A stretch of DNA of 64,000 nucleotides from Cenarchaeum sp. SB0675_bin_21. GTDB lineage: Archaea; Thermoproteota; Nitrososphaeria; Nitrososphaerales; Nitrosopumilaceae. Each line of letters begins with the position of its first letter. Positions within the stretch are counted from its first letter, which is position 1. The notes beneath the pieces were generated by a model, which saw nothing but the letters and a program-made list of their open reading frames with translations, ran no database searches and was not told the DNA's origin. A program made the translations under genes and the position numbers. Shown piece after piece: positions 1 to 64,000 of the stretch. The DNA lies in assembly GCA_009843815.1 (NCBI GenBank), contig VYCS01000005.1, forward strand, positions 1 to 64,000, in the 5' to 3' direction.

Positions 1-545
1 GCCAGATTGCCGGCAGGCGTTACATTGTACGGATCAGTAAGATCAAGTATCTGGATGCCACCGTCATATTCTGCAACGACGGCGTATGTGCGGCCATCTG
101 CCACAAGTGTGGCAATGGACAGCGCACCGGACAAGCGTAAGTCATCATTATCCGTTATACTTCCAAGAGAGGTGATACCATATGGGTGTGTTATATCGAG
201 TATCTGGACACTATTGTCACGGTATGATGTCACAGCCGCATATGTGCGACCATCTGACTCAAATAATGCTATGTCAAATGCGCCTTCGAGGGACAACGCA
301 TCACCCTTGGAGATGCTGCCCGCATACCCTATATGGATATCACCAGCGAAGATTCCGACATGCAGAGCCTGTGTGACAGATGCCATGTCTGCATAAGCGT
401 ATTGGGATGGCCATGTGAATGTAGATGCCTCGGACTCATGCCCCACGCCCAACAATCCAGTGGTGGGCTCCATTGAGAGTGCCGATACGGTCAATACTAC
501 AAGGGTTCCTACTGCAAGCACGTGGGTTCCCGCACCTACACACAT
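1..545 (-). CDS. LVIVD-type secreted beta-propeller protein, 3' part cut by window start
   Basis: The reading frame is open on the minus strand from an ATG at 545 to the window edge. The N-terminus starts MCVGAGTHVLAVGTLVV and has a hydrophobic core that looks like a signal peptide. Two propeller-type repeats follow, with motifs such as GRTYAAVTSYRDNSVQILDI and a second copy ending IQILDLTDPYN; these match the repeats of the plus-strand protein at 5512-8196. LVIVD repeats form beta-propeller blades in extracellular proteins. The ATG overlaps the tnpB stop (TAATG), and the first ~14 codons lie inside the right end of the tnpB element at 503-2022. The native start may therefore have been replaced by element sequence. 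The ligand is unknown. Confidence 0.75.
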   Translation of the reverse strand, partial: MCVGAGTHVLAVGTLVVLTVSALSMEPTTGLLGVGHESEASTFTWPSQYAYADMASVTQALHVGIFAGDIHIGYAGSISKGDALSLEGAFDIALFESDGRTYAAVTSYRDNSVQILDITHPYGITSLGSITDNDDLRLSGALSIATLVADGRTYAVVAEYDGGIQILDLTDPYNVTPAGNL

Positions 546-2022
546 TACACATCACTCCAGAGGACGACGATACATGATGTATATCGTTCCCCAGTCTGTG
601 CTTGACGCTTCTCAGGGGAGCTGATGCAAGAACCCTCCACGTCCAGGCGCCCCTCAACATGGGCGCTGCCAGTATTAGCTGGCAATGTTACATCACGTAA
701 CTTTAGTTGGCCATGCGTGGCCCCCGGGCCGAGTTTCTGCAGCCCTGCATCCTCTATGTTTGAGCCCGCATTGCAGTCGGCATGACTCGTATGGCCACAC
801 CGTTTACACAAGAACTTTCTGTCATCCCGGTTATCCTTGTGTGTATAACCGCACGAGCAGCACCGTTGGCTTGTATACGCCGCTGCAACCCAAATTATCT
901 CTCCAGCCAACTTGTACGCCAACAGTAATGCCAACAGCCCCCAGCACTGCTCCAGGATGGCCTTATTGAGACCAGATTTCTGCGCAACGTTTTTGCCGGG
1001 GTTTTCTTCCGTACCTTTGGCGGACTTTGCCATGTTTTGTATAGGAAGTTTCTCAAAGGCTGCATGTGTGGTGCTGTCCGATATAACGCGTGATATTTTA
1101 TGCGCGGTGGTCTTTCGAATGTTTGCAGCTTTGCGTTTGTTCTTGGCAGCCCTCTTAGCGGCTTTCACCCACCGTCGAGAACCAGGTTTACGATTCGTAT
1201 AGTCGGGTTTCTGCCTGCGTGACGCTATCTTTTGTGCCTTAGAGGCTGTTTTTTCGGCGTTGTTCATGCGGCGTGCCACCTTTTCGGGTATTATCATCAC
1301 ACAGTCAGGTGTGGCCACATTACCGACATTCCGGTCTATACCAATAACAGTCGGTTCCGTCACGGTTGGCTTCTCATCGGGTATATCACAGGATATGGTA
1401 ATCCTCCACCCGCCATCCGGTAGTTGAAACAGTTGGGCCGTCTTGTATCGGTAATTCAAGACGGGAAACTCCCGCGACAGTTTAACCTCGCCCATCTTGG
1501 CTATCTTGATTGTACGTGTATCGGTGAAGCGCGCTTGACCAATAGTGCCATCATGCGTTATTGTAAACGGGATGGAGATGTGACCTCCATATTTCTTAAA
1601 GTGCGGTTCACCAAACTCCGCCTTAGGTTTGATGTTGACAGCCTTCAGCTTCTCTGTTTCCACATATTGGTCATAATGCCTGCCCAAGTCATGTAATATT
1701 TGGCGCGTCACCCCGGATATGGATTGACGCATCCAACGCGGACCTGAATGGTTGCGCAAGTCCGTATACCACGCGTTTATCCTACCACGCGTAGTGTTGA
1801 CCCTCCCAGCTCGACGGTACTCCTCCTTGAAGGTTTCCAATAGTTTGTTATACACGTACCTGTCCATGCCGGCCTGTCTGGCCAACATCTCCTTCTTGAA
1901 CCCTTTACGGAATCTAACGCCGAATGTGTATGTACGTAGTACCATTAGCTTATAGTACGGTCCACATGTTTAAAAAGATAGTTGAGGTGTGATATATGGC
2001 ACCCGTCCTTGCGGGAGGAACC
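503..2022 (-). mobile_element. tnpB element with GGGTTCCT-type inverted ends
   Basis: The element is about 1520 bp and carries only a tnpB gene. Read inward, its two ends are GGGTTCCTACTGCAAGCACG (503 end) and GGTTCCTCCCGCAAGGACGG (2022 end), about 17 of 21 matching positions. The right boundary is supported independently: the sequence is shared with the copy at 51669-51938 up to GGAACCC and diverges immediately after. The flanks TACTACAA and TACTAGTC share only TACTA, so the target duplication is imperfect. The element lies directly after the stop codon of the beta-propeller gene at 2025 and runs into the start of the LVIVD gene. No tnpA is present. Confidence 0.7.
545..1945 (-). CDS. tnpB: TnpB-like RuvC nuclease
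   Basis: This 466-aa protein has the TnpB layout: an N-terminal helical domain (YVYNKLLETFKEEYR), RuvC-I with Asp in IGIDRNVG near residue 204, RuvC-II with Glu in FEKLPIQNM near 300, a four-Cys zinc ribbon (CCSCGYTH ... CKRCGH) and RuvC-III with Asp in HADCNAGSN near 390. All three acidic residues are present, so it appears intact. TnpB proteins are RNA-guided DNA nucleases whose guide RNA overlaps the 3' end of the gene. About 79 residues follow the last catalytic Asp; this tail is probably coding sequence that doubles as guide-RNA scaffold, because the same DNA is kept in the tnpB-less copy at 51.8 kb. The stop TAA overlaps the ATG of the LVIVD gene. Confidence 0.9.
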   Translation of the reverse strand: MVLRTYTFGVRFRKGFKKEMLARQAGMDRYVYNKLLETFKEEYRRAGRVNTTRGRINAWYTDLRNHSGPRWMRQSISGVTRQILHDLGRHYDQYVETEKLKAVNIKPKAEFGEPHFKKYGGHISIPFTITHDGTIGQARFTDTRTIKIAKMGEVKLSREFPVLNYRYKTAQLFQLPDGGWRITISCDIPDEKPTVTEPTVIGIDRNVGNVATPDCVMIIPEKVARRMNNAEKTASKAQKIASRRQKPDYTNRKPGSRRWVKAAKRAAKNKRKAANIRKTTAHKISRVISDSTTHAAFEKLPIQNMAKSAKGTEENPGKNVAQKSGLNKAILEQCWGLLALLLAYKLAGEIIWVAAAYTSQRCCSCGYTHKDNRDDRKFLCKRCGHTSHADCNAGSNIEDAGLQKLGPGATHGQLKLRDVTLPANTGSAHVEGRLDVEGSCISSPEKRQAQTGERYTSCIVVLWSDV

Positions 2023-2024
2023 TA

Positions 2025-3785
2025 CTAGTCCAAGATTATTTGTCCGGCAGGCACAAATCCGTTCAAATCAGTAACCTTCAGCAATCCTGGTGTAACCGTA
2101 TAGAGATAGTCCCCTATGTACAGGGAGCGGGCCCAATCCGTATCATCATGCTTCACTATGCCCCTCTTTACAAGTATATTGTTTTCAATATTGTATACAT
2201 GAAAGGTAGTTACACCATCGTGTGTGACTGGTATGGATATTATGCGTGTAGATATGAGCGCCGCCTTATGATCCCACTGAATCTCCGAGTAGGCGTCACG
2301 ATCATCTATAACCTCAAAGTCTGACAGGGTAGGATTGGTAGGATCAGATACATCAAAGACGGTTACTTTTATGCCGTCGATTACAGGCCCCCACTGTGCC
2401 TCTATGGTCTCGCGCCCCACTCCTACTACGGTATCCTCATCATAGGGATGCAGATACTCGGAGAATCCCGGTAGTTTCAACTCGCCAACAACCATGGGAC
2501 TCTCTGAAAAGTCGATTACAAAGAACGGATCCACCTGACGGAAGGTAACCAGATACAGCGTATCACCATAAAACCTTGCAGAGTGCATCGTCTCCCCTGG
2601 TGCGATATCATACACGGCGCCCAGCATATCCAGATTGCTGTCCAATTTGAAAGCAGAGTTTACGCCAGACCAGGTGGTGGTTGCAATACGGAACGTGTTG
2701 TCCTTCTCGGCCATTGCAAACTGGTTTATTGGATACCCCGGTACTGTACCTGCACCCTGATATGACAGGCCGGTTCCAGAGAGTCCTATCTTTACAACCT
2801 GAGTGTCGGTGGCACATATTGCCCCGCGAGTAGATTGGTCGGGAGGCCAGCTTGCACCGGACGAATAACCGGTCCCTGGCATAACAAGATACATGTTTGA
2901 TTCAGAGACATATATCTCCATGTTAAATGGCGTAAGGAATGAAATTGCATCAAAACCAGACTCCAGACTGACCGCTGTTATCATGGTTCTGGTATCAACC
3001 ATATAGAATGGGAAGTAATGCGTGTCGGGACTTTTTGCATCTGATCCATATTTTACAACAGGTATCCTATCTGGGGAGTCCTGAGTTATAACATAGATTG
3101 TGTTGTTTATGAGCCGGGCGTCTGTCATTGTTCCGGTTATTAATATACGATCAAGGATCTGCGGGTTTGTCCTATCAGATACATTCAATATTGTTATTTT
3201 TGTATCCCCACCCACATTGAACACAGCCAACATGTCCTTATGCAAGAGAGCGGGCCCAGTTATCGGACTGTGCCCTACAACAGATATTCCATCAGGTGGA
3301 TATGCCTGTATGACGTTCAGCTGACTACCAGACAAGAATATGTCGGTGGCCGTGTTCTTTATGATGTCTGGCTCATCAACTTTGGCCTCCTGTATGTTGG
3401 TGGTAGAGTATAACGGGGAGGATGTACCTGCTGTAGACTCTGTCCTTGATGGCGCTATGGACAGCGTCACTGTATCCTGAATGACACCTTCCTGAAAGGA
3501 CGTACCAAATGTAACTCTATTATTGTATGAGAGACATGCATGCGCGGGTACCTCGCCTGGCACTACTGTGGGCAGCGGTATGTCAGGTATGTAAAATCCA
3601 AACTGTATCATACTTTCGACATAATCCTCATCAACACATACCGAATTGCCCGTATCATGATGCATGAGCACCATATCTATGCAATAGTTTGCCTCAGCTG
3701 GCGGGATTGAGATGACAAGCAAGGCTACTACAGGCAACAATACGGCCAATGTCGTGCAATTAAACATACGTTTAGCGTATGCCAA
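2025..3785 (-). CDS. Secreted Beta_propel-family protein
   Basis: The protein has 586 aa and a clear signal peptide (hydrophobic core LAVLLPVVALLVISI, likely cleavage after PPAEA). The mature part contains QEAKVDEPDIIKNTATDIF, the signature start of the archaeal Beta_propel family, followed by repeated beta-rich segments such as VGHSPITGPALLHKDMLAVF, SDRTNPQILDRILITGTM and FDVSDPTNPTLSDF. This predicts a secreted multi-blade propeller, probably on the cell surface next to the S-layer. The gene is monocistronic on the minus strand and divergent from the Lrp gene at 3952. The tnpB element begins two bases after its TAG stop, so transcription termination here may have been altered. The ligand is unknown. 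Confidence 0.85.
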   Translation of the reverse strand: MAYAKRMFNCTTLAVLLPVVALLVISIPPAEANYCIDMVLMHHDTGNSVCVDEDYVESMIQFGFYIPDIPLPTVVPGEVPAHACLSYNNRVTFGTSFQEGVIQDTVTLSIAPSRTESTAGTSSPLYSTTNIQEAKVDEPDIIKNTATDIFLSGSQLNVIQAYPPDGISVVGHSPITGPALLHKDMLAVFNVGGDTKITILNVSDRTNPQILDRILITGTMTDARLINNTIYVITQDSPDRIPVVKYGSDAKSPDTHYFPFYMVDTRTMITAVSLESGFDAISFLTPFNMEIYVSESNMYLVMPGTGYSSGASWPPDQSTRGAICATDTQVVKIGLSGTGLSYQGAGTVPGYPINQFAMAEKDNTFRIATTTWSGVNSAFKLDSNLDMLGAVYDIAPGETMHSARFYGDTLYLVTFRQVDPFFVIDFSESPMVVGELKLPGFSEYLHPYDEDTVVGVGRETIEAQWGPVIDGIKVTVFDVSDPTNPTLSDFEVIDDRDAYSEIQWDHKAALISTRIISIPVTHDGVTTFHVYNIENNILVKRGIVKHDDTDWARSLYIGDYLYTVTPGLLKVTDLNGFVPAGQIILD

Positions 3786-3811
3786 TCCTATTTAAGAGTG
3801 ATTTGTGCGGA

Positions 3812-3940
3812 TTTCTCCCGCAAGGGCAGGCGGTTATCTAGACGGTCCAGATCCGGACTGCAACACGGCCCAAACCGGGTATGCACGGGCAGTCAGGATG
3901 TGTTTTGGGTCGGTTTTTTGGCAAAGTCCCACCGATAGAG
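3812..3940 (+). repeat. Decayed left half of the GGTTCCTCCCGCAA element family
   Basis: This stretch aligns with the left half of the element at 51669-51938. Shared blocks include TCTCCCGCAA against CCTCCCGCAA, CCAGATCCGGACTGCA against CCGGATCCGGGCCGCA, and GGTCGGTTTTTTGGCAAAGT against GACCGATTTTTTACGAAGT. No matching right end is visible, so it is a relict. It occupies the gap between the divergent beta-propeller and Lrp genes and is GC-richer than both. Confidence 0.6.
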
Positions 3941-3951
3941 TACTTCAAAAA

Positions 3952-4476
3952 GTGAAACAGATACCTAAATCATCAAAAATTATATACGAATTGCCAATAT
4001 TACACATATTGTCACGCATAGATGATATAGACACATTAATTTTATCTGAATTAGCCAACGATTCTTCAATATCCATCCCTAAACTATCATCAAAGATAAA
4101 CGTCAATACATCTGTGGTGTACTCTCGCATACGCAGATTACAGTCTCGGGGGCTCATACGCCGTTTTACCATAGAGGTGAACAATGCTGCCTTAGGATAT
4201 ACAGTAAAGGTACTGGCAGGTATAAAGATGGATACAAAGAAACGTAATCATATAATGCAAGAGTTATTCAACATTGATGGCGTCTTTGAGGTGGCTGAAG
4301 TGACTGGCCGCTTTGACATACTAGTTACAGCATACGCCAAGTCTCTGGAGTCGATGCATCACATGGTCTCTGAAAAGATAGGCCGTATAGATGGCGTACT
4401 CTCTTCAGAGTCGTTTATAGAGATGAAGTCACGTCAAAAGGCAATGCCATATATGGCCTCGGGTGGTGCTACTTGA
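3952..4476 (+). CDS. Lrp/AsnC-family transcriptional regulator
   Basis: An N-terminal winged helix-turn-helix (DDIDTLILSELANDSS ... VVYSRIRRLQSRGLIRRF) is followed by an AsnC ligand-binding domain (VKVLAGIKM ... VFEVAEVTGRFDILVTAYA), about 174 aa in total. Lrp-type regulators bind amino acids or related ligands and control transcription as dimers or octamers. The frame is open from an ATG at 3805, but that extension is encoded by the decayed mobile-element half and looks unlike protein. I therefore chose the GTG at 3952; a TTG near 4007 just before DDIDTLIL is also possible. The stop overlaps the start of the heme O synthase gene (TTGA), suggesting translational coupling. Confidence 0.8.
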   Translation: MKQIPKSSKIIYELPILHILSRIDDIDTLILSELANDSSISIPKLSSKINVNTSVVYSRIRRLQSRGLIRRFTIEVNNAALGYTVKVLAGIKMDTKKRNHIMQELFNIDGVFEVAEVTGRFDILVTAYAKSLESMHHMVSEKIGRIDGVLSSESFIEMKSRQKAMPYMASGGAT

Positions 4477-5393
4477 CATTGCAGAAGCAAAAGACTTCCT
4501 CTAGGCTTGCCGTATACTATGAGCTGACAAAACCAAAGATATGGTATCTTTTGGTGTTTACAGCCTTTGGAGGATTGGTGGTGGCATCCAACATACATGG
4601 TGTTGAGGTATCAATTTGGACCTGGCTACTGGCTATATTTTCGGTGGCTGCTGGTTCTGCAGCGGCCAACACCTTGACCAACTACCATGATCGGGATATA
4701 GATAGTATAATGGAGCGCACAAAACTACGGCCTTTGCCATCTAAAAGGATATATCCTGCCGTCAAGGCGCGAAACTTTGGATACATACTGGGAGGCATCT
4801 CACTGTTGCTGGCATGGTGTATATCGTATACGACTAGTATGGAGCAGGGTATGTGGGCCACGGCGTTTATAGCATTTGGTCTGCTGAACAACATCTTGAT
4901 ATACTCATACGCGCTAAAGCGGCGTTCCCGACTCAATATCATACTGGGAGGACTGTGCGGCGGCTCACCACCCTTGGTGGGCTGGGTTGCTGTCACTATG
5001 GCCGATTTATGGAGTATGGGACTTGTACTGGCGGGTCTGGTCTTTGTCTGGATTCCATTACACATATGGTCGCTGACCATGCACTTTAAAGACGACTACA
5101 ACAAGGTCGGCGTTCCCATGCTCACGGCGGTCCAGTCTGAGAGTATGTCTGCCCGGGTGATTGCCGCCTCTACCATGGCAATGGTAGCATTTAGTCTGGT
5201 TCCACTGTTTCTGTCTGGCGTGTCTGGTGTAGTGTATGCTGCCACTGCCTTGGCATCGGGCGGCTTGATGCTTGCCTTATCGGGCTGGGTTGTAGTTCGA
5301 CCATCTGAAAAGTCTGCTTGGACACTCTTCAAATTTTCAAGTCCCTACCTGGCTGTACTATTTATCGGCATAATGGTGGATACTGCACTATAG
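4473..5393 (+). CDS. ctaB: Protoheme IX farnesyltransferase (heme O synthase)
   Basis: This 306-aa polytopic membrane protein belongs to the UbiA superfamily. The motif NYHDRDIDSIMERTKLRPLP near residues 66-85 carries the Asp-rich prenyl-diphosphate Mg-binding site typical of CtaB/CyoE, and the second Asp-containing loop is MHFKDDYNKVGVPML. About seven to nine hydrophobic helices are visible. The enzyme adds a farnesyl group to heme B to give heme O, a precursor for heme-copper oxidase. The start is TTG at 4473 overlapping the Lrp stop by four bases, so the Lrp protein may regulate its own operon partner. Confidence 0.9.
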   Translation: MTLQKQKTSSRLAVYYELTKPKIWYLLVFTAFGGLVVASNIHGVEVSIWTWLLAIFSVAAGSAAANTLTNYHDRDIDSIMERTKLRPLPSKRIYPAVKARNFGYILGGISLLLAWCISYTTSMEQGMWATAFIAFGLLNNILIYSYALKRRSRLNIILGGLCGGSPPLVGWVAVTMADLWSMGLVLAGLVFVWIPLHIWSLTMHFKDDYNKVGVPMLTAVQSESMSARVIAASTMAMVAFSLVPLFLSGVSGVVYAATALASGGLMLALSGWVVVRPSEKSAWTLFKFSSPYLAVLFIGIMVDTAL

Positions 5394-5511
5394 AGTTTGA
5401 CATGCCCCCATTGATGTGTTTAAGCACGGGCACTCTTGATCATACATATTCCTTAATAACAGACTTAAACCACCAGGTGCTCTAGTGTATAATGTGGGTG
5501 ACTGTACTAGA

Positions 5512-8196
5512 ATGAACCAAACATATAGTATGATATTTTGTCTGAGCGTTATCGTTGTGAGTATGATGTATGTGCATGCATACGCTGAGATAGCCACTGT
5601 ATCCCAGATAACTCAGGTGGTACTGAATACTCAACTATACGTCGATAATGAGAGGTTTGATGCGTACCCCATATATTATCCAGATAATATACCTGATGAG
5701 CCTATAACTGGAGCGCTGATACACTACACCGACTCATCTGTTGATACATTTAACCAAATAGTTCTAGTGGAGATAAATGCAACCCTCCCCATACATGATG
5801 TCCTAAAAGATCTACGGGGCGCCAGTGCAGTTATAATGTATGGCATACATGACTGGACAATATCTGAGGATGCCCTCACAGAGACCCCTGCCATACGTGT
5901 GTCTGGTGACGATGGCTCCTCTTTAGTATCTCTGGCTGGCTCTGATGCCTTTGTGTTGTATGGACCTGGTATATATGATGCTCTGGATAGGGCTCGGGAC
6001 GTTGAGACCATTATGGTATCTGAGAGGGTATTTGCTATTGTAACTAGTGGGGACGGTGCACAAATAATAGATATCACTGATCCCACTTGGCCGGTACCCG
6101 CCCAAACCATAGAACCCATAGATATAGAAGAGTATCTGGACCTAACGACAGTTACAGTATCTGATACGCCCTACGCTATAATAGGTGGTAAACTAGGCAT
6201 AGAGATATTCAATATTACAAATCCATACAACCCAACACTGGCAAGTGTTATGCTGGACGGCAGTAATTTTGATACACTGCGAGGAGTACAAGATATAGAG
6301 ACATTTACTCTAGCAGGAGGTACATACGCAATAGCGACCAGCTATGATGATGATGGAATACAGCTAATAGATATCACAAATCCGTACAGACCATCGCCCA
6401 CCAGCAGTGCGACAGATGGTATAGATGGCTTTGAGGCTCTAGGTGGCGCAAAGGGAGTTGATATAACAACAATATCTGACAGACTATACGCTATTGTGGC
6501 TGGGTATAGGGATGATGCCATACAACTTGTAGATATAATCAACCCTTTCCGTCCACTACCAATTGGAACATATCCCAACTCTACACAGACAGACCTCATG
6601 AGTGGGGCAACTGATGTCGAGACCGTAGAGACCAATGAGGGCATATTGGCTATCGTAACTGGTCACAACGATGACTCTATTCAAATTGTAAACATAACAA
6701 CCCCTACAATGCCACTAGATGAGGTTACAGTTGTGGATGGTACCGGCCGTTACACCGGTTTGGCTGGGGCTACAGAGATATCCCTAATTGAAATATCCGG
6801 AACCACACATGCTGTAATAACCGGAACTGATGATGATGCCGTACAGATAATAAGTATTGACAGTCGGGCAAACATCCGTCATGTCAGCAATACGCTGGAT
6901 GATGAGGACTATGACTTTAAGTTAGATAGGGCGTTAGGCGTTGATACTGTAACCATTGATGGTACACCATACGCAATAGTTGCCAACCATAACTCTGATG
7001 GCATAGAGATAATAGATTTGAGTAGGCCTGCCTCCCCGGCTTTGGTCAGTGGTGCCTTTGATGTTGATGATACTGAATTGGTAGTGGAAGGCTCTTGGGG
7101 CTTGGATGTATTTACAATATCCGACAAGACATATGGTATAGTTGCCAACTATCATGATGATGCTGTACAGATAATTGACATAACAAACCCTCGTGTACCC
7201 CAACCTGTAGTTAGCCTACTGGAGGATGTAGACACTAATGATCTGGATGGCGCCACCGATGTGGAAGTCTTTGTTGTAAATGACAGAACATACGCTGCAG
7301 TTGCCAGTTATGAGGATGATGCTATACAACTATTAGACATAACAGACCCTGCATCACCTGAGATATTAGAGCCTGCAATTGATGGAGAGGATGGCTTTAC
7401 GGCGCTGGATGGCGCCCTTGATATTGATGTACTGTCTCTGGGAGGTCGAATCTACGCGATGGTCGCCAGCTATGAAGAGGATGCAATCCAGATACTCGAC
7501 TTGACCAATCCCAACTTTCCACTTCCATTAAGTGTAGTACAGCGGGATGTGGACTATGTTCGGGATGATGACTTTGGTAGGGAGGAGACTGAGACTGCAA
7601 TAGGTCTGGATGGACCTAGTGGTATTGACATGATGGTTGTAAATGGTCGTATATATGGTGTAATAGCAAGCCAGAATGATGATATCGTTCTAGTACTGGA
7701 CATCAACAACCCTACCATACCCTGGCCTGCCAGTTTCATGTATGATGGTAATAGAGGCTTTAATACTCTGGATGGGGCCTCAGATGTGGAGATTGTAAGT
7801 ATTGGCGGTGTACCTTATGGTGTTGTAACTGCCAAGTGGGATCGTGGAGTACAGATAATTGATCTATCTGATCCGGAGTCGCCCGCCCCCGTGTCTGCCA
7901 TATCTGATAACACTGATGGATTTGAGGCTCTAGCTGGCGCCAACAAAGTAGAGATAGTACCCTCTCCCATCGGTACACTTGCTATTGTGTCCAGCATACT
8001 TGATGATGCAGTTCAAGTCATTGATGTGTCGAATCCTGAAAATCCACTACCGGTACAACATGCTTTTGATCGTATAGATGGCTTTGACTCTCTAAAGGGC
8101 GCTGATGATATTGCGGCATTTTTAATTGATGGTAATCTGTACATAATGGTGGCCGGTGTTGAAGACCGCGCCATACAAATCATGACTGTATCCTAA
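5512..8196 (+). CDS. LVIVD-repeat secreted beta-propeller protein
   Basis: The ATG at 5512 is preferred over an upstream GTG at 5485 because it directly precedes a signal peptide (MIFCLSVIVVSMMYVHAYA). The 894-aa product contains roughly a dozen copies of a 60-70-aa repeat, with an aromatic-A-[IV]-V core, an acidic DDA[IV]QI[IL]DI stretch, NP..P and L.GA.D[VI]E. LVIVD repeats form propeller blades. The repeats are rich in Asp and Glu, which suggests calcium binding or adaptation to an acidic surface layer. A related but truncated gene lies at 1-545. There is no C-terminal membrane anchor. Function beyond a surface or adhesion role is not evident. Confidence 0.85.
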   Translation: MNQTYSMIFCLSVIVVSMMYVHAYAEIATVSQITQVVLNTQLYVDNERFDAYPIYYPDNIPDEPITGALIHYTDSSVDTFNQIVLVEINATLPIHDVLKDLRGASAVIMYGIHDWTISEDALTETPAIRVSGDDGSSLVSLAGSDAFVLYGPGIYDALDRARDVETIMVSERVFAIVTSGDGAQIIDITDPTWPVPAQTIEPIDIEEYLDLTTVTVSDTPYAIIGGKLGIEIFNITNPYNPTLASVMLDGSNFDTLRGVQDIETFTLAGGTYAIATSYDDDGIQLIDITNPYRPSPTSSATDGIDGFEALGGAKGVDITTISDRLYAIVAGYRDDAIQLVDIINPFRPLPIGTYPNSTQTDLMSGATDVETVETNEGILAIVTGHNDDSIQIVNITTPTMPLDEVTVVDGTGRYTGLAGATEISLIEISGTTHAVITGTDDDAVQIISIDSRANIRHVSNTLDDEDYDFKLDRALGVDTVTIDGTPYAIVANHNSDGIEIIDLSRPASPALVSGAFDVDDTELVVEGSWGLDVFTISDKTYGIVANYHDDAVQIIDITNPRVPQPVVSLLEDVDTNDLDGATDVEVFVVNDRTYAAVASYEDDAIQLLDITDPASPEILEPAIDGEDGFTALDGALDIDVLSLGGRIYAMVASYEEDAIQILDLTNPNFPLPLSVVQRDVDYVRDDDFGREETETAIGLDGPSGIDMMVVNGRIYGVIASQNDDIVLVLDINNPTIPWPASFMYDGNRGFNTLDGASDVEIVSIGGVPYGVVTAKWDRGVQIIDLSDPESPAPVSAISDNTDGFEALAGANKVEIVPSPIGTLAIVSSILDDAVQVIDVSNPENPLPVQHAFDRIDGFDSLKGADDIAAFLIDGNLYIMVAGVEDRAIQIMTVS

Positions 8197-8220
8197 ATGA
8201 CTTGCAGTGACAGGGTTTGC

Positions 8221-8228
8221 ATAAGTAT
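8221..8228. repeat. 8-bp target duplication, left copy
   Basis: ATAAGTAT directly precedes the left inverted repeat at 8229. The same 8 bp follow the right inverted repeat at 9705-9712. A perfect 8-bp duplication flanking inverted repeats indicates insertion by a DDE-type transposase. Confidence 0.85.
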
Positions 8229-9704
8229 GGGAATTATATAGATAAGAACACAGTCGCAGCTGCGCGCTTGTCTCTTTTCTGACGGCTCTTCTGTATGGAG
8301 CGGAGCATGGCGGGTGTTGGCTTGTAGCCCTCCTTGTGCCCCGGCCGTCTTAGGACGACGTTCCCCGCCGCCCTATACAGGATATTCCAGGCGGCATTGA
8401 CATCCGCATGAAACACTCTGGTACAATTAGTACAAATGAATTTATCGCGTGATATGCGCGACTCGGCATCCACCGTACCGCACACATGGCACGTCTGGCT
8501 TGTATATTTGGCCATCACCCCATATAGTGGGATGCCTTCCCTCTCGCATCGCTGCGCCAACTTCCGTAGAAATTCACCAAGTCGGTTCTCCCGCATTGAA
8601 CGGTTCATGGCGCGTTTGTAATTCCCGCCATGTGTCGTCATATCTTTTATCGATAATATCTCGGCTATGACGGCATCTACTCCTTGTACGATACGCGATA
8701 CGGTCTGGTTTATGGTGTTTACGGCGATGCCATCAGCCTTCCTGTATAGTTGTTTAATTTGGTCGTTCAATACGCCCCACTTCCGGCCATGCCGTACCTT
8801 GTGGTCACGAAGACTCTTTAGCGCATCTATCTCCAGCAGGATGGCTCTATGGCGTGTGTTGTGTATTGTAACGTTGCCATTTGTGTCGACAGTGACTGCC
8901 AGGTGTTTGCCGCCCACATCAATACCCCGCATTATACCAGTATTGCGGTGTGGTTCGACCGGTACGCGCACGGCTATGTGCAGCTCAAACATATGGTCTG
9001 ACGGCTTTGTATGCTTGTCCACCCGTTTGGTGACATCAACTATCTTGAATGAGCGCATGTCCCATGATGTATTGATGGGCTTGGCGGTCTCCACCGTACC
9101 ATATCCGGGGATATGTACTGTATGGCTATCTTTCCGTACAGGCGGTGTAACGGAACTCAATATGATGCGGCCGTCTTTGCGGCGGTATGGCGCGTGGCCG
9201 GAGTTGTCATCTACAACTCTTCTACATGCGATAGAGGCATCCTGTATGGCGCCCCTACCAAACGATGTGGGGCACTCGCGCAGCCATGTATGTTTGGCGC
9301 GCCACCCCGTAAGCTGTTTGTGCATGCCGTACTTTAATGCCCTCTTTGACGGCCCAAAATCATATGTATGGTAGTCATCGTCCAGCATACCTGATGTAAA
9401 ATCCAGCTTGCCCGGCAGTTTGAAGGGCTGCAGGATGTCCACTACCACCCTCTCCATATATTCGCCACCAAACAAATACTCTGATACGGCGCGGTTGTAC
9501 ACATATCTTGACGCATGATTCGTGCGGTGCGCCCACTCTGCAAACAACACATCCCTTCGTAGCGGTACCTTGATTATCCGTATCATAAGGTGTAATACGG
9601 TATACTGGTATTTAAGGAGTAGGGTGGCGCATAGGCATGAAATCCATGGTTTTAGCATTAACCCCCAAAACCTCCGCAGGTGTGTTCTAATCTATATAAT
9701 TCCC
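8229..9704 (-). mobile_element. tnpB element with terminal inverted repeats and 8-bp target duplication
   Basis: The element is 1476 bp. The ends are 24-bp inverted repeats with one mismatch, 8229-8252 and 9681-9704, both starting GGGAATTATATAGAT when read inward. ATAAGTAT flanks both sides. The only gene inside is tnpB, whose stop codon at 8234-8236 lies within the left inverted repeat. IS200/IS605 and IS607 elements, the usual carriers of tnpB, have neither long inverted repeats nor target duplications. No transposase gene is present, so mobility would need one supplied in trans. Sister ends occur at 29483-30920 and 41353-41782. Confidence 0.85.
8234..9586 (-). CDS. tnpB: TnpB-like RuvC nuclease
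   Basis: The start at 9586 gives MIRIIKVPLRRDVLF; an upstream ATG at 9658 adds only an unlikely extension. The protein is about 450 aa. RuvC-I is MRGIDVGGKHLAVTVD, RuvC-II is VIAEILSIKDMTTHG, the zinc ribbon is CHVCGTVD ... CTNCTRVF, and RuvC-III is HADVNAAWNIL. The catalytic Asp, Glu and Asp and the four zinc Cys are all present, so it appears active. It is clearly divergent from the tnpB proteins at 545-1945 and 29497-30825. The stop codon lies inside the element's terminal repeat, five bases from the end, so any guide RNA transcribed with the gene would run straight into flanking DNA. Confidence 0.9.
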   Translation of the reverse strand: MIRIIKVPLRRDVLFAEWAHRTNHASRYVYNRAVSEYLFGGEYMERVVVDILQPFKLPGKLDFTSGMLDDDYHTYDFGPSKRALKYGMHKQLTGWRAKHTWLRECPTSFGRGAIQDASIACRRVVDDNSGHAPYRRKDGRIILSSVTPPVRKDSHTVHIPGYGTVETAKPINTSWDMRSFKIVDVTKRVDKHTKPSDHMFELHIAVRVPVEPHRNTGIMRGIDVGGKHLAVTVDTNGNVTIHNTRHRAILLEIDALKSLRDHKVRHGRKWGVLNDQIKQLYRKADGIAVNTINQTVSRIVQGVDAVIAEILSIKDMTTHGGNYKRAMNRSMRENRLGEFLRKLAQRCEREGIPLYGVMAKYTSQTCHVCGTVDAESRISRDKFICTNCTRVFHADVNAAWNILYRAAGNVVLRRPGHKEGYKPTPAMLRSIQKSRQKRDKRAAATVFLSI

Positions 9705-9712
9705 ATAAGTAT
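9705..9712. repeat. 8-bp target duplication, right copy
   Basis: ATAAGTAT follows the right inverted repeat and matches 8221-8228 exactly. Confidence 0.85.
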
Positions 9713-9756
9713 CTATATTCCTTAAAACATAAAACAGAGCTTTACCTTTCTATATT

Positions 9757-11493
9757 ATGTCTATAAAATTAACAATAATTTGTATCTCCATATTGCTTGT
9801 AGTTGTAACTCCAGCATTTGCAACACATCCAGAACTTGATGAATTTGGCAAGAGTAAGAAGATGGTAGCCCAAGAGATGGTCGAGCAGACGATATTATCA
9901 TTTGAAGATCGTCCTGCTGATACAATATCGATGATAAACAATATGGATAATCTACTATTTCGTGATGGAAGTATCTATGCGTTTATAGTAGATCTCAATG
10001 GTACCATAGTGGCACATGGCTCCACCCCAGATATGGTGGGAACAAATCTATACGATATAGAAAATTTGGAGGGGCTGTTTGCGCAAGCCTCACCTCATGG
10101 ATGGTGGATACAATACGATTGGAAAAACCCCACATCCTCTACATATGAAGTGAATCTTGCATGGATAAAGACAAAGTGGGGCTACAATTTTGGAGCTGGA
10201 ATATATCTGAATGACATACCTAAGCACGACATAGAGTTGACCGAAGATGATAGAGAGCGTCAGAGAGTGGCCCAACATATGGTGGATGAGGCTATTGAGG
10301 CTTATGCCACACAACCATCTTTGGCACTATCCATGATACATGATACGAACAACCCATTATTTCATGATCAAGAGCTATACGTTACCATAATACACACAAA
10401 TGGAACTATAATAGCAGATGGTAACTACCATACACTGATAGGCGCCGATATGGAGTTTATTCGAGATACTACAGGCGTTCATTTGGGAGACTTGTTTGAT
10501 GCAAACATCTCATTGTACGGCAGGTGGTTTGAGTATAATTGGCCAAATCCATTTTCATCAGAATCTAGCGCATTAAAGGTTGCTTGGATCAAAACCCTTG
10601 GCGAGTATATGTACACAGTGGGGATGTACCCAGAAGCTCCTGATGAGGAGTATGAAGATGTACTAACACAGTTTGATCAAGACCGTATGGAAACGGCTCA
10701 AATGATGCTTCAAAACGCCATAACAATGTTTGGGACAGATATGAGTCTGACTATTGATGTAATACATGACAAGAATAATTCGTTATTCCATGATGAAGAG
10801 TTGTATGTGGTTATAGCTGATCATACCGGAGATATAGTAGCAGATGGCTACACCCCTGATATGGTGGGGCAGAACCTGTATAACATAACAGATGGATATG
10901 GTCTTAATCTAGGGGAGTTGTTTGAAACCAGTACTTATTATGGCAAATGGATTGAATACAACTGGCCAAATCCAGATGCAGGAGGTGCTGTACAAGAGAA
11001 AAAGACACTACTGATAAATCGAGGCGGCTACACATTCTCTGTGGGGATATATCCTGGCTATAAGGAGCCATACGATGAGCTGACTCAACATGAGGTGGAC
11101 CGTCGCCATCTGGCCCAAAGTATGGTGGAACATACTATCTCCTCATTTACAATGAATCCTACTTTGACAATCAACACAATACATGATGGTACAAATGAAC
11201 TGTACAATGATAATGAACTATACGTTACAATAACACATGTAAACGGCACTGTAATTGCGCACGGACAATCACCAGATCTGGTTGGGGATGATATGGAGAG
11301 TGTCAAAGATGGTAGAGGTGTGTCCCTTGGCGACCTATATGATGACAACCAGTCGATATATGGTAAATGGGTTGAGTATCACTGGCCAAATCCTACCATT
11401 CCTGGCTCTAATGATGAGTCGTATCTGGCATGGTTTAAGACTAATTCTGACTATATATTCACCTCCGGAATATATCCTGAATATGATGACTAG
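9757..11493 (+). CDS. Secreted protein with four Cache-like domains
   Basis: A signal peptide (MSIKLTIICISILLVVVTPAFA) is followed by four tandem units of about 140 aa. Each has a helical start (AQ.MV..TI..F), then ELYV.I...NGTI.A.G..P.[LM]VG, an LG.LF or LG.LY segment, W.EY.WPNP and a closing Y.F..GIYPEY. This pattern resembles single Cache (Cache_2) sensor domains, which bind small molecules such as carboxylates outside the cell. No transmembrane helix or signalling domain follows, so it may act as a secreted or S-layer-bound binding protein rather than a receptor. The gene lies just upstream of the S-layer gene. The giant protein at 60518 is built from the same kind of unit. Confidence 0.8.
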   Translation: MSIKLTIICISILLVVVTPAFATHPELDEFGKSKKMVAQEMVEQTILSFEDRPADTISMINNMDNLLFRDGSIYAFIVDLNGTIVAHGSTPDMVGTNLYDIENLEGLFAQASPHGWWIQYDWKNPTSSTYEVNLAWIKTKWGYNFGAGIYLNDIPKHDIELTEDDRERQRVAQHMVDEAIEAYATQPSLALSMIHDTNNPLFHDQELYVTIIHTNGTIIADGNYHTLIGADMEFIRDTTGVHLGDLFDANISLYGRWFEYNWPNPFSSESSALKVAWIKTLGEYMYTVGMYPEAPDEEYEDVLTQFDQDRMETAQMMLQNAITMFGTDMSLTIDVIHDKNNSLFHDEELYVVIADHTGDIVADGYTPDMVGQNLYNITDGYGLNLGELFETSTYYGKWIEYNWPNPDAGGAVQEKKTLLINRGGYTFSVGIYPGYKEPYDELTQHEVDRRHLAQSMVEHTISSFTMNPTLTINTIHDGTNELYNDNELYVTITHVNGTVIAHGQSPDLVGDDMESVKDGRGVSLGDLYDDNQSIYGKWVEYHWPNPTIPGSNDESYLAWFKTNSDYIFTSGIYPEYDD

Positions 11494-11505
11494 CTTGTTT
11501 GCTAG

Positions 11506-11616
11506 ATGGTTGGTTCGGGTGTGTTCCATTGGTATACAGCCCGGGAGGACCTACACCAGCAGTACAATTGGATGCCTCCAGATGATGTCATACCACAACA
11601 AGAGGGCGACCAATGA
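11506..11616 (+). CDS. Possible 36-aa small ORF between Cache protein and S-layer gene
   Basis: The ATG at 11506 opens a 36-codon frame, beginning MVGSGVFHWYTAREDLHQQY and ending DVIPQQEGDQ, with a tryptophan- and aspartate-rich protein-like composition. It starts 13 bp after the Cache gene stop. It could be a microprotein or the remnant of a longer gene. I recognise no family, and chance remains possible. Confidence 0.3.
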   Translation: MVGSGVFHWYTAREDLHQQYNWMPPDDVIPQQEGDQ

Positions 11617-11725
11617 TATAAAGTACCAAAATCCAAAATGGATGGAGGATGATATTAATGGGTGTTAGCCATGACCAAGTGCGACATGATCTCAGTTTAA
11701 TACCCACAGTCGATTGGTTCATTAG

Positions 11726-11734
11726 TTTTAAATA
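11726..11734 (+). promoter_or_regulatory. Putative TATA box of the S-layer gene
   Basis: TTTTAAATA lies about 20 bp upstream of the ATG at 11750. That spacing fits a leaderless or very short-leader archaeal transcript. No separate BRE was confirmed. Confidence 0.5.
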
Positions 11735-11749
11735 CAAATAAGGCAAAGA

Positions 11750-14700
11750 ATGCGCAATAAAATGGAAAACGAAATAATACGAAAATCAACTAGTATTACA
11801 CTTATGGCGATCATGGTCGCTGGCGGACTTACATTTGCTATTCCAGGTGTCCTACCTGCCGCATATGCGGACAACGCATTGTATGTATCTGCCGAAAGCG
11901 AGATGTTCGAGAATTACTTTGTCGGTGCTCAGGTTATTGAAGTCATAGTTAATGACGATCAATACCGAACTGATGAGAACCGCGGAGAGTCATTCATGCC
12001 TATTGTGACTGTGGATGATAACCCACTTCCAATGGTGCAGGCTCAAAGTGGTAACTGGTACGGCTACTTTGTTGAATACGACAAAGCTATGGCCGCAAGC
12101 GCCAATGGTGCTATATACTATGGTGTTATGGACGAAATACAATATGACGATAATACCGTTCTTAATGTGTATCTTCTGGAGAAACCATTCGATGAATCCA
12201 GTTCTAATTATGCACTTAAAGAGCCGGCAGTCACAAACCTTCCAGAGTATGACAAATCTGGAACGCCAATATTTGCATACAGCTTTATTGAAGCAGGCGA
12301 TATTGACGTAGAGCTAGAAAATGGAGCTGATACAGAGACTGTTACACTAGGTTATGATACTGTAGAAGATTATGCTGGATTGATGCTAGATAGAGGTGCA
12401 TATCCTCAAGGCGCTCATGTCCACATTACTATTACGGATACGTGGTTAAACATTGACCCAACATCCGAAGATGTCTGGACTATGACTACTGGAGATGATC
12501 CTAGTCTATACTATGGTGCAGATAATGTTGGCGACACGGCACTTGATACTTCAGACTTAATGTGTGATGATAACTGTGTATTGTTAGTTAACAAAGATAG
12601 GCAGAATCAAGGTGATGTGGTAGAATTATCAACCAACCTTGATAGGGAAATGATCACTGACGCTGACATGGAGGAATTCTCTATCCGATTTGAAGAGAGT
12701 TCTCCCAACTCTGGTGTATTCACAAATGGTGATGACGATGATGGCGCAAACGTAATGATAACTGAAACAGCCAGAAGAGGTACCACTGCTAGCATTGACT
12801 ATAATGATTCTCCAATTGATATTGTTGTTGGTAACAGCTTTGCTACCATTGACATACAACTGGACGATGATACATGGAACTCTGGCGAAGAGATTCCAGT
12901 AATCATTGAAGATAATGATGCCAACAGGAATGGTGCCTCTGATGAGGACATGTTGGTAGCTGATAGCAGCTCAATAATCCCAACACTGGTCACCGGTAGT
13001 CCAATCACACTGGATGATAATTCCATGTATAGTACTGGCGATGATAACTACATGAGTACTGAAACCACAACCTTCTCAAAGAGGGGTAGCGTCAGTGTTA
13101 ATGGCAACACCTTGGTCTTACACTATGATGGTCAACCATTAAACCTGCTTGACCATGGGTCTGACTTTAAAGGCTTTGTCTACTTTAACTATCACTTTGA
13201 GTCTCTAACCGAAGATCCGGTTAGTGTTACATTGACCAACGCCGACAGCGTTGATGCCGTAGTAGCAGAGAGCTGCATGACCAATGATATTGACATGACA
13301 CTAGACTGTCTTGTGGCAGCTGGTGCTATAACATCCTCAGAGAGAGATGACATTCTAGACTTTGACGAGATTCCAGACTTTGGTAGTGATGCATGTAGCG
13401 CCACCCTTGTGGATGACGGAGATGCAAGTGACTACTTAAACGTAGATGCTGCTCTTGGTATGTTAGACAACTGTAATGACAATGATGACATTGTCCTTGT
13501 AGTTAATGGCATGCTTGGAGATGGTCCTGTTGTAGCCGACTTTATGGCCTTTGGATACACTGATGATGGAGTTCAAGGCAGCGAACGTGTTGCAGACCAA
13601 ATTATCAGAATAGAGGCTGAAGAGACCGATGATAACACAGGTGTCTTTGAAGGCGCACTGGAGTATATCATGGTGAATCAGTTGAATGTCCTAGATCAAG
13701 ACACTTATGACAGTGTTGATCCTATTAGCGATGCACCTATCTTCATAGTATTTGAAGATATGACCGATGAGGATGCACCAAAAGTCACATACCTTGACTT
13801 GGGCGCCGATGGCGTTGCGACACAGGTATCTGACAGACAGGAGGCTCCTTCACACTCGGGTGTCGTATCATTTGATTCTGGCAATTACAAGATTGCCGAT
13901 ACTGTCACAGTTACTCTAAACGACCCAGACTTGAACACAGATTCAGAACTCATTGATATCTATACTGTAGTACGTGATAGTAGCTCAAGCGTCTTCGGAA
14001 AGGTTGGCGATGCTGACATAAATACCAAAGAGACGTTTGGTGATCTAGGTAGATTGCTAGACATTACCTTTGATGATGCAGATTGGCCTGGCACTTCTGA
14101 CTGTGGTTTCAATGGTGATGGCGATGGCCTTCACGCAACCGGCTTCTCCTTAGTTGAGACTGGTGTCGCAACCGGAGTCTTTGTAGGTGACTTCCAAATA
14201 CCAGCAGAATGGTGTGATGATGGTGATCGTGAGACTACTACTGGATACGACATTGAAGTCAACTATGTAGACTTTAGAGATGCATCTGGTGAAATCATTG
14301 AAGTGGGCGACAGCTCTGCTGTAGGCGCACACACCGGCTCAGTCTCACTAGACAGAACCGTTTACCCGGTACCGTTTGGTTTGCCTGAGAACTTTGGTTA
14401 TGATAGAGACCATGAGTCCGATCCAGATAACGAATCATTCTTCCCCATACACTCTACAGGATTTGATGGTGATAGCGGTTTGAAGTATATCAACGCTGGT
14501 GACCTAACAATCCATATACGAGTAACTGATACTGACTATGATGTATCTGCCACTGGCCAAGATACAATTAGTCAGGCAGTTGAGGGTACAGAAAAAACTG
14601 GTCCCGTCAAAGTAATGGTAAAGAGAGGTTCATCCTATCTTGTGTTAGGTTATGCTGGAGGTCCAGAGGAGACCGGTGATAGAGCTGGCTTCCTCAAGAC

Positions 14701-16504
14701 TCCATCTGATGATGTAAGACAGTTCGGACCAATCCAGGAGATTGCTCCTGATGCAGGAGTCTTTGAGATTGACATTGAACTTGCGTATACTGACGGCCCC
14801 TCTAACGGCGAATGTCCAAACACCGCCCCTGATGGCTATCCATACTACCTATCCGATGAAGGTCATGACGACCCCAGATTTGCCACAAGTGATCACTTCT
14901 GTATACTACAAGGCGATACGCTTGAAGTAGAGTACAGAGACCCACTTGACGCATCTGGTGATCCAAATACTGTCACAGATTCAGCAACCTTCGATCTACG
15001 AAATGGTGTGCTACAATCTGACAAGAGCCAATATGTTATTGGTACTGACATGATACTGACACTCATAGAACCAGACTTTGACTTAGACAACGACCAAGCC
15101 GAGACCTACGACCTTGACCTGATTGAATGGGACTCTGATGCTGCTACACTCACCATGGGTGACAGTGGCGGAGAGGACACTGCATTTGATCCAGAACCAA
15201 CCGACTTTAGGGAGACTGGTGATAGTACTGGTATATTCCAGACTATAATCGAGATTCCTGCAGAGTTGGATGGTGACAGGTTGGAGAGAAACGAGGCTAT
15301 CACACTAGAGTATGTAGACTGGGGTCCCGCTGGCGCTAACTATGTTGGTGATGAGGATGAGGATGTACGACTTGATGTTGTAACCTCTGACTTTGGTGCT
15401 ACCATAGAACTAGACCAGAAGGTTTACACCTGGACTGACAAAGTATACATCACTATAGTAGCTCCTGACCACAACTATGACAGCGACTTGGTGGACGAGA
15501 TTGGTGACACATCAACCGACCCACTAAAGATATCTACTCGTGGTCATGACCTTGACAGATACAAATTGGTTGAAACTGGCACAGATACCGGCATCTTTAC
15601 TGGTGAGATAATTCTGACTGGATTCTCAGCTCACGATGCTGATGGTGACGGCGTACAGAGTGACGCTGATGGTGAGACAGGTGGTGATGGACCCACAAGT
15701 GGGAAACTCCAAACCACTAACGATGACGGACTCTCTGTATCATACGAATACAGCGAGGATGTTACTATCGTCACATCTGCTCTAGTTCGCTGGAACATTG
15801 GTGAGGTACAATGGCTTGAGTCAAGCTACCCCGCTAGTGGCACTGGCATAGTTCGAGTTATAGACCCAGACATGAACCTAAACCCAGAAGCTGTCGATAA
15901 CTTTGACATCAACGTTTGGTCTGATTCAGACGCTGGTGGTATTGACTTGACTGTAACGGAGACGAATGAGGCGACTGGAATATTCGAGGGTACTGTATCC
16001 TTCACAATCGAGACGGAGTCCTCTGGACACCGACTCAGAGCTGCTGAGGGTGACACTGTTACCGCCGAGTATGAAGACCGCACACTTCCAGATCCATACA
16101 GTACGAGAGATGATCTCGATGTCACGGCCACCACACTGATTGGCACTATTGTACCTCCACTGGAGAGAGCACCCGCCTCTAACTTGAGAGTGGTTGACTC
16201 GTTCGGAAACAGTCTAGATACTGTCTCTGTTGACCAGCAGGTACAGATAACCGCTGATCTGACAAACGGTCAGAACAGAAACCAGGCATTTGCATATCTG
16301 GTACAGGTTCAAGATGCTAATGGTGTAGTAGTAAGTCTAGCTTGGATTACAGGTTCACTCACTCCTTCACAATCATTCAGTCCGGCTGAGTCTTGGACTC
16401 CCGATATGGCTGGCACATACACTGTGACTGCCTTTGTATGGGAATCACTTGATAACCCGACTGCACTTTCACCACCTATAACGACAGAAATTACCGTACA
16501 ATAA
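11750..16504 (+). CDS. S-layer protein
   Basis: The protein has 1584 aa. The signal peptide has a hydrophobic stretch ending in GVLPAAYADN, followed by NALYVSAESEMFENYFVGAQ, the characteristic N-terminus of the major thaumarchaeal S-layer protein. The mature chain is very acidic and made of repeated beta-sandwich units with motifs like LDRTVYPV, D.D.N....D, VETGVATGVFVGDF and ETG.[DS]TGIF. The C-terminal domain (NLRVVDSFGNSLDTVSVDQQ to the end) resembles a closing Ig-like domain. S-layer lattices form the cell wall, and the acidic surface is thought to concentrate ammonium. The gene has its own promoter and a T-rich terminator, as expected for a highly expressed monocistronic gene. An internal ATG four codons downstream is an alternative start. 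Confidence 0.9.
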   Translation: MRNKMENEIIRKSTSITLMAIMVAGGLTFAIPGVLPAAYADNALYVSAESEMFENYFVGAQVIEVIVNDDQYRTDENRGESFMPIVTVDDNPLPMVQAQSGNWYGYFVEYDKAMAASANGAIYYGVMDEIQYDDNTVLNVYLLEKPFDESSSNYALKEPAVTNLPEYDKSGTPIFAYSFIEAGDIDVELENGADTETVTLGYDTVEDYAGLMLDRGAYPQGAHVHITITDTWLNIDPTSEDVWTMTTGDDPSLYYGADNVGDTALDTSDLMCDDNCVLLVNKDRQNQGDVVELSTNLDREMITDADMEEFSIRFEESSPNSGVFTNGDDDDGANVMITETARRGTTASIDYNDSPIDIVVGNSFATIDIQLDDDTWNSGEEIPVIIEDNDANRNGASDEDMLVADSSSIIPTLVTGSPITLDDNSMYSTGDDNYMSTETTTFSKRGSVSVNGNTLVLHYDGQPLNLLDHGSDFKGFVYFNYHFESLTEDPVSVTLTNADSVDAVVAESCMTNDIDMTLDCLVAAGAITSSERDDILDFDEIPDFGSDACSATLVDDGDASDYLNVDAALGMLDNCNDNDDIVLVVNGMLGDGPVVADFMAFGYTDDGVQGSERVADQIIRIEAEETDDNTGVFEGALEYIMVNQLNVLDQDTYDSVDPISDAPIFIVFEDMTDEDAPKVTYLDLGADGVATQVSDRQEAPSHSGVVSFDSGNYKIADTVTVTLNDPDLNTDSELIDIYTVVRDSSSSVFGKVGDADINTKETFGDLGRLLDITFDDADWPGTSDCGFNGDGDGLHATGFSLVETGVATGVFVGDFQIPAEWCDDGDRETTTGYDIEVNYVDFRDASGEIIEVGDSSAVGAHTGSVSLDRTVYPVPFGLPENFGYDRDHESDPDNESFFPIHSTGFDGDSGLKYINAGDLTIHIRVTDTDYDVSATGQDTISQAVEGTEKTGPVKVMVKRGSSYLVLGYAGGPEETGDRAGFLKTPSDDVRQFGPIQEIAPDAGVFEIDIELAYTDGPSNGECPNTAPDGYPYYLSDEGHDDPRFATSDHFCILQGDTLEVEYRDPLDASGDPNTVTDSATFDLRNGVLQSDKSQYVIGTDMILTLIEPDFDLDNDQAETYDLDLIEWDSDAATLTMGDSGGEDTAFDPEPTDFRETGDSTGIFQTIIEIPAELDGDRLERNEAITLEYVDWGPAGANYVGDEDEDVRLDVVTSDFGATIELDQKVYTWTDKVYITIVAPDHNYDSDLVDEIGDTSTDPLKISTRGHDLDRYKLVETGTDTGIFTGEIILTGFSAHDADGDGVQSDADGETGGDGPTSGKLQTTNDDGLSVSYEYSEDVTIVTSALVRWNIGEVQWLESSYPASGTGIVRVIDPDMNLNPEAVDNFDINVWSDSDAGGIDLTVTETNEATGIFEGTVSFTIETESSGHRLRAAEGDTVTAEYEDRTLPDPYSTRDDLDVTATTLIGTIVPPLERAPASNLRVVDSFGNSLDTVSVDQQVQITADLTNGQNRNQAFAYLVQVQDANGVVVSLAWITGSLTPSQSFSPAESWTPDMAGTYTVTAFVWESLDNPTALSPPITTEITVQ

Positions 16505-16511
16505 TTCTAAA

Positions 16512-16527
16512 TTTTTTCCTTTTTTTG
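16512..16527 (+). terminator. T-rich terminator after the S-layer gene
   Basis: Two runs of T (six and seven residues separated by CC) follow the S-layer stop codon by 8 bp. Archaeal RNA polymerase terminates at such T tracts. Confidence 0.6.
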
Positions 16528-16563
16528 TAAACCAATATTAGATGATACTGCGCATGATATTTT

Positions 16564-17526
16564 ATGAAGTGTTATATTTTGCTGATGGTACTGTTATTGG
16601 TACCATTTGTATCTATGTCGTATGCTGACTTAGAATTATATACTAACAGTAAGGTGTACACTACCGGCCAGCCGTTATTTGTATTTGGACAGACTTCTCC
16701 TCATGATAGTGTAGTAATACGGGTGCTTGGACCTGATGATGCCATTATTAGGTTTGATCAGATAACTGCAGAGCCGGACGGCTCATATCAGTATATTGTA
16801 TTGACATGGCCCGAGGCCACCGTAACTTTTCCGTATGGGACGTATACAATTGAAGCTATAAGTACACAACAGAGTGATGAGTCCAGCTTGATTAATGTGC
16901 GGTTTGCCGAGTCTTCAGAACTGGTAGAGACTCCAGTTGAGCGCAGTATACAGATGTTGATATTTGCCCCCGATATGGCTGCGGTAGGCGACACATTGCG
17001 CGTCTTTGTCCAGACTACCAGCGATGGGCTGTTAGTTGGGAACAATCCTGACTCTTTACTGGGAACCACCCATGTCCATCTACCAGATGATACTGTGCAT
17101 GATATCAGTGATAGCTTTGAGGCTCTACATAGGGGTCTATTCTATGCCGACTATACACCACATCAGGAAGGAACATACGTGTTTCATGCCGTTGCGTTTA
17201 GCCAAGGCACAATATCGCATGGTTCTGCAGCTACTACAGTCTTGAAGCAAGACATTGGCGATATATCTGATCAAATTATACATCTAAACACAATACTTGC
17301 AGAGACATCTACTGAACTCGAACAACTAAAGGCAGAAGTGTCCGAGTTCAAAGGGACACTGGAGCAGGCCAGTGATAGAATTGATACCAGTGTAACTTCA
17401 GTATCTGAATCTGTCTCGAATATAGAGGAGGCATCCTCACAGTTAAACTCAATCTTCTTTCCTGTTGTTGCATTGATAGGTGTGATTGTAGCACTACAGA
17501 TTGCCACACTGGCTCGTAGCCGATGA
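16564..17526 (+). CDS. Membrane-anchored surface protein with Ig-like region and coiled coil
   Basis: The 320-aa protein has a signal peptide (CYILLMVLLLVPFVSMSYA), then about 200 residues of beta-sandwich character (ELYTNSKVYTTGQPLFVFGQ, PYGTYTIEAIST, HQEGTYVFHAVAF), a heptad-rich coiled coil (about residues 225-290) and a C-terminal transmembrane helix (FFPVVALIGVIVALQIATLA) ending in a short basic tail. This architecture fits a stalk-like protein anchored in the membrane and reaching up to the S-layer, and its position directly behind the S-layer gene supports that. The role as an S-layer anchor is inference. No enzymatic motif is visible. Confidence 0.75.
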   Translation: MKCYILLMVLLLVPFVSMSYADLELYTNSKVYTTGQPLFVFGQTSPHDSVVIRVLGPDDAIIRFDQITAEPDGSYQYIVLTWPEATVTFPYGTYTIEAISTQQSDESSLINVRFAESSELVETPVERSIQMLIFAPDMAAVGDTLRVFVQTTSDGLLVGNNPDSLLGTTHVHLPDDTVHDISDSFEALHRGLFYADYTPHQEGTYVFHAVAFSQGTISHGSAATTVLKQDIGDISDQIIHLNTILAETSTELEQLKAEVSEFKGTLEQASDRIDTSVTSVSESVSNIEEASSQLNSIFFPVVALIGVIVALQIATLARSR

Positions 17527-17530
17527 TATG

Positions 17531-17728
17531 TTATGTGCTGCGTTTTATATCATTCTTTATCATATGTAGAATATCTTGCGCAGCCTTTATGCCGTATGTC
17601 ACATCATGTGTAGTGGGCATATCTTCTATGCTGGGATATCTTGCTACTACCCTTGCTCCTGCACCAAATGATACAAAACATCTTAGATATATTGAATGAT
17701 CTACTCGGTGTGAACTGATCTTCCATGT
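17531..17728 (-). pseudogene. Likely 3' remnant of a broken gene
   Basis: The minus strand is open for 65 codons with no ATG, GTG or TTG start, and it ends AAQDILHMIKNDIKRST before a TAA. The segment FGAGARVVARYPSIEDMP has strongly protein-like composition. An in-frame TGA at 17729-17731 closes it upstream. A neighbouring frame starting MEDQFTPSRSFN suggests a frameshift near 17680. I do not recognise the family. It lies in the gap between the coiled-coil protein and the subtilase. Confidence 0.4.
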
Positions 17729-17746
17729 TCACAAGCACATAATAAT

Positions 17747-20700
17747 GTGAAATATATATGCAAGTTTATGTGGACGTGGTTTGCGTTTGTATTGCTTATC
17801 ATATCTGGAGTGTCTATCCCTGTATTGGCGCTCGAGTACCCTGATTTTGCGCAAGATGCACCCAACTATACATCAAATATAGTACAGTTTGATCCCAGCA
17901 CGTTTCAATCGTATAATCTATACCGTTACATCACAGATACTGGTATAGTGGTGCAGGATGACTCTTGGCCAAATGTACTATTTGGCGCCATGCGTGACAT
18001 AAAACTGACACAGCACAATCAGGCAGCAGATATAGGACATGTTACCGGCTCCACAGTTGCTAATAATATGTACAATGCCACCGGTAGAGGTGTTGTAGTG
18101 GCCGTAGTGGACACGGGCGTGGACTTTTCCAATCCAGACTTGATACATGCAATAGCCAGGGACAAGAACAACTATCCTATGATGCTGGACCCTGACGGGC
18201 AGGGCATAGTGATAACAAATGCAACCTTTGCATCCAACATAGATAACAACGGCATCATACGAAATATCGAAGATATTGGAAATCACACATCAAGAGTGTA
18301 TGTGGATGACACCGGCGTATATCTGGATGTGTACCAACAAGGAGCGGGAACCGAACTAGCTGTATACAATACATTTTACCCACAACTGGGAAGTTCGCCA
18401 ATACTGACAGGTTTGATGGATGATGATTTGAAGATCGGTAACAACAACCGAGACTTTATACGGTCCCAGAGCGGAGTGTATCACTTTGGTGTCGCGCTGT
18501 TACTTAGTGGGAATCAAATTCTGGTGGTACCATTGTTGATAGTGGATTCGCAGACTGCTGGCATATATGATACAATAATACCTGACATATCTACATCCTG
18601 GGCAGACTTTATGCTACGTATAGGCTCAGATGACTCTCCAAGACTAGACTTTGACTTTACTGATGAGACGCCCATCATACTGGGCAGCGGAAATGAAGTA
18701 CTAGTGTATGATCACAATGATGATGGCTATGGAGACTATAGCGCTGGCGTGCTGGGCGCCCGAGTCTTGGATGTATATGGTGCAATATCAAATACTACTA
18801 CCCCTGACGACTACATAACTGGGGCCATAAATGCGACACTACTAGAACCTCTTGATGTGGACGGCAACTATCTGGGTATAATGACTGACTTTGGTTACCA
18901 TGGCACGGCAGTGGCTGGCGTCATATCATCTAGAGGCAGTCAATCGTATGATATATACAATGATACTGAACTTTACACAATTCCAGGGGTTGCTCCTGAT
19001 GCCAAAATATTACCCGTCAAGGCGTTATGGTATGGTAGTGTCGAATACGGCTGGCTGTGGGCTGCTGGTATGGAGAATGATGGTGATGGATGGGAGTACA
19101 CCGGCGAGGAACGCGCTCATATAATAACTAACAGCTGGGGAGTACCTACATTTCCCAATGTAGAGGAGGCGCCCGGCTATGACCAGCTATCTACATTAGC
19201 CAACATATTGACCACGCCCGGCGCCCTGCATCAGAACTATCCTGGTGTAGTAATGATAGCCAGCGCCGGAAATGCAGGTCACGGATATGGTACCATCAGC
19301 TTACCTGGCGCTGCATCATTGGTATTATCGGCCGGAGCGAGCACCAGCTCTGCATACGTAAACACTCCGATATTTGAGGGACAGCCTCGATTTGGTAACT
19401 CTACCATACATGATAATCATTTGGTGGACTTTTCCAGTAGGGGTCCGGGTATAATAGGTGATACAAAACCAGATCTGGTATCCATGGGAGCTTATGGTTT
19501 CTCACTTGGTATGGTAACCAAAACTGATGTAGACTCCGAAGACGAACCATACAGACTATTTGGAGGTACATCCATGTCTGCACCCCTGATTGCTGGAGTC
19601 GCTGCCATTATAATCGAGCAGCTAACAACAAACGACATGCCGTATACGCCATTTACAATAAAGAATATACTAATGTCAACTGCCAACGACATGGGAAATG
19701 ACCCCCTTGTACAGGGGGCCGGACTTGTAAATGCAACCAGAGCATCTGAGTATGTGGCCGGCGATGGGCCGTTCCTGGTCACTAATGATATGTCGTATAC
19801 AAACATTCGTGAGGCAACACTACCTGCCATCCAGTCATTGAACAATACAATATTTGGAATTGATCATATTGCAGTACCGCCAAAGTCGTATCCCATGAAT
19901 AGTTGGTTTGCTGGCCATCTACAACATAACCAAAAGAGTGCAACTACATTTACAGTAACAAATCCCACAGACCTACCCATCACAATACAGGTACAACCAC
20001 AGACCGTCTCAATATTACAGCAAGGAGATGTGAATCTAACCACCATACCCCGCCAACAAGATATTGTAATGAACGATGATGGTGTATATGCCCCCAATTA
20101 CGTACTGTTGTCGGATGTACGACAGACATCAACACTATCTGAGATATTTGCTCCCAACGACATACCAGAGTCCTCACTCTTGGTCTTGAATGTCAACTTT
20201 GACTTTGATGAATTTCTAAACTCTACTGCAGATGTATTCGCCGATGACTTTGTAATATCCTCATTATATCTATACGACTGGATTGATCGTAACGGCGATG
20301 GCGAGATAGAGGCTGGCGAGCTGGCCATGGTGAATAGAGCTGGAAATTGGGGAACTGTCCAAGAGATGAGAGTATCACATCCGCATCAGATATTTGACGG
20401 CATACCCGTTGTGGGGGTATACCCGGTACCTGTAAAGGCATCATACTGGCGTGGGATTACCGATGTCAACGCCACTGCCATGGACTATACAATTACCGCC
20501 ACATACTATGATAGGGTACACTGGCCGGATGTGTGGCTGGAGTCCAGCAGTATTGTGGTGCCTCCACAGTCCGAATATACAATAAACGCTGCCATCTCGG
20601 TTCCGCCCAACGTGGACAGCGGCATATATCAGGGATTTGTCACGTTCATGTCAGATACACATACAGTAAACGTACCTGTGTCATATGCTGTCACGCAACC

Positions 20701-21181
20701 AGTTACAGATGGTATGATACACCTTGTATCGGGCAATGATGACAATGATACACTACTGTACTCACCTGGAATGGTACGGGGTTCATTTGATATGTCCGGG
20801 CGATACATGGCCGGAGAGTGGCGCCACCAATATGTGGATGTGCCCGAGAATGTCACCTCGGGTGTGATAGAGGTATCCTGGCAGTCCAATAATACCAGTA
20901 TAGGAGTCTTTGTTGTAAGTCCTGAAGGAGACATAGTACAGAGTAATGCCAATCCGGGTGTCTTTGGACACTTTGCAGGCTGGCCTTCGGATGACTGGCT
21001 AGGATATAGCGTATTTAGCGAGGGTGGCGGATTCTTCCCGGTCAGCGGATGGAACGACACATCTACTACATTTAGTGTATTGATTGACGAGCCTGGCATA
21101 TACTCGATAATGACTCATACAACACTATATGGAGGAGAGTCTCCTACCGAGCCCATTGTGATAACGGCTAGATTCGACTAG
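17747..21181 (+). CDS. Secreted subtilisin-like serine protease (S8)
   Basis: The protein has 1144 aa and a signal peptide (FAFVLLIISGVSIPVLA). The catalytic triad motifs are all present: Asp in VVVAVVDTGVDFSNPDL near residue 127, His in YHGTAVAGVISS near 385 and Ser in GGTSMSAPLIAGVAA near 610. The oxyanion Asn is in IASAGNAGHG. A long insert between Asp and His (about 250 aa) and a C-terminal half with Ig/Fn3-like beta domains make it larger than a typical subtilase. It could process or degrade proteins at the surface, including S-layer or repeat proteins encoded nearby. The start is GTG at 17747; an ATG at 17768 is an alternative. No C-terminal anchor is visible. Confidence 0.9.
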   Translation: MKYICKFMWTWFAFVLLIISGVSIPVLALEYPDFAQDAPNYTSNIVQFDPSTFQSYNLYRYITDTGIVVQDDSWPNVLFGAMRDIKLTQHNQAADIGHVTGSTVANNMYNATGRGVVVAVVDTGVDFSNPDLIHAIARDKNNYPMMLDPDGQGIVITNATFASNIDNNGIIRNIEDIGNHTSRVYVDDTGVYLDVYQQGAGTELAVYNTFYPQLGSSPILTGLMDDDLKIGNNNRDFIRSQSGVYHFGVALLLSGNQILVVPLLIVDSQTAGIYDTIIPDISTSWADFMLRIGSDDSPRLDFDFTDETPIILGSGNEVLVYDHNDDGYGDYSAGVLGARVLDVYGAISNTTTPDDYITGAINATLLEPLDVDGNYLGIMTDFGYHGTAVAGVISSRGSQSYDIYNDTELYTIPGVAPDAKILPVKALWYGSVEYGWLWAAGMENDGDGWEYTGEERAHIITNSWGVPTFPNVEEAPGYDQLSTLANILTTPGALHQNYPGVVMIASAGNAGHGYGTISLPGAASLVLSAGASTSSAYVNTPIFEGQPRFGNSTIHDNHLVDFSSRGPGIIGDTKPDLVSMGAYGFSLGMVTKTDVDSEDEPYRLFGGTSMSAPLIAGVAAIIIEQLTTNDMPYTPFTIKNILMSTANDMGNDPLVQGAGLVNATRASEYVAGDGPFLVTNDMSYTNIREATLPAIQSLNNTIFGIDHIAVPPKSYPMNSWFAGHLQHNQKSATTFTVTNPTDLPITIQVQPQTVSILQQGDVNLTTIPRQQDIVMNDDGVYAPNYVLLSDVRQTSTLSEIFAPNDIPESSLLVLNVNFDFDEFLNSTADVFADDFVISSLYLYDWIDRNGDGEIEAGELAMVNRAGNWGTVQEMRVSHPHQIFDGIPVVGVYPVPVKASYWRGITDVNATAMDYTITATYYDRVHWPDVWLESSSIVVPPQSEYTINAAISVPPNVDSGIYQGFVTFMSDTHTVNVPVSYAVTQPVTDGMIHLVSGNDDNDTLLYSPGMVRGSFDMSGRYMAGEWRHQYVDVPENVTSGVIEVSWQSNNTSIGVFVVSPEGDIVQSNANPGVFGHFAGWPSDDWLGYSVFSEGGGFFPVSGWNDTSTTFSVLIDEPGIYSIMTHTTLYGGESPTEPIVITARFD

Positions 21182-21184
21182 TAA

Positions 21185-21673
21185 CTAAAACGGCGATACT
21201 ACTGTTGGTGTACCAAGTGCAAAGACTACCGTATACGTCAAGACCCATATGAACAGAAACAGAAAGATATAACTGAATATACCCTGCGTGACAATCTTCT
21301 TTCTGTCTGACTTTGGTAGCGGTATACGCATGGATTTTGCCACAAATATGGTGGCCAGAAACAGTAATGCCATATATCCAATGGCGGCCCAGCGCCTCTC
21401 CTCACCCTCTACGGACTCAAAGATAAAGACGGCTGTCACTCCTGCAACTACTGCTAGTATGATTCGCAGCCAGAACAACTGGTCCAGCTTGCGGTTCTTG
21501 TCTAGCACATCAAAGTCTTTTACATCTGTGGGAGGCAGGGCACCCTCATCTATTGGCTGTGGTTTTGTGATGTCTTCTCCGGGGTCGGCGGGTTGAGGTT
21601 CTTCCTTTTCTATGGGCTTTGAGGGCTTATCGGGAAACCTTGGCGGCGACTTGCGTTTTTTATGTTTGGCCAA
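21185..21673 (-). CDS. Small membrane protein with basic, proline-rich N-terminus
   Basis: The 162-aa protein begins with a Lys/Arg-rich tail (MAKHKKRKSPPRFPDKP) and an acidic proline-rich linker. Three hydrophobic helices follow, around residues 68-87 (LRIILAVVAGVTAVFIF), 95-112 (AAIGYMALLFLATIFVA) and 132-156 (IFSYIFLFLFIWVLTYTVVF). The arrangement resembles small three-helix insertase-accessory proteins, but the similarity is too weak for a call. It converges with the subtilase gene (3 bp between stops) and precedes nothing obviously functionally linked. Confidence 0.7.
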   Translation of the reverse strand: MAKHKKRKSPPRFPDKPSKPIEKEEPQPADPGEDITKPQPIDEGALPPTDVKDFDVLDKNRKLDQLFWLRIILAVVAGVTAVFIFESVEGEERRWAAIGYMALLFLATIFVAKSMRIPLPKSDRKKIVTQGIFSYIFLFLFIWVLTYTVVFALGTPTVVSPF

Positions 21674-21700
21674 TACAAAGTATTATCCTTTGCACTAGTC

Positions 21701-22225
21701 TTAATAGCTTTTGTCTTTTGAGTCTAAACGACGATCCTTTTTTACTGTATGATTGACCTTACCGTGTACGCGTCCAGTTCCCTGACACACCTTGCACGTG
21801 TTTATCTTCTCTATAAAGAGAAATCTACGCGTTATATATCCGCGTCCATCACAGGATGTGCACTTTATTACATTGCTTGATTTTGGTTTGTTCTTCTTTT
21901 GCAGTGCTGCCTGACGTCGGGCGGCCTTACCGGGCTTGTATGGATTGGCTCTGGTCTGACGTGCCGAATTACTCTTCATCGTTCCATCATTGTTGTAATA
22001 CTGTGGATACTCTGTATCTTGTGTGTCTGATTTATCACCAGGCTTGTGCTGTCTTTGTATGTAGTCCCAAGAGTGTCTTATGCGTTGAAGGTGTTCAGCA
22101 GCATCATCAGAGTCATTTCTGTCTGGATGGTACTGCTTTACCAACATACGATACTGCTGCTGGCACTCCTCATATGATGCCCCTCGCCGGACTCCCAACG
22201 TTTCATAAGGATCATAATCACCCAT
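21701..22225 (-). CDS. DnaJ-like J-domain protein with CxxCxGxG zinc motifs
   Basis: The ATG at 22225 starts a J domain immediately (MGDYDPYETLGVRRGAS), with the HPD tripeptide in QYHPDRNDSDD that stimulates Hsp70 ATPase. A charged linker follows, and a C-terminal pair of cysteine motifs, CTSCDGRGYI and CKVCQGTGRV, matches half of a DnaJ zinc-finger domain. At about 174 aa it is far shorter than canonical DnaJ (~370 aa) and lacks the G/F region and substrate-binding barrels. It is probably a specialised co-chaperone, for example in Fe-S or membrane protein assembly. An upstream ATG at 22318 gives an implausible Cys-rich extension. Confidence 0.85.
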   Translation of the reverse strand: MGDYDPYETLGVRRGASYEECQQQYRMLVKQYHPDRNDSDDAAEHLQRIRHSWDYIQRQHKPGDKSDTQDTEYPQYYNNDGTMKSNSARQTRANPYKPGKAARRQAALQKKNKPKSSNVIKCTSCDGRGYITRRFLFIEKINTCKVCQGTGRVHGKVNHTVKKDRRLDSKDKSY

Positions 22226-22422
22226 TATTGTACTACATTTTACACATGATATATTAGTACATGTACTACAAATCCAGAAATTATACACTTGCAGACACAC
22301 CACAATCCCGCCGATCATAAAATTAGCAGCTTAGACACTCATACCATACGCCCAACGTGGCTAGACATTTCATAATGATTAATCTTCTTTACAAACAGTT
22401 CTAGGTCGGATTTGAGGAGTCT

Positions 22423-22456
22423 TTAACGCCTAGTGTCTAAGGTACCTAGGCGTCAA
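22423..22456. repeat. Inverted repeat upstream of the Rieske gene
   Basis: TTAACGCCTAG (22423-22433) and CTAGGCGTCAA (22446-22456) are inverted copies with one mismatch in 11, separated by 12 bp. They lie 67 bp before the Rieske start and could be a dimeric operator. A related CCTAG/CTAGG palindrome occurs near 43126. Confidence 0.45.
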
Positions 22457-22491
22457 CTGGTGCATTTCCACCATTTTGAAAAGAACCAAGA

Positions 22492-22498
22492 TTTATAA
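22492..22498 (+). promoter_or_regulatory. Putative TATA box of the Rieske/cytochrome b operon
   Basis: TTTATAA is centred about 28 bp before the ATG at 22523, so transcription would start at or next to the start codon (leaderless). Confidence 0.5.
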
Positions 22499-22522
22499 CC
22501 AAATCGACTCGTATATATATAG

Positions 22523-23122
22523 ATGGCAGAGGTACAACAAACCGGTGGTCTGTCACGCCGTGATTTTCTAAAACTGATGGGTGCTGCTGGAACGGGATTG
22601 GCGTTTGCACCCTTTGTGCCTTGGGGAAATTTTATGCCGAATCCCAGCGGAGCAACCCTAGAGAAGGTTCCCGTAGAGCTGCCTGATGGTACGCAGGCAA
22701 ATGTAAAGACATTTCCAACCAATTATGCCGAGGTCATTACATATCCCAAGACCGGCGACAGGGTACTAGACGAGGAGGCATTTAGAAAGTGGCAGTTCAT
22801 AAGACTACCAGAAGAGATGGGGGGCTCTGCCAATGATGTATCGGCCTTTAGAGCGTTCTCCATGGTCTGCCTGCATCTGTGGTGTCTGTGGAAGTACTAT
22901 CCATCTGAAGATAAGAAGAGGGGTGAATGCCCATGCCATGGTTCGATATATGATCCCATAACTGGTACTGCTGTGGCCGGACCCGCATCCCTGCAGGCGG
23001 CCCCTTCGGATACATTACCTAAACTGGACTTTGAGGCTGATGCAGATGGCTTCTTGTGGATTCTTCCCCCGGTGTGGGGTATCAATGAAAATGGTGTAGT
23101 AGGATATGGCCGTCTCACTTAG
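22523..23122 (+). CDS. Rieske iron-sulfur protein of a cytochrome bc-type complex
   Basis: The 199-aa protein has a twin-arginine-type N-terminus (LSRRDFLKLMGAAGTGLAFA), typical of Rieske proteins exported folded by Tat. The [2Fe-2S] ligands are in CLHLWC and CPCHGS, each giving Cys and His plus the disulfide Cys. The first motif deviates from the common CTHLGC (Thr to Leu, Gly to Trp), which may shift the redox potential. It transfers electrons from quinol to a blue-copper protein. Its 3' end overlaps the cytochrome b start by 17 bp, and the cupredoxin gene follows, forming a complete electron-transfer cluster. Confidence 0.9.
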   Translation: MAEVQQTGGLSRRDFLKLMGAAGTGLAFAPFVPWGNFMPNPSGATLEKVPVELPDGTQANVKTFPTNYAEVITYPKTGDRVLDEEAFRKWQFIRLPEEMGGSANDVSAFRAFSMVCLHLWCLWKYYPSEDKKRGECPCHGSIYDPITGTAVAGPASLQAAPSDTLPKLDFEADADGFLWILPPVWGINENGVVGYGRLT

Positions 23123-24578
23123 CCGACGAACAGGCGCCGTCGCCTTCTTCTACTGGATATGGGATGGACTGGACAGAACAATATTTACTGCCATAAAGTT
23201 CTCATTTCCGGCTAGGTTTGTGAGCCCCTTTGGCTTTTTGGGGATGCTCACCTTTATCGTATTTGTAATACTTGGAGTCTCCGGGGCTCTGTTGATGTTC
23301 TATTACCAACCTATACTAGATAGAGCATGGGACAGTGTAGAGTTCATCAACAACGAAGTACCATTTGGCTTCCATATACGCAACATTCACTATCATGGCT
23401 CAAACGCAATGGTGCTCTTGGCGGTTCTACACATGTACTATCAATACTTTAGTGGCCGCTACAAGATACGCAACGAAATACTATGGGTTACTGGCGTCAT
23501 ACTAGGTACTGTGACGATACTAGAGGCCTTTACCGGCTATGATATAATATTTAGTGAACGCGCCGAGCTGGCCATCAGCATTGCCGCATCTCTAACTAAC
23601 TCGATACCTGTTGCTGGGCCGCTCATACGCGACGCTATGTTCGGCAGTGGATTCTCGGACTTTGTATTGAGATTCTATGCGCAACATGTCTTTATCTTGC
23701 CTTTGGTGATGTTGGGCCTTATGGCTGTACACTTTCCTAGGTTTCTGGTATTTGATGTCCCGATGGTCTTTGCCATTGGCGGCGCCATAATGTTGACGGG
23801 CGGTGTCTTCCCCATAGATTTAGGCTTCAAGTTCCAACCCAATGTGCCACCGGGAATCACGGTTCCAGAATGGTATCTGACTGGATTGTACGCATTTCTG
23901 CGCACTCAGTATGACAAATTTGTTACCGGCGTGTTGTGGCCCGGTCTCTTCATAGCCTCGTTGCTTTTGGTCCCATTTCTGGACAGATACAAAAAGTTCT
24001 CTTGGAAGGATCGTCCCATGATTACAGCATTTGGTATTACAGGAATTGCGCAGATAATGGTGACCACCTATTGGGGCTTTTACATACCTGCAGACACCAC
24101 CTTGGCACTGGTAGACCGGCTGGTAATAGACCCTGTATTCTTGTATCTTGTAATGATACTCTTGGTTCCGATGAGCTTTGGATTCACGTACATGATGATA
24201 AAACTGGCCAAGGAGGCTGAGCGCAAGGCAAAGCTTGCCAAAGAGAAGGGACCCAAGCAGGTGTCCACAATTCGCCTATCTCAACAGTGGATAAACTGGC
24301 TTGTGGTGGCACTATTGGCATTCCAGGTCTTTTTGAACATAGCTGCGTATAATGCGGCCTTGACTGGCATGAAGAATATCGAGCTCTTCCTGGTGGGCAT
24401 GATAATGATTACCTTTGCTGGGTTCTTCCACCTGTACAGGTATAGCATGAACGAGTCAAAGAAGGCTCCCCCGCCCCCGCCACCAAAGACTGATATGCCA
24501 CAACTGGCTGAGGCCGAAAAGGTACCTGAAGTTGAGTCCGAGAAGGCCGTACCTGAAAAGCCACCCATCACTAAGTAG
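23106..24578 (+). CDS. Cytochrome b (complex III)
   Basis: The 490-aa protein fuses the cytochrome b6-like part with subunit-IV-like helices. Heme-ligand His pairs are visible in FHIRNIHYHGSNAMVLLAV plus HMYYQYFSGRY and in AQHVFILPLVMLGLMAVHF. The Qo-site-like PEWY motif is in GITVPEWYLTGLYAFLR. Around ten transmembrane helices are predicted. The C-terminus carries a proline run and an acidic/basic low-complexity tail (KAPPPPPPKTDMPQLAEAEK onward) that is not part of the core fold. It overlaps the Rieske gene, so translation is coupled. Confidence 0.92.
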   Translation: MAVSLSRRTGAVAFFYWIWDGLDRTIFTAIKFSFPARFVSPFGFLGMLTFIVFVILGVSGALLMFYYQPILDRAWDSVEFINNEVPFGFHIRNIHYHGSNAMVLLAVLHMYYQYFSGRYKIRNEILWVTGVILGTVTILEAFTGYDIIFSERAELAISIAASLTNSIPVAGPLIRDAMFGSGFSDFVLRFYAQHVFILPLVMLGLMAVHFPRFLVFDVPMVFAIGGAIMLTGGVFPIDLGFKFQPNVPPGITVPEWYLTGLYAFLRTQYDKFVTGVLWPGLFIASLLLVPFLDRYKKFSWKDRPMITAFGITGIAQIMVTTYWGFYIPADTTLALVDRLVIDPVFLYLVMILLVPMSFGFTYMMIKLAKEAERKAKLAKEKGPKQVSTIRLSQQWINWLVVALLAFQVFLNIAAYNAALTGMKNIELFLVGMIMITFAGFFHLYRYSMNESKKAPPPPPPKTDMPQLAEAEKVPEVESEKAVPEKPPITK

Positions 24579-24736
24579 TGCCCTCTCCCAAAGAGAGAGA
24601 ATGGTATCAATTCCTTGAAACTATGTCCACCCATAATGCACACCATACATCGTATTATAAGACATCTGAAGCTACATCTGTAAGACACCTTAGTTTTTTC
24701 TAGAAAGATTATATTAGATTGTAAGTACGCAAAAAC

Positions 24737-25204
24737 GTGAGCCAAGTTAGTACTACTAGTCCTGCATATGGTATAGGACTGATTACAGTCATTGTTGGCG
24801 TGGCCGCCAGCTTGGTATTTTATCAAGTATTCTATCTGCCTGAGAGTCTACTAAAGCCCAGCGTTGATGAGCATATACTACATCCGGTAGGCCAAACAGA
24901 GGTAGAGATGATTCTAGGCTCTTCGGATGCCAATCAGGATGCTAACTTTGTTCCAAAGCAACTGAACATACAACTTGGTATAGACAACCACGTAATATGG
25001 AACAATGTGGACGATACTGCGCATACGGTAACTCCTGATCACCGTGTAGAAGACTCATACAGTGGTGAGTTTGGTAGCGATGGGGTCATAATGCCAGGAG
25101 ACTCTTATGAGTTTCTCTTTACAGAGGATGTCGAGACCGGCTACTTTTGCATTCCCCACCCATGGATGACTGGTGAGCTGATCGTAACAAAGCAGAGATT
25201 CTAA
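24737..25204 (+). CDS. Membrane-anchored blue-copper protein (plastocyanin-like cupredoxin)
   Basis: The GTG start at 24737 gives a 155-aa protein with an N-terminal membrane anchor (GLITVIVGVAASLVFYQVFY) and a cupredoxin domain. Type-1 copper ligands are His in DDTAHTVTP and Cys-His in GYFCIPHPWM, with Met as the likely axial ligand. It probably accepts electrons from the Rieske protein and passes them to the terminal oxidase, replacing cytochrome c as is usual in ammonia-oxidising archaea. The 158-bp gap to cytochrome b contains no coding frame and may carry its own promoter. Confidence 0.88.
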   Translation: MSQVSTTSPAYGIGLITVIVGVAASLVFYQVFYLPESLLKPSVDEHILHPVGQTEVEMILGSSDANQDANFVPKQLNIQLGIDNHVIWNNVDDTAHTVTPDHRVEDSYSGEFGSDGVIMPGDSYEFLFTEDVETGYFCIPHPWMTGELIVTKQRF

Positions 25205-25291
25205 GCATTACATGGTTTATTTACTATACGCTGTTCCATATTTGACATTTCAGACATACCTTTATGATACATATACACTAACCATACACGA

Positions 25292-26203
25292 ATGAAGAGA
25301 TTATTGATAACCGGCTCATCGGGCTTTATAGGACACAATCTGACTCAAAAATGTCAGCAGGCCGGCTATGACACATATGGATTGGAGAGACGTACCTCTA
25401 ATCTACCAAATATTATACACGGCGACCTAACTGACTCATCACTATCTGTTGGCGAGCATACCTTTGATTGTGTATTTCACCTTGGTTCTGCAACACCATT
25501 GGAGCGTGACACAAAAAGGCTACATCAAGTAAACGTAGATGGCACCAAAAATCTCTGGAATGCGATATCTGATAAAACCAAATCTCTGATATATGTCTCT
25601 GGTTTAGGCATATACGGCAATGTCAAAGGAACTATATCTGAGTCTACACCATATAACCCAGATACCGAGTTTGCGCGCATGCGCCTAGAGTCTCATGCAT
25701 ATCTGCAAGAGCAGTGCAAAAATTCAGGCATAAAGTTTAGTGCTGCAATTTTTGGTGATGTGTACGGGCCCGGCGGCTGGTTTAAGAATATCATAGTGGA
25801 TAAACTACAGAACAACAACCCATTTCTGATGCCGGGAGGAGGCAAGTACCAAAAGGCATTCTTGAGTGTGGATGATGCTGCCGGGAGCATACTGTCAATA
25901 TATGAGAGCGGACTACAACTGCCACTATACGTGGTGGCCAGTCCAGAGCAGGTTACATTCCGGGAGTTTCTGGAGCATGCTGCCAGACTGCTGAATGTTG
26001 GCCGCCCTCGTTCCATTCCAAAGTTTGCAGCCAAGATGGCTCTGGGCCCTGATCTGGTAAAGCTTCTCTGCACTCCTACATCCGTATCTAATGATGCTAT
26101 ATCGGAGATATACGAATTTGTACACCCACAATTTCAAGCTGGTCTAACTGATACCATACAAAAGTTGCGCAGTGACACATCACTGGACTATAACCAGACT
26201 TGA
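25292..26203 (+). CDS. NAD-dependent epimerase/dehydratase (extended SDR)
   Basis: The 303-aa Rossmann-fold enzyme has the SDR glycine motif ITGSSGFIGHNL at the N-terminus and the acidic GDLTDSSL segment. The usual YxxxK catalytic motif is not seen after YVSGLGIYGN; the expected region reads ARMRLESHAYLQ, so the active-site Tyr/Lys is atypical. Members act on nucleotide sugars or isoprenoid substrates. It converges with the 26180 gene, overlapping by 24 bp at the 3' ends. The substrate cannot be assigned. Confidence 0.8.
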   Translation: MKRLLITGSSGFIGHNLTQKCQQAGYDTYGLERRTSNLPNIIHGDLTDSSLSVGEHTFDCVFHLGSATPLERDTKRLHQVNVDGTKNLWNAISDKTKSLIYVSGLGIYGNVKGTISESTPYNPDTEFARMRLESHAYLQEQCKNSGIKFSAAIFGDVYGPGGWFKNIIVDKLQNNNPFLMPGGGKYQKAFLSVDDAAGSILSIYESGLQLPLYVVASPEQVTFREFLEHAARLLNVGRPRSIPKFAAKMALGPDLVKLLCTPTSVSNDAISEIYEFVHPQFQAGLTDTIQKLRSDTSLDYNQT

Positions 26204-28687
26204 CTTCCAAGGATGGACCATACAAAAGTATGGATATTCGCCCTTCTCATCAAATGTATGGATAAACATGCTCCCCGGCATTATAAGACCACTATCAAAG
26301 TTGTCATCGGGACCTTCTGACAGACTGCCACTAGTGACGCTGTGCAGAACAGTGTCATGATTGGTCCAACTTACAGTCTCCCCTTCACTTATGTGGACTA
26401 TCTGTGGCCTAAAACATCCGATTTTTCTATCACACTCGGGTGTTGAGGCGTTTAGTATGCCAATATGTGTTGCTTGTGCTGGTATAACATGAAACTGTAC
26501 ATCTGTAACAAAGCCACCTGTGTAATCATACAGAGATATGCCATATGTGCCATCATTGCCCGCCTGCACCTGAGTATTAAAGAGATTATCTGTGACATCG
26601 ACATCTAGTATCTCTACAATCTGTCCGTCTTGGTTGGTTATCATAATAGTACTGGATTCATCGTACGAGTCGTTATAGTGACCATCAATCAGCACTGTAT
26701 CGCCAGACATGTACTGTATATGATCAGTGTATATCTTGCCTGTATAAGATACTGATGGTGCATCAACAACATAAAATATAGTATCGGCTATGAACTCTCC
26801 GTCTTTGTCATACACCTGTATGCTGTATGTACCTGCATCATCATACCCATGAGTATACGTCTTGATTCTACCATCATCAGTGTGGGTGTAAAGACTATCC
26901 ACAACGTATCCACTTGAATCTGTTATGGTTATATCTGAAGACCCTTCATACTCGTGTGAATATAGTACTGTGATGTGTATGCCGCTTTTAGGCATGTACA
27001 CTAAATCATTGGTGAACACCACTCCGGAATCCGGAGGAGTGACATCCGGACCAGTAACCTCAAATGCACTATTCGCTGAAAGATTACCATCATTATCATA
27101 CATCCGGACTTTGTATGTTCCAGATGTGTAATATCCTGCTATGCTCTTATCAAAACCATCGTATAATGTTCCTGCATCTTGGCCGGTTACATCGGTGTGG
27201 CTGTCTAAAATGTCTACATCAAACACATCCGCTATCATATTATTTGGATCAATTATCACTATCTTTGCTGTACCTCTATATTCGCCCCAGTACCACCCGC
27301 GTATCTGTATGCTGTCTCCGGGCTCGTACGCAGACGGTACCGCCCTAATCTCCCCCAGATCCGACGAATAACTACTATCTGATATCTCCACCAAATGTAA
27401 CTCATTCTGGTAGTCCTTTGCAGTAAATACTGCGTCTGGTGTTGGATTATTGGGAGTCAAAAACCCATCTGTACCATACATTAGAACAATGCCTGCCAGT
27501 GTAATCTCTGATGTGTAATTGATATCACTTGGCATGTTGAATGCATGGCCCATACCTATGGCATGCTTGAATTGATGCAGTGCCGCATCTTTGATGTCCA
27601 TACTAGTGTCATCTATGCAGACTGTTACCTGCACAGGCCTTGATGTTATATCTTCATTCGTATAGTATTCACATGTCTTGGGCGTTATCACATGCATTAT
27701 GATATCAGGCTCTACCTGATGGAATAACTCATTACCTGTAATTATGCCAAACTCGACATCCCAACTCCCACCATATCTCTCTTTTAATTTGGCCGTAAGT
27801 GATGTTATACTCTCTATGATCTCTGTGTAATGATCTTCTGTATCTGATATGATTGCCACCTTGGGCGTTGACTCAAACTTTAAGGGTTTGTATATCTCTA
27901 TGTATCTTTCACTTGTTATGGGGCTTACGGTAACTTGAGTGGGCGATTGAAGTATCTTTACATCTTGACATGACTGATGACTAGTCACTGTGGGGCCCAT
28001 ATCACATGTGGATATTTTATGGTACATGTCATTGCCCTCAAAGACCGCATATACCTCCATTGATTCATCCGAGTCTGTATTGACTGCAGACCAACTTGTG
28101 CTAAAGTGTCCTGTATCGTTGACATATGCGTTGCCTAGAATGTCATCTTCATCGGTGGTATCCCTCTCTTTTATGTATATGACGGCACCCTTGGTGTCTC
28201 TACCATCCAGGTTTAACATACCCGAGAATGTAATGATATCTCCCTCATACGCCTCATGCGGTATTGTATCCAACACAAGATATCCACCATGCTTTAGAAT
28301 TCTCAAGTTATATGTCCCACTCTTGTCGGAGCGATAGTCTGCATCACCATCAAATACAGCATATATGTCAAAATCTAATGTATCGGACTCTACAATCCAC
28401 GGTATGGCAAACTGCCCTTGTGAGTCGGTCTTGCCACCTGCAAAACACTCATCAGGTGCATACATGTTGTGTCTGCATATCTGTATACTCTTGTCTGGTA
28501 GGGGCTCATCCTCACTGTATAATGTGCCTGTAAATGATATCTGCTCGCCTATGTATGACCCATCTTGTATGGCATCAAATGTTATGCCTGTGATATATTG
28601 GGTGGTATCGTATTGAGCGTTGGCATTTACCATACATGATACAACAATCAGTGATATGATCGATGGTAACGCCCATAACATACTCAT
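26180..28687 (-). CDS. Secreted multidomain protein: Ig-like repeats, metzincin-like domain with E-to-Q, C-terminal cupredoxin
   Basis: The 835-aa protein has a signal peptide (ALPSIISLIVVSCMVNANA). Residues about 30-240 hold Ig-like domains. Around residues 270-410 there is a matrixin-like domain with the zinc motif HQFKHAIGMGH at residues 371-381. This is the metzincin HExxHxxGxxH with the catalytic Glu replaced by Gln (codon CAA). Three further Ig-like domains follow (YEPGDSIQIRGWYWG, MPKSGIHITVLYSHEY, YMSGDTVLIDGHYNDSY). The C-terminal ~85 residues form a cupredoxin with His in TVLHSVTSG and Cys/His in YFCMVHPWK. It is probably a binding or copper-handling surface protein rather than an active protease. 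Confidence 0.85.
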   Translation of the reverse strand: MSMLWALPSIISLIVVSCMVNANAQYDTTQYITGITFDAIQDGSYIGEQISFTGTLYSEDEPLPDKSIQICRHNMYAPDECFAGGKTDSQGQFAIPWIVESDTLDFDIYAVFDGDADYRSDKSGTYNLRILKHGGYLVLDTIPHEAYEGDIITFSGMLNLDGRDTKGAVIYIKERDTTDEDDILGNAYVNDTGHFSTSWSAVNTDSDESMEVYAVFEGNDMYHKISTCDMGPTVTSHQSCQDVKILQSPTQVTVSPITSERYIEIYKPLKFESTPKVAIISDTEDHYTEIIESITSLTAKLKERYGGSWDVEFGIITGNELFHQVEPDIIMHVITPKTCEYYTNEDITSRPVQVTVCIDDTSMDIKDAALHQFKHAIGMGHAFNMPSDINYTSEITLAGIVLMYGTDGFLTPNNPTPDAVFTAKDYQNELHLVEISDSSYSSDLGEIRAVPSAYEPGDSIQIRGWYWGEYRGTAKIVIIDPNNMIADVFDVDILDSHTDVTGQDAGTLYDGFDKSIAGYYTSGTYKVRMYDNDGNLSANSAFEVTGPDVTPPDSGVVFTNDLVYMPKSGIHITVLYSHEYEGSSDITITDSSGYVVDSLYTHTDDGRIKTYTHGYDDAGTYSIQVYDKDGEFIADTIFYVVDAPSVSYTGKIYTDHIQYMSGDTVLIDGHYNDSYDESSTIMITNQDGQIVEILDVDVTDNLFNTQVQAGNDGTYGISLYDYTGGFVTDVQFHVIPAQATHIGILNASTPECDRKIGCFRPQIVHISEGETVSWTNHDTVLHSVTSGSLSEGPDDNFDSGLIMPGSMFIHTFDEKGEYPYFCMVHPWKSSLVIVQ

Positions 28688-28754
28688 AATTGTATGATAC
28701 TTTTTGTGCTATTTATTCACGGCGCGGTCTTGTTTATGTTGTAACTTCGATCAC

Positions 28755-28779
28755 AATATAATATAATATAATATAATAT
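28755..28779. repeat. Pentanucleotide microsatellite (AATAT)5
   Basis: Five tandem AATAT units lie 68 bp upstream of the start of the secreted fusion protein at 28687. Length changes here could alter promoter spacing. Confidence 0.8.
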
Positions 28780-28833
28780 CATATGCGGTTGAGGCAAGAT
28801 ACCGATGTATGATACAGGGCGCCGCAATGATGC

Positions 28834-28898
28834 CAGGCTGTGACTTTACCTAGAACATATCTGATATAATATCTCGATTTTGTCAAAGACACAGCCTG
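28834..28898. repeat. 14-bp inverted repeat, possible hairpin
   Basis: CAGGCTGTGACTTT (28834-28847) pairs with AAAGACACAGCCTG (28885-28898) at 13 of 14 positions, with a 37-bp loop. It may be a small element remnant or a structured RNA. Confidence 0.5.
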
Positions 28899-29070
28899 AT
28901 GTGGGCCTGCTCTGACCATCAATTGTACAATTTCAAGAAAATTAATTCATCAAAGTTTGGGGGATAAACCAAAAGCGTGCCAAACTATACAGAATGATAC
29001 CATCTGTGTGACGATATCTGTAGTTGCATCTGCCCGCTTGGCAGCCTTGGGTTTTACACTTTGTACTCAA

Positions 29071-29382
29071 CTAGTCGACTATTAGCTCGCCAGCTATTAC
29101 ATCATCAATGATTGCCTCTCCAGCTGCTACTGCCACAGTCAATGATATGGCCAGCGGAATGATGAGTAGTATCCCCACCAGTAGACAGTTTTTTGCTTTG
29201 TCTAGATCATCGTGCCTAATAGCAAGGAATGCTATTATGCCTCCTGGCAGATTAAACAACACTGGCAGTATAAACCAGAGCCTACTTCTATACCTGTTGG
29301 CCATGTGTTCCTGTACAAATATCCACAGCATGCCATTTCTGACTTTGTGTAGATGTTGCATCTCCATGTATATAGTACTCAT
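29071..29382 (-). CDS. Small membrane protein
   Basis: The 103-aa protein has two hydrophobic helices, about residues 34-54 (LWFILPVLFNLPGGIIAFLA) and 66-88 (CLLVGILLIIPLAISLTVAV), joined by a basic-acidic loop (IRHDDLDKAKN). It resembles small two-helix proteins with an interaction loop, and no enzymatic motif is present. It is monocistronic, with the tnpB element 100 bp upstream of its start on the genome map. Confidence 0.65.
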   Translation of the reverse strand: MSTIYMEMQHLHKVRNGMLWIFVQEHMANRYRSRLWFILPVLFNLPGGIIAFLAIRHDDLDKAKNCLLVGILLIIPLAISLTVAVAAGEAIIDDVIAGELIVD

Positions 29383-29474
29383 CTGGGGTATTTAAGATAA
29401 TACCGACCCATTTGGCGTACTTTTCGTTGTACGTCTTTGTTCTGGAAGGGATGATACTCAGGTATGATTATGAG

Positions 29475-29482
29475 ACAGCGTT
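29475..29482. repeat. 8-bp target duplication, left copy
   Basis: ACAGCGTT precedes the left inverted repeat at 29483. An identical copy follows the right repeat at 30921-30928. Confidence 0.85.
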
Positions 29483-30920
29483 GGGAATTATCTACCTTAC
29501 TGAACATACGTAACATACGCGTACATTCCCAGGTGCTTCATGACGCTTGATGTTTTGGGTCGATTGCACGCTTGATTCTCACGCCGCCGTCTGGCGTCCG
29601 GAACTGCACAAACAGGTGGCTTCCGGGTCCGGCCCATTTCACGCCTTTCGAGGGCTATTCCTTCCCCCGCGGGAACCTCTCGTCTGGTTCCCCGTTGTAT
29701 GATGTTTACCGACGCATTGCCGTCGGCGTTTGCTACATGCCCACACCCCATACACTTGAACATCTCCCCATTTCGGTTCTCCTTGGATATATAGCCGCAT
29801 ATACTGCACTCCTGGCTCGTGTGTTTTGGATTCACTTCTACTACACGGATGCCCAGCCGCTCTGCGATAATGCGTATCTTTCGCAGTATTGCATAATGCC
29901 GAATGAACCGCATACCGCGATTCATACCCTTCTTGTGCCTGCCACCGCGCCTGCTCATGGCCTCAAGGTTGAGCTGCTCGACATATATTACATCCACGCC
30001 CTCGCATATCTTCTTGGCTAGAAGCCACTCCGCATACTCGTGGTCGTTCGCATTACCCTGATTGTACTTTTCTCGTTTATGTTTAATTTTACACGTCGAG
30101 TTGGAGTGTTTGTTGCGGTGTGAGATGGTACGGCGCGTCTCATCATTCCATGTACGGTTCGTGCGGAATGCGGTTGCCGTGTCGTACGATATTATACACG
30201 AAGTGTTGTGGTCGAATTTGCACACGACGGTCGGATTTGTTATCCCTCTGTCTATGCCGGCAACAACACCGGTCTTGGCGCGCCGTTCGGGTACCGGCAC
30301 GTCATATGTTATGTGCAGCCGGTAGATATGGTCACACGACTTGACGTGCCCCCACGACTTTGGTGTTACACATACCAAACGGAAAGACCTTGAGCCATAC
30401 AGCCAGTTGTGTGGAAATTGATATGGTTGCTCCTCGCACAACTCAACAACACCAAGGCCCGGCAATGACGCGTGCCTGTTGTCCACAAATCGCGGCTGTA
30501 CATCACATGATACTGCCTTTGTATTATCGCGCTTTCTGGCGCGGAAACTCAGCTCGCCGTTGCCGTATTTGTTCGAGACATCCGCAGCAGTGCGGGCCTG
30601 ATGGATGGCCGTATTTTGGTATATGCGCTCTACTGTTTGCAGTCACTGCACGGAACGCCTCACCTTGGTGAACTCTCTGGAGAGGTCATATGTAGTAAGT
30701 GTGGGGTTAGTAAGCAGCCGCTCCACGGCCCAGTTGTACACGAACCGTTGTGAGTCCCGTATTTTGGATATGTGACGCGCCTGAGAGCGTGTCAGGTCTA
30801 TGCGGAAGCCATGTGATCTATACATACCGCTCTATACACTATAGTACTTTAAAAATCTAACTCATGAGATGGGTTTACAAGTTTGACTGTTTTTAGGTTA
30901 CAGTTATAGGGATAAGTCCC
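29483..30920 (-). mobile_element. tnpB element with terminal inverted repeats and 8-bp target duplication
   Basis: The 1438-bp element has ends that read inward GGGAATTATCTACCTTACTG (left) and GGGACTTATCCCTATAACTG (right), 14 of 20 identical. ACAGCGTT flanks both sides perfectly. It contains one tnpB gene interrupted by a single TGA, with the tnpB stop at 29497 inside the left terminal repeat. The end sequence and organisation match the element at 8229-9704, although the TnpB proteins differ strongly. No transposase is encoded. Confidence 0.85.
29497..30825 (-). pseudogene. tnpB: TnpB-like RuvC nuclease gene with one in-frame TGA
   Basis: Reading from ATG 30825, the frame is open to a TGA at 30643-30645 (codon 61) and continues in the same frame to 29497, 443 codons in all. 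The part before the TGA has the TnpB N-terminus (FVYNWAVERLLTNPTLTTYD). The part after it has RuvC-I (VAGIDRGITNP), RuvC-II (IYVEQLNLEAMS), the zinc ribbon (CSICGYIS ... CMGCGHV) and RuvC-III (NADGNASVNI). Everything except the TGA looks intact. TGA may replace a Trp (TGG) or Arg (CGA) codon. It is either a recent nonsense mutation or a read-through site; a sequencing error cannot be excluded. Confidence 0.85.
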
Positions 30921-30928
30921 ACAGCGTT
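30921..30928. repeat. 8-bp target duplication, right copy
   Basis: ACAGCGTT directly follows the right inverted repeat and is identical to 29475-29482. Confidence 0.85.
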
Positions 30929-30968
30929 GATCCTCTCATTTTTATAAGTAATTACATTAATTGGTACA

Positions 30969-31292
30969 TTGAAGGCAGCCGTATTGTATAATAAAAAGAT
31001 CATCGACCTTCAATATGTAATCAAAATTTATGGTGCGGCCACTATAAAGCACTGTAATCCAGAGCCCATCAACAAGGTGGTCCCTACACTTGAGACGGGC
31101 AGTCACATAATTTGCCCCATCGACATAGAGTACACTCTAAATGACATGCCCGTCTTGGATGGGTTTGAGCAGCTGAAAGCCGAACAGTATGGCCCCCACA
31201 ACCACATTCTGGAAGACCATCTGGCGGGAAGGTGCTGCTTGCCTTGGCGTTTCACGAATACTCCCCACCCCAGAGGCAAGCCGGTGAAGTAG
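30969..31292 (+). CDS. Hypothetical protein upstream of gamma-glutamyltransferase
   Basis: A TTG start opens a 107-codon frame ending three bases before the gamma-glutamyltransferase ATG. Codon third positions look G/C-biased, as in the next two genes. Segments such as VVPTLETGSHIICPIDIEYT and DMPVLDGFEQLKAEQYGPHN look like folded protein, but I recognise no family. It may be a small subunit or the surviving 3' part of a gene whose start was lost when the tnpB element inserted 40 bp upstream. Confidence 0.4.
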   Translation: MKAAVLYNKKIIDLQYVIKIYGAATIKHCNPEPINKVVPTLETGSHIICPIDIEYTLNDMPVLDGFEQLKAEQYGPHNHILEDHLAGRCCLPWRFTNTPHPRGKPVK

Positions 31293-31295
31293 GAG

Positions 31296-32945
31296 ATGCC
31301 CAGTACAGTCGAGACCACCCTAAAGCGTGTCGAAGAGTCGTTTCGTATGACTCCTGACAAGAAAGCATCCTTATCTAGGCGCGGAATGGTTGCAACGGCA
31401 TTTCCAGATGCCACCTGCGCTGGGGTCGAGATGCTTCGGCGCGGAGGCAATGCGGTGGATGCCGCCTGCGCAGCCTCTCTTGCCTTGGCAGTATGCGAGC
31501 CGCAAGCATCAGGAATAGGTGGGCAGACCATCGCCCTAATACATGTGAATGGCAGAACCGTTGCGATAGATGGTTCTAGTCGGGCGCCGTCCCTGGCACA
31601 CTCTTCCAGATTTACCACGCAACAGACGCGGTTCCTCGGATATGGAGCTTCCACCGTACCTAGCACTATTGCAACCATCGGCTACCTGAACGATCACTAT
31701 GGCTGTCTAGACTGGGAGACGATTGTGGGGCCGGCGATACGCATAGCCAGGCGCGGATACCGAATCACCAAACTGCAGCACAGGTGTCAGGTGGACAACC
31801 TAGACAAATTCCTCTCTGTGGAATCCCGGTCAGGAGCAAAGTACTTTCTCAAGGATGGGCTGACTCCCTACGAAGTGGGCGACCTGTTCATACAGGAGGA
31901 ATTGGCCGAAACGCTGGACCATCTTGGCAAGTACGGATACCACTCGTTCTACCATGGAGATATGGCGGATCAGATAGACGCAGACATGCGCAAGAACGGC
32001 GGCCTACTCCGGAAAGAGGATCTAGTCCTAGTCCCCACACCGGTGGAGAGAAGGCCCATCTCCCGGAAGTATCGGGGAATCCGCGTCTCTACGATACCCC
32101 CACCTGGCGCGGGAGACACGATGCTCTTGGTCCTGATGATACTAGACAATATTCCACGAAAGTACGTAGGCGAGAAGAGTCATAACTCCTATCACTATCT
32201 GGCCGAGACGTTCAGGAAGGCCCTCCTGTACAGGACACAGAGGCCCTTTGATCCCAACACATATCACCATATTGCCAACAAGACCCACTTGAGCGTTGAT
32301 TTTGCAAGAAGACTGGCCAGATCTATAAAAGACAACGTTGATCCCACCCTTCCGTTGCGGGAACCTCCGGCAGATCCCGAAGATACCACCCACCTGTCTA
32401 CCATGGACGAGGAAGGAAATGCGGTCAGCATGACCCAGTCCATAGAACTGGTCTATGGATCCAAGGCAGCGGCAGACGGACTGGGATTCTTGTACAACAA
32501 TTACATGTCGGCATTTGAGATCAGCAATCCAGTACATCCGTTCTATCTAAGGCCCAATGCCGTGCCATGGTCGTCAGTCTGTCCTAGTATAGTATTCAAT
32601 GGTAGTGAGCCGTGGATCACTGTGGGCAGCCCCGGAAGCGAGAGAATATTCAGTACGATGAGTCTGTTCCTGTCGAGACTCTTTGATGAAGAGAACTCCA
32701 TATATGATGCCATGGCAAGATCGCGTATTCACTGCTCTCTTGGAGGCCAGATAAGCCTAGAGACCGACGGTGCCGGGGACGGTCTGGCGGCATACCTAAA
32801 GAAGCGCGGGTACAAAGTGAACGTACTAGACAGATACTCGTTTTATCTGGGGACGATACATGCGGCGATGAGATGTCTAACCAGAGAAGGCTTTCAGGGA
32901 GTGGCAGACATCAGGCGCGACGGGACTGCAGAGGGCATTCCATGA
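31296..32945 (+). CDS. Gamma-glutamyltransferase-family protein
   Basis: The 549-aa Ntn hydrolase has the large-subunit N-terminus GMVATAFPDATCAGVEMLRRGGNAVDAA and the autoprocessing site DTTHLSTMDEEGNAVS, where Thr364 becomes the N-terminal nucleophile of the small subunit. The oxyanion GSPGSERI motif is also present. GGTs cleave gamma-glutamyl bonds (glutathione, gamma-glutamyl amides) or, in acyltransferase relatives, other amides. There is no signal peptide, so it is likely cytoplasmic. It overlaps the N-formylglutamate amidohydrolase gene by ATGA, suggesting a two-step pathway releasing glutamate. The GC-rich codon use and the neighbouring mobile element suggest acquisition by transfer. 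Confidence 0.88.
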   Translation: MPSTVETTLKRVEESFRMTPDKKASLSRRGMVATAFPDATCAGVEMLRRGGNAVDAACAASLALAVCEPQASGIGGQTIALIHVNGRTVAIDGSSRAPSLAHSSRFTTQQTRFLGYGASTVPSTIATIGYLNDHYGCLDWETIVGPAIRIARRGYRITKLQHRCQVDNLDKFLSVESRSGAKYFLKDGLTPYEVGDLFIQEELAETLDHLGKYGYHSFYHGDMADQIDADMRKNGGLLRKEDLVLVPTPVERRPISRKYRGIRVSTIPPPGAGDTMLLVLMILDNIPRKYVGEKSHNSYHYLAETFRKALLYRTQRPFDPNTYHHIANKTHLSVDFARRLARSIKDNVDPTLPLREPPADPEDTTHLSTMDEEGNAVSMTQSIELVYGSKAAADGLGFLYNNYMSAFEISNPVHPFYLRPNAVPWSSVCPSIVFNGSEPWITVGSPGSERIFSTMSLFLSRLFDEENSIYDAMARSRIHCSLGGQISLETDGAGDGLAAYLKKRGYKVNVLDRYSFYLGTIHAAMRCLTREGFQGVADIRRDGTAEGIP

Positions 32946-33712
32946 GCAGGCTGCCCGTGGCAATATCTATCCCACATGGTGGAACTGCCATACCCGCAGA
33001 GCTTGACGGCCGTCTCTGTATATCTCCCTGTGATATTTTACATGATGCTGACCCCTTTGCCGTCCAGCTGTACGACCTAGGAGATAGGGTAAGTCGTGTC
33101 ATCAAAACCGAAACAGCGAGAACTTTTGTTGATTTAAACCGCTCGTTACATGATCTTCCACCAGACCACCCCGACGGCATGATAAAGACCTCCACGTTCC
33201 ACGGGCGGCCCATATATCTAGAGGGGATGGAACCTGATGAGGGTGTCCAACGAAGACTGATGGAACTATACTACATGCCATATCACAGAGCGATACAGCG
33301 TAGTATGATGGAGCTGGACCTGCAGCTGTGTCTGGATTGCCATACCATGGAAGCTATCGCTCCCAAGATATCTCCTGATGCCACAGGCAAAAAACGGCCG
33401 GTATTCTGCCTGTCCAACAAAGACGGTCGCACATCCTCCTCAGAGATGATAGAACTATTGGCCTCATGCATGGCCGAGTCGTATGGTATAGACTCGACCC
33501 AAATATCCATCAACAACCCCTTCCATGGAGGACACATAACGACTACCTATGGCAACAATCCGGTACCGTGGATTCAGGTGGAGATGAACCGCAACCTCTA
33601 CCTGACAGAGCCATGGTTCGATGCAGAGTCGTTGTCCATGGACCATACGCGCCTACAGGACCTGAACAAGCAATTCAGTGACGCGCTAAACATCTTCTTT
33701 GCTCGAATCTAA
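32942..33712 (+). CDS. N-formylglutamate amidohydrolase family protein
   Basis: The ATG at 32942 overlaps the preceding stop. The 256-aa protein carries family motifs: ISIPHGGTAIP at the N-terminus, HDADPFAVQLYD, ARTFVDLNRSLHDLPPDHPD, LDCHTMEAIAP and GGHITTTYG. These supply the metal and carboxylate-binding residues. The family hydrolyses N-formyl-L-glutamate (histidine degradation) or related N-acyl amino acids. No other hut genes are in the window, so its partner is probably the upstream gamma-glutamyltransferase. Codon bias resembles that gene and differs from its flanks. Confidence 0.85.
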   Translation: MSRLPVAISIPHGGTAIPAELDGRLCISPCDILHDADPFAVQLYDLGDRVSRVIKTETARTFVDLNRSLHDLPPDHPDGMIKTSTFHGRPIYLEGMEPDEGVQRRLMELYYMPYHRAIQRSMMELDLQLCLDCHTMEAIAPKISPDATGKKRPVFCLSNKDGRTSSSEMIELLASCMAESYGIDSTQISINNPFHGGHITTTYGNNPVPWIQVEMNRNLYLTEPWFDAESLSMDHTRLQDLNKQFSDALNIFFARI

Positions 33713-33947
33713 GCCACTTCTGCATGTTACTCCCACCAGGATGTTATTCTCAGCAGTCTGAATGTGGTTTAAATTATACAATTGATGTCGAAACAGGCCC
33801 ATATCAGACATATTTTTCTGGACAAAATCATAGCCTGGTACCACTGCGGCATCCTGCATGATACATCTGTATCTTGGCTACCTCGGCTGGGTTTCTACCA
33901 CCAAAATTTGGCGCAATCCAACTCCATCCCTCTGGAGGACTTGAAGA
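33686..33947 (-). pseudogene. Probable frameshifted gene, unknown family
   Basis: Two minus-strand frames abut. From 33947 to about 33860 the translation includes GWSWIAPNFGGRNPAEVAKI. From an ATG at 33859 to a TAG at 33686 it includes QDAAVVPGYDFVQKNMSDMG and NILVGVTCRSGLDSSKEDV. Both look strongly protein-like, and one indel near 33860 would join them. No start lies upstream of a TAA at 33948, so the gene is 5' truncated or has more lesions. The 3' end overlaps the amidohydrolase by 27 bp. The ATG-started part alone could be a 57-aa protein. Confidence 0.4.
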
Positions 33948-33972
33948 TTATCTAAAGGGATACAGTGCATCA

Positions 33973-34338
33973 TCATCTGATTTTGGAAGAGGAACCTGAT
34001 GTATATTCAACAAACACAATTGTACTGTCTACCTCTTTGTGCTGCTCTATTATGGAGGCTCGAAACTTTACTTCATAACTGCGGTCCGCTTCAAACTTGG
34101 CCTCGGCTTCAAACTCTGCAGAGTTGTCTATAACATCACTATGCGGTATGAACAGCCGAGCAATGTTGGATATATTTTTACCATTATATGATGTGTATAC
34201 GATGTGGTGGTTTGAGTCTAGTACCTGTGCATTTATGACTATGCCATCGTAGCGGCCCGGATATGATACTGATATTACACCTTTTATGACATCCGTACTA
34301 CAAAACTTTGCTGGCTTTACCTTTAATGTGATATCCAT
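33973..34338 (-). CDS. Hypothetical small beta-rich protein
   Basis: The ATG at 34338 gives MDITLKVKPAKFCSTDVIKG; an ATG one codon upstream and one at 34356 are alternatives. The ~121-aa product alternates hydrophobic and polar residues (VISVSYPGRYDGIVINAQVL, EAEAKFEADRSYEVKFRASI) like an all-beta immunoglobulin or arrestin-like fold. It has no signal peptide or helices. It is followed on the same strand, upstream in coordinates, by the ABC exporter genes with a 38-bp gap. Function unknown. Confidence 0.65.
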   Translation of the reverse strand: MDITLKVKPAKFCSTDVIKGVISVSYPGRYDGIVINAQVLDSNHHIVYTSYNGKNISNIARLFIPHSDVIDNSAEFEAEAKFEADRSYEVKFRASIIEQHKEVDSTIVFVEYTSGSSSKIR

Positions 34339-34376
34339 CATACATCTAAACAACACAGAGGCTTATAATTTGCGCA

Positions 34377-35165
34377 TTAGAACGGCCTGCTGACATCTCT
34401 GGTAAACGTCCAGCCCGCCACCAGTATTATCGCACCAACAAAGACACCCAGCACTCCTAGACTTAGTGATACTGGTATGCCTGACTCTACTCCGGTCATC
34501 ATCTCTCGAATCAGCAGAATCGTGTATGTTGCGGGATTTATTTGAGCCAATGATGACAGCCAATCTGGCATCAACTCCAACGGAAATAGTGCCGGGCTTA
34601 TCATGAATAGGGGCATTCCTAGAAAGTTGATTATCCCCCAGAATGCCTCCTGTGACTTGGCAGTGGCCGCCACAATAACCGACACTCCGGAAAATCCCAA
34701 GGAAAATAACGTTACGATGGCCATAATGGGGATGATCATTGCATAATCGATAAAACTAACACCAATGATCAACGATATTGCGATAATCAGTGAGGCTTGC
34801 AGTGTTGCCACTATTGCTATGGCCAGCATCTTACCTAATGCCAACGATGATCTGAATATGGGTGAGACAAGAGCCTTGTTCATAAAGCCATATCGACGGT
34901 CCCACAAGGTGTTGACCCCACCAAATATACTGGTAAATATGGCCGTCAACACAATAACTCCCGGCGCCATAAACTCGATATACTCCCCATCAAACCCTGC
35001 CGCCTGTATCAGAGGTTTTGTACCCGAGAAGGTGTGCCCTATAACTACAATCCAGACTGCCGGCTGTATCAGTCTTATCAATACACCACTCTTCGATTTA
35101 CGATACCGCATCATCTCCCGCCAGAATATGGCATATGTATCAGTAGCAAACTTGCGCATTACCAT
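34377..35165 (-). CDS. ABC-2 type transporter permease
   Basis: The 262-aa protein has six hydrophobic segments and the ABC-2 pattern: an N-terminal amphipathic start (FATDTYAIFWREMMRYRKSK), the FMAPGVIVLTAIF helix, the conserved FGGVNTLWDRRYGFMNKAL loop and a C-terminal LLIREMMTGVESG segment. It forms the membrane channel of an exporter of the drug/lipid/polysaccharide type. Its start overlaps the ATPase stop by seven bases, indicating co-translation. Confidence 0.9.
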   Translation of the reverse strand: MVMRKFATDTYAIFWREMMRYRKSKSGVLIRLIQPAVWIVVIGHTFSGTKPLIQAAGFDGEYIEFMAPGVIVLTAIFTSIFGGVNTLWDRRYGFMNKALVSPIFRSSLALGKMLAIAIVATLQASLIIAISLIIGVSFIDYAMIIPIMAIVTLFSLGFSGVSVIVAATAKSQEAFWGIINFLGMPLFMISPALFPLELMPDWLSSLAQINPATYTILLIREMMTGVESGIPVSLSLGVLGVFVGAIILVAGWTFTRDVSRPF

Positions 35166-36127
35166 CTCCTCTTGCGACGGGGCTCCGGACCCTGTTCGCG
35201 TATCTGATGTCCCGTATATGATATGTATACATCATCTAGTGTGGGACCTGTCATCGATACAGACTGTATCTGTATGTTTAATGACTGAGCCTTTTGAAAT
35301 ATTATGGGTATAGTCTGCGGACCATCACTGACATGTATCTGTAATGTGTCATTTGTGCGTCGTATATCCTGTACGCCATCTATACTCGATATATTATCGG
35401 AGAGCAGAACTGCATTATCTGAACGCATATTTATCACCTCCTGCTCTAGATTCTCCTTCATCTGACTTGGTCTGCCTACAGCCTTTACCTTGCCTTGGTC
35501 TATAATACATATCCTATCACAGAGCATATCGGCCTCTTCCATGTAGTGTGTTGATATAAAGACAGTCATATCGTACTCTTTGTGCATTGTATGTATGTGC
35601 TCCCATATGCGATGGCGAGTCTGTATATCCAGGCCTACAGTGGGCTCATCAAGAAACAGTATGGTGGGTCTGTGTAATAGTCCAGATGCAATATCCAGAC
35701 GCTTCTTCATGCCGCCTGAGTATGTGACTGTGGCATCATGCTGTCTGTCCGCCAGACCTGTAGTCTCCATCAACTCATCTATGCGCCTCTCGGCGACTGC
35801 AGGTTCTAGACGGCTTAGTCGGGCCTGCAAGATGAGATTCTCGCGTCCTGTCAGATACTCATCTATGGCGCTCTCTTGTTGTACAAATCCTATATGTTCT
35901 CGAACGCTGGACTGCTGGGTTGCTATATCATATCCGGCTACACGCGCCGAGCCTGATGTGGGCCGCAGTAGAGTGGTTAACATCTTCATTGTGGTACTCT
36001 TTCCTGCACCATTGGATCCCAAAAAGCCGTACACCTCAGACTGCTCCACATCTATTGTTATGTTATCCACAGACTGTATGTCTCCAAATCGTTTGGAGAG
36101 AGAATCCGTCTTGATGGTATAACTCAT
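35159..36127 (-). CDS. ABC transporter ATP-binding protein (DrrA/CcmA type)
   Basis: The ATG at 36127 is used; an upstream ATG at 36142 adds five residues. Motifs are complete: Walker A GSNGAGKSTT, Q-loop FVQQES, signature YSGGMKKRLDIA, Walker B TILFLDEPTVGLD and the switch His in ISTHYMEEAD. The ~322-aa length includes a C-terminal extension typical of DrrA-like ATPases. It energises the neighbouring ABC-2 permease. The substrate is unknown. Confidence 0.92.
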   Translation of the reverse strand: MSYTIKTDSLSKRFGDIQSVDNITIDVEQSEVYGFLGSNGAGKSTTMKMLTTLLRPTSGSARVAGYDIATQQSSVREHIGFVQQESAIDEYLTGRENLILQARLSRLEPAVAERRIDELMETTGLADRQHDATVTYSGGMKKRLDIASGLLHRPTILFLDEPTVGLDIQTRHRIWEHIHTMHKEYDMTVFISTHYMEEADMLCDRICIIDQGKVKAVGRPSQMKENLEQEVINMRSDNAVLLSDNISSIDGVQDIRRTNDTLQIHVSDGPQTIPIIFQKAQSLNIQIQSVSMTGPTLDDVYISYTGHQIREQGPEPRRKRRW

Positions 36128-36161
36128 GTACTTTAGCCACATTTAACTAAATTAAAAACTA

Positions 36162-36236
36162 CGGGCCCGAAGGGCTTCGATCCCTTGACCATTGGATTAG
36201 AAGTCCAACACTCTATCCATACTGAGCTACGGGCCC
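36162..36236 (-). tRNA. tRNA-Arg (UCU)
   Basis: The minus strand folds into a complete 75-nt cloverleaf. The acceptor pairs GGGCCCG with CGGGCCC, and the anticodon arm TTGGA-CTTCTAA-TCCAA gives UCU. The T arm AAGGG-ATCGAAG-CCCTT has A instead of U at position 54. No intron and no encoded CCA are present. It reads AGA codons, which are common in this window. Confidence 0.92.
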
Positions 36237-36253
36237 GTTTAAAAAACAGACGA

Positions 36254-37069
36254 TTACCATTTTAAGGGTTTTTCAGACTCGTCCCGAGCCATCTTGAAGA
36301 GATACTGCTGCGCATAACCTGCGTATGGCCCTAGCATATCTACTATATCATCATGTAGTGTATCGTATTGTTGTGCTGTACGTGGAGCGGTACCATCACC
36401 TATACTGTAATACTCATGCATCATACGAATGATCCAACGATCCAAGGGGACTGCCTCTAGGTGACCGCAGCCAAACAACAGTATGCAGTCTGCAACCTTG
36501 CGGCCCACCCCTGATAACATACACAATCTCTCCTGCGCATCCTTATACGACATGCTCTGTATATTACTGCATGAGCCATCACGTATCATACATGATGCCT
36601 CTTGAATGTACCTGGCTCTATACCCCACGCCACACTCTTTGATCTCTTGTATGTCTGCATCAGCCAGAACGTCTAGGGTTGGAAATATGCGAAACATTAT
36701 ACCGTCATACTCTATCTCATCTCCAAATTTGTGGCATATCTCTTGGAGGTTTCTGCGAATTCGTGGTATGTTGGAGTTGGCTGACACTATAAAGGATATT
36801 GTACACTGAAAGAGGTCTTGATGTGTAATTCTCAGACCCGCATACCTATCTAATAACTCTGATAACAGTCGGTCTTGCCTGAATGTATCATGTATATGTT
36901 GAATATCATCACTGCATCGAAAAAAGTCTACTATGGTACATGTGGCATCCACCACACCCGTACTGTCTGCTTTTAGCACATTCTGCCCATCTATGATATA
37001 CCAAAATCTGCCTACCTCTCTCCACAAGAATACCTGCCCGCTACATAAAGTACCATATACATCCATCAT
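36254..37069 (-). CDS. 8-oxoguanine DNA glycosylase/AP lyase (Ogg1-like, HhH-GPD)
   Basis: The 271-aa product begins MMDVYGTLCSGQVFLWRE. The helix-hairpin-helix reads LSGVGRKVADCILLFG, with the catalytic Lys in GRK, and the catalytic Asp lies in AVPLDRWIIRMM. GVGYRARYIQEA matches the Ogg-family loop that holds the oxidised base. The enzyme removes 8-oxoguanine and nicks the abasic site. I chose the ATG at 37069, which overlaps the stop of the beta-CASP nuclease (ATGA-type); the longer frame to 37150 would overlap that gene. Confidence 0.88.
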   Translation of the reverse strand: MMDVYGTLCSGQVFLWREVGRFWYIIDGQNVLKADSTGVVDATCTIVDFFRCSDDIQHIHDTFRQDRLLSELLDRYAGLRITHQDLFQCTISFIVSANSNIPRIRRNLQEICHKFGDEIEYDGIMFRIFPTLDVLADADIQEIKECGVGYRARYIQEASCMIRDGSCSNIQSMSYKDAQERLCMLSGVGRKVADCILLFGCGHLEAVPLDRWIIRMMHEYYSIGDGTAPRTAQQYDTLHDDIVDMLGPYAGYAQQYLFKMARDESEKPLKW

Positions 37070-38334
37070 ACAGTTACAGTTTGGGATGCCTCGCCGGCAA
37101 AGGCCTTCAGCCCAAATCTCTCTTGTATCTGCTGCGCAAACATTGTACATGACTCGGCATCGCCGTGTACTGTCATGACTTGAGGGTTCCCCTCTATTTT
37201 TTTGAGCATATCAAACAAATCCTTACTATCCGAGTGTCCTGAAAACTGGAACTGGCGTACTGCGGCGACCACAGACGCATCCTTACCCCTCACGGTGACC
37301 ACGCCCTCGTCCAGTAGACGCTTACCTGGAGTACCATCGCCCTGATATGATACCATGGCTATGCCATTCTTCTTGTCTAGTGCTAACTCTTGCAGATAAA
37401 ACACAGCATTTCCTCCCACTAGCATACCTGCTGGTGATATTATGACGCAGGGGTCTGATATGGCGTTTTTACGATCACGGTTGTGTTTCACTGAATGCGC
37501 ACCATTGACTGCATCCTGAAAGACATTTGGGTCTCGGTGAAACTCTGGATACCTCAAAAGTATCTCATTGACCTTGAGTGCCATCCCATCCATCACAATT
37601 TTGTGTTTAAAGCCGTACGCTCTTAGTATACACAACATCTCTTGCGCCCTCTCGACCGAGAATGATGGTATGAACAATCTACCTTTGTTGTCTATTATCT
37701 CATTGGCAAAGTCAACTAGTGCCCTCTCAGACTCTTCCCGCGGTACCTGTTCTGACTGTGAGTATGTACTCTCTGTTATCAGCAAGTCTATGGCTCCTAT
37801 ATCCAAGTCTGCAGGACCCAACAGCCTAGAACCCGAAACCTTGATGTCTCCTGTATAAAATAGCCTTTTGCCATCAGCCTCCATCAGTATGGTACTTCCG
37901 CCAATTACATGGCCGGACTGGCGTAGCTCAAGTGATATAGGACCAATCTGAATCTTGTCTCCATACGGTACATCTATGGCGCTGCGCATCATGTTGTATA
38001 GCTGATTCGCATCAAAGGGGTACTGTTTTGATTTACTCAGTTTTAGCATATCTGTGATTAATAACTCGGTGAGATCAAATGTTGGTGCAGTTGCAAATAT
38101 GTCCACACTGCCCGTCTGAAACAGAGATGGCATAAAACCCGAGTGGTCTAGGTGTGCATGTGTGATTATTGCCCCATCCAAATCTCTGGACTGTACCTGT
38201 ACGGGAAACTTTGGTGGCTCGCCCCTGCGCTCAAACATCACACCATAATCCATCAATACTTTGGTGTTGCCCTCCTGAACTAGAAATCCAGAGCGTCCTA
38301 CCTGTCTAGCAGCTCCCAATACAGTAACATTCAA
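37066..38334 (-). CDS. Beta-CASP metallo-beta-lactamase RNA nuclease (CPSF-like)
   Basis: The 422-aa protein has the metallo-beta-lactamase motif HAHLDHSG (zinc ligands), an early strand Asp (KVLMDYGVMF), the beta-CASP IPSFSVERAQEML block and the C-terminal QFSGHSDSKDL and MTVHGDAESC motifs. It lacks the N-terminal KH domains of archaeal FttA/aCPSF1, so it fits the shorter aCPSF2-like class of RNA endo/exonucleases. It is translationally coupled to the Ogg-like glycosylase. Confidence 0.88.
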   Translation of the reverse strand: MNVTVLGAARQVGRSGFLVQEGNTKVLMDYGVMFERRGEPPKFPVQVQSRDLDGAIITHAHLDHSGFMPSLFQTGSVDIFATAPTFDLTELLITDMLKLSKSKQYPFDANQLYNMMRSAIDVPYGDKIQIGPISLELRQSGHVIGGSTILMEADGKRLFYTGDIKVSGSRLLGPADLDIGAIDLLITESTYSQSEQVPREESERALVDFANEIIDNKGRLFIPSFSVERAQEMLCILRAYGFKHKIVMDGMALKVNEILLRYPEFHRDPNVFQDAVNGAHSVKHNRDRKNAISDPCVIISPAGMLVGGNAVFYLQELALDKKNGIAMVSYQGDGTPGKRLLDEGVVTVRGKDASVVAAVRQFQFSGHSDSKDLFDMLKKIEGNPQVMTVHGDAESCTMFAQQIQERFGLKAFAGEASQTVTV

Positions 38335-38454
38335 GATTTAATCGTTCATTTTGGCGATTATATATCTATGGTATTTTGTACTTGTGTAATATGAGATTGT
38401 AACAAAGATGTAATACTCATAAGATTTAATTATTAATGCGAAATCTACTAACTC

Positions 38455-38676
38455 ATGGGAAGAACTTACGAACAATGGATTAACCAACAAGACCCTGCAT
38501 TGGTTGCTCAAGTGAGAGCTGGTGACGAGAACAATCCTCCACTTTTGAACCAGATAAACTGGATATGGGTTAAGAACCTAATGGCTAAAAAGTCAGAACT
38601 CAATCCGTCTGCAGCAGAGTTGCTTGACTGGGTAACATCAGGTCAAATCGAAGCAGTGAGACAGACAAAGAAATAG
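38455..38676 (+). CDS. Small conserved-looking soluble protein
   Basis: The 73-aa protein (starts MGRTYEQWINQQDPALVAQV) is helical with a Trp-rich centre (NQINWIWVKNLM) and no membrane segment or cysteines. AT-rich sequence upstream and a T-rich tract right after the stop suggest an independent, well-expressed transcript. I cannot name the family or function. Confidence 0.65.
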   Translation: MGRTYEQWINQQDPALVAQVRAGDENNPPLLNQINWIWVKNLMAKKSELNPSAAELLDWVTSGQIEAVRQTKK

Positions 38677-38798
38677 TTATACTCACTTCGTAAACTCTTT
38701 TTATTTTAATTATAATACATGACGATTGCTGCGTGTTATCATAACGGGGTTTTGGATTTTGATTATAGTTTAAATATTATCACTGCGCATCATACAGT

Positions 38799-39194
38799 AT
38801 GCCAATAGCAATACTTCCAGACATTGACGCTCAGAGATGTATAGGCTGCGCACTTTGCGTACAAATTTGTACAGCCCTGACACCCGATGTCCTTAGAATG
38901 AAGTCCCTTGAAGGCTGGAACAGAAGCAAGGCGTTCGTCTTTTATCCAGAGAGATGTATCTCTGATGGCGCATGCATTGGAGTGTGTCCTACAAAGTCCA
39001 TCTTTTGGATGAGACCGATGAAGTACACATCTGGCCAGCCAGTACCTCTGCACCAGGGTGGCGTATTCGCCAACGGCTGGGCCGAGGATGCAGCTCTTGA
39101 CAATGATGGCAAGAAGGCAGTAATCTCTGCACAGATGGATGAGCAGAACGCTGCTGGCGCTGCCCAGATCGCAGCTGCCCAAGGCGGCGCATAG
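38799..39194 (+). CDS. 4Fe-4S ferredoxin with extended tail
   Basis: The 131-aa protein holds two cluster motifs, CIGCALCVQIC near residues 14-24 and CISDGACIGVC near 53-63, each followed by a further Cys or CP context. The second motif has an insertion (CxxxxxCxxxC), so one site may be modified or bind a 3Fe-4S cluster. The C-terminal 60 residues are Ala/Gln-rich and not part of the ferredoxin fold. It is likely a soluble electron carrier in carbon or nitrogen metabolism. Confidence 0.85.
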   Translation: MPIAILPDIDAQRCIGCALCVQICTALTPDVLRMKSLEGWNRSKAFVFYPERCISDGACIGVCPTKSIFWMRPMKYTSGQPVPLHQGGVFANGWAEDAALDNDGKKAVISAQMDEQNAAGAAQIAAAQGGA

Positions 39195-39217
39195 AGGGAA
39201 ATCTCGCTTTTTTCTTT

Positions 39218-40708
39218 TTATATAGTAGTGTGATGCTTGGCGCACTTTACATCTTTGAGAAAGTACGCCAGAAAGACATCCTTGTGGTCGTAGTGTATGG
39301 ACGTAAAGCTGTTGTTGCTCAGGAATGCCATTAACGCCTCTCCAAATGTACCATATCTATCTGGTGTATGAGAGACTCGTGCATCGAGGTGGTGGGAGGC
39401 CGGATACATGTCCGACAACTCCAATGGTATTATACCCAGATATGGGTTGTATATGCAGATTTGGGCATCATCGGGTATCTTTGCATACTTCTTTAACAGG
39501 TATGCCGGTTTGGTTTGAGGCTCTGGCAGTACGTATAATGTGTCTTTTTTGGTTCGAAATTTGGATATAATACGGCGGAACTCTACTACTTCGGGTCTGT
39601 ACTGGTCTGTATGATCAAACAGAAAGATGGCCTTGTCTTTGAATCGAGGTGTACCCACATGTAGTATCGCGTTATTTCCAGTCAAGACTCGTATCGCCTC
39701 AAAGAGGCGGGGATGTGCTCTGGCCTTCTTTAATGTGTACTCCCAGAGGCGTCCCTCATAAATGGCCTGTCTTGTGGCATCCACCTCTAGTCTTATGGCT
39801 GCTAGATTGTGTAGTGCCAAAAGGTCTGTTCTCTCTTTTTGTTCTGTAGATATCAGCTCCGCCGGAGTATATTTGGTACAGACATCACAGTTGCACGGAA
39901 ATACGCGAATCTCACTTAGGTTGCGTGTCCCGTCCTGTGTTATGTATCTGCCCTCCTTTGCGTACAACATGTATGATGCAGAGTCAAATGTATCACACCC
40001 CAAAGATATTGCCAGTGGTATTGTGATGGGATGGCCGGCACCAAATAGATGTAGGGGTATTGATGGCGGGAGTATGCTTCGCGCCTGTACTATCATGGAT
40101 GCCAGCTTGTAATATTCGTACGACTCCATAAATTCTACTGGGCTGCCCAGCGCCATGATCTGAAAGCCATACTCCAGGAGACTCTTTGTTGAATGTTTTA
40201 CCAAGTCTTGGTGCTCGCCGCCTTGTATGGGGCCCACCCACAACTGGCCATTATCTTTGGCGGACTGTATGGTGTCATGACAGGCCTGTAGTGTTCTGGA
40301 TACATATGATGATGCTGTATCATGCGGAAGGCCAAACCCTGTTGGCTTGTCCAGTGGAATGGGGATATCTGTCATTATGCCCATCTCAAACTCGGCCATC
40401 TGACTGGGTGATATATCCAAATCCCCATACTCCAACACTTGATAGCCTCCCGAGTCTGTCATTATGGGACCATCAAATCCGACTATGTCATGAATGCCGC
40501 GCCGTATGGCCTCATCCCCCCACCGCTTCATTGTTATGTATGCGTTGGTTATGATCATCTGAAACTTCATCTTCTTTAGCGTATCCCCTGATATGGTCTG
40601 CTTAACCGGATGCATTACTGGTATATAGGCGGGTGTGTCCACTATGCCATGATTTGTGTGCAGTCTACCTATACGTCCTGCCAGATCTGATTTTATTATC
40701 TCAAACAT
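39218..40708 (-). CDS. tgtA: Archaeal tRNA-guanine(15) transglycosylase
   Basis: The 496-aa protein has the TGT catalytic domain: the nucleophile/base-pocket Asp in MTDSGGYQVLEYG, GPIQGGEHQDL and the zinc site CNCDVCTKY with a downstream His in LLALHNLAAIRLEVD. Archaeal TgtA replaces G15 of the D-loop with preQ0, the first step to archaeosine. The residue length covers the catalytic domain plus C1/C2 domains but leaves little room for a PUA domain. The gap to the AK6-like gene upstream is 20 bp, so they may share a transcript. Confidence 0.92.
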   Translation of the reverse strand: MFEIIKSDLAGRIGRLHTNHGIVDTPAYIPVMHPVKQTISGDTLKKMKFQMIITNAYITMKRWGDEAIRRGIHDIVGFDGPIMTDSGGYQVLEYGDLDISPSQMAEFEMGIMTDIPIPLDKPTGFGLPHDTASSYVSRTLQACHDTIQSAKDNGQLWVGPIQGGEHQDLVKHSTKSLLEYGFQIMALGSPVEFMESYEYYKLASMIVQARSILPPSIPLHLFGAGHPITIPLAISLGCDTFDSASYMLYAKEGRYITQDGTRNLSEIRVFPCNCDVCTKYTPAELISTEQKERTDLLALHNLAAIRLEVDATRQAIYEGRLWEYTLKKARAHPRLFEAIRVLTGNNAILHVGTPRFKDKAIFLFDHTDQYRPEVVEFRRIISKFRTKKDTLYVLPEPQTKPAYLLKKYAKIPDDAQICIYNPYLGIIPLELSDMYPASHHLDARVSHTPDRYGTFGEALMAFLSNNSFTSIHYDHKDVFLAYFLKDVKCAKHHTTI

Positions 40709-40728
40709 GTAACTGTAGAGATTATCAC

Positions 40729-41265
40729 CTATTTATTAAATTCAAAGAATCGTTGCATATCTTTATTCTCTGATATTTGATGTAGCCATTGCACATCATC
40801 TGATTTAATATTGTATTTAATGGCCTGTAAAACCCTCTGTATGTTGTCTTGTATGGTGTTGTTGGTTGTATCTATCTGAGTTACCACACCAAATGTATTA
40901 CGTGCGTCTGAGTATACTATATCTAGTATCTCAGCTCCTAAATTGTCTAGTATCTTTTGGTGTGAATATTTACGGTCTTTGTATATGTTGTATAGCTCGT
41001 AGGGACTGCGTCTTAATACTACTGTTTTTTTTATTATATGTTTTTTTGATATTACATACGGTGCTAGATGGCCTACTATAATACTGGATTTTTGTATATT
41101 TATGATATCGGCAAGTCTGTCGGTATCTACCTCGCCATCAAATATGAGATTTGATTCTCTGGCTATAATATTGATGTCAATTATATCTAAATTTAATATA
41201 CGCGATATGGCATCTGCAATTGTGTGTTTTCCAGTTCCGGGGCTGCCGGTTATCACATACGACAT
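40729..41265 (-). CDS. Adenylate kinase-like NTPase (Fap7/AK6 type)
   Basis: The 178-aa protein begins with a P-loop (MSYVITGSPGTGKHTIADAI). VGHLAPYVI resembles the nucleotide-binding GHF/Y segment of AK6, and LRRSPYELYNIY resembles the lid region. Fap7/AK6 proteins act in small-subunit ribosome maturation and have weak adenylate kinase activity. The codon use is more AT-rich than that of TgtA. It precedes tgtA on the same strand. Confidence 0.8.
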   Translation of the reverse strand: MSYVITGSPGTGKHTIADAISRILNLDIIDINIIARESNLIFDGEVDTDRLADIINIQKSSIIVGHLAPYVISKKHIIKKTVVLRRSPYELYNIYKDRKYSHQKILDNLGAEILDIVYSDARNTFGVVTQIDTTNNTIQDNIQRVLQAIKYNIKSDDVQWLHQISENKDMQRFFEFNK

Positions 41266-41344
41266 TATAATGTGTATTGCATCATAAAAAAATAAAACAT
41301 TTTTGCATAACTACATTACAAATTCAAATATTATGGGTTTTAGA

Positions 41345-41352
41345 AATAATTT
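41345..41352. repeat. 8-bp target duplication, left copy
   Basis: AATAATTT precedes GGGAATTATCTCC at 41353 and recurs at 41783-41790 after ATTCCC. Confidence 0.75.
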
Positions 41353-41782
41353 GGGAATTATCTCCTTAATTCGCAAACTGAAAAAACATGACACCTTTAG
41401 ATAATGTAACACTATATGGTACAAGGGTAGCAAACACATCATAAAGATACTACGATACAAGGTGAGCACATACTCACATGTTACATACGTAGCAATATGA
41501 TGCACTCTGAAGTGAACGCGGACTATGGCATATTGTATAATACAAGTATAGTAGAATGGTCAAGGCGTGCGCAACACAACATCAGACTATACAAGTCGTA
41601 CGACAAGGTCGGACTGGCCTTGCAAGACAAGACACATCTCAGTAGATATATTATATCTCCAGTTACTAGAGACGGGGCTGATGGCGCAGGCGACCCTCAG
41701 CGACATCTTAATAGAGACATCTCTGAATGGCGAACTCACCAACAGATGTATGGTAGTTCTGCGAACTATGTATATGATTCCC
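41353..41782. mobile_element. 430-bp non-autonomous element with GGGAAT ends (MITE-like)
   Basis: The ends, read inward, are GGGAATTATCTCCTTAATTC and GGGAATCATATACATAGTTC, followed by GCA in both; about 19 of 25 positions match. A perfect 8-bp AATAATTT duplication flanks the element. The left end is nearly the same as that of the tnpB element at 29483 (GGGAATTATCTACCTTAC). No tnpB is inside; a 96-codon ORF occupies the right two thirds. It sits between the AK6-like kinase and HMG-CoA reductase genes. Confidence 0.75.
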
Positions 41783-41787
41783 AATAA
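41497..41787 (+). CDS. Hypothetical 96-aa ORF carried by the 430-bp element
   Basis: The ATG at 41497 opens a hydrophilic 96-codon frame (MMHSEVNADYGILYNT ... MYGSSANYVYDSQ) with plausible codon use. Its stop lies inside the right target duplication, five bases past the element end, so the last codons are host-derived. I recognise no family. It may be an element-encoded protein or a chance frame. Confidence 0.35.
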   Translation: MMHSEVNADYGILYNTSIVEWSRRAQHNIRLYKSYDKVGLALQDKTHLSRYIISPVTRDGADGAGDPQRHLNRDISEWRTHQQMYGSSANYVYDSQ

Positions 41788-41790
41788 TTT
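41783..41790. repeat. 8-bp target duplication, right copy
   Basis: AATAATTT follows the right end of the element at 41782 and matches 41345-41352. Confidence 0.75.
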
Positions 41791-41822
41791 TATAAAGTTC
41801 TATCTTTGTGTAATGCGTGGAG

Positions 41823-42917
41823 ATGAAAAAGACTGCCATACCAGGCTTTTATAAGAAAACACCAGATGAACGTCTGGATATAATCTCAAATATTGCCAAT
41901 CTGAACAAGACTGAAAGAGATGCACTTCGAGCCGAATTAAATGTAGATGTGGCAGATGGTCTAATAGAGAATACAATTGGAACTTTTACACTACCACTGG
42001 GCATTGCTACAAATTTTAGAATAAACAACCGCGATTATATCATACCCATGGTAATAGAGGAGCCCTCAGTTGTCGCTGCGGCATCTGCAGGAGCAAAAGC
42101 AACCGATAACGTCACAGTTACAGGTGGTAATTCACATGTAATAGGACAGATACAGGTTTTGAATCCGGATGCAGATGCAATTGCAAAAGTTCTATCAAGA
42201 AAATCTGACATACTTGATGCTGCAGCCAGTATACTCTCCGGGCACATGTCTGTTGTGGATGTATACAGTAGTATGCTTGATGTACAGTCAAGGATGCTAA
42301 AGGTGGAGATTGTAATTGATACTGGTGAGGCGATGGGGGCTAACGCAGTAAATACCACCTGTGAGGGTCTGGCCCCCATAATAGAAGAGATAACCGGCGG
42401 ACGTGTGCTGTTGCGCATACTGTCTAATGCTGTTCCTGGTGTGGTATCTGCGCAGGCTCACTTTAAGACAAGTGACTCTGTCGCCAGAGATATTGTATCT
42501 GCATACGAGTTTGCCCATATTGACAAACTTCGTGCCGTGACACACAACAAGGGAATAATGAATGGAATAACTGCTGTGGCGATGGCAACCGGTCAGGATA
42601 CTCGTGCCATAGAAGCGGCGGCGCATATGTATGCGGCCGAGTCTGGCGTTTATGGCCCTCTCTCAAAGTGGTATATGCAAGATGATAGACTATGTGGCGA
42701 GCTACACCTGCCCATACGTGTGGGAACCGTTGGTGGACTTACTACACATCATGATACAGCTGCAACATGTCTCAAAATACTGGGTAATCCTACCTCGCAG
42801 GAGCTGGCAGGTATAATGGTATCTGTTGGACTATGCCAAAACTTCTCGGCCTTAAGGGCACTATCTACAGATGGCATACAGAAAGGACACATGAAACTCC
42901 ATGCGCGGCGTCTGTGA
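41823..42917 (+). CDS. HMG-CoA reductase, class II-like, short C-terminus
   Basis: The enzyme reduces HMG-CoA to mevalonate for archaeal lipid synthesis. The sequence follows the class II pattern: PGFYKKTPDERL at the start, ENTIGTFTLPLGIATNFRIN, EEPSVVAAASAGAK with the catalytic Glu, DTGEAMGANAVN, HNKGIMNGI with the catalytic Lys and TGQDTRAIEA with the catalytic Asp. It ends at GIQKGHMKLHARRL, keeping the GHM His but lacking the C-terminal flap of roughly 50 residues present in Pseudomonas-type enzymes. The start is ATG 41823; GTG 41817 is an alternative. No alternative frame after the stop restores a clear flap domain. Confidence 0.85.
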   Translation: MKKTAIPGFYKKTPDERLDIISNIANLNKTERDALRAELNVDVADGLIENTIGTFTLPLGIATNFRINNRDYIIPMVIEEPSVVAAASAGAKATDNVTVTGGNSHVIGQIQVLNPDADAIAKVLSRKSDILDAAASILSGHMSVVDVYSSMLDVQSRMLKVEIVIDTGEAMGANAVNTTCEGLAPIIEEITGGRVLLRILSNAVPGVVSAQAHFKTSDSVARDIVSAYEFAHIDKLRAVTHNKGIMNGITAVAMATGQDTRAIEAAAHMYAAESGVYGPLSKWYMQDDRLCGELHLPIRVGTVGGLTTHHDTAATCLKILGNPTSQELAGIMVSVGLCQNFSALRALSTDGIQKGHMKLHARRL

Positions 42918-43235
42918 TGTTATCGAAAAATCCCCCTCTAGTATGATATCTGATACTGATATGGTGATAACTTGGTATCACAAAAGGGGCCCCTCTAAGA
43001 TTTTAGTGTAAAAATGTGAAGGCTTGAGAGTCCTATATGTGCACACAACGACAAGTTATCGACTTATGATGTGTAACTTGGATAGTGAGTGGTAATCAGA
43101 GCAGCATATGCCATGTGCTGCCTAGACGCCTAGGTTCACATTCGGGTAGGCGCAGACATGCCTATGCAGAACCACTTGGAACTTCTCAGCAGAGTGAGCG
43201 GAGCGATTATATGCATTTGTACGCATAACCGGCAT
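42918..43235. other. Gap with small hairpins
   Basis: No convincing gene was seen in these 318 bp. A 36-codon frame starting at 42900 overlaps the HMG-CoA reductase end. Hairpins include GCAGCA ... TGCTGC near 43103-43123 and a CCTAG ACGC CTAGG palindrome near 43126. Confidence 0.4.
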
Positions 43236-43670
43236 ATGAAACGCGACGAGCACACCGACAGACAAATCCGTACAATGCTGATGAGCGCCCGCAGGGTGGC
43301 AGTGGTGGGCATGTCCCGGAGCCCCGCCAAGGCGGCGGGCCAGATTCCTATGTATCTGGCCGGGCGTGGATATGACGTGATTCCCATCAACCCAAACGCT
43401 GACTGTATATGCGGCAGGAGGTCATACGCCAGCATTACCGAGGTGGAGGACCAAATAGATATTGTGGACGTATTTAGACCGTCTGACCAGGCAGCGGCGG
43501 TCGTCCGCGAGGCGCTGACCAAGAGGCCTAAAATGATATGGCTGCAAGAGGGAATATACAGTGACGAGGCAGAGAAGCTGGCTCGGCAGGAGGGCATCCC
43601 GCTGGTCTACAACAGGTGCATAATGGTGGAGCACCAGAGGCTAGTGGGCGCCGACGGGCGTCAGGTATAA
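43236..43670 (+). CDS. CoA-binding domain protein (YccU type)
   Basis: The ATG at 43236 gives MKRDEHTDRQIRTMLMSARR; the longer frame from 43158 adds a doubtful 26 residues. The ~144-aa Rossmann-like domain has the family motifs RRVAVVGMSRSPAKAAGQIP, GYDVIPINPN, IDIVDVFRPSDQ, PKMIWLQEGI and the closing YNRCIMVEHQRL. Such proteins bind CoA or NAD(P). Codon use is GC-richer than that of its neighbours. It stands alone ahead of the succinate dehydrogenase operon. Confidence 0.85.
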   Translation: MKRDEHTDRQIRTMLMSARRVAVVGMSRSPAKAAGQIPMYLAGRGYDVIPINPNADCICGRRSYASITEVEDQIDIVDVFRPSDQAAAVVREALTKRPKMIWLQEGIYSDEAEKLARQEGIPLVYNRCIMVEHQRLVGADGRQV

Positions 43671-43826
43671 TAGTACTAATGCGCAAACCTATCTTGGACC
43701 GCACCGGCCCACCAAGATATGTCTTGACCACACTGCTGACATTCATCCCTGTCGTGAAAATATGTCCTTGCCATCAGACTGGTAGTTCGCGTACGATATT
43801 TAACCTCCTGTTTTACAAGGAGTATA

Positions 43827-45536
43827 ATGGCAGACTTGGACTATGATGTTATAATATGTGGTTCTGGTTTGGCGGGATTGAGGGCGGCCATTGAGGCGGC
43901 CAGCACAAGCCCCAAACTACGTGTAGCTGTGGTATCCAAATTACAGGTGATGCGCTCCCACTCGGTCTCGGCCGAAGGTGGTACTGCGGCAGTTCTATAC
44001 CCTGAGAATGGAGACTCGATAGAGTCGCACATATATGACACCGTCAAGGGCAGTGACTTTCTGGCGGATCAGGACGTTGCCGAGCGACTTTGCAATGAGA
44101 TGCCTCAAGAGGTGTACAATCTGGACCGCTGGGGCATGCCTTGGTCTCGTCGAGAGAACGGAGAGATTGATCAGCGTGCATTTGGAGGATACTCGTATCC
44201 CAGGGCTACATATGCCTCTGATAAAGTGGGATTCTTTGAGATGCAGACACTATATGATGCCTGCCAAAGGTTTGACAACATCGAGTACTATAACGAGTGG
44301 TTTGGCACCTCCATACTGCATGATGGCAGTAAGGTTCGCGGCATAACAGTGATTGAGCTCTCATCGGGGCAGTTTAGTGTGATGTCCACAAAGGCGCTTA
44401 TAATGGCAACCGGGGGTGCGGGCAGACTGTATAGTTTTTCAACGTATGCACTATCTTCCACACCTGATGGTCTGGACATGGCGTACCGCGCAGGCATGGC
44501 GCTTAAAGATATGGAGTTTGTGCAGTTTCATCCCACCGGAATACTGCCTTCGGGCATACTGATAACTGAGGGCGCCCGGGGTGAGGGCGGCTACCTGTTA
44601 AACAACAAGAACGAGAGATTCATGAAGCAGTATGCCCCCGGAAAGATGGAGCTGGCTCCCCGAGATATAGTGTCTCGCTCAATAATGACTGAGATAAATC
44701 AGGGACGGGGGTTTATCAACGAGACAGGCGTAGAATGCATAAAACTTGACCTTAGACATATAGGAGATGAGACTATAAAGGAGAAGCTGGGAGGAATCCG
44801 TGAGATATCTATAAAATTTTCAGGCGTGGATCCTGCCACTGAAATTCTGGATATACGGCCTGTCTGCCATTATATGATGGGAGGTATACATACAAACATC
44901 GATGGAGCCACCGAACTAACTGGAATGTGGGCCTCTGGGGAGGCCGCATGCAGTTCCGTCCATGGCTCAAACCGCTTGGGCGCCAACTCTACATCCGAAT
45001 GTATAGTTTGGGGCAAGATAACTGGCAAGATGGCTGCCGAGTATGCATTGGGTAGTATACCCTCAGAACCATTCCCCCATGATTTGGTGAAACTCGAAGA
45101 GAAGAGAATATACGATGGTATATTTCGAGGTCGGGGTGAGGTAAATCCATATGAAGTACGTCAGGAATTATCAGATATGATGACCGAGAAGGCGTATGTG
45201 TATCGAACCCATGATGAACTTGTTGAAGGCCTAAAGATATTGCGCAATCTACAGTCTCAGACCTGGAAGCATGTGGACGACTCTGCAAAAGAGTACAACA
45301 CCAACTTTGTCAATGTTATGGAACTGGACTCTATGTTTAGGGCTGCTGAGACGATACTTGTGGGCGCCATAAACCGTAAAGAGTCTCGTGGAGCTCACGC
45401 CAGAATAGACTATCCCAGCAGGGACGATGACTCCTTTCTTCATCATACACTAGCGTATATGGGACCTGACAAACCCATCATGAGGACACATCCCGTAACA
45501 ATTACAAAGTACGAACCAGTGGAGAGGAAGTATTAG
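43827..45536 (+). CDS. sdhA: Succinate dehydrogenase flavoprotein subunit
   Basis: The 569-aa protein starts with an FAD Rossmann motif (DYDVIICGSGLAGLRAAIEA) and the covalent-flavin-type HSVSAEGGTAAV segment. The catalytic region includes QFHPTGILPSGILITEGARG and HYMMGGIHTN. It oxidises succinate to fumarate or catalyses the reverse. It is the first gene of a tight sdhACDB operon; the next gene starts immediately at its stop. Confidence 0.93.
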   Translation: MADLDYDVIICGSGLAGLRAAIEAASTSPKLRVAVVSKLQVMRSHSVSAEGGTAAVLYPENGDSIESHIYDTVKGSDFLADQDVAERLCNEMPQEVYNLDRWGMPWSRRENGEIDQRAFGGYSYPRATYASDKVGFFEMQTLYDACQRFDNIEYYNEWFGTSILHDGSKVRGITVIELSSGQFSVMSTKALIMATGGAGRLYSFSTYALSSTPDGLDMAYRAGMALKDMEFVQFHPTGILPSGILITEGARGEGGYLLNNKNERFMKQYAPGKMELAPRDIVSRSIMTEINQGRGFINETGVECIKLDLRHIGDETIKEKLGGIREISIKFSGVDPATEILDIRPVCHYMMGGIHTNIDGATELTGMWASGEAACSSVHGSNRLGANSTSECIVWGKITGKMAAEYALGSIPSEPFPHDLVKLEEKRIYDGIFRGRGEVNPYEVRQELSDMMTEKAYVYRTHDELVEGLKILRNLQSQTWKHVDDSAKEYNTNFVNVMELDSMFRAAETILVGAINRKESRGAHARIDYPSRDDDSFLHHTLAYMGPDKPIMRTHPVTITKYEPVERKY

Positions 45537-45971
45537 ATGGACACCAACAAAGATAATCGGGAAGGTATAGGTGGAATGGCAAATCCGGGCAGATACGGAA
45601 TTGAGCGTGTGGCGTACTGGTTGATGAGGCTCAGCGGACTGGGCCTGTTGGTGTACTTTATAGCCCACATATACGAGACCAGCAGCATTCTCCGGGGCGA
45701 AGTGGGTTGGAATGAATTGATGGCAATGACCGATACGCCAGAATTTCATATTGTTCTTATTATTGTGATAGGTATGTGCGTCTTTCATACGGTCAATGGG
45801 ATACGTGTAATGCTAGGACATGGCGGTGTCGGAGTGGGAAGACCTACCCGTCCAGACTACCCGTACGCGCCAGCATCCCAGAATACACGTCACAAGATAG
45901 CCATATACTCGGCAATCGTACTGGCCGCAATCGCCATGGTGTATGGCTCTACTGTACTGTTTGGTGTATGA
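45537..45971 (+). CDS. sdhC: Succinate dehydrogenase membrane subunit
   Basis: The 144-aa protein has three transmembrane helices and begins with RYGIERVAYWLMRLSGLGLL, the cytochrome b556-type start. Candidate heme or quinone-site His residues are in YFIAHIYETS and CVFHTVNGIRVML. It anchors SdhAB to the membrane. It starts directly after the sdhA stop. Confidence 0.85.
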   Translation: MDTNKDNREGIGGMANPGRYGIERVAYWLMRLSGLGLLVYFIAHIYETSSILRGEVGWNELMAMTDTPEFHIVLIIVIGMCVFHTVNGIRVMLGHGGVGVGRPTRPDYPYAPASQNTRHKIAIYSAIVLAAIAMVYGSTVLFGV

Positions 45972-45972
45972 T

Positions 45973-46317
45973 ATGCGCGAAAGTCACATCATGAAGATAC
46001 ATTACGGCACGGCACTTGCAGCCGTGGGGCTGGTCGCTGTTCACATACTGATGCGCATGGCTGATGGATATCACCAGTCTCTAGAGTTTGCCAATGTACT
46101 GGCAAACTATCAGTTTGTACCATATGCGGGCCTATTGGAGATAATACTGATACTACTCTCAATACATGGTTTTAACGGACTGCGTGTAATACTGTTGGAG
46201 TTGCATCAGGGCCACTCTTATGAGAAGGCCGTCTCGTATGGCTGCATAGCTGGCATGATAGGTTTAATTGCGTATGGTTCACGTACAATTGTTATGGCAA
46301 ATATGGGGATGATATGA
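45973..46317 (+). CDS. sdhD: Succinate dehydrogenase membrane subunit
   Basis: The start at 45973, two bases after the sdhC stop, gives about 114 aa; an ATG at 45991 is an alternative. Three helices are visible (TALAAVGLVAVHILMRMADG, PYAGLLEIILILLSIHGFNG, YGCIAGMIGLIAYGSRTIVM), with His in VAVHILMR and LSIHGFNGLR as candidate heme ligands. Its stop overlaps the sdhB start (ATGA). Confidence 0.82.
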   Translation: MRESHIMKIHYGTALAAVGLVAVHILMRMADGYHQSLEFANVLANYQFVPYAGLLEIILILLSIHGFNGLRVILLELHQGHSYEKAVSYGCIAGMIGLIAYGSRTIVMANMGMI

Positions 46318-47006
46318 ACAACACAATAAAACTACGTGTAAAGCGCTCTGCAACTGACGACTTTGATGAGTTCACAATACCCGTCCAAAAATGGACTACC
46401 GTTCTGGAGTGTATACTACACGCAAAACATCAATTTGATCACTCCATTGCAGTACGATACTCTTGCCGGCAGGCCACCTGCGGTAGTTGTGGAATGAAGA
46501 TAAACGGCAAGCCTTCCTTGGCATGTTTCACCAAAGTCTCTGAAATAGATAGTGATACCATTACAGTAGAGCCGATGAGCAACTTTCCTATAATTCGGGA
46601 TCTGGCAGTAAAGTTTGACAGGCTATTTGAGAACCATCGCAAAGTAATGCCATACATGGACAATACTCCCCCCGAGTCTAGCAGAATGCACATACAGAGT
46701 CCTGCTGAACTAGACAAGTTCATACAGTTTGCCAACTGCATAAAGTGTGGACTGTGCAACTCGGCATGTCCTACCATGGCAACTGATACATCATTTACAG
46801 GTCCGCAGGCTTTGGCGCAGGCGTATCGTTATGTGGCCGACAGCCGTGATAAAGATAAGGACAAGAGACTGCGTATAATAGACGACTCACATGGAATATG
46901 GCGTTGCCACTTTGCTGGATCTTGTAGCCAGGTCTGTCCAAAAGGTGTTGATCCCGCCATGGGAATACAACTATTGCGTGGATACATGTTAGGCTTGAGT
47001 GATTAA
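46314..47006 (+). CDS. sdhB: Succinate dehydrogenase iron-sulfur subunit
   Basis: The 230-aa protein has an N-terminal 2Fe-2S domain (SCRQATCGSCGMKINGKPSL, closing Cys in LACF) and C-terminal cluster motifs CIKCGLCNSACPT and CHFAGSCSQVCPKG for the 4Fe-4S and third cluster. It relays electrons from FAD to quinone. It is the last gene of the operon and converges with the MIP18-like gene (2-bp gap). Confidence 0.93.
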   Translation: MNNTIKLRVKRSATDDFDEFTIPVQKWTTVLECILHAKHQFDHSIAVRYSCRQATCGSCGMKINGKPSLACFTKVSEIDSDTITVEPMSNFPIIRDLAVKFDRLFENHRKVMPYMDNTPPESSRMHIQSPAELDKFIQFANCIKCGLCNSACPTMATDTSFTGPQALAQAYRYVADSRDKDKDKRLRIIDDSHGIWRCHFAGSCSQVCPKGVDPAMGIQLLRGYMLGLSD

Positions 47007-47008
47007 AT

Positions 47009-47341
47009 CTACTTTTTGGGTTTTGGACTGTTGTTTACCTGATTGTTTATCTGTTCTGCCATAAAGTGATTAGATACGTTGACCTTTACTTCTTCTACAC
47101 CATCAATCATCAAAAGGTTGTCATGTATATCCTGACATATTTTAAAGCCAAAGACCGCCGGACAGAACGGACTGGTCAGATGTAAGTCCACCTTGACATC
47201 ACTATCCTGTATATCCACCTCATCAATCAATTCCAAATCCGTGATGGATGTGTCGATCTCTGGGTCCTTTATCTTTGATAACTCATCAAATATGCGTACT
47301 CTCATCTTTTTGATGTCTTGAGACATACGTGTAGGTGGCAT
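47009..47341 (-). CDS. MIP18/DUF59-family iron-sulfur assembly factor
   Basis: The 110-aa protein has the DUF59 pattern KIKDPEIDTSITDLELIDEV followed by LTSPFCPAVFGF with the conserved Cys, and GVEEVKVNVSNHF. Related SufT/MIP18/PaaD proteins help insert Fe-S clusters. The placement facing sdhB is consistent but not proof of a link. The start may be the ATG at 47326 rather than 47341. Confidence 0.82.
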   Translation of the reverse strand: MPPTRMSQDIKKMRVRIFDELSKIKDPEIDTSITDLELIDEVDIQDSDVKVDLHLTSPFCPAVFGFKICQDIHDNLLMIDGVEEVKVNVSNHFMAEQINNQVNNSPKPKK

Positions 47342-47566
47342 TAAACTATATTTAAATTCATTTGGGATGCCGAGTGGCGTTTCGTGGTTTTAATAACATC
47401 CGTACAATACGTTATAATTCCAGCGCTAATATCACAAAAGATGTGCGTATTTATTCTGATATTGTCGAACCTGCATGTATAATCATCTGTGAATGAGATA
47501 CCAATTATAAAATACTGTTTTGTATGGCACAACTTTTAATTTAACTACACACTGTACTGTATTATC

Positions 47567-48436
47567 TTGGGATTGGTGGATGATATACGCAATAAGAGAC
47601 CAATGGTGGTTCCAGGCGTATATGATGCTCTAGGCGCCAGAATGGCTCAATCTGTGGGGTTTGATGCAATGTTTCAGACTGGATATGGTACATCTGCAAC
47701 ACTGTTTGGAATGCCTGATTATGGGTTTGTAGGTGCTGCCGAAACCTTGGATAATGCTCGCCGTATATGCTCGGCTGTCTCTACACCAGTTATCGTAGAT
47801 GCTGATACCGGGTATGGTGGAGCGCTAAATGTGCGGCGGCTTGTGCAGCAGTTAGAGTCGGCGGGAGCTGCGGGCATGTTCTTGGAGGACCAGATATGGC
47901 CAAAGAGGTGCGGTCACATGCAGGGCAAGGATGTCACTCCGCATTCCGAATATACAGAGAAACTGGGGGCGGCTCTTGATGCGCGCCAGAGCAAAGACTT
48001 TGTGGTTGTAGCCCGCACAGATGCCCGAGCCACTTTGGGATTAGAAGATGCAATACAGAGAGGAGTTGACAACTACAAGACTGGTGCAGATGTAATATTC
48101 ATCGAAGCGCCCCTCTCCATATCTGAGATGAAACAGATTGGCTCATCAATTAACGCACCTCTAGTGGCTAACATGATTGAGGGCGGTGCGACCCCATTAC
48201 AACCGGCCAAATCACTTCATGATATGGGGTTCTCTCTGGTGCTGTACCCACTCTCCGTTTTGTACGCATCTACAGCTGCATCCCTGCGAGTGTTGCATGA
48301 GTTACACAAGAGTGGTACTGTTGCATCTAAACCATCTGATATTGTATCATTTGATCAATTCAATGAGATAGTTGGACTATCCGAGATGCGTACTCTGGAA
48401 GAACACTATCGAACTTTGCATCGTGACGTGACATAA
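47567..48436 (+). CDS. Isocitrate lyase/PEP mutase superfamily enzyme
   Basis: The 289-aa TIM-barrel protein has the superfamily motifs PGVYDALGARMAQSVGFDAM, VDADTGYGG for Mg binding and EDQIWPKRCGHMQGKDV, with the catalytic KxCGH. The Cys supports a lyase (methylisocitrate lyase-like) or oxaloacetate decarboxylase, rather than a PEP mutase. The start is TTG at 47567, with TTG 47573 and GTG 47576 as alternatives. Confidence 0.85.
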   Translation: MGLVDDIRNKRPMVVPGVYDALGARMAQSVGFDAMFQTGYGTSATLFGMPDYGFVGAAETLDNARRICSAVSTPVIVDADTGYGGALNVRRLVQQLESAGAAGMFLEDQIWPKRCGHMQGKDVTPHSEYTEKLGAALDARQSKDFVVVARTDARATLGLEDAIQRGVDNYKTGADVIFIEAPLSISEMKQIGSSINAPLVANMIEGGATPLQPAKSLHDMGFSLVLYPLSVLYASTAASLRVLHELHKSGTVASKPSDIVSFDQFNEIVGLSEMRTLEEHYRTLHRDVT

Positions 48437-48472
48437 AAATAACCAATATAAAACAAAAAACAGAATGCAGAG

Positions 48473-48760
48473 TTACTCTGCGTTCTTCTTTACTTCGATT
48501 TCGATGGTTGACACATTACGTGCTTTTCCGTCGTTTGATTCTAGCGACTCGGATCCTATTCTGATGTCTCCAATGGAGTATCCTGCATTTTCAGTCTTGC
48601 GAGATATGATTTGAGCCACATCTACGGCGCGACCAATACTCATGCCTCTTGCTTTGATATTTACCGTCGGTACATTAGTCAACTGAATGAGCGTAGATGT
48701 AACATACGCCATCAGAGGCTTTTTACCGATAAAGATGGTATCGCGTGCTTCGTTCGACAT
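48473..48760 (-). CDS. Alba DNA/RNA-binding chromatin protein
   Basis: The 95-aa protein matches Alba: IFIGKKPLMAYVTSTLIQL (with the GKKPLMAYV loop that binds nucleic acid), VNIKARGMSIGRAVDVAQII and a C-terminal STIEIEVKK strand. Alba coats DNA and RNA in archaea. It is a single gene with AT-rich flanks. Confidence 0.93.
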   Translation of the reverse strand: MSNEARDTIFIGKKPLMAYVTSTLIQLTNVPTVNIKARGMSIGRAVDVAQIISRKTENAGYSIGDIRIGSESLESNDGKARNVSTIEIEVKKNAE

Positions 48761-48881
48761 TGGGAGTGAATAAATATATTGCTAATTTAAATCAAACATT
48801 TTTTGCCTTCTTTGGTAAGTATGACTGGCCAACCCTTCCTGTAACTATTGCACACATCCACACACCAAACACTGATGATTT

Positions 48882-49079
48882 ATGATATCGTATCTAATCA
48901 GCTTGCTTTTTTTACTAGTTCTCCCACAAGTTTGGGTGCTGGCCAGTAAAATTGAATTAATGATCTTAAATGCTAGGAATAACTATCGCAAATATGTAGT
49001 TAGACACGAAAGTACAGAAATCTATAACGAAGACGCACAGACAAGAGCGGTCAAATCAATAATAACTGATGTAACGTGA
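48882..49079 (+). CDS. Hypothetical single-pass membrane protein
   Basis: The 65-aa frame begins with a hydrophobic helix (MISYLISLLFLLVLPQVWVL) and ends in a charged tail (NARNNYRKYVVRHESTEIYN onward). This fits a small membrane-anchored protein. No family is recognised, and coding status is moderately likely. Confidence 0.5.
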   Translation: MISYLISLLFLLVLPQVWVLASKIELMILNARNNYRKYVVRHESTEIYNEDAQTRAVKSIITDVT

Positions 49080-49233
49080 CATCTGAGAGTAAAGCGGCGT
49101 ATGGTCTCGTTGCACGTAATAAACCTCAATGAAGCCGTCAATATGATGTAATTCAGATCATGTTCTAACTTTGGAGGAAACCCATAAACAACAATCCTTT
49201 TATGATACAAATATGTAACAACTATGCAGTGCC

Positions 49234-49614
49234 ATGGCGAAGAACACATCTTGGGGAAACGTGCGTGTCCGCCAGGACTTGATTGATCGAATGACCAAAG
49301 CCCTCCATACCGCCGAGCTACAACGTGAGGGATTCACAAATGTTGCGCAGCTCACAGATAATATAATACGCAAGGCCCTGGCATCCCTTGAAGCCAAACG
49401 ATTTGAACATATAAACATGTATGAGGACCATGTCAAAATACTAGATAACCACATAGGCCGTCAAGGCCGTATAATATCCGTATACTATAAGGAAAATATG
49501 GACCCCATATGTGAATACTGCGAGGATAGCGACTGCGTACATATACAGTACGCCTGGGAGATAGGTGCAGTACGAGACATACTAAAGCAGCATGGCTTTA
49601 AGCCACCATCATGA
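49234..49614 (+). CDS. Conserved-looking small protein, possible RHH-like N-terminus
   Basis: The 126-aa protein starts MAKNTSWGNVRVRQDLIDRM. The N-terminal strand-helix-helix pattern (VRVRQDLIDRMTKAL ... NVAQLTDNIIRKALASLEA) resembles ribbon-helix-helix DNA-binding proteins. The C-terminal half has a CEYCEDSDCVH cysteine cluster that may bind a metal. It could be a metal-responsive regulator; that role is inference. Confidence 0.7.
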   Translation: MAKNTSWGNVRVRQDLIDRMTKALHTAELQREGFTNVAQLTDNIIRKALASLEAKRFEHINMYEDHVKILDNHIGRQGRIISVYYKENMDPICEYCEDSDCVHIQYAWEIGAVRDILKQHGFKPPS

Positions 49615-49639
49615 TGTGATGCCCCAAAAGTGTTGTTTT

Positions 49640-49921
49640 TTAGACGGTTGACCTGTTATCGTCTCCATTAGCATCTTCATATATCCCAAAAATTTTACAG
49701 TACCGTCTTCCCACTACACACTTGGTAAACAGTAGTCTAGAACTAGCGCGCTGACGCCACACAATCAATTCGCCATCCATGATGGACTCGGGCATGGGCG
49801 TTATTGAGTATTCATAGATTATGTTGTCAAACTCTTTATCACTTCTATAAACTGCAGGAATGGTTCAGGTGGTGTATAACTCTAAACTTCTACCGTACAA
49901 TCTCTGTAGTCGTATATACAT
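49640..49921 (-). pseudogene. Small gene interrupted by one in-frame TGA
   Basis: From an ATG at 49921 the frame reads MYIRLQRLYGRSLELYTT, then TGA at 49865-49867 (codon 19), then continues in the same frame through EYSITPMPESIMDGELIVW and SSRLLFTKCVVGRRYC to a TAA at 49640. Without the TGA it would be a 93-aa protein. Composition is strongly protein-like on both sides. Translation could restart at an internal ATG (MPESIMDG), giving about 55 aa. The family is not recognised. It explains most of the gap between 49614 and the tRNA-Ala gene. Confidence 0.6.
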
Positions 49922-49949
49922 AAGTCTGAATCGAATATTTGAAAGATGG

Positions 49950-50023
49950 TGGACCGGGTGGGATTTGAACCCACGATCTGATCCATGCCAAGGACCCATC
50001 CTACCAGTCTAGACGACCGGCCC
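49950..50023 (-). tRNA. tRNA-Ala (GGC)
   Basis: The minus strand forms a full cloverleaf. The acceptor GGGCCGG pairs with CCGGTCC and contains the alanine identity pair G3:U70. The anticodon arm GGTCC-TTGGCAT-GGATC gives GGC, and the T arm is GTGGG-TTCAAAT-CCCAC. A CCA end appears genomically encoded at 49947-49949, unlike the other two tRNAs here. No intron is present. Confidence 0.92.
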
Positions 50024-50068
50024 GCACTTGATATGAAATATACTAACTGATATTAACATATGTACAAT

Positions 50069-50668
50069 TTACCATCCCTTCTTTGGAAACTTCATACCCA
50101 AAACTCGTATGGTATCATCTGGAGATGCCGCAAACTGGCGTACTGTGTCCCATCTTTCATGTATTATATCAACTACTGGCTCTGGTACTTGACTCTTCCA
50201 TGCGTCTATACTGTCAGTAGTTACTGATCTGTACAGTAGTGATTTTACTGATGTGGCCGATATGGGACGTCGCTCGCCCACCCGGGGCCGTAGCCTGTAC
50301 AGTCTTAACATTACACCTTCAGACTTGTCTCCTGTATATGAGAAAAAGTCACCATGTACATTATTGAGTATCTTTGATCGCAACGACCAGGATTTTTTAG
50401 ATATTACTGGCGGAATATACTTTTTGAACGGTGCCTCAAAGGTATAGTCGTCACTTATACAGATAGTGTCTCCAAAGACCGACTCTAACATTCTCTTTCG
50501 AGTATTGTAATCAAATGGAAAGCTACGGCTGTTTAACTCGATATTATCATACTTGAACACCACCGGCATCACTTTTATTGTATCTGCCTCTTTGATTAGG
50601 TCTTGAATTATATCCACGTGGGCGTTTGTCACCGGGTTTAGATGGGCTAGATAAAGAGCAGTCGCCAA
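50069..50668 (-). CDS. Cytidylyltransferase-like nucleotidyltransferase (NMN adenylyltransferase-like)
   Basis: The 199-aa protein has the HxGH-type motif as HLNPVTNAH near residues 9-17 and a C-terminal ISATSVKSLL matching ISxTxxR. These bind ATP and the transferred nucleotide. In archaea such proteins include NMN adenylyltransferases (NAD synthesis). The inserted segment FKKYIPPVISKKSWSLRSKI is unusual for NadM, so the substrate is uncertain. The start codon is TTG, and the gene lies between two tRNA genes. Confidence 0.75.
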   Translation of the reverse strand: MATALYLAHLNPVTNAHVDIIQDLIKEADTIKVMPVVFKYDNIELNSRSFPFDYNTRKRMLESVFGDTICISDDYTFEAPFKKYIPPVISKKSWSLRSKILNNVHGDFFSYTGDKSEGVMLRLYRLRPRVGERRPISATSVKSLLYRSVTTDSIDAWKSQVPEPVVDIIHERWDTVRQFAASPDDTIRVLGMKFPKKGW

Positions 50669-50682
50669 TCTACATCATACAG

Positions 50683-50756
50683 TGGGGACGATGGGACTTG
50701 AACCCATGCTCTCCAGTACCCGAAACTGGCAGTATACCAAGCTAACCTACGTCCCC
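50683..50756 (-). tRNA. tRNA-Pro (CGG)
   Basis: The minus strand cloverleaf has acceptor GGGGACG/CGTCCCC, anticodon arm CCAGT-TTCGGGT-ACTGG giving CGG, and T arm ATGGG-TTCAAGT-CCCAT. The discriminator is A. No intron and no encoded CCA are seen. Confidence 0.92.
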
Positions 50757-50786
50757 AAAGTACGTACTAATCAAAGATATTTTATC

Positions 50787-51626
50787 CTACCCGTAGGACT
50801 CGAACTTGACTTCAAAGCTGCCATCATCACGCTTTTTACGACTAGTTACAAAACCCTTTGGTTCCAAATAGTTCATGGCACCATCAATCGTTCCTTGCCA
50901 ACCACATATGTAGAATATTGTATTGTCTTTGGTTATCTTCTCTCCCACCAACTCTTCCAATGCCGAAACACCATTACTGTTGGGCTTTAGAAATGACTCG
51001 ACTCGCCCCACCTGTCCTCTCCAGTCACGGTTCTCGGTGGGCCTACTTATGGAGGCTCTATACGTAAAGTTCCACTTGTCTTTGCCCACGTCTTCACTCT
51101 CACGCTCCAAATCCTCAAAGAGTCTTCTGTACCCCAGCTCATCTGTATAGCTGGCTCCATGCAATACTATAATTTCACGCTTATCTCCAACTTCATGCAG
51201 GTGCTGCGCAAAGCTCACAAACGGTGCCAATCCTGTTCCGCCACCTAGACAGACTATGCGCCGTTCATCCTTTTCACCATTGTGCAGTGTCTCATTAATT
51301 AAGAGATCATCTCCTCGTGGTGTCATCCACTTTAGTGATGTACCCACTTTGGAGTTGAACAACTGAGTCGTCAATCTACCTGGAAGTGGTTTTCGCACCC
51401 AGCGTATGTATAACTCAAAGTAGTCTTTATTCTCTGGGTGTGATGCTATTGAGTATGCTCGACGAACCATTCTATTATTCTCATTGGGATTTGGCATTCC
51501 TATTATGATGTATTGTCCCGCCTTATACTCTGGAATCTCTTTATTCTCTGGCACCAGTCTGCATACCATCAAGTCATCCTTTAACTTCTCTATGTATGTC
51601 AATGTTGAGAGGCTTTCAACTACCAT
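50787..51626 (-). CDS. Ferredoxin/flavodoxin-NADP+ reductase-like oxidoreductase
   Basis: The ATG at 51626 gives a 279-aa FNR-fold protein. FAD-binding RRAYSIASHPEN matches RxYS, VCLGGGTGLAPFVSF is the NAD(P)-binding GGGTGxAP motif, and FYICGWQGTIDGA is the C-terminal CG motif. The frame continues upstream to 51839, but that extension is encoded by the MITE-like element and is not protein-like. The enzyme probably exchanges electrons between NADPH and ferredoxin. The element sits 43 bp upstream of the start, so it now forms part of the promoter. Confidence 0.88.
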   Translation of the reverse strand: MVVESLSTLTYIEKLKDDLMVCRLVPENKEIPEYKAGQYIIIGMPNPNENNRMVRRAYSIASHPENKDYFELYIRWVRKPLPGRLTTQLFNSKVGTSLKWMTPRGDDLLINETLHNGEKDERRIVCLGGGTGLAPFVSFAQHLHEVGDKREIIVLHGASYTDELGYRRLFEDLERESEDVGKDKWNFTYRASISRPTENRDWRGQVGRVESFLKPNSNGVSALEELVGEKITKDNTIFYICGWQGTIDGAMNYLEPKGFVTSRKKRDDGSFEVKFESYG

Positions 51627-51668
51627 ATTCCATCCTTTTTTCCACTGCTTAAATATTTTGCTAAATGA

Positions 51669-51938
51669 GGTTCCTCCCGCAAAGTCAGGTGGTCGCTCTA
51701 AATGGCCCGGATCCGGGCCGCAGTCCGGCCCGAACCGGACATACGGGGGCCGCCGGGATGCGTCTTGGACCGATTTTTTACGAAGTCCCGCCGGAACGGG
51801 GCGGATGAGGGGCAAAAATCCACCCCTGAGAAACGTCAAGCACAGACCGGGGAACGAGATACTTCATGCATTGTCGTCCTCTGGCATGATGTATGATGTA
51901 TTGTAGTGCGGGAACCCCCGTGTTTGCAGTAGGAACCC
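51669..51938 (+). mobile_element. 270-bp tnpB-less element sharing both ends with the 503-2022 element
   Basis: The left end (GGTTCCTCCCGCAA) and the right ~115 bp match the tnpB element at 503-2022. The right part includes the tnpB 3' coding end; the frame still ends CIVVLWHDV against CIVVLWSDV. TAAATGAG occurs on both sides (51662-51669 and 51939-51946), a 7-8 bp target duplication. The retained 3' segment is what a TnpB guide-RNA scaffold would need, so the copy may act as a stand-alone guide RNA locus, or it may simply be a deletion derivative moved by shared ends. The 51669 base belongs either to the duplication or to the end. Confidence 0.8.
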
Positions 51939-51946
51939 TAAATGAG

Positions 51947-52243
51947 CGGGGGATTGTCGCTATTAGTACACAACCAGCTTGTCGGCCATCCGCCGAGCCT
52001 GCAGCCAAGACGCCCTGCCTGACGCCCGCATCTAACTGATGGTCGGCACAACTGGGAATTGGGATAAGACCTGCGGGGCACATCCGTTGGTCATTTGCAG
52101 GAATCTGACGCGCGCAGGCTGCTGCCGCGGCCAACATCCACCGTCACGGTTCGCCGCAGAGCGGCCTGAAAACTGAGGGGTCGAGTATGTGCTGCAAAAT
52201 CCCTCTCAACATTAAATAATGTTGTATAAAATGTGTAAATTAT
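51947..52243. other. GC-rich unexplained region with strong hairpin
   Basis: These 297 bp are GC-richer than the genes around them. A stem pairs CAGGCTGCT (52115-52123) with AGCGGCCTG (52160-52168) and extends with GCGG/CCGC. A minus-strand frame (52137-51778) rich in Ala runs through the region into the element but looks like a shadow. It may be a structural RNA, older mobile-element debris or a decayed gene. I found no hallmark of RNase P or SRP RNA. Confidence 0.35.
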
Positions 52244-53152
52244 ATGAGTATTCATCCAAGTGATATAGTCTGGTTTGATGGTAGATTCATGAATCGTAAA
52301 GATGCCTTGGTACCTGTCACCACTCACGCCCTTCACTATGGTACATCTGCCTTTGAGGGAATACGGGCGTATTGGACCGGGGATAACCTGTATGTCTTTC
52401 GATTATATGATCATATAAAACGTCTGCGCAGATCAGGTGCATTCTACAAGATGGCATTACACTATACTGATGAGCAACTAACCGATGCCATAACCGGTAC
52501 GTGCAGTAAGAACAACCTACAACAGAATACGTATATTCGACCACTATACTTTGTGGGGGAATGGGGCATTCATCTGGAGATTGACAAGAGCGCCCCCATA
52601 ATATCTGCAGTTATAGCATTTCCGCTACAGAGTATATTTGATGGCGATGGCATAGACGTGAGCATATCATCATGCCGTCGCCTCAATGATCAATTCCTGC
52701 CAACTCAGGCAAAGGTGGGCGGCAACTATCTAAACTCTATAACGGCCACCATGGAGGCAAAGATGGCCGGCTACGATGAGGCAGTCATGCTGGACCTACA
52801 TGGAAATGTAAGTGAGACTCCCGGAGCCAACATATTTCTGGTTCAGGATGGCGATCTTATAACCCCCGACAAAGCATCATCTGCTCTTGATGGTATAACT
52901 CGGGATACTGTGGACTATTTGGCAGCACAGGAAGGCATACGTACCATATATAGACGCGTAGCTCCCAGCGAGTTGTACCTATCTGATGAGGTATTCATGG
53001 TGGGCACTGCTGCGGAGGTGACTCCCATAAAGAGCGTGGGTGGCAGACCGATAAATCGTGGCAAGATAACTGAACGTATAAAAGAGATGTATGCAGATGC
53101 GGTGTCTGGTCGCCGCCAGGTTCCTGATGGGTGGCTTACACCCGTATACTGA
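52244..53152 (+). CDS. ilvE: Branched-chain amino acid aminotransferase (fold-type IV PLP)
   Basis: The 302-aa protein shows the class IV signature: IVWFDGRFMNRKDALVPV, THALHYGTSAFEGIRAY, the PLP Lys in FLPTQAKVGGNYLNSI and the EVFMVGTAAEVTPIKSV phosphate-binding region. It transfers the amino group between branched-chain keto acids and glutamate. Its stop overlaps the start of the Gfo/Idh/MocA gene. Confidence 0.92.
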   Translation: MSIHPSDIVWFDGRFMNRKDALVPVTTHALHYGTSAFEGIRAYWTGDNLYVFRLYDHIKRLRRSGAFYKMALHYTDEQLTDAITGTCSKNNLQQNTYIRPLYFVGEWGIHLEIDKSAPIISAVIAFPLQSIFDGDGIDVSISSCRRLNDQFLPTQAKVGGNYLNSITATMEAKMAGYDEAVMLDLHGNVSETPGANIFLVQDGDLITPDKASSALDGITRDTVDYLAAQEGIRTIYRRVAPSELYLSDEVFMVGTAAEVTPIKSVGGRPINRGKITERIKEMYADAVSGRRQVPDGWLTPVY

Positions 53153-54078
53153 TGATTCGCACCGTTCTAGTGGGTGTTGGTGGCTGGGGCAAGAATCATG
53201 CCCGTGTACTCCATGACACCGGAACACTCACTGCAATCTGTGATGCAGATGATACACTAGCAGAGCAGTTTGGTGCACAATATAAGGTGCCCTACTATAC
53301 TGATGTGCAAAACATGCTGTATGGCGAGTCATTTGATGCGGCCATAGTGGCCACACCCACAAAGACACATTTTCAGATAGGCAAGATGCTATTGCAGTCC
53401 AAAAAACATCTGTTACTGGAGAAACCATTCACATACGAACCTGCAGAGGGTCGTGAACTACAATCTATGGCAAAAAAGGCAGGGGTAATTCTTACATGCG
53501 GTTACATAGAGCGATTCAACCCGGCCATTCAGACTACACGCAATATAATACAGGACAAGACTCATGGGGATATCGCCCTTCTGGAGTTTCATCGTGAGAG
53601 CAACATACCTGTACACATAAAGGATGTGGGTATAATACATGATACCGCCGTACATGATATAGATACGGCAAACTGGCTCTTTGATCAGATGCCTCAAGTC
53701 GTTTTTGCCCGGGCCGGCCATATACGTCACACCCACGAAGACTTTGCCACCGTAATGTTGGGATATGCTGACAACCGCACCGCCATACTGGCCTGCAACT
53801 GGCTCTCCCCGGTCCGCTCCCGTATGTTTCGCGCAGCCCTTACAGATGCCATTATTACAGGCGACTTTATAACAAGACACGTACAGATAAACGACAAGAC
53901 CGCACCCGTCACAGAAGGTGAACCATTAAAACGTGAGATTGACTCATTTTTAGAGGCCATAAAGACAAACTCTGAACCTGTTGTAACTGCCCATCAAGCC
54001 ATATCTGTCAGTGAGATAGCCAAAGCTGCGCTTTTATCTAGCCAACGTGGAGTTCCCATATACTTGGATTTGCGATGA
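53152..54078 (+). CDS. Gfo/Idh/MocA-family oxidoreductase
   Basis: The ATG at 53152 overlaps the ilvE TGA. The 308-aa protein begins with a Rossmann motif (IRTVLVGVGGWGKNHARVL), then has the catalytic-region EKPFTYEPAEG (the EKP motif) and CGYIERFNPA. HDTAVHDIDTANWLF supplies the later Asp/His residues. Family members oxidise sugars or nucleotide sugars with NAD(P). It is co-transcribed with ilvE and trm112; the functional link is not obvious. Confidence 0.88.
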   Translation: MIRTVLVGVGGWGKNHARVLHDTGTLTAICDADDTLAEQFGAQYKVPYYTDVQNMLYGESFDAAIVATPTKTHFQIGKMLLQSKKHLLLEKPFTYEPAEGRELQSMAKKAGVILTCGYIERFNPAIQTTRNIIQDKTHGDIALLEFHRESNIPVHIKDVGIIHDTAVHDIDTANWLFDQMPQVVFARAGHIRHTHEDFATVMLGYADNRTAILACNWLSPVRSRMFRAALTDAIITGDFITRHVQINDKTAPVTEGEPLKREIDSFLEAIKTNSEPVVTAHQAISVSEIAKAALLSSQRGVPIYLDLR

Positions 54079-54341
54079 ACAGAAGACTACTAGACATATT
54101 GGCCTGTCCCATGGACAAACACTACCCGTTGGAGCTATATGGCGATGACAACTCCGATACCATACAGACTGCTCTGTTGTATTGTACAGAATGTGGCCGG
54201 TTCTATGTTGTCGATGGCGGCATACCCATACTGCTCCCCGACGATCTTCGAGACAGAGATGCCGAAATAAATGTAATAAAAAATATACCCAATCTACCAG
54301 ACAAAATTACACTACACGGCAAGCCTTGGAAGATCACTTAA
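54075..54341 (+). CDS. Trm112-family methyltransferase activator
   Basis: The 88-aa protein matches Trm112: MNRRLLDILACPMDKHYPLE at the start, a zinc-site CTECGRFYVVDGGIPILLPD in the middle and a closing helix. Trm112 binds and activates tRNA, rRNA and release-factor methyltransferases. It overlaps the preceding gene by ATGA and converges with the small membrane protein gene by 8 bp. Confidence 0.88.
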   Translation: MNRRLLDILACPMDKHYPLELYGDDNSDTIQTALLYCTECGRFYVVDGGIPILLPDDLRDRDAEINVIKNIPNLPDKITLHGKPWKIT

Positions 54342-54528
54342 AGATATATCTTGTCAGTCTGACTAGTATGAACACCCACAATATCACCAAAAGTATGGCT
54401 ACCCCTCCCTTTACCACTGCATTTATGCTGTATGCGCCCAAATCCAATGGTCCTAGTACTGTGACGGCCAGACCTCCACCTATTATTATCAGGCCCCACA
54501 TGCCACCCAAAAATGCATAAATCCTCAT
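54334..54528 (-). CDS. Small two-helix membrane protein
   Basis: The 64-aa product is almost entirely hydrophobic, with two helices (FLGGMWGLIIIGGGLAVTVL and VVKGGVAILLVILWVFILV). Its start overlaps the stop of the GT4-family gene by one base, so it is the last gene of the replication/transferase operon. The function is unknown; it may partner the phosphosugar transferase. Confidence 0.6.
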   Translation of the reverse strand: MRIYAFLGGMWGLIIIGGGLAVTVLGPLDLGAYSINAVVKGGVAILLVILWVFILVRLTRYIFK

Positions 54529-55514
54529 TATATCATCATCATTATACCTGATATTATAGCCAGAATGGCCGCAAAGACACTCAACTTTAGTATCTGTCTT
54601 ACTACGCCGCCCTCACTCAAGGGCCCCTGCCGCAGTATTAGACGCACCAAGGTTATTGGGGCTTGTGGATCACCTGTATCATGTAGTATCATGTCATCAT
54701 CGCGATATACGGGACTGCGTTTTATCTGGCGGTGCTCTACTATCCTCCTTACACTATACAGAAAGAAGAATGAGTTTGCTATGGCCGGCAGCAAGGCAAC
54801 AGCAGCTACGACCTCCACTCCTCCGTATATGGCTACGCAACCATAGGTGACTCCCAATACCAAGACTCCCGAATCTCCTGGAAATATGCGACTTGGCATA
54901 CGGTGATACTTGTAGAATGCCAAAGATGCCGCTACCAAAATAATACACAGTCCAAATGCCTCCCAGCGCCCTAACAGTGCCAGTATGATGGCAACGGCCA
55001 CACCTGCAATTATCATGTATCCGCTGGCCACACCATTCATTACATCTATGGAGTTTACCGTGTTTCCCATTATTGGCATCATGACCAGTATGACTCCAAT
55101 GTATAGTATGGGTATATTCACAGTACCAAAGAGAGGAAACTCCAAGTCTGTACTGTATTGGCCAAATAACACCAATGGTATGGCTGCTACCACCAGTAAT
55201 GCGGGTTTGAACCAGCCGGGCATCACCTTGAGATCGTCCACATACCCTATGATGCATGCCATGACTATGGTCGGTACAGTTGCCAGGACCGCCAGCTGAC
55301 CCGTTCCCAGATATAGTGCTATGATCCCACCTACTATGCCTGCCAATATGGCCGGACCTCCAGGCCGAGCCACCATTATGTTATCTTTTTTGTTTACATC
55401 AGGTACATGCATGTTCTTTTTGTTTAGTATGGATATCAGTGGGGGTGTTATACCATACACTATACCAAATGATATGCATCCGCCAACTATTATGGTCAAA
55501 AAGTCTGCCGTCAA
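54528..55514 (-). CDS. GT4-family UDP-sugar:dolichyl-phosphate phosphosugar transferase (MraY/WecA-like)
   Basis: The 328-aa polytopic protein has family motifs: VPDVNKKDNIMVARPGGPAI, the Asp-rich IIGYVDDLKVMPGW (Mg-binding DD), NSIDVMNGVASGYMIIAGVA and FPGDSGVLVLGVTYG. About ten membrane helices are visible. Such enzymes load the first sugar-phosphate onto a polyprenyl phosphate, starting N-glycan synthesis, which would modify the S-layer and other surface proteins. It overlaps the hel308 stop by four bases. Confidence 0.9.
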   Translation of the reverse strand: MTADFLTIIVGGCISFGIVYGITPPLISILNKKNMHVPDVNKKDNIMVARPGGPAILAGIVGGIIALYLGTGQLAVLATVPTIVMACIIGYVDDLKVMPGWFKPALLVVAAIPLVLFGQYSTDLEFPLFGTVNIPILYIGVILVMMPIMGNTVNSIDVMNGVASGYMIIAGVAVAIILALLGRWEAFGLCIILVAASLAFYKYHRMPSRIFPGDSGVLVLGVTYGCVAIYGGVEVVAAVALLPAIANSFFFLYSVRRIVEHRQIKRSPVYRDDDMILHDTGDPQAPITLVRLILRQGPLSEGGVVRQILKLSVFAAILAIISGIMMMI

Positions 55515-57580
55515 CGTCCCGCTTTTATGGATTTGGCCATCCTCAAACCAACCTTACATATGGCTTGTATCTTTTCCAGCGGCATATCTTTGATATCTGA
55601 AACACTCCGGACTCCCACCCTGTATAAGGCCCGCGCCCGCACCCTGCCCACATTTCTGACCTGTACCAGAGGCACTAATTCATCCCGCACACCATTCATT
55701 ACGCGTATGCGCAGCTCCTCCAACTCACTCTGCGCATGACCTGTCTTGGCGTATCGTGCCAACTCTGCCATACATCTTAGTAGCCAACGGCTCATCTCTA
55801 CGGCCCGTCGTATATCTCCAGACTCCAAACTGTAATTCTCGGCTATGCTCTTCTCGGTCTCTTCTTCTATCCAACCGTATAGTCCTAGCAGTGATCGGGA
55901 TATGTCATCTGAGTATACATCCTCCTCTATCAGCTCGCTTCTATGTGTCTCTAAGAATGCGTGAACCGCCTCGAACTGATCACTTAGTTGACCCATCTTT
56001 GGAAAGAACTCCTCACTCTCAGATATTGCGTGCAGAAATCCCAGAGTATTCTTTCTCTTTTCATGCGACTTTTTTATCACACGTAAAAACCCGCTGGCCG
56101 TATGGGGCTTTATGTAGAGCTTGCTGGTGAGCTCTCCTAGTTTTGTAGCTGCATACCTGTTTTTATCTAATGTATCTATCATCTTTAGATTGTACAGACC
56201 TTCTAAATCATAGTCGACCTCTATATCGCCGTAGATGCCGCCCAATGTACCATCAAAGAACTCGTTTATCTGTTGTAATGTAATGCCTGGCTGTGACACA
56301 ATCAGGCTGAGGAGATGTATGTCCAGCTGACCGTATATCTGTGAGTGTATGGGCTCGGGCTCGCCGTGTATGTATGCATCTAGTATGTCATCAGCGTCTC
56401 TCTTTGCAACCACTACTGCCTCACCTATCTCATCGTACTGGGGCCTACCTGCCCTGCCACAGAACTGCTTGTACTCCATTACACTTATGCGCATCTTTCT
56501 TCCACGGTCTATGTCATATCTGGTTATATCTGATATTACCACCCTCCGAGCAGGCAGGTTTACTCCCGCCGCCAGAGTTGGCGTGGCCGTCAATATCTTG
56601 ATGTACCCTGCGCGAAAATGCTTCTCTATTATGTCCCGACATGTCGAGTTTAAGCCTGCATGATGGAACGCTACACCATCTTTTACCAGTTGTGAAAGAC
56701 GCACAATCAACTCTGTATCTTCATTTCCACTTAGTATGGAATCTGATATTTCATTTAATCTCTTTTTATCTATATTATTTAGCATCTTTCTTACGGCTCC
56801 TGCGGCTTTGGTTGCTTGGGAGGGTGCGCCCCGTCGTGTATTGACAAATATCAATGACTGGTGGCCACTCTTTACACTGTCCAAAGCCAAGTCTATGGCC
56901 AGTCCACGGGAACTTGTCTCTATCTGGGACTTTTTGTTGTTTGACCACCGTATTGTATGGCCCTCGCATACCCCTTCAGTCAGTTTGACCGGTCTCCAAC
57001 TGCTCTTTACCAATTTACAGTCCAACCATTGGGCTATCTCTTTGGCATTGGATATGGTAGCTGAGAGTCCAACAATCTGCCGTTTACCTCTTAGTCTGGT
57101 CAGCACCATCTCAAGGACCGGGCCTCTATGGACATCTCCGACTAGATGTATCTCATCGGTTATGACTAAATCTATACTGTCTACCCAGCCCTCGTCACGG
57201 CGAAGTGCCAAATCCATTCGTTCATTGGTCATACATAGTATGTTTCCCAACAGACGGTCACGAACATTCAGGTCTGCTATGGATATAGATGGTCTTATGG
57301 GGTCTGGCATACCTTTGAACTCATTGTACTTTTCGGCGGCCAATGCCTTTAGGGGACTCAGATATACAGCTTTGCGTCCCCCGCGCTTTAGCATGGACAG
57401 TAAGGCCAAGAGTGCAATCAGACTTTTTCCACTGGCTGTGGGTGCCGATACCAGTATGCTTTTGCCACCCATCAATCCTGCCTTTACGGCCATCCTTTGG
57501 GGCGGATAGAGCGTCTCTATACCATTGCTGTTCAAATGCGCAACTATATCATCTGGTATCTCTAGATCTCTGACCTTCAT
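55511..57580 (-). CDS. hel308: Hel308-type Ski2-like DNA helicase
   Basis: The 689-aa superfamily 2 helicase has the Q-motif-like YPPQRMAVKAGL, Walker A SAPTASGKSLIALLA, DEIH in LVITDEIHLVGD, SATISNAKE, TPTLAAGVNLPARRV and motif VI QFCGRAGRPQYDEIGEA. The C-terminal helix-hairpin-helix-like segment (VRARALYRVGVRSVSDIKD) is typical. Hel308 acts on stalled replication forks. It overlaps mcm by four bases and so is co-expressed with the replicative helicase. Confidence 0.92.
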   Translation of the reverse strand: MKVRDLEIPDDIVAHLNSNGIETLYPPQRMAVKAGLMGGKSILVSAPTASGKSLIALLALLSMLKRGGRKAVYLSPLKALAAEKYNEFKGMPDPIRPSISIADLNVRDRLLGNILCMTNERMDLALRRDEGWVDSIDLVITDEIHLVGDVHRGPVLEMVLTRLRGKRQIVGLSATISNAKEIAQWLDCKLVKSSWRPVKLTEGVCEGHTIRWSNNKKSQIETSSRGLAIDLALDSVKSGHQSLIFVNTRRGAPSQATKAAGAVRKMLNNIDKKRLNEISDSILSGNEDTELIVRLSQLVKDGVAFHHAGLNSTCRDIIEKHFRAGYIKILTATPTLAAGVNLPARRVVISDITRYDIDRGRKMRISVMEYKQFCGRAGRPQYDEIGEAVVVAKRDADDILDAYIHGEPEPIHSQIYGQLDIHLLSLIVSQPGITLQQINEFFDGTLGGIYGDIEVDYDLEGLYNLKMIDTLDKNRYAATKLGELTSKLYIKPHTASGFLRVIKKSHEKRKNTLGFLHAISESEEFFPKMGQLSDQFEAVHAFLETHRSELIEEDVYSDDISRSLLGLYGWIEEETEKSIAENYSLESGDIRRAVEMSRWLLRCMAELARYAKTGHAQSELEELRIRVMNGVRDELVPLVQVRNVGRVRARALYRVGVRSVSDIKDMPLEKIQAICKVGLRMAKSIKAGR

Positions 57581-59685
57581 GGAACTCTATTATAGTGCCC
57601 AGGCTTGGACTCATAAATCATTCCCGTACTCTTTATCTTGTCTAGGAACTGCCTGGCCTCCACACTATCGAACATGTTGGTCTTTGTTAGTTCATCCAGT
57701 AGTGCCTTTTCAGGAACCGGCTGTCTCTCATCACCTTCTAATGAACGCAATATATCTATGAATGCCTGCTGTTTGTTTACCTGTGTGCTACCTTTACCGT
57801 ATAGCGTCCGGACATCCACCGTATTTGCACTAGCATCATATCCGGCTTCGGTCAACATCGAATCCATTAGAAATATGGCGCGTGTAGCATCCTCCTCCTC
57901 CACCAAGTCTTTCATTAGTAGCCTGGCGCGCGCCGTCGCCAAACGTATGATTCCCTCTAGTTGTCTTGGCGTGGCCTGTATGTTTCCTGTATCCTGCTCA
58001 AAGTTACTGCGTACCTTTAGGTAATGATCAATTATCACCTTTACGGCCTCATCGGTGAGCTCGGGGGTGAATCTCTTTGCATATGCAACATACTTTGTCA
58101 GTATGTCCGGATCTATAATGTTGCGGTTGATGGAACGTCGACTATGATGCCGTGTTATGATATGTTTCGCTATACTCTTATCTTTGGCTGTGGTTGGTAT
58201 ATCCCGTATTATGTATATCAGGTCAAATCTAGTTAGTAATGGCAGGGGTATGTGTGCATTATCTACGATAGTCTTGAATGGATCATAACGGCCCCCCACC
58301 GGATTGGCTGCTGCTAGTATTGATGTGCGGGCATTTAGTGTGGCAACAATTCCTCCCTTTGCGATACTAGCTGACTGCTGCTCCATCACCTCATGTAAGG
58401 CTGAACGGTCCTCATTCTTCATCTTGTCAAACTCATCTATGCATACAAGTCCTTGATCCCCCAACACAACGGCCCCTGCCTCAAGCATGAGCATTCCTGA
58501 CTTGTCTTTTACCACTGCCGCAGTTAGCCCGGCCGCTGTACTGCCCCGACCACTGGTGTACAGCCCTCGGGGAGCTATGCGAGCGCAGAACTTTAGCATC
58601 TCGGACTTGGCGGTTCCCGGATCTCCCACCAAAAACACATTGATGTCGCCCCGGGTATTGGAGCCGTCCGGTAGCTGTCTTCGGTTGGAGCCCACCAGTA
58701 ACAGTACGATGGCCTCCTTGATGATCTCATGTTCGCTTATGTGCGGTGCAAAGGACTCTACGAGTCTTTCGTATATGCCTGGGCTGCGCACCAAACCTTG
58801 AATTATCTTCTCCTCTTCAGGTGATATCTCTTCGCGTTCCATCTTGCGGGATGTCTTTGTTCCCCGTCCTCCCAGAAATTCAATATTGTTTCCCTCTATT
58901 CTAAGACGGTGTAGTCCACTACGACCCTGGGAGACTCCGCGGACGGGCTCTTGCTCTATGCGAACTATGCCTGTCAGAACAATTCGGTCACCAGGACGTG
59001 CATTGTCCACCAAATCCTGCTTTATGTTTACATCAATATAATGGGGAATCTGGCCCGGAGGTAGATCTTCGGGCAACTCTTGCAGGCGCAGTATCTGAAA
59101 ATCAATAAAGTCACTCTCTTTGAAGCTCATCTCTAAATTCCGATGCTTGCAGTCAGGGTTGGAACAGACTGTCGGTGCATCCACTGACATGCCTTGTGTT
59201 GTAGTTGTAGTTGTACTGTGCCCATCTGGACATTTGAAGACAAGCTTCTTTGCCAGCGGCTTTATCTCGGATGCCCGAACTACCATGCCCGAGACACTTG
59301 TAATACGTGATATGGTCTCGGAGTTTATCTCTCGTAGGCTTCTGTGTAAGGGAAAGTTGGCTATACGGGCGCGTATGGCGCCATGTATGCTCTCAGCATA
59401 TCCGGGAAACCGTGTCCTTAGGACCTCGCCTATTGCCTGCGAAAAGGCATTAAGTATGCGGTCCGGCTCTGTGTGAAAGAACCTTTCTATCTTTGGCTCC
59501 TCTACTAGATCATTATAATTTATAACTATATACTTTGAACTCTTGGGCATCATGCCGTCTATCTGCTCTAGATACTTGTAGTTATTGTTTACATCCTTGT
59601 GATGTGTCAGGAACATTCGAACCTCATCGGCTAGGCCATCTTCTGTATACTCGGGCTCCTCTGATATGATATCACTCATCGGCAC
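57577..59685 (-). CDS. mcm: Replicative helicase MCM
   Basis: The 702-aa AAA+ protein has an N-terminal zinc region (CPDGHSTTTTTTQ ... CSNPDCKHRNLEM), Walker A GDPGTAKSEMLKF, the MCM motif GRGSTAAGLTAAVVKD, Walker B LVCIDEFDKM and the arginine-finger LTRFDLIYII. A winged-helix domain forms the C-terminus (PEKALLDELTKTNMFDSVEA). The zinc region shows a His in place of one Cys, as in several archaeal MCMs. It unwinds DNA with GINS and Cdc45-like partners. It overlaps the GINS gene by 14 bp. Confidence 0.94.
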   Translation of the reverse strand: MPMSDIISEEPEYTEDGLADEVRMFLTHHKDVNNNYKYLEQIDGMMPKSSKYIVINYNDLVEEPKIERFFHTEPDRILNAFSQAIGEVLRTRFPGYAESIHGAIRARIANFPLHRSLREINSETISRITSVSGMVVRASEIKPLAKKLVFKCPDGHSTTTTTTQGMSVDAPTVCSNPDCKHRNLEMSFKESDFIDFQILRLQELPEDLPPGQIPHYIDVNIKQDLVDNARPGDRIVLTGIVRIEQEPVRGVSQGRSGLHRLRIEGNNIEFLGGRGTKTSRKMEREEISPEEEKIIQGLVRSPGIYERLVESFAPHISEHEIIKEAIVLLLVGSNRRQLPDGSNTRGDINVFLVGDPGTAKSEMLKFCARIAPRGLYTSGRGSTAAGLTAAVVKDKSGMLMLEAGAVVLGDQGLVCIDEFDKMKNEDRSALHEVMEQQSASIAKGGIVATLNARTSILAAANPVGGRYDPFKTIVDNAHIPLPLLTRFDLIYIIRDIPTTAKDKSIAKHIITRHHSRRSINRNIIDPDILTKYVAYAKRFTPELTDEAVKVIIDHYLKVRSNFEQDTGNIQATPRQLEGIIRLATARARLLMKDLVEEEDATRAIFLMDSMLTEAGYDASANTVDVRTLYGKGSTQVNKQQAFIDILRSLEGDERQPVPEKALLDELTKTNMFDSVEARQFLDKIKSTGMIYESKPGHYNRVP

Positions 59686-60184
59686 CCACTCTCTTCTTTA
59701 GGGTCTCGCCTTCCCGGTTTATGGACTCGAAGAATATCCGCTCCTCTATACTTATGCGGGATTTTATGTCCGCGGTCAGTCTTGTGGAGTCGGCTAGTCG
59801 CACTATCTTTCCCCGCCGCATTCTGAACAGTCCGATCATCATGCTCTCAACACCATCCCGGTCTCGCTGTCGCAGTTTGTTCATCTGGCTTTGCAGTCGT
59901 ATATAGAATAAATCATCTAGTGTGGCTAGTTGATACTCTCCAACCATCTGCTCTTTTACAGTAGCCTGCTTCAATTCGGTTATGGTGTCGGGCGTATCTA
60001 ATGTAGCCATCTTATTCTCTTCAAGTATCTCTCCGACCCATATGGGAATGTTGATGACCTCGCCCTCTTTTCCACTTATTTCAGTGTCGCCCACCTTTAG
60101 GTTGATACTCTGTTGTAGTGTGGTCTTTACATCATCTAGAGAGTACCCAATCTTGTGTAGCTCTTGAATATCTTCTCCCCACAT
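59672..60184 (-). CDS. GINS complex subunit, Gins23-like
   Basis: The 170-aa protein has a small beta-rich N-terminal part (INLKVGDTEISGKEGEVINI) and a helical core starting IPIWVGEILEENKMATL. The order (B-domain first, A-domain second) is the Psf2/Psf3 (Gins23) order and not the Gins51 order. The helical core ends RRGKIVRLADSTRLTADIKS. GINS activates MCM. It is the first gene of the minus-strand operon, with AT-rich promoter sequence upstream of 60184. Confidence 0.8.
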   Translation of the reverse strand: MWGEDIQELHKIGYSLDDVKTTLQQSINLKVGDTEISGKEGEVINIPIWVGEILEENKMATLDTPDTITELKQATVKEQMVGEYQLATLDDLFYIRLQSQMNKLRQRDRDGVESMMIGLFRMRRGKIVRLADSTRLTADIKSRISIEERIFFESINREGETLKKRVGADE

Positions 60185-60517
60185 GATATATCATCTTAGT
60201 ATTTGTATATTACATATCTTGTAAAGAAAATTTGTTTTATTTGTCAAGTTATTTAGTACGGTATATTATCGTATAAATCTTTGCTATACATAGGAACCGG
60301 TAACTTGTTGTGTGGTGGCTAGGGGTGCTAAGTATCACGGCAATTCGCAGGACGTCCAGTGGACTGTCCGTGTATGCTCTTCTCGTATAGTTTGGCCGAC
60401 GATGCTAACCAAATTATATAATTAGTTCATGAGACAGCAGCAAAGTTTCTGCAATATCCGTTCCGAGTCAAGCTAAGCGCAGGATCATTTTTATAGTGAT
60501 AACATGATAATGCGCAC
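60185..60517. other. Divergent intergenic region between GINS and giant Cache protein
   Basis: These 333 bp hold the two divergent promoters. 60200-60290 is AT-rich. A GGAC-GTCC ... GGAC-TGTCC hairpin lies near 60351-60370. A 42-codon plus-strand frame near 60303-60427 has weak protein-like character but no clear start, so it is not called. Confidence 0.45.
60488..60495 (+). promoter_or_regulatory. Putative TATA box of the giant Cache protein gene
   Basis: TTTTTATA is about 25 bp upstream of the ATG at 60518. This spacing favours 60518 over the internal ATG at 60539 and implies a leaderless transcript. Confidence 0.5.
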
Positions 60518-63500
60518 ATGGTTTTTGGGAGCAGCAGAATGTTACGGGATTTTCAACGTTGGGAGGGCCGGCGGCATACGGGCATATTCTCCGCAGTGGC
60601 ACTGATTGCACTTGTAGCGTACCTTGCTCCTGCAGTAGATGCCTATGGCACTACACAAGATCGCACCCTGTATGATCAAAGCAGCATTGACTCTCGAATA
60701 AATGCAGAGGTGGACAGAATACAGGCGCTATATGCAGCACAAGGACAGGCTGCATTTGACACAATCACGTCTGCGGGGTTGGCAGACGCTAATACGGCAA
60801 TTCTGTATATAGTGAATGCGGATACTCTGCAGATAGTGGCACATGCTTCGGATCCTGGACAGGTGGGTCAGGTTGCACAAACCCTGAGAGCGGCGGACAA
60901 ATCCTACAGCCAAATTCGTGCCGAACTGGCGCAAAATAACCGAATATGGATAACAAACATAGACACAAACCCTGCCAACTTGGAGTTTCAGACAACACGC
61001 ACACTGTTGCATCTGCATGATGGCTACATTTTTGCTGCGGGGCACCTCCTACCTGATACCGAAATACAATTGTTCATAGAGGAAAAAGTAAAGATGTATG
61101 ACTCGTATGGCGATGCAGAAGCATTCTTTGATAGTATTACCCCTGATAATCCAGTCCTTACGGATGAGCTGTATATGTTTGTGATAGACTACTCTGCTTG
61201 GATGAGGGTGGCAGACGAGGTGGTACCCGCCCGAGTGGGACAATCCGAGACCATACTGGACACCTCCGCTAGGTCCGTAGAGGATGTCTTGGCGGATCTT
61301 GGGGAAAATGAGGGTACATGGGCAGAATACACATTCCACAACCCTGGTACTGATATAATACAGATCAAGCGCACCTGGCTATACCTGTATGACGGCTATG
61401 TCTTTGGCTCCGGATATTATCCCAGTGATTCTAGGGCGCAGGCGCAGGCAGACTCGGCCAAAATACTGTATGCGGCCCATGGTCAGGATGCCTTTGGGAC
61501 GATAACGCCGACCAAACCTGACCCTCTGTCAATACAGTCAACCTTCGTACTGGATGCGACAACCTTGGATGTGGTGGCTCACGCCAAGGCGCCCAACTTG
61601 GTAGGAACCACCAACACATATCTTGATGCGGCAGACAGGCCCTTGGAGACTATACTGGCAGAACTACAAGATGGCGGTGTCTGGGTGTGGCACATGGACA
61701 GAAATCCTGCAACCCAGACCAACCAACTCACACGTACGTACCTCACCATATATGATGGATACATGTTTGGTGCAAGCTACTCGCTGCCGGATCTTCGGGC
61801 ACAGTCCGTGGTAGATGATTCTGTCTATACGTATAGAAGCAGTGGACAGGCCGGATTTGACACAATCAACACCGGCGCGCTCAACAGACTAGATCTCTAT
61901 CCAGTAGTGAGAAGCAGTACACACATACTTGCACATGGTACGGTACCTGCTATAGTTGGACCACTGCCAGATGTACAACTAGCAACTGGCACTTACGATT
62001 TGAGCGGTTTTGAAGATGGAGACTCATACTGGACGCAGTATTCCTTCTTTGATGCCAACACCGGCATATACCAGACCAAACGTGCCTATGCTACCATTTA
62101 CGATGGCTACGCCTTCATTTCACCATATACTATTGCAGATGCCGATACCCAATCTGTGACCGATTATGCCCGGTTCATTTACGAATCCAACCGTGAGAAC
62201 AACGCGTGGGTGGACATTATCACGCCTGACGCGCCTGTCGTCACAGACGACTTGTATCCCTTTGTAATAGATGCCGCAACCTGGACCAGACTGGCTGATG
62301 GTGTCGTACCCGCTAGGGTGGGGCAGGCTGAGACCATACTGGATACTTCCGGCAGGTCCGTAGAGGATGTCTTGGCAGATCTTGAAGAGAACGACAGAAC
62401 ATGGTTGACGTACACGTTCCACAATCCTGCCACCGGAGTGGAACAGCTCAAGCGCACATACCTTCAGCTGCGTGACGGGATAGTCTTTGGCTCCGGCTAC
62501 TACATACTAGACTCCCGAGTGCAGGGTCTAGCGTATACCAACATGTTGACATACAACAACTTGGGCAGTGATGTCGCCCTTGCCAGAGTTAACACCGTCC
62601 CTGAGGAGCCGGTCTCCACATATGGCTTTATTGTCAACCCGCATAACGGAACCACGATAGCACAGAGTGTGGACTCTGACCTGATAGATAACACAAACGA
62701 CTGGGATGCCATTGTTCAGGTACTCTCCGTAGAGGAGATACTGGATGTAACAGGCAGCGAGCCCGGCATGTGGGTCAGCTACACGCATACAGAACCTGTA
62801 ACAAGCCAGGAAGAGGCCAAGCGCGCATGGCTTATACTGAATGATGGCCTGATATTTGGGTCTGGATACTATTCATCCAACATACCCGAGTCCGACGTCC
62901 AGTTTGCAGTAAGCAACGCCATCCGCACCTACGAGGCCAACAAGGAGAATGACGTGTGGGTGGACATCATAACCCCCGACGCACCCATCAGGACTGATGC
63001 CCTGTATCCCTTTGTAATAGATGCCGCAACCTGGACCAGACTGGCTGATGGTGTCGTACCCGCTAGGGTGGGGCAGGCTGAGACCATACTGGACACCTCC
63101 AGCAGGTCCGTAGAAGATGTCTTGGCGGATCTTGAGGAGAATGGTTCCACATGGGCTACGTATCTATTCCACAATCCGGCCACCGGAGTGGAGCAGCTCA
63201 AGCGCAGCTACCTTGAGATACGCGACGGGATAGTCTTTGGCTCCGGCTACTACACGCTGGACTCAAAAGTACAGTCGACACTGCACGGCCGCATACTGGA
63301 GTACGAGCGCGACGGCAGAGATGCAACACTTGCCTCAATCAATGTGATACCCGATGAGCCGGTCTCCACGTACGTGTTTGCAGCCGACCCGCAGAGCGGG
63401 ACCACGATGGCGCAGAACGTCAATACCAATCTAATAGACAATGTGCCGGATTGGGATGCCATTACGACTGTAATCTCCGAACAGAATATCATTGATACAA

Positions 63501-64000
63501 TAAGCAAGGGAACCGGCATGTGGGTCAGCTATGAGCATACGAACCCCGTAACGGGCCAGGATGAAATAAAGCGCACGTGGCTTGTCATGCACGGCGGCCT
63601 GATATTTGGGTCCGGATACTATTCATCCAACATCCCCGAGTCCGATGTCCAGTTTGCAGTTAGCAATGCCATACGCACCTACGAGGCCAATAAGGAGAAT
63701 GACGCGTGGGTGGACATCATAACCCCCGACGCACCCATCAGAACAGACACAATGTATCCGTTTGTGATAGATGCCGCAACCTGGACCAGACTGGCTGATG
63801 GCGTCGTACCCGCCAGGGTGGGCCAGCCCGAGACCATACTGGACACCTCCAGCAGGTCAGTAGAAGATGTCTTGGCGGATCTCGAGGCGAATGGTTCCAC
63901 ATGGGCTACGTATCTGTTCCACAATCCGGCCACCGGCGTGGAGCAGCTCAAGCGCAGCTACCTGCAGCTACGCGATGGGATAGTCTTTGGCTCCGGCTAC
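60518..64000 (+). CDS. Giant secreted Cache-repeat protein, 3' end beyond window
   Basis: The frame is open for 1161 codons to the window edge. The start gives MVFGSSRMLRDFQRW, then a signal peptide (IFSAVALIALVAYLAPAVDA). Nine Cache-like units of about 123 aa follow (the last cut), each with DT[IL]-TP or DIITPDAP, LYPFVIDAATW, ARVGQ.ETILDTS, a W..Y segment and a closing DG.VFGSGYY. Units 5-9 alternate two subtypes and give an exact 750-bp repeat. It resembles the four-unit protein at 9757 but is GC-richer and more repetitive. It probably binds ligands or neighbours at the cell surface. Confidence 0.85.
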   Translation, partial: MVFGSSRMLRDFQRWEGRRHTGIFSAVALIALVAYLAPAVDAYGTTQDRTLYDQSSIDSRINAEVDRIQALYAAQGQAAFDTITSAGLADANTAILYIVNADTLQIVAHASDPGQVGQVAQTLRAADKSYSQIRAELAQNNRIWITNIDTNPANLEFQTTRTLLHLHDGYIFAAGHLLPDTEIQLFIEEKVKMYDSYGDAEAFFDSITPDNPVLTDELYMFVIDYSAWMRVADEVVPARVGQSETILDTSARSVEDVLADLGENEGTWAEYTFHNPGTDIIQIKRTWLYLYDGYVFGSGYYPSDSRAQAQADSAKILYAAHGQDAFGTITPTKPDPLSIQSTFVLDATTLDVVAHAKAPNLVGTTNTYLDAADRPLETILAELQDGGVWVWHMDRNPATQTNQLTRTYLTIYDGYMFGASYSLPDLRAQSVVDDSVYTYRSSGQAGFDTINTGALNRLDLYPVVRSSTHILAHGTVPAIVGPLPDVQLATGTYDLSGFEDGDSYWTQYSFFDANTGIYQTKRAYATIYDGYAFISPYTIADADTQSVTDYARFIYESNRENNAWVDIITPDAPVVTDDLYPFVIDAATWTRLADGVVPARVGQAETILDTSGRSVEDVLADLEENDRTWLTYTFHNPATGVEQLKRTYLQLRDGIVFGSGYYILDSRVQGLAYTNMLTYNNLGSDVALARVNTVPEEPVSTYGFIVNPHNGTTIAQSVDSDLIDNTNDWDAIVQVLSVEEILDVTGSEPGMWVSYTHTEPVTSQEEAKRAWLILNDGLIFGSGYYSSNIPESDVQFAVSNAIRTYEANKENDVWVDIITPDAPIRTDALYPFVIDAATWTRLADGVVPARVGQAETILDTSSRSVEDVLADLEENGSTWATYLFHNPATGVEQLKRSYLEIRDGIVFGSGYYTLDSKVQSTLHGRILEYERDGRDATLASINVIPDEPVSTYVFAADPQSGTTMAQNVNTNLIDNVPDWDAITTVISEQNIIDTISKGTGMWVSYEHTNPVTGQDEIKRTWLVMHGGLIFGSGYYSSNIPESDVQFAVSNAIRTYEANKENDAWVDIITPDAPIRTDTMYPFVIDAATWTRLADGVVPARVGQPETILDTSSRSVEDVLADLEANGSTWATYLFHNPATGVEQLKRSYLQLRDGIVFGSGY
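62201..64000 (+). repeat. Tandem 750-bp coding repeat
   Basis: The segment beginning at the CGTGGGTGGACAT marker starts at 62201, 62951 and 63701, an exact 750-bp (250-codon) period. Long blocks are almost identical, for example 62270-62395, 63020-63145 and 63770-63895. Each unit covers two Cache-like domains. The near-identity indicates recent duplication or ongoing homogenisation. Confidence 0.85.

What the first reader, a model, noticed from the sequence alone, without database searches (positions are those of the whole stretch)
8221..9712. tnpB carried by a DDE-style element: 24-bp inverted repeats and perfect 8-bp target duplication
TnpB nucleases normally travel with IS200/IS605 or IS607 elements, which lack long terminal inverted repeats and target duplications. 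Here 8229-8252 and 9681-9704 are inverted copies (23 of 24) flanked by ATAAGTAT on both sides, and tnpB is the only gene. The tnpB stop lies inside the terminal repeat. A plausible model is a nuclease hitch-hiking on ends mobilised in trans by a DDE transposase, with the guide RNA reading out into the insertion site to enforce retention. Structure is seen directly; the model is inference.
Basis: partly seen in the sequence, partly recalled or inferred. Interest (0 to 1): 0.88.

Follow-up and report, generated by a model that had tools for sequence, protein, structure and literature searches.

The report
TnpB nuclease riding IS1595-type transposon ends
In sponge-symbiont archaea (Cenarchaeum), genes for the RNA-guided DNA cutter TnpB sit in transposons with inverted-repeat ends and 8-bp target duplications, ends shared with IS1595-family transposases; TnpB had been reported only from other transposon types that lack these features.

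Summary
It is one of at least eight full copies in this Cenarchaeum-genus genome; a second species has an uninterrupted homologous site. A TnpB family only ~30% identical (B), including one copy at window 29483-30920, has the same GGGAATTATATA ends; four further families have other inverted repeats. Of 31 such elements 25 keep a duplication of at least 7/8.

The missing transposase is most probably IS1595-family: it was found only in the three Cenarchaeum genomes of 61 relatives, its genes in a sister species start at the same GGGAATTATATA end, and the window's B copy has a left end matching an IS1595 left end. No Y1 (IS200/IS605) transposase is present.

All 14 left flanks of this family have G directly outside the duplication on the tnpB 5' side; family B (5/12) and IS1595 genes (1/6) do not. 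Another family has TTG there (5/6). This is what a TAM would leave if the guide starts with the duplicated 8 bp. tnpB is under purifying selection with intact RuvC residues. Transposition, guide RNA and cutting are not shown.

The parts
8221..8228 (.). target-site duplication copy 1 (ATAAGTAT); read on the minus strand it would be the first 8 nt of the guide
   Evidence: 8/8 match to 9705-9712
8229..8252 (.). right-end (tnpB 3' side) terminal inverted repeat GGGAATTATATAGATAAGAACACA; contains the tnpB stop
   Evidence: shared by all family-A copies
8234..9586 (-). tnpB (RNA-guided nuclease family), 450 aa from the conserved MIRI start; longest ORF runs to 9658
   Evidence: RuvC D/E/D residues invariant; dN/dS 0.11-0.27
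8229..8400 (-). putative omega/re-RNA scaffold region (3' end of tnpB plus terminal repeat), inferred; guide would continue into 8228 and below
   Evidence: weak fold support (z -1.4); one GC/CG swap in a stem that includes the repeat; no Rfam match
9608..9618 (-). conserved TATA-like box (GGTATTTAA on the plus strand) upstream of tnpB
   Evidence: conserved in the 8-copy alignment; function inferred
9681..9704 (.). left-end (tnpB 5' side) terminal inverted repeat
9705..9712 (.). target-site duplication copy 2 (ATAAGTAT)
9713..9713 (-). G directly outside the duplication on the tnpB 5' side: TAM-like position, G in 14 of 14 family-A left flanks
29483..30920 (-). second TnpB element (family B, tnpB with an in-frame stop), TSD ACAGCGTT 8/8 at 29475-29482 and 30921-30928; left end resembles IS1595 left end
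504..2022 (-). third TnpB element (family D), imperfect inverted repeats GGTTCC..., tnpB 545-1945 intact; duplication not preserved; TTG outside left end
41353..41782 (.). 430-bp tnpB-less element with GGGAATTATC / GGGAATCATATA ends, TSD AATAATTT 8/8; translated remnants of a TnpB
51669..51937 (.). 269-bp deletion derivative with family-D ends, TSD CTAAATGA 8/8 (51661-51668, 51938-51945)

Best explanation
The locus is a non-autonomous transposon: a tnpB gene carried between terminal inverted repeats of IS1595 type (GGGAATTATATA...), inserted with an 8-bp target duplication by an IS1595-family DDE transposase acting in trans. Shown: ends, duplications, many copies, several TnpB families with such ends, sites without the element in a sister species, IS1595 transposase genes that start with the same end, purifying selection on tnpB. 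Inferred: the tnpB 3' region plus right-end repeat is the guide-RNA scaffold; the guide starts at the element boundary, so its first 8 nt are the duplicated target bases. In the empty site the TAM is then the base(s) just outside the duplication on the tnpB 5' side (G in family A, TTG in family D); at the element's own right end these are C and ACC, so it is spared. TnpB would cut the allele left empty after excision and restore the element from a sister copy.
For: Ends and duplications: (31 elements; 25 with TSD at least 7/8 once the end of the 51669 derivative is corrected; 20 perfect). Divergent TnpB families (26-30% identical) share GGGAATTATA ends. Homologous sites without the element in G015. 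IS1595 transposases only in the 3 Cenarchaeum genomes of 61, the same 3 with clear ends; L196 and L198 begin exactly GGGAATTATATA with unrelated flanks, L211, L200, L206, L209 with close variants; NF033547 transpos_IS1595 3e-51; window B left end aligns over 32 nt to IS1595 left ends, 0 of 2000 shuffles as good. 8-bp TSD, GG termini and DDE_Tnp_IS1595 match the published IS1595/Merlin features (PMC8101967). No Y1 transposase. Flank motif: G 14/14 (P about 1e-9; Fisher 0.001 vs family B 5/12, 0.0004 vs IS1595 1/6), TTG 5/6 in family D (P about 9e-9). RuvC residues D236/E322/D408 invariant across families A-C; dN/dS 0.11-0.27.
Against: No transposition, RNA or cleavage data. The window's genome has only IS1595 relics, and no IS1595 copy could be delimited at both ends. 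Similarity of family-A ends to group-1 IS1595 ends covers only the outer 12-14 bp. A one-base TAM is unusual, and family B shows no motif. Intact IS6-like transposases with unresolved ends are also present. Predicted guide-RNA structure is weak (z -1.4). Families D-G have other ends whose transposase is not identified.
Confidence: 0.75

Rival explanations
1. The elements are mobilised in trans by a different DDE transposase, for example the IS6-like (DDE_Tnp_IS240) transposases present intact in this genome.
For: Intact IS6-like genes in the window's genome and in G015; the IS6 family also makes 8-bp duplications (own knowledge).
Against: No GGGAATTATATA end or matching repeat plus duplication found around them; IS1595 genes do start with that end.
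Confidence: 0.12
2. The G (or TTG) next to the duplication is a target preference of the transposase, not a TnpB TAM.
For: DDE transposases can have target preferences; the sample is small (14 and 6 sites).
Against: The motif is only on the tnpB 5' side (C at the mirror position in 4 of 26 right ends) although the two repeats are near-identical; family B with the same ends (5/12) and IS1595 genes (1/6) lack it; family D has another motif.
Confidence: 0.2
3. These are IS200/IS605 or IS607 derivatives that lost tnpA, and the repeats and duplications are coincidental.
For: TnpB-only elements are usually assigned to IS200/IS605 (PMC3627910).
Against: IS200/IS605 and IS607 lack inverted repeats and duplications; here 20 of 31 elements have perfect 8-bp duplications; no Y1 transposase in three genomes, controls positive. 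IS607 serine recombinase was not searched.
Confidence: 0.03

Closest known systems
IS200/IS605 and IS607 TnpB elements, including TnpB-only ISs (IS1341 type)
   Same: TnpB family protein with RuvC D/E/D residues and zinc ribbon; tnpB 3' end abuts the element's right end; TAM-like motif upstream of the left end
   Different: 24-bp terminal inverted repeats, 8-bp target duplications, no Y1 transposase; TAM-like motif separated from the element by the duplication
Fanzor1 and Fanzor2* in eukaryotic DDE transposons (Mariner, IS4-like, hAT; SfAV Fanzor element)
   Same: TnpB-family nuclease carried by TIR/TSD transposons, often non-autonomous with the nuclease as only gene (PMC3627910, PMC10711439)
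   Different: Archaeal hosts and TnpBs, IS1595-type ends; there the TSD is predicted to be part of the RNA scaffold, here the TSD is unconserved and the motif lies outside it, suggesting that the TSD is guide
IS1595 family / eukaryotic Merlin
   Same: GG termini, TIRs of about 24 bp, 8-bp TSD, DDE_Tnp_IS1595 transposase with zinc ribbon in the genus
   Different: The elements described carry tnpB and no transposase

Membership tests
TnpB (RNA-guided nuclease family) | TnpB profile and RuvC catalytic residues | tested here: met
   NF040570 5e-33 above cut-off; PF07282; D236, E322, D408 invariant in families A-C
TnpB (RNA-guided nuclease family) | omega/re-RNA from the right end and TAM-dependent cleavage | not testable with these tools
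   needs small-RNA sequencing and a TAM assay; TAM-like motif only
IS200/IS605 | Y1 TnpA in the genome as mobilising enzyme | tested here: not met
   PF01797 absent in 3 genomes, positive controls
IS200/IS605 | no terminal inverted repeats, no target duplication | tested here: not met
   IR 23/24 and TSD 8/8
IS607 | serine recombinase TnpA | not tested
   no search with PF00239; the end structure does not fit IS607
IS1595 (as mobilised ends) | 8-bp target duplication | tested here: met
   25 of 31 elements at least 7/8
IS1595 (as mobilised ends) | GG termini with about 24-bp inverted repeats matching an IS1595 transposase element | tested here: inconclusive
   outer 10-14 bp shared with IS1595 left ends, 32-nt match for window B left end; right ends of IS1595 copies not resolved
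IS1595 (as a complete IS) | encodes an IS1595 transposase | tested here: not met
   tnpB is the only gene; non-autonomous

The most novel reading that the evidence does not exclude
In Cenarchaeum much of the TnpB repertoire (seven families under at least four kinds of ends) has moved onto DDE-type transposons, and TnpB solved the duplication problem differently from Fanzor: the duplicated bases are read as guide and the TAM lies directly outside them, so the nuclease sets which insertions are kept and in which orientation.
Probability: 0.55. Interest if true: 0.88.

Novelty: new variant of a known kind. Interest (0 to 1): 0.82.

Why it matters
[quoted passage not shown] Here are prokaryotic TnpBs, in several divergent families, in TIR/TSD elements tied to an IS1595 transposase. 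It suggests that capture by DDE transposons is not confined to eukaryotes, and it gives natural material to test how a guide RNA copes with a target duplication: the flanks predict TAM = G for one family and TTG for another.

Tried and rejected
Ends matched in other Nitrosopumilaceae genera (L066-L069) lie inside ordinary genes without a partner end: chance. DDE_Tnp_1 (PF01609) loci have no matching ends; IS256/mutator absent. IS6-like loci: no ends found. Viral contigs: no match. Rfam: nothing. The own-genome IS1595 relic L064 has different repeats. Elements C28 and C18 lack a matching duplication; the two flanks of C28 match contig-end copies C15b and C20, so this is recombination or mis-assembly between copies.

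Full report
Observation. The repeats, duplication and single tnpB gene are exactly as described. The protein is a TnpB. The RuvC residues D236, E322 and D408 (alignment numbering) are invariant across three TnpB families of this genus.

Copies. The window lies in a 1.61-Mb, 48-contig genome of the genus Cenarchaeum: the sister genome G015 corresponds to Cenarchaeum sp. SB0662_bin_33. Eight full and several contig-end copies of the same element are present. Their ends are conserved (GGGAATTATATACAAAAGTACACA and variants) while the flanks differ. Copies with 8/8 duplications include ACATCTTA, ATTTGTAA and TACAGAAG. In G015 the homologous spacer, between relatives of the same two flanking genes, is uninterrupted.

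Other TnpB families. Family B (30% identical to A) has the same GGGAATTATATA ends with its own duplications in this genome and in a third one, G033; one copy is in the window at 29483-30920 with TSD ACAGCGTT. Family C has one copy with TSD GTTCAAAT. A search that did not assume the end sequence then showed that other TnpBs of this genome also sit between inverted repeats with 8-bp duplications, with different ends: GGAACTGTCAAAAAGTAGGTACAT, TGGGCTGTGACGTTATCTGCGCG, TGGGCTGGTAACTAAACGTCGCG, and the imperfect pair GGTTCCTCCCGCAAGG / GGTTCCTACTGCAAGC. Of the 31 elements, 24 have at least 7/8 and 19 perfect duplications; correcting the right end of the 51669 element makes 25 and 20. Not every TnpB locus gave ends: L181, L182 and L195 gave none.

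Which transposase. No Y1 transposase and no IS256/mutator transposase were found in the three genomes. IS1595-family transposases occur in those three and in none of 58 other genomes of the family sampled; the ends show the same restriction (single matches in other genera fell inside genes). In G015 the genes at L196 and L198 start 35-50 bp after an exact GGGAATTATATA, with unrelated sequence outside; L211, L200, L206 and L209 have close variants. The L196 and L200 proteins match NF033547 and PF12762. The left end of the window's B element, GGGACTTATCCCTATAACTGTAACCTAAAA, aligns over 32 nt with the IS1595 left ends of L206 and L209, better than all 2000 shuffles tried for L206. Published IS1595 features (8-bp TSD, zinc ribbon, DDE domain; GG termini in related Merlin) agree (PMC8101967). 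The right ends of the IS1595 copies could not be delimited and the window's own genome holds only relics, so a live donor is not shown.

Guide and TAM. In family A the base directly outside the duplication on the tnpB 5' side is G in 14 of 14 distinct flanks; the mirror position at right ends is not conserved. The repeats are near-identical, so a symmetric transposase complex should not produce this. Family B, with the same type of ends, has G in 5 of 12; IS1595 genes in 1 of 6 (for the tests). Family D has TTG at the same place in 5 of 6 left ends. A motif that changes with the TnpB family, sits only on the tnpB 5' side, and lies one duplication away from the end is what a TAM would leave if the guide starts at the element boundary, because in the empty site the target is TSD plus right flank. 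At the element's own right end the bases in TAM position are C (family A) and ACC (family D), which would prevent self-cutting. In Fanzor elements the duplication is instead predicted to be part of the RNA scaffold (PMC10711439); here it is unconserved, so that solution does not fit.

Selection and RNA. dN/dS among copies is 0.11-0.27 in families A and B at dS up to 0.95 and beyond, so the protein has been kept functional over time. The RNA fold of the right end is only modestly better than shuffles (z -1.4); the alignment shows 10 pairs with two-sided changes, confounded by coding constraint.

Status. Shown: structure, copy number, several families, sites without the element, shared IS1595 left end, purifying selection, flank motif. 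Inferred: mobilisation in trans by IS1595, guide-RNA read-out, TAM function, retention. Literature searches found no report of prokaryotic TnpB in such elements in the open-access library; subscription papers and preprints were not covered.

Noticed in passing
window 504-2022: TnpB of another family (545-1945, intact) between imperfect GGTTCC inverted repeats; TTG outside its left end; duplication not preserved.
   Followed up: partly
window 29483-30920: TnpB element of family B with perfect TSD ACAGCGTT, tnpB with an in-frame stop, left end like IS1595.
   Followed up: yes
window 41353-41782: 430-bp deletion derivative with TSD AATAATTT and translated TnpB remnants; a relative lies at G000:C46:8925.
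   Followed up: partly
window 51669-51937: 269-bp deletion derivative with family-D ends and perfect TSD CTAAATGA, again TTG outside the left end.
   Followed up: partly
L057:8098-8142: 45-bp palindrome made of two facing GGGAATTATATACATGAGTAAACA-type ends, flanked by near-matching 8-mers (GAGTGGAA / GAGTTGAA): a minimal end-to-end element.
   Followed up: no
L085, L087, L089: IS6-like transposases in 310-478-aa open frames without detectable inverted repeats or duplication; possibly domesticated.
   Followed up: partly
L011 with L019 and L060: Element C28 carries the duplications of two other copies whose contigs end inside the element: recombination or mis-assembly between copies.
   Followed up: no

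What the first reader, a model, noticed from the sequence alone, without database searches (positions are those of the whole stretch)
51662..51946. Stand-alone TnpB guide-RNA scaffold candidate (tnpB-less element)
The 270-bp element keeps the outer left end and about 115 bp of the right end of the 503-2022 tnpB element, including the tnpB 3' coding segment in frame, but nothing in between. This is the part that forms the guide-RNA scaffold in known TnpB systems, with the guide taken from DNA beyond the right end. TAAATGAG flanks both sides. It could use the TnpB from 545-1945 in trans against its own empty site, or serve as a regulatory guide, since it lies 43 bp upstream of the FNR-like gene.
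Basis: partly seen in the sequence, partly recalled or inferred. Interest (0 to 1): 0.82.

Follow-up and report, generated by a model that had tools for sequence, protein, structure and literature searches.

The report
Archaeal mini-transposon carrying a TnpB guide
A 269-base mobile DNA scrap in an archaeon has lost the gene for the RNA-guided DNA cutter TnpB but keeps the part thought to make its guide RNA, and its insertion site carries the cutter's likely recognition motif, in a setting (inverted repeats plus an 8-base target duplication) where I found no earlier report of prokaryotic TnpB.

Summary
It is a 269-bp element (51669-51937) with terminal inverted repeats GGTTCC...GGAACC and an 8-bp target duplication, CTAAATGA. 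It is chimeric: the left ~120-155 bp come from the end of a DDE (IS6/IS240-like) insertion sequence, the right ~115 bp from the tnpB element. The host carries two distant tnpB families (A, B) on the same inverted repeats, plus six tnpB-less derivatives; no Y1 TnpA was found in the three genomes of the genus. Immediately outside the 8-9-bp duplication, on the tnpB 5' side only, every family-A right end has TTG/TTA (12/12) and every family-B right end ATA/TTA (9/9, plus one in a sister genome). DDE-type copies with the same repeats and 8-bp duplications lack this (8/53 and 6/53). So motif plus right-flank guide rebuild each empty site, as in TnpB systems, and tnpB-less copies obey the rule too: the 51669 element has TTTG. 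Best reading: a stand-alone guide-RNA mini-transposon, moved by a DDE transposase and kept by TnpB-A acting in trans. Expression and cleavage are untested. The regulatory-guide idea found no second target.

The parts
51669..51937 (+). Chimeric non-autonomous element with terminal inverted repeats GGTTCCTCCCGCAA...TTGCAGTAGGAACC
   Evidence: sibling at C31:6759-7071
51661..51668 (.). Left copy of 8-bp target duplication CTAAATGA
51938..51945 (.). Right copy of 8-bp target duplication CTAAATGA; first 8 nt of the predicted guide
51657..51660 (+). Predicted TAM (TTTG; family motif TTR) immediately outside the left target duplication
   Evidence: 12/12 TTR in family-A right-end elements vs 8/53 controls
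51669..51822 (+). Left arm derived from the end of an IS6/IS240-like DDE insertion sequence
   Evidence: 73.6% over 121 bp with G002:C203 element; related solo ends at C37, C41 and window 3812
51823..51937 (+). Predicted omegaRNA scaffold: right end of tnpB element A (about 115 nt)
   Evidence: 85-91% to family-A right ends; two main helices, fold z -2.30
51938..51957 (+). Predicted guide CTAAATGAGCGGGGGATTGT (length assumed 20)
   Evidence: inference from TnpB architecture; no intact second genomic target
503..2022 (-). Family-A tnpB element in the same window, possible source of TnpB in trans
   Evidence: this copy has no clean target duplication
545..1945 (-). tnpB-A, 466 aa, RuvC residues D204/E298/D390
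   Evidence: NCBIfam guided_TnpB 4e-48; Pfam; solved TnpB relatives; dN/dS 0.21-0.24 among C10, C23 and C36 copies
3810..3934 (+). Degenerate solo end related to the left arm (no tnpB right end); within-genome control
   Evidence: 72.6% to 51671-51793

Best explanation
The 51669-51937 element is a stand-alone guide-RNA mini-transposon. Shown: it has terminal inverted repeats and an 8-bp target duplication, its left arm comes from a DDE (IS6/IS240-like) insertion sequence, its right 115 bp come from tnpB element A, and its insertion site carries the family-A motif (TTTG) immediately outside the duplication on the left side only. Inferred: a DDE transposase acting in trans moves it; a transcript through the right end gives an omegaRNA whose guide is the duplication plus downstream DNA; TnpB-A made elsewhere in the genome binds it and cuts any empty copy of the site (TTTG + CTAAATGAGCGGGG...), so that repair from the filled copy restores the element. 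Elements landing next to the motif are therefore kept or spread and others are lost, which would explain why all surviving copies carry it.
For: Copies and ends. Eight-bp duplications, including four contig-end pairs that match perfectly, and the TTR/WTA motifs. The motif is enriched only at -11..-9 of the left side, with nothing symmetric on the right. Controls: 53 flanks of copies with the same repeats, mostly DDE-type copies in two sister genomes, give 8 TTR and 6 WTA; Fisher p 3e-8 for A and 2e-7 for B. Family B has near-identical repeats at both ends, so a transposase reading the repeats alone could not tell left from right, and A and B share the repeats yet differ in motif. The tnpB-less derivatives follow the motif of their right end: dA C3 ATTG, hybrids TTTG and TTTG, dB CATA, CTTA, GTTA, and G001:C25 TTA. 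Separate deletions in C3 and C10 keep nearly the same 113-115 bp of right end. TnpB-A keeps D/E/D and is under purifying selection. No Y1 TnpA in three genomes.
Against: No transcript or cleavage data. Left and right arms of the two sibling hybrids look about equally diverged, so no extra constraint on the scaffold is seen. Covariation is no better than shuffles, and H_C10 has one A-C mismatch in a weak apical hairpin and a deleted paired base. No transposase with these exact repeats was found in the host genome; its PF13610 genes have other ends. The sister-genome DDE match is a degraded fragment below the Pfam cut-off (E 0.009). IS6-type transposition is thought to be replicative (from memory), so an empty donor site need not arise by excision; empty alleles would have to come from other cells or recombination. 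The motif set is small (22 elements) and some copies share descent.
Confidence: 0.6

Rival explanations
1. Inert mini-transposon: the element was moved by a DDE transposase and its tnpB right end is only a passenger. The outside motif is the transposase's own target preference.
For: Inverted repeats and 8-bp duplication are standard for such elements; no extra conservation of the scaffold.
Against: Same-repeat copies without a tnpB right end lack the motif (8/53, 6/53); the motif is on one side only, although family-B ends are near-identical; A and B differ (TTR vs WTA) on the same repeats; chimeras follow their right end.
Confidence: 0.15
2. TnpB-linked, but only in the past: the motif reflects selection when the copies carried tnpB or when TnpB acted, and the present short element makes no working guide RNA.
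For: H_C10 has a mismatch and a deleted base in predicted helices; several copies are decayed (C14 frameshift, C33 stop).
Against: The short element has a clean duplication and correct motif and very likely inserted after losing tnpB, since the sibling at a different site shares the chimeric join; intact TnpB-A copies remain.
Confidence: 0.2
3. Regulatory guide: the RNA directs TnpB to bind, not cut, the promoter of the neighbouring ferredoxin-NADP-reductase-like gene or another gene, like the TldR repressors.
For: The insertion lies directly upstream of that gene's TATA-like box, and its own left junction keeps TTTG plus 9 nt matching the guide.
Against: No other motif-flanked site within one mismatch of the first 12 guide bases; TnpB-A keeps all three catalytic residues.
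Confidence: 0.05

Closest known systems
IS200/IS605 and IS1341-type TnpB elements (for example ISDra2; PMC8612924)
   Same: TnpB with RuvC D/E/D, guide from right flank, motif at the left flank, empty site = motif + guide target
   Different: Here inverted repeats and an 8-bp target duplication, no Y1 TnpA found, and the motif lies 8 bp outside the left end instead of touching it
Fanzor1/Fanzor2* in eukaryotic DDE transposons (PMC10711439, PMC3627910)
   Same: TnpB-type nuclease carried on inverted-repeat elements that make target duplications
   Different: Archaeal; the duplication is variable and would form the guide's first 8 nt, whereas PMC10711439 places it in the RNA scaffold; motif lies outside the duplication
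IS6-family / IS240-like insertion sequences and their MITEs
   Same: Repeat start GGTTC..GCAA (from memory), 8-bp duplications, DDE transposase in sister genome
   Different: Carries a tnpB right end and a one-sided outside motif; cognate transposase not found in host
PATEs of haloarchaea (PMC3119063)
   Same: Transposase-free derivatives of tnpB-type elements that keep the ends
   Different: PATEs lack inverted repeats and target duplications
Stand-alone omegaRNAs and TldR repressors (from memory, not held in the library)
   Same: Guide RNA encoded away from its nuclease gene
   Different: Here on a mobile element with its own duplication and motif

Membership tests
IS200/IS605 element | Y1 TnpA transposase in the element or genome | tested here: not met
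   PF01797 absent in G000, G001 and G002; positive in 5 of 14 control genomes
IS200/IS605 element | No target duplication, subterminal hairpins instead of inverted repeats | tested here: not met
   Inverted repeats and 8-9-bp duplications in most copies
TnpB RNA-guided nuclease (protein A) | TnpB family profile and RuvC D/E/D | tested here: met
   NF040570 4e-48; D204/E298/D390
TnpB guide-RNA element | Fixed motif adjoining the target formed by the right flank in the empty site | tested here: met
   TTR 12/12 for A, WTA 9/9 (+1) for B against controls
TnpB guide-RNA element | RNA scaffold structure kept by compensatory change | tested here: inconclusive
   98.4% of cells paired, covariation equal to shuffles
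TnpB guide-RNA element | Processed RNA and cleavage | not testable with these tools
   needs RNA sequencing and biochemistry
IS6/IS240-like element or its MITE | GG-starting inverted repeats and 8-bp duplication | tested here: met
IS6/IS240-like element or its MITE | Cognate DDE transposase with the same repeats | tested here: inconclusive
   Sister genome G002:C203, PF13610 E 0.009 below cut-off, 34-40% to PF13610 genes; none with these ends in host
PATE | No inverted repeats | tested here: not met

The most novel reading that the evidence does not exclude
TnpB and a DDE transposase cooperate at insertion: the transposase cuts directly beside the TnpB motif (possibly where TnpB opens the first 8 bp), so target choice is TnpB-motif-directed and the 8-bp duplication becomes both the guide seed and a seed-length TnpB binding site at the element's own left junction, with tnpB-less guide elements sharing one TnpB in trans.
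Probability: 0.15. Interest if true: 0.92.

Novelty: new variant of a known kind. Interest (0 to 1): 0.72.

Why it matters
The paper I could read on this (PMC10711439) ties prokaryotic TnpB to the Y1 (IS200/605) or serine (IS607) transposases and describes DDE-type inverted-repeat carriers only for eukaryotic Fanzors. Two TnpB lineages on inverted-repeat, 8-bp-duplication elements in one archaeal genome would be a prokaryotic counterpart. It would show that TnpB retention works with quite different transposition chemistry, predict the recognition motifs of two untested TnpBs (TTR and WTA), and give a natural system of stand-alone guide RNAs acting in trans. All of this is directly testable.

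Tried and rejected
IS200/605 origin of the mobility: rejected, no Y1 TnpA and clear inverted repeats plus duplications. Simple internal deletion of the window's tnpB element: rejected, left arm belongs to a DDE element end. Host PF13610 transposases as the cognate enzyme: their ends differ. Scaffold covariation as a test: too little variation. Second genomic target of the guide: none convincing. Empty site next to the reductase gene in sister genomes: the G002 orthologue shares TTAAATATTTTGC and then diverges, and the G001 contig ends, so inconclusive. Viral contigs: no relatives. Bacterial relatives of TnpB-A: the Deltaproteobacterial one has hairpin-like ends as in IS605 and none of these repeats. 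Rfam: only tRNAs in the window. No structure prediction was run; the TnpB assignments rest on sequence profiles.

Full report
What is there. The window lies in an archaeal genome (G000, 1.61 Mb, 48 contigs, 46% G+C in the window). I infer an ammonia-oxidising archaeon of the Nitrosopumilaceae type from gene content; the taxonomy was not tested. The short element is 51669-51937 (269 bp), bounded by GGTTCCTCCCGCAA and TTGCAGTAGGAACC, and flanked on both sides by CTAAATGA. Its right 115 bp match the right end of the tnpB element at 503-2022. Beyond the first ~24 bp its left arm does not match that element. It matches the end of an 893-bp element in sister genome G002 (73.6% over 121 bp) whose reading frame shows a DDE transposase of the IS240/IS6 sort, degraded and only weakly scored (PF13610 E 0.009). 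So the element is a chimera. A sibling at C31:6759-7071 has the same join with 45 bp more of the tnpB end.

The wider family. The inverted repeat occurs 34 times in the genome within one mismatch. It bounds family A (the window's TnpB, 466-468 aa, five copies plus four that span contig ends), family B (a distant TnpB, 523 aa in C17, NCBIfam guided_TnpB E 8e-10), internal deletions of each (A: C3; B: C12, C24, C46), the two hybrids, and a few solo ends. Most have 8-bp target duplications. Four contig-end pairs match exactly (CACTTTAA, ATAGTCTG, AGGTCTCC, GTACTTGT), which both confirms the duplication and links contigs. Exceptions without a clean duplication are A C10 (the window copy), A C33, B C36 and B C30; hybrid C31 has a 9-bp duplication (CAGTACAAA). 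No Y1 TnpA was found in any of the three genomes of the genus.

The motif test. Reading each element in the tnpB direction, the three bases immediately outside the left duplication are TTG or TTA in all 12 elements with a family-A right end, and ATA or TTA in all nine with a family-B right end. For B C31 the element start is shifted by one base, giving duplication AAAGGGTG and motif TTA; the script shifted that row the wrong way and so counted 8 of 9, and I corrected it by hand. For the four copies without a clean duplication the same position (-11 to -9 from the left end) was read. The enrichment occurs at that offset only, and nothing symmetric follows the right duplication. As a control, 53 flanks of copies with the same repeats, mostly DDE-type copies in G002 and G001, among them about ten pairs with identical 8-bp duplications, give TTR in 8 and WTA in 6 (Fisher p 3e-8 and 2e-7). 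Seven host copies without a tnpB right end give TTR once (C18) and WTA once (C3:33869). Since family-B ends are near-identical over more than 20 bp, a transposase that reads only the repeats could not orient itself. The one-sided, family-specific motif therefore points to the tnpB right end or its product. This is the geometry known for TnpB, where motif plus right flank form the target in the empty site (PMC8612924).

tnpB-less elements. All six in this genome follow the motif of their right end: C3 ATTG, the two hybrids TTTG, C24 CATA, C12 CTTA, C46 GTTA. A separate hybrid in G001 (C25: DDE-like left end, 258 bp of family-B right end at 91%) has a 9-bp duplication, TATATCTTA, preceded by TTA. 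C3 and C10 were shortened separately yet keep nearly the same 113-115 bp of the A right end; microhomology could also explain this. Taken alone the tnpB-less sets are small (3/3, p 0.006; 4/4, p 5e-4).

Scaffold and protein. The 115-nt stretch folds into two main helices (z -2.30). Pairing holds in 98.4% of cells, but variation is too low for covariation to say anything. TnpB-A keeps D204, E298 and D390, and dN/dS is 0.21-0.24 between intact copies, so a working enzyme is plausible; the C14 copy is frameshifted near its end. The predicted guide has no other motif-flanked match within one mismatch. Its own left junction carries TTTG plus nine matching bases, probably too few for cutting.

How it most likely works. 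Steps shown: chimeric structure, inverted repeats, duplication, motif, intact TnpB-A in the genome. Steps inferred: transposition by a DDE enzyme in trans (its gene was not found in the host), transcription, loading on TnpB-A, cleavage of empty alleles and repair-driven retention, in line with the retention and gene-drive models for TnpB (PMC8612924, PMC11870625). That all surviving copies carry the motif could come from selection (copies elsewhere are lost) or from placement beside the motif; the data do not separate these.

Known or new. TnpB guides, transposase-free derivatives (PATEs, PMC3119063) and Fanzors in DDE transposons (PMC10711439) are known. In the papers I could search I found no prokaryotic TnpB on inverted-repeat elements with 8-bp duplications, nor a motif set outside the duplication. 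The library lacks most subscription papers, so this is not proof of novelty. I call it a new variant of a known kind.

Noticed in passing
L050 (G000:C17:14657-16272) and copies at C8, C30, C31, C36, C45: Second, distant TnpB family (523 aa) on near-perfect inverted repeats with 8-bp duplications and its own motif WTA.
   Followed up: yes
G000 contig ends C46/C7, C12/C23, C23/C7, C25/C47: The assembly breaks inside tnpB-A elements; matching 8-bp duplications pair the contig ends and would allow scaffolding.
   Followed up: partly
window 3810-3934: Degenerate end of a DDE-type element just upstream of a gene at about 3940-4476 that looks like an Lrp/AsnC-type regulator (by eye); no tnpB right end.
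   Followed up: partly
window 51640-51669: The insertion sits directly upstream of a TATA-like box (TTAAATATTTTG) of the reductase-like gene; the box reads in both directions and could drive transcription into the element.
   Followed up: no
window 51946-52240: G+C-rich stretch without Rfam match between the element and the next gene (52244-53152, aminotransferase-like by eye).
   Followed up: no
G002:C9, C66, C73, C122 (L172, L187, L183): Sister genome carries a further TnpB-like family, 37-45% to family B, partly at contig ends; ends and motif not worked out.
   Followed up: no
window 503-2022 flanks: The window's own tnpB copy lacks a clean duplication: left flank CTTGGACTAGTA, right flank CTTGTAGTATTG; it may be rearranged.
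   Followed up: no
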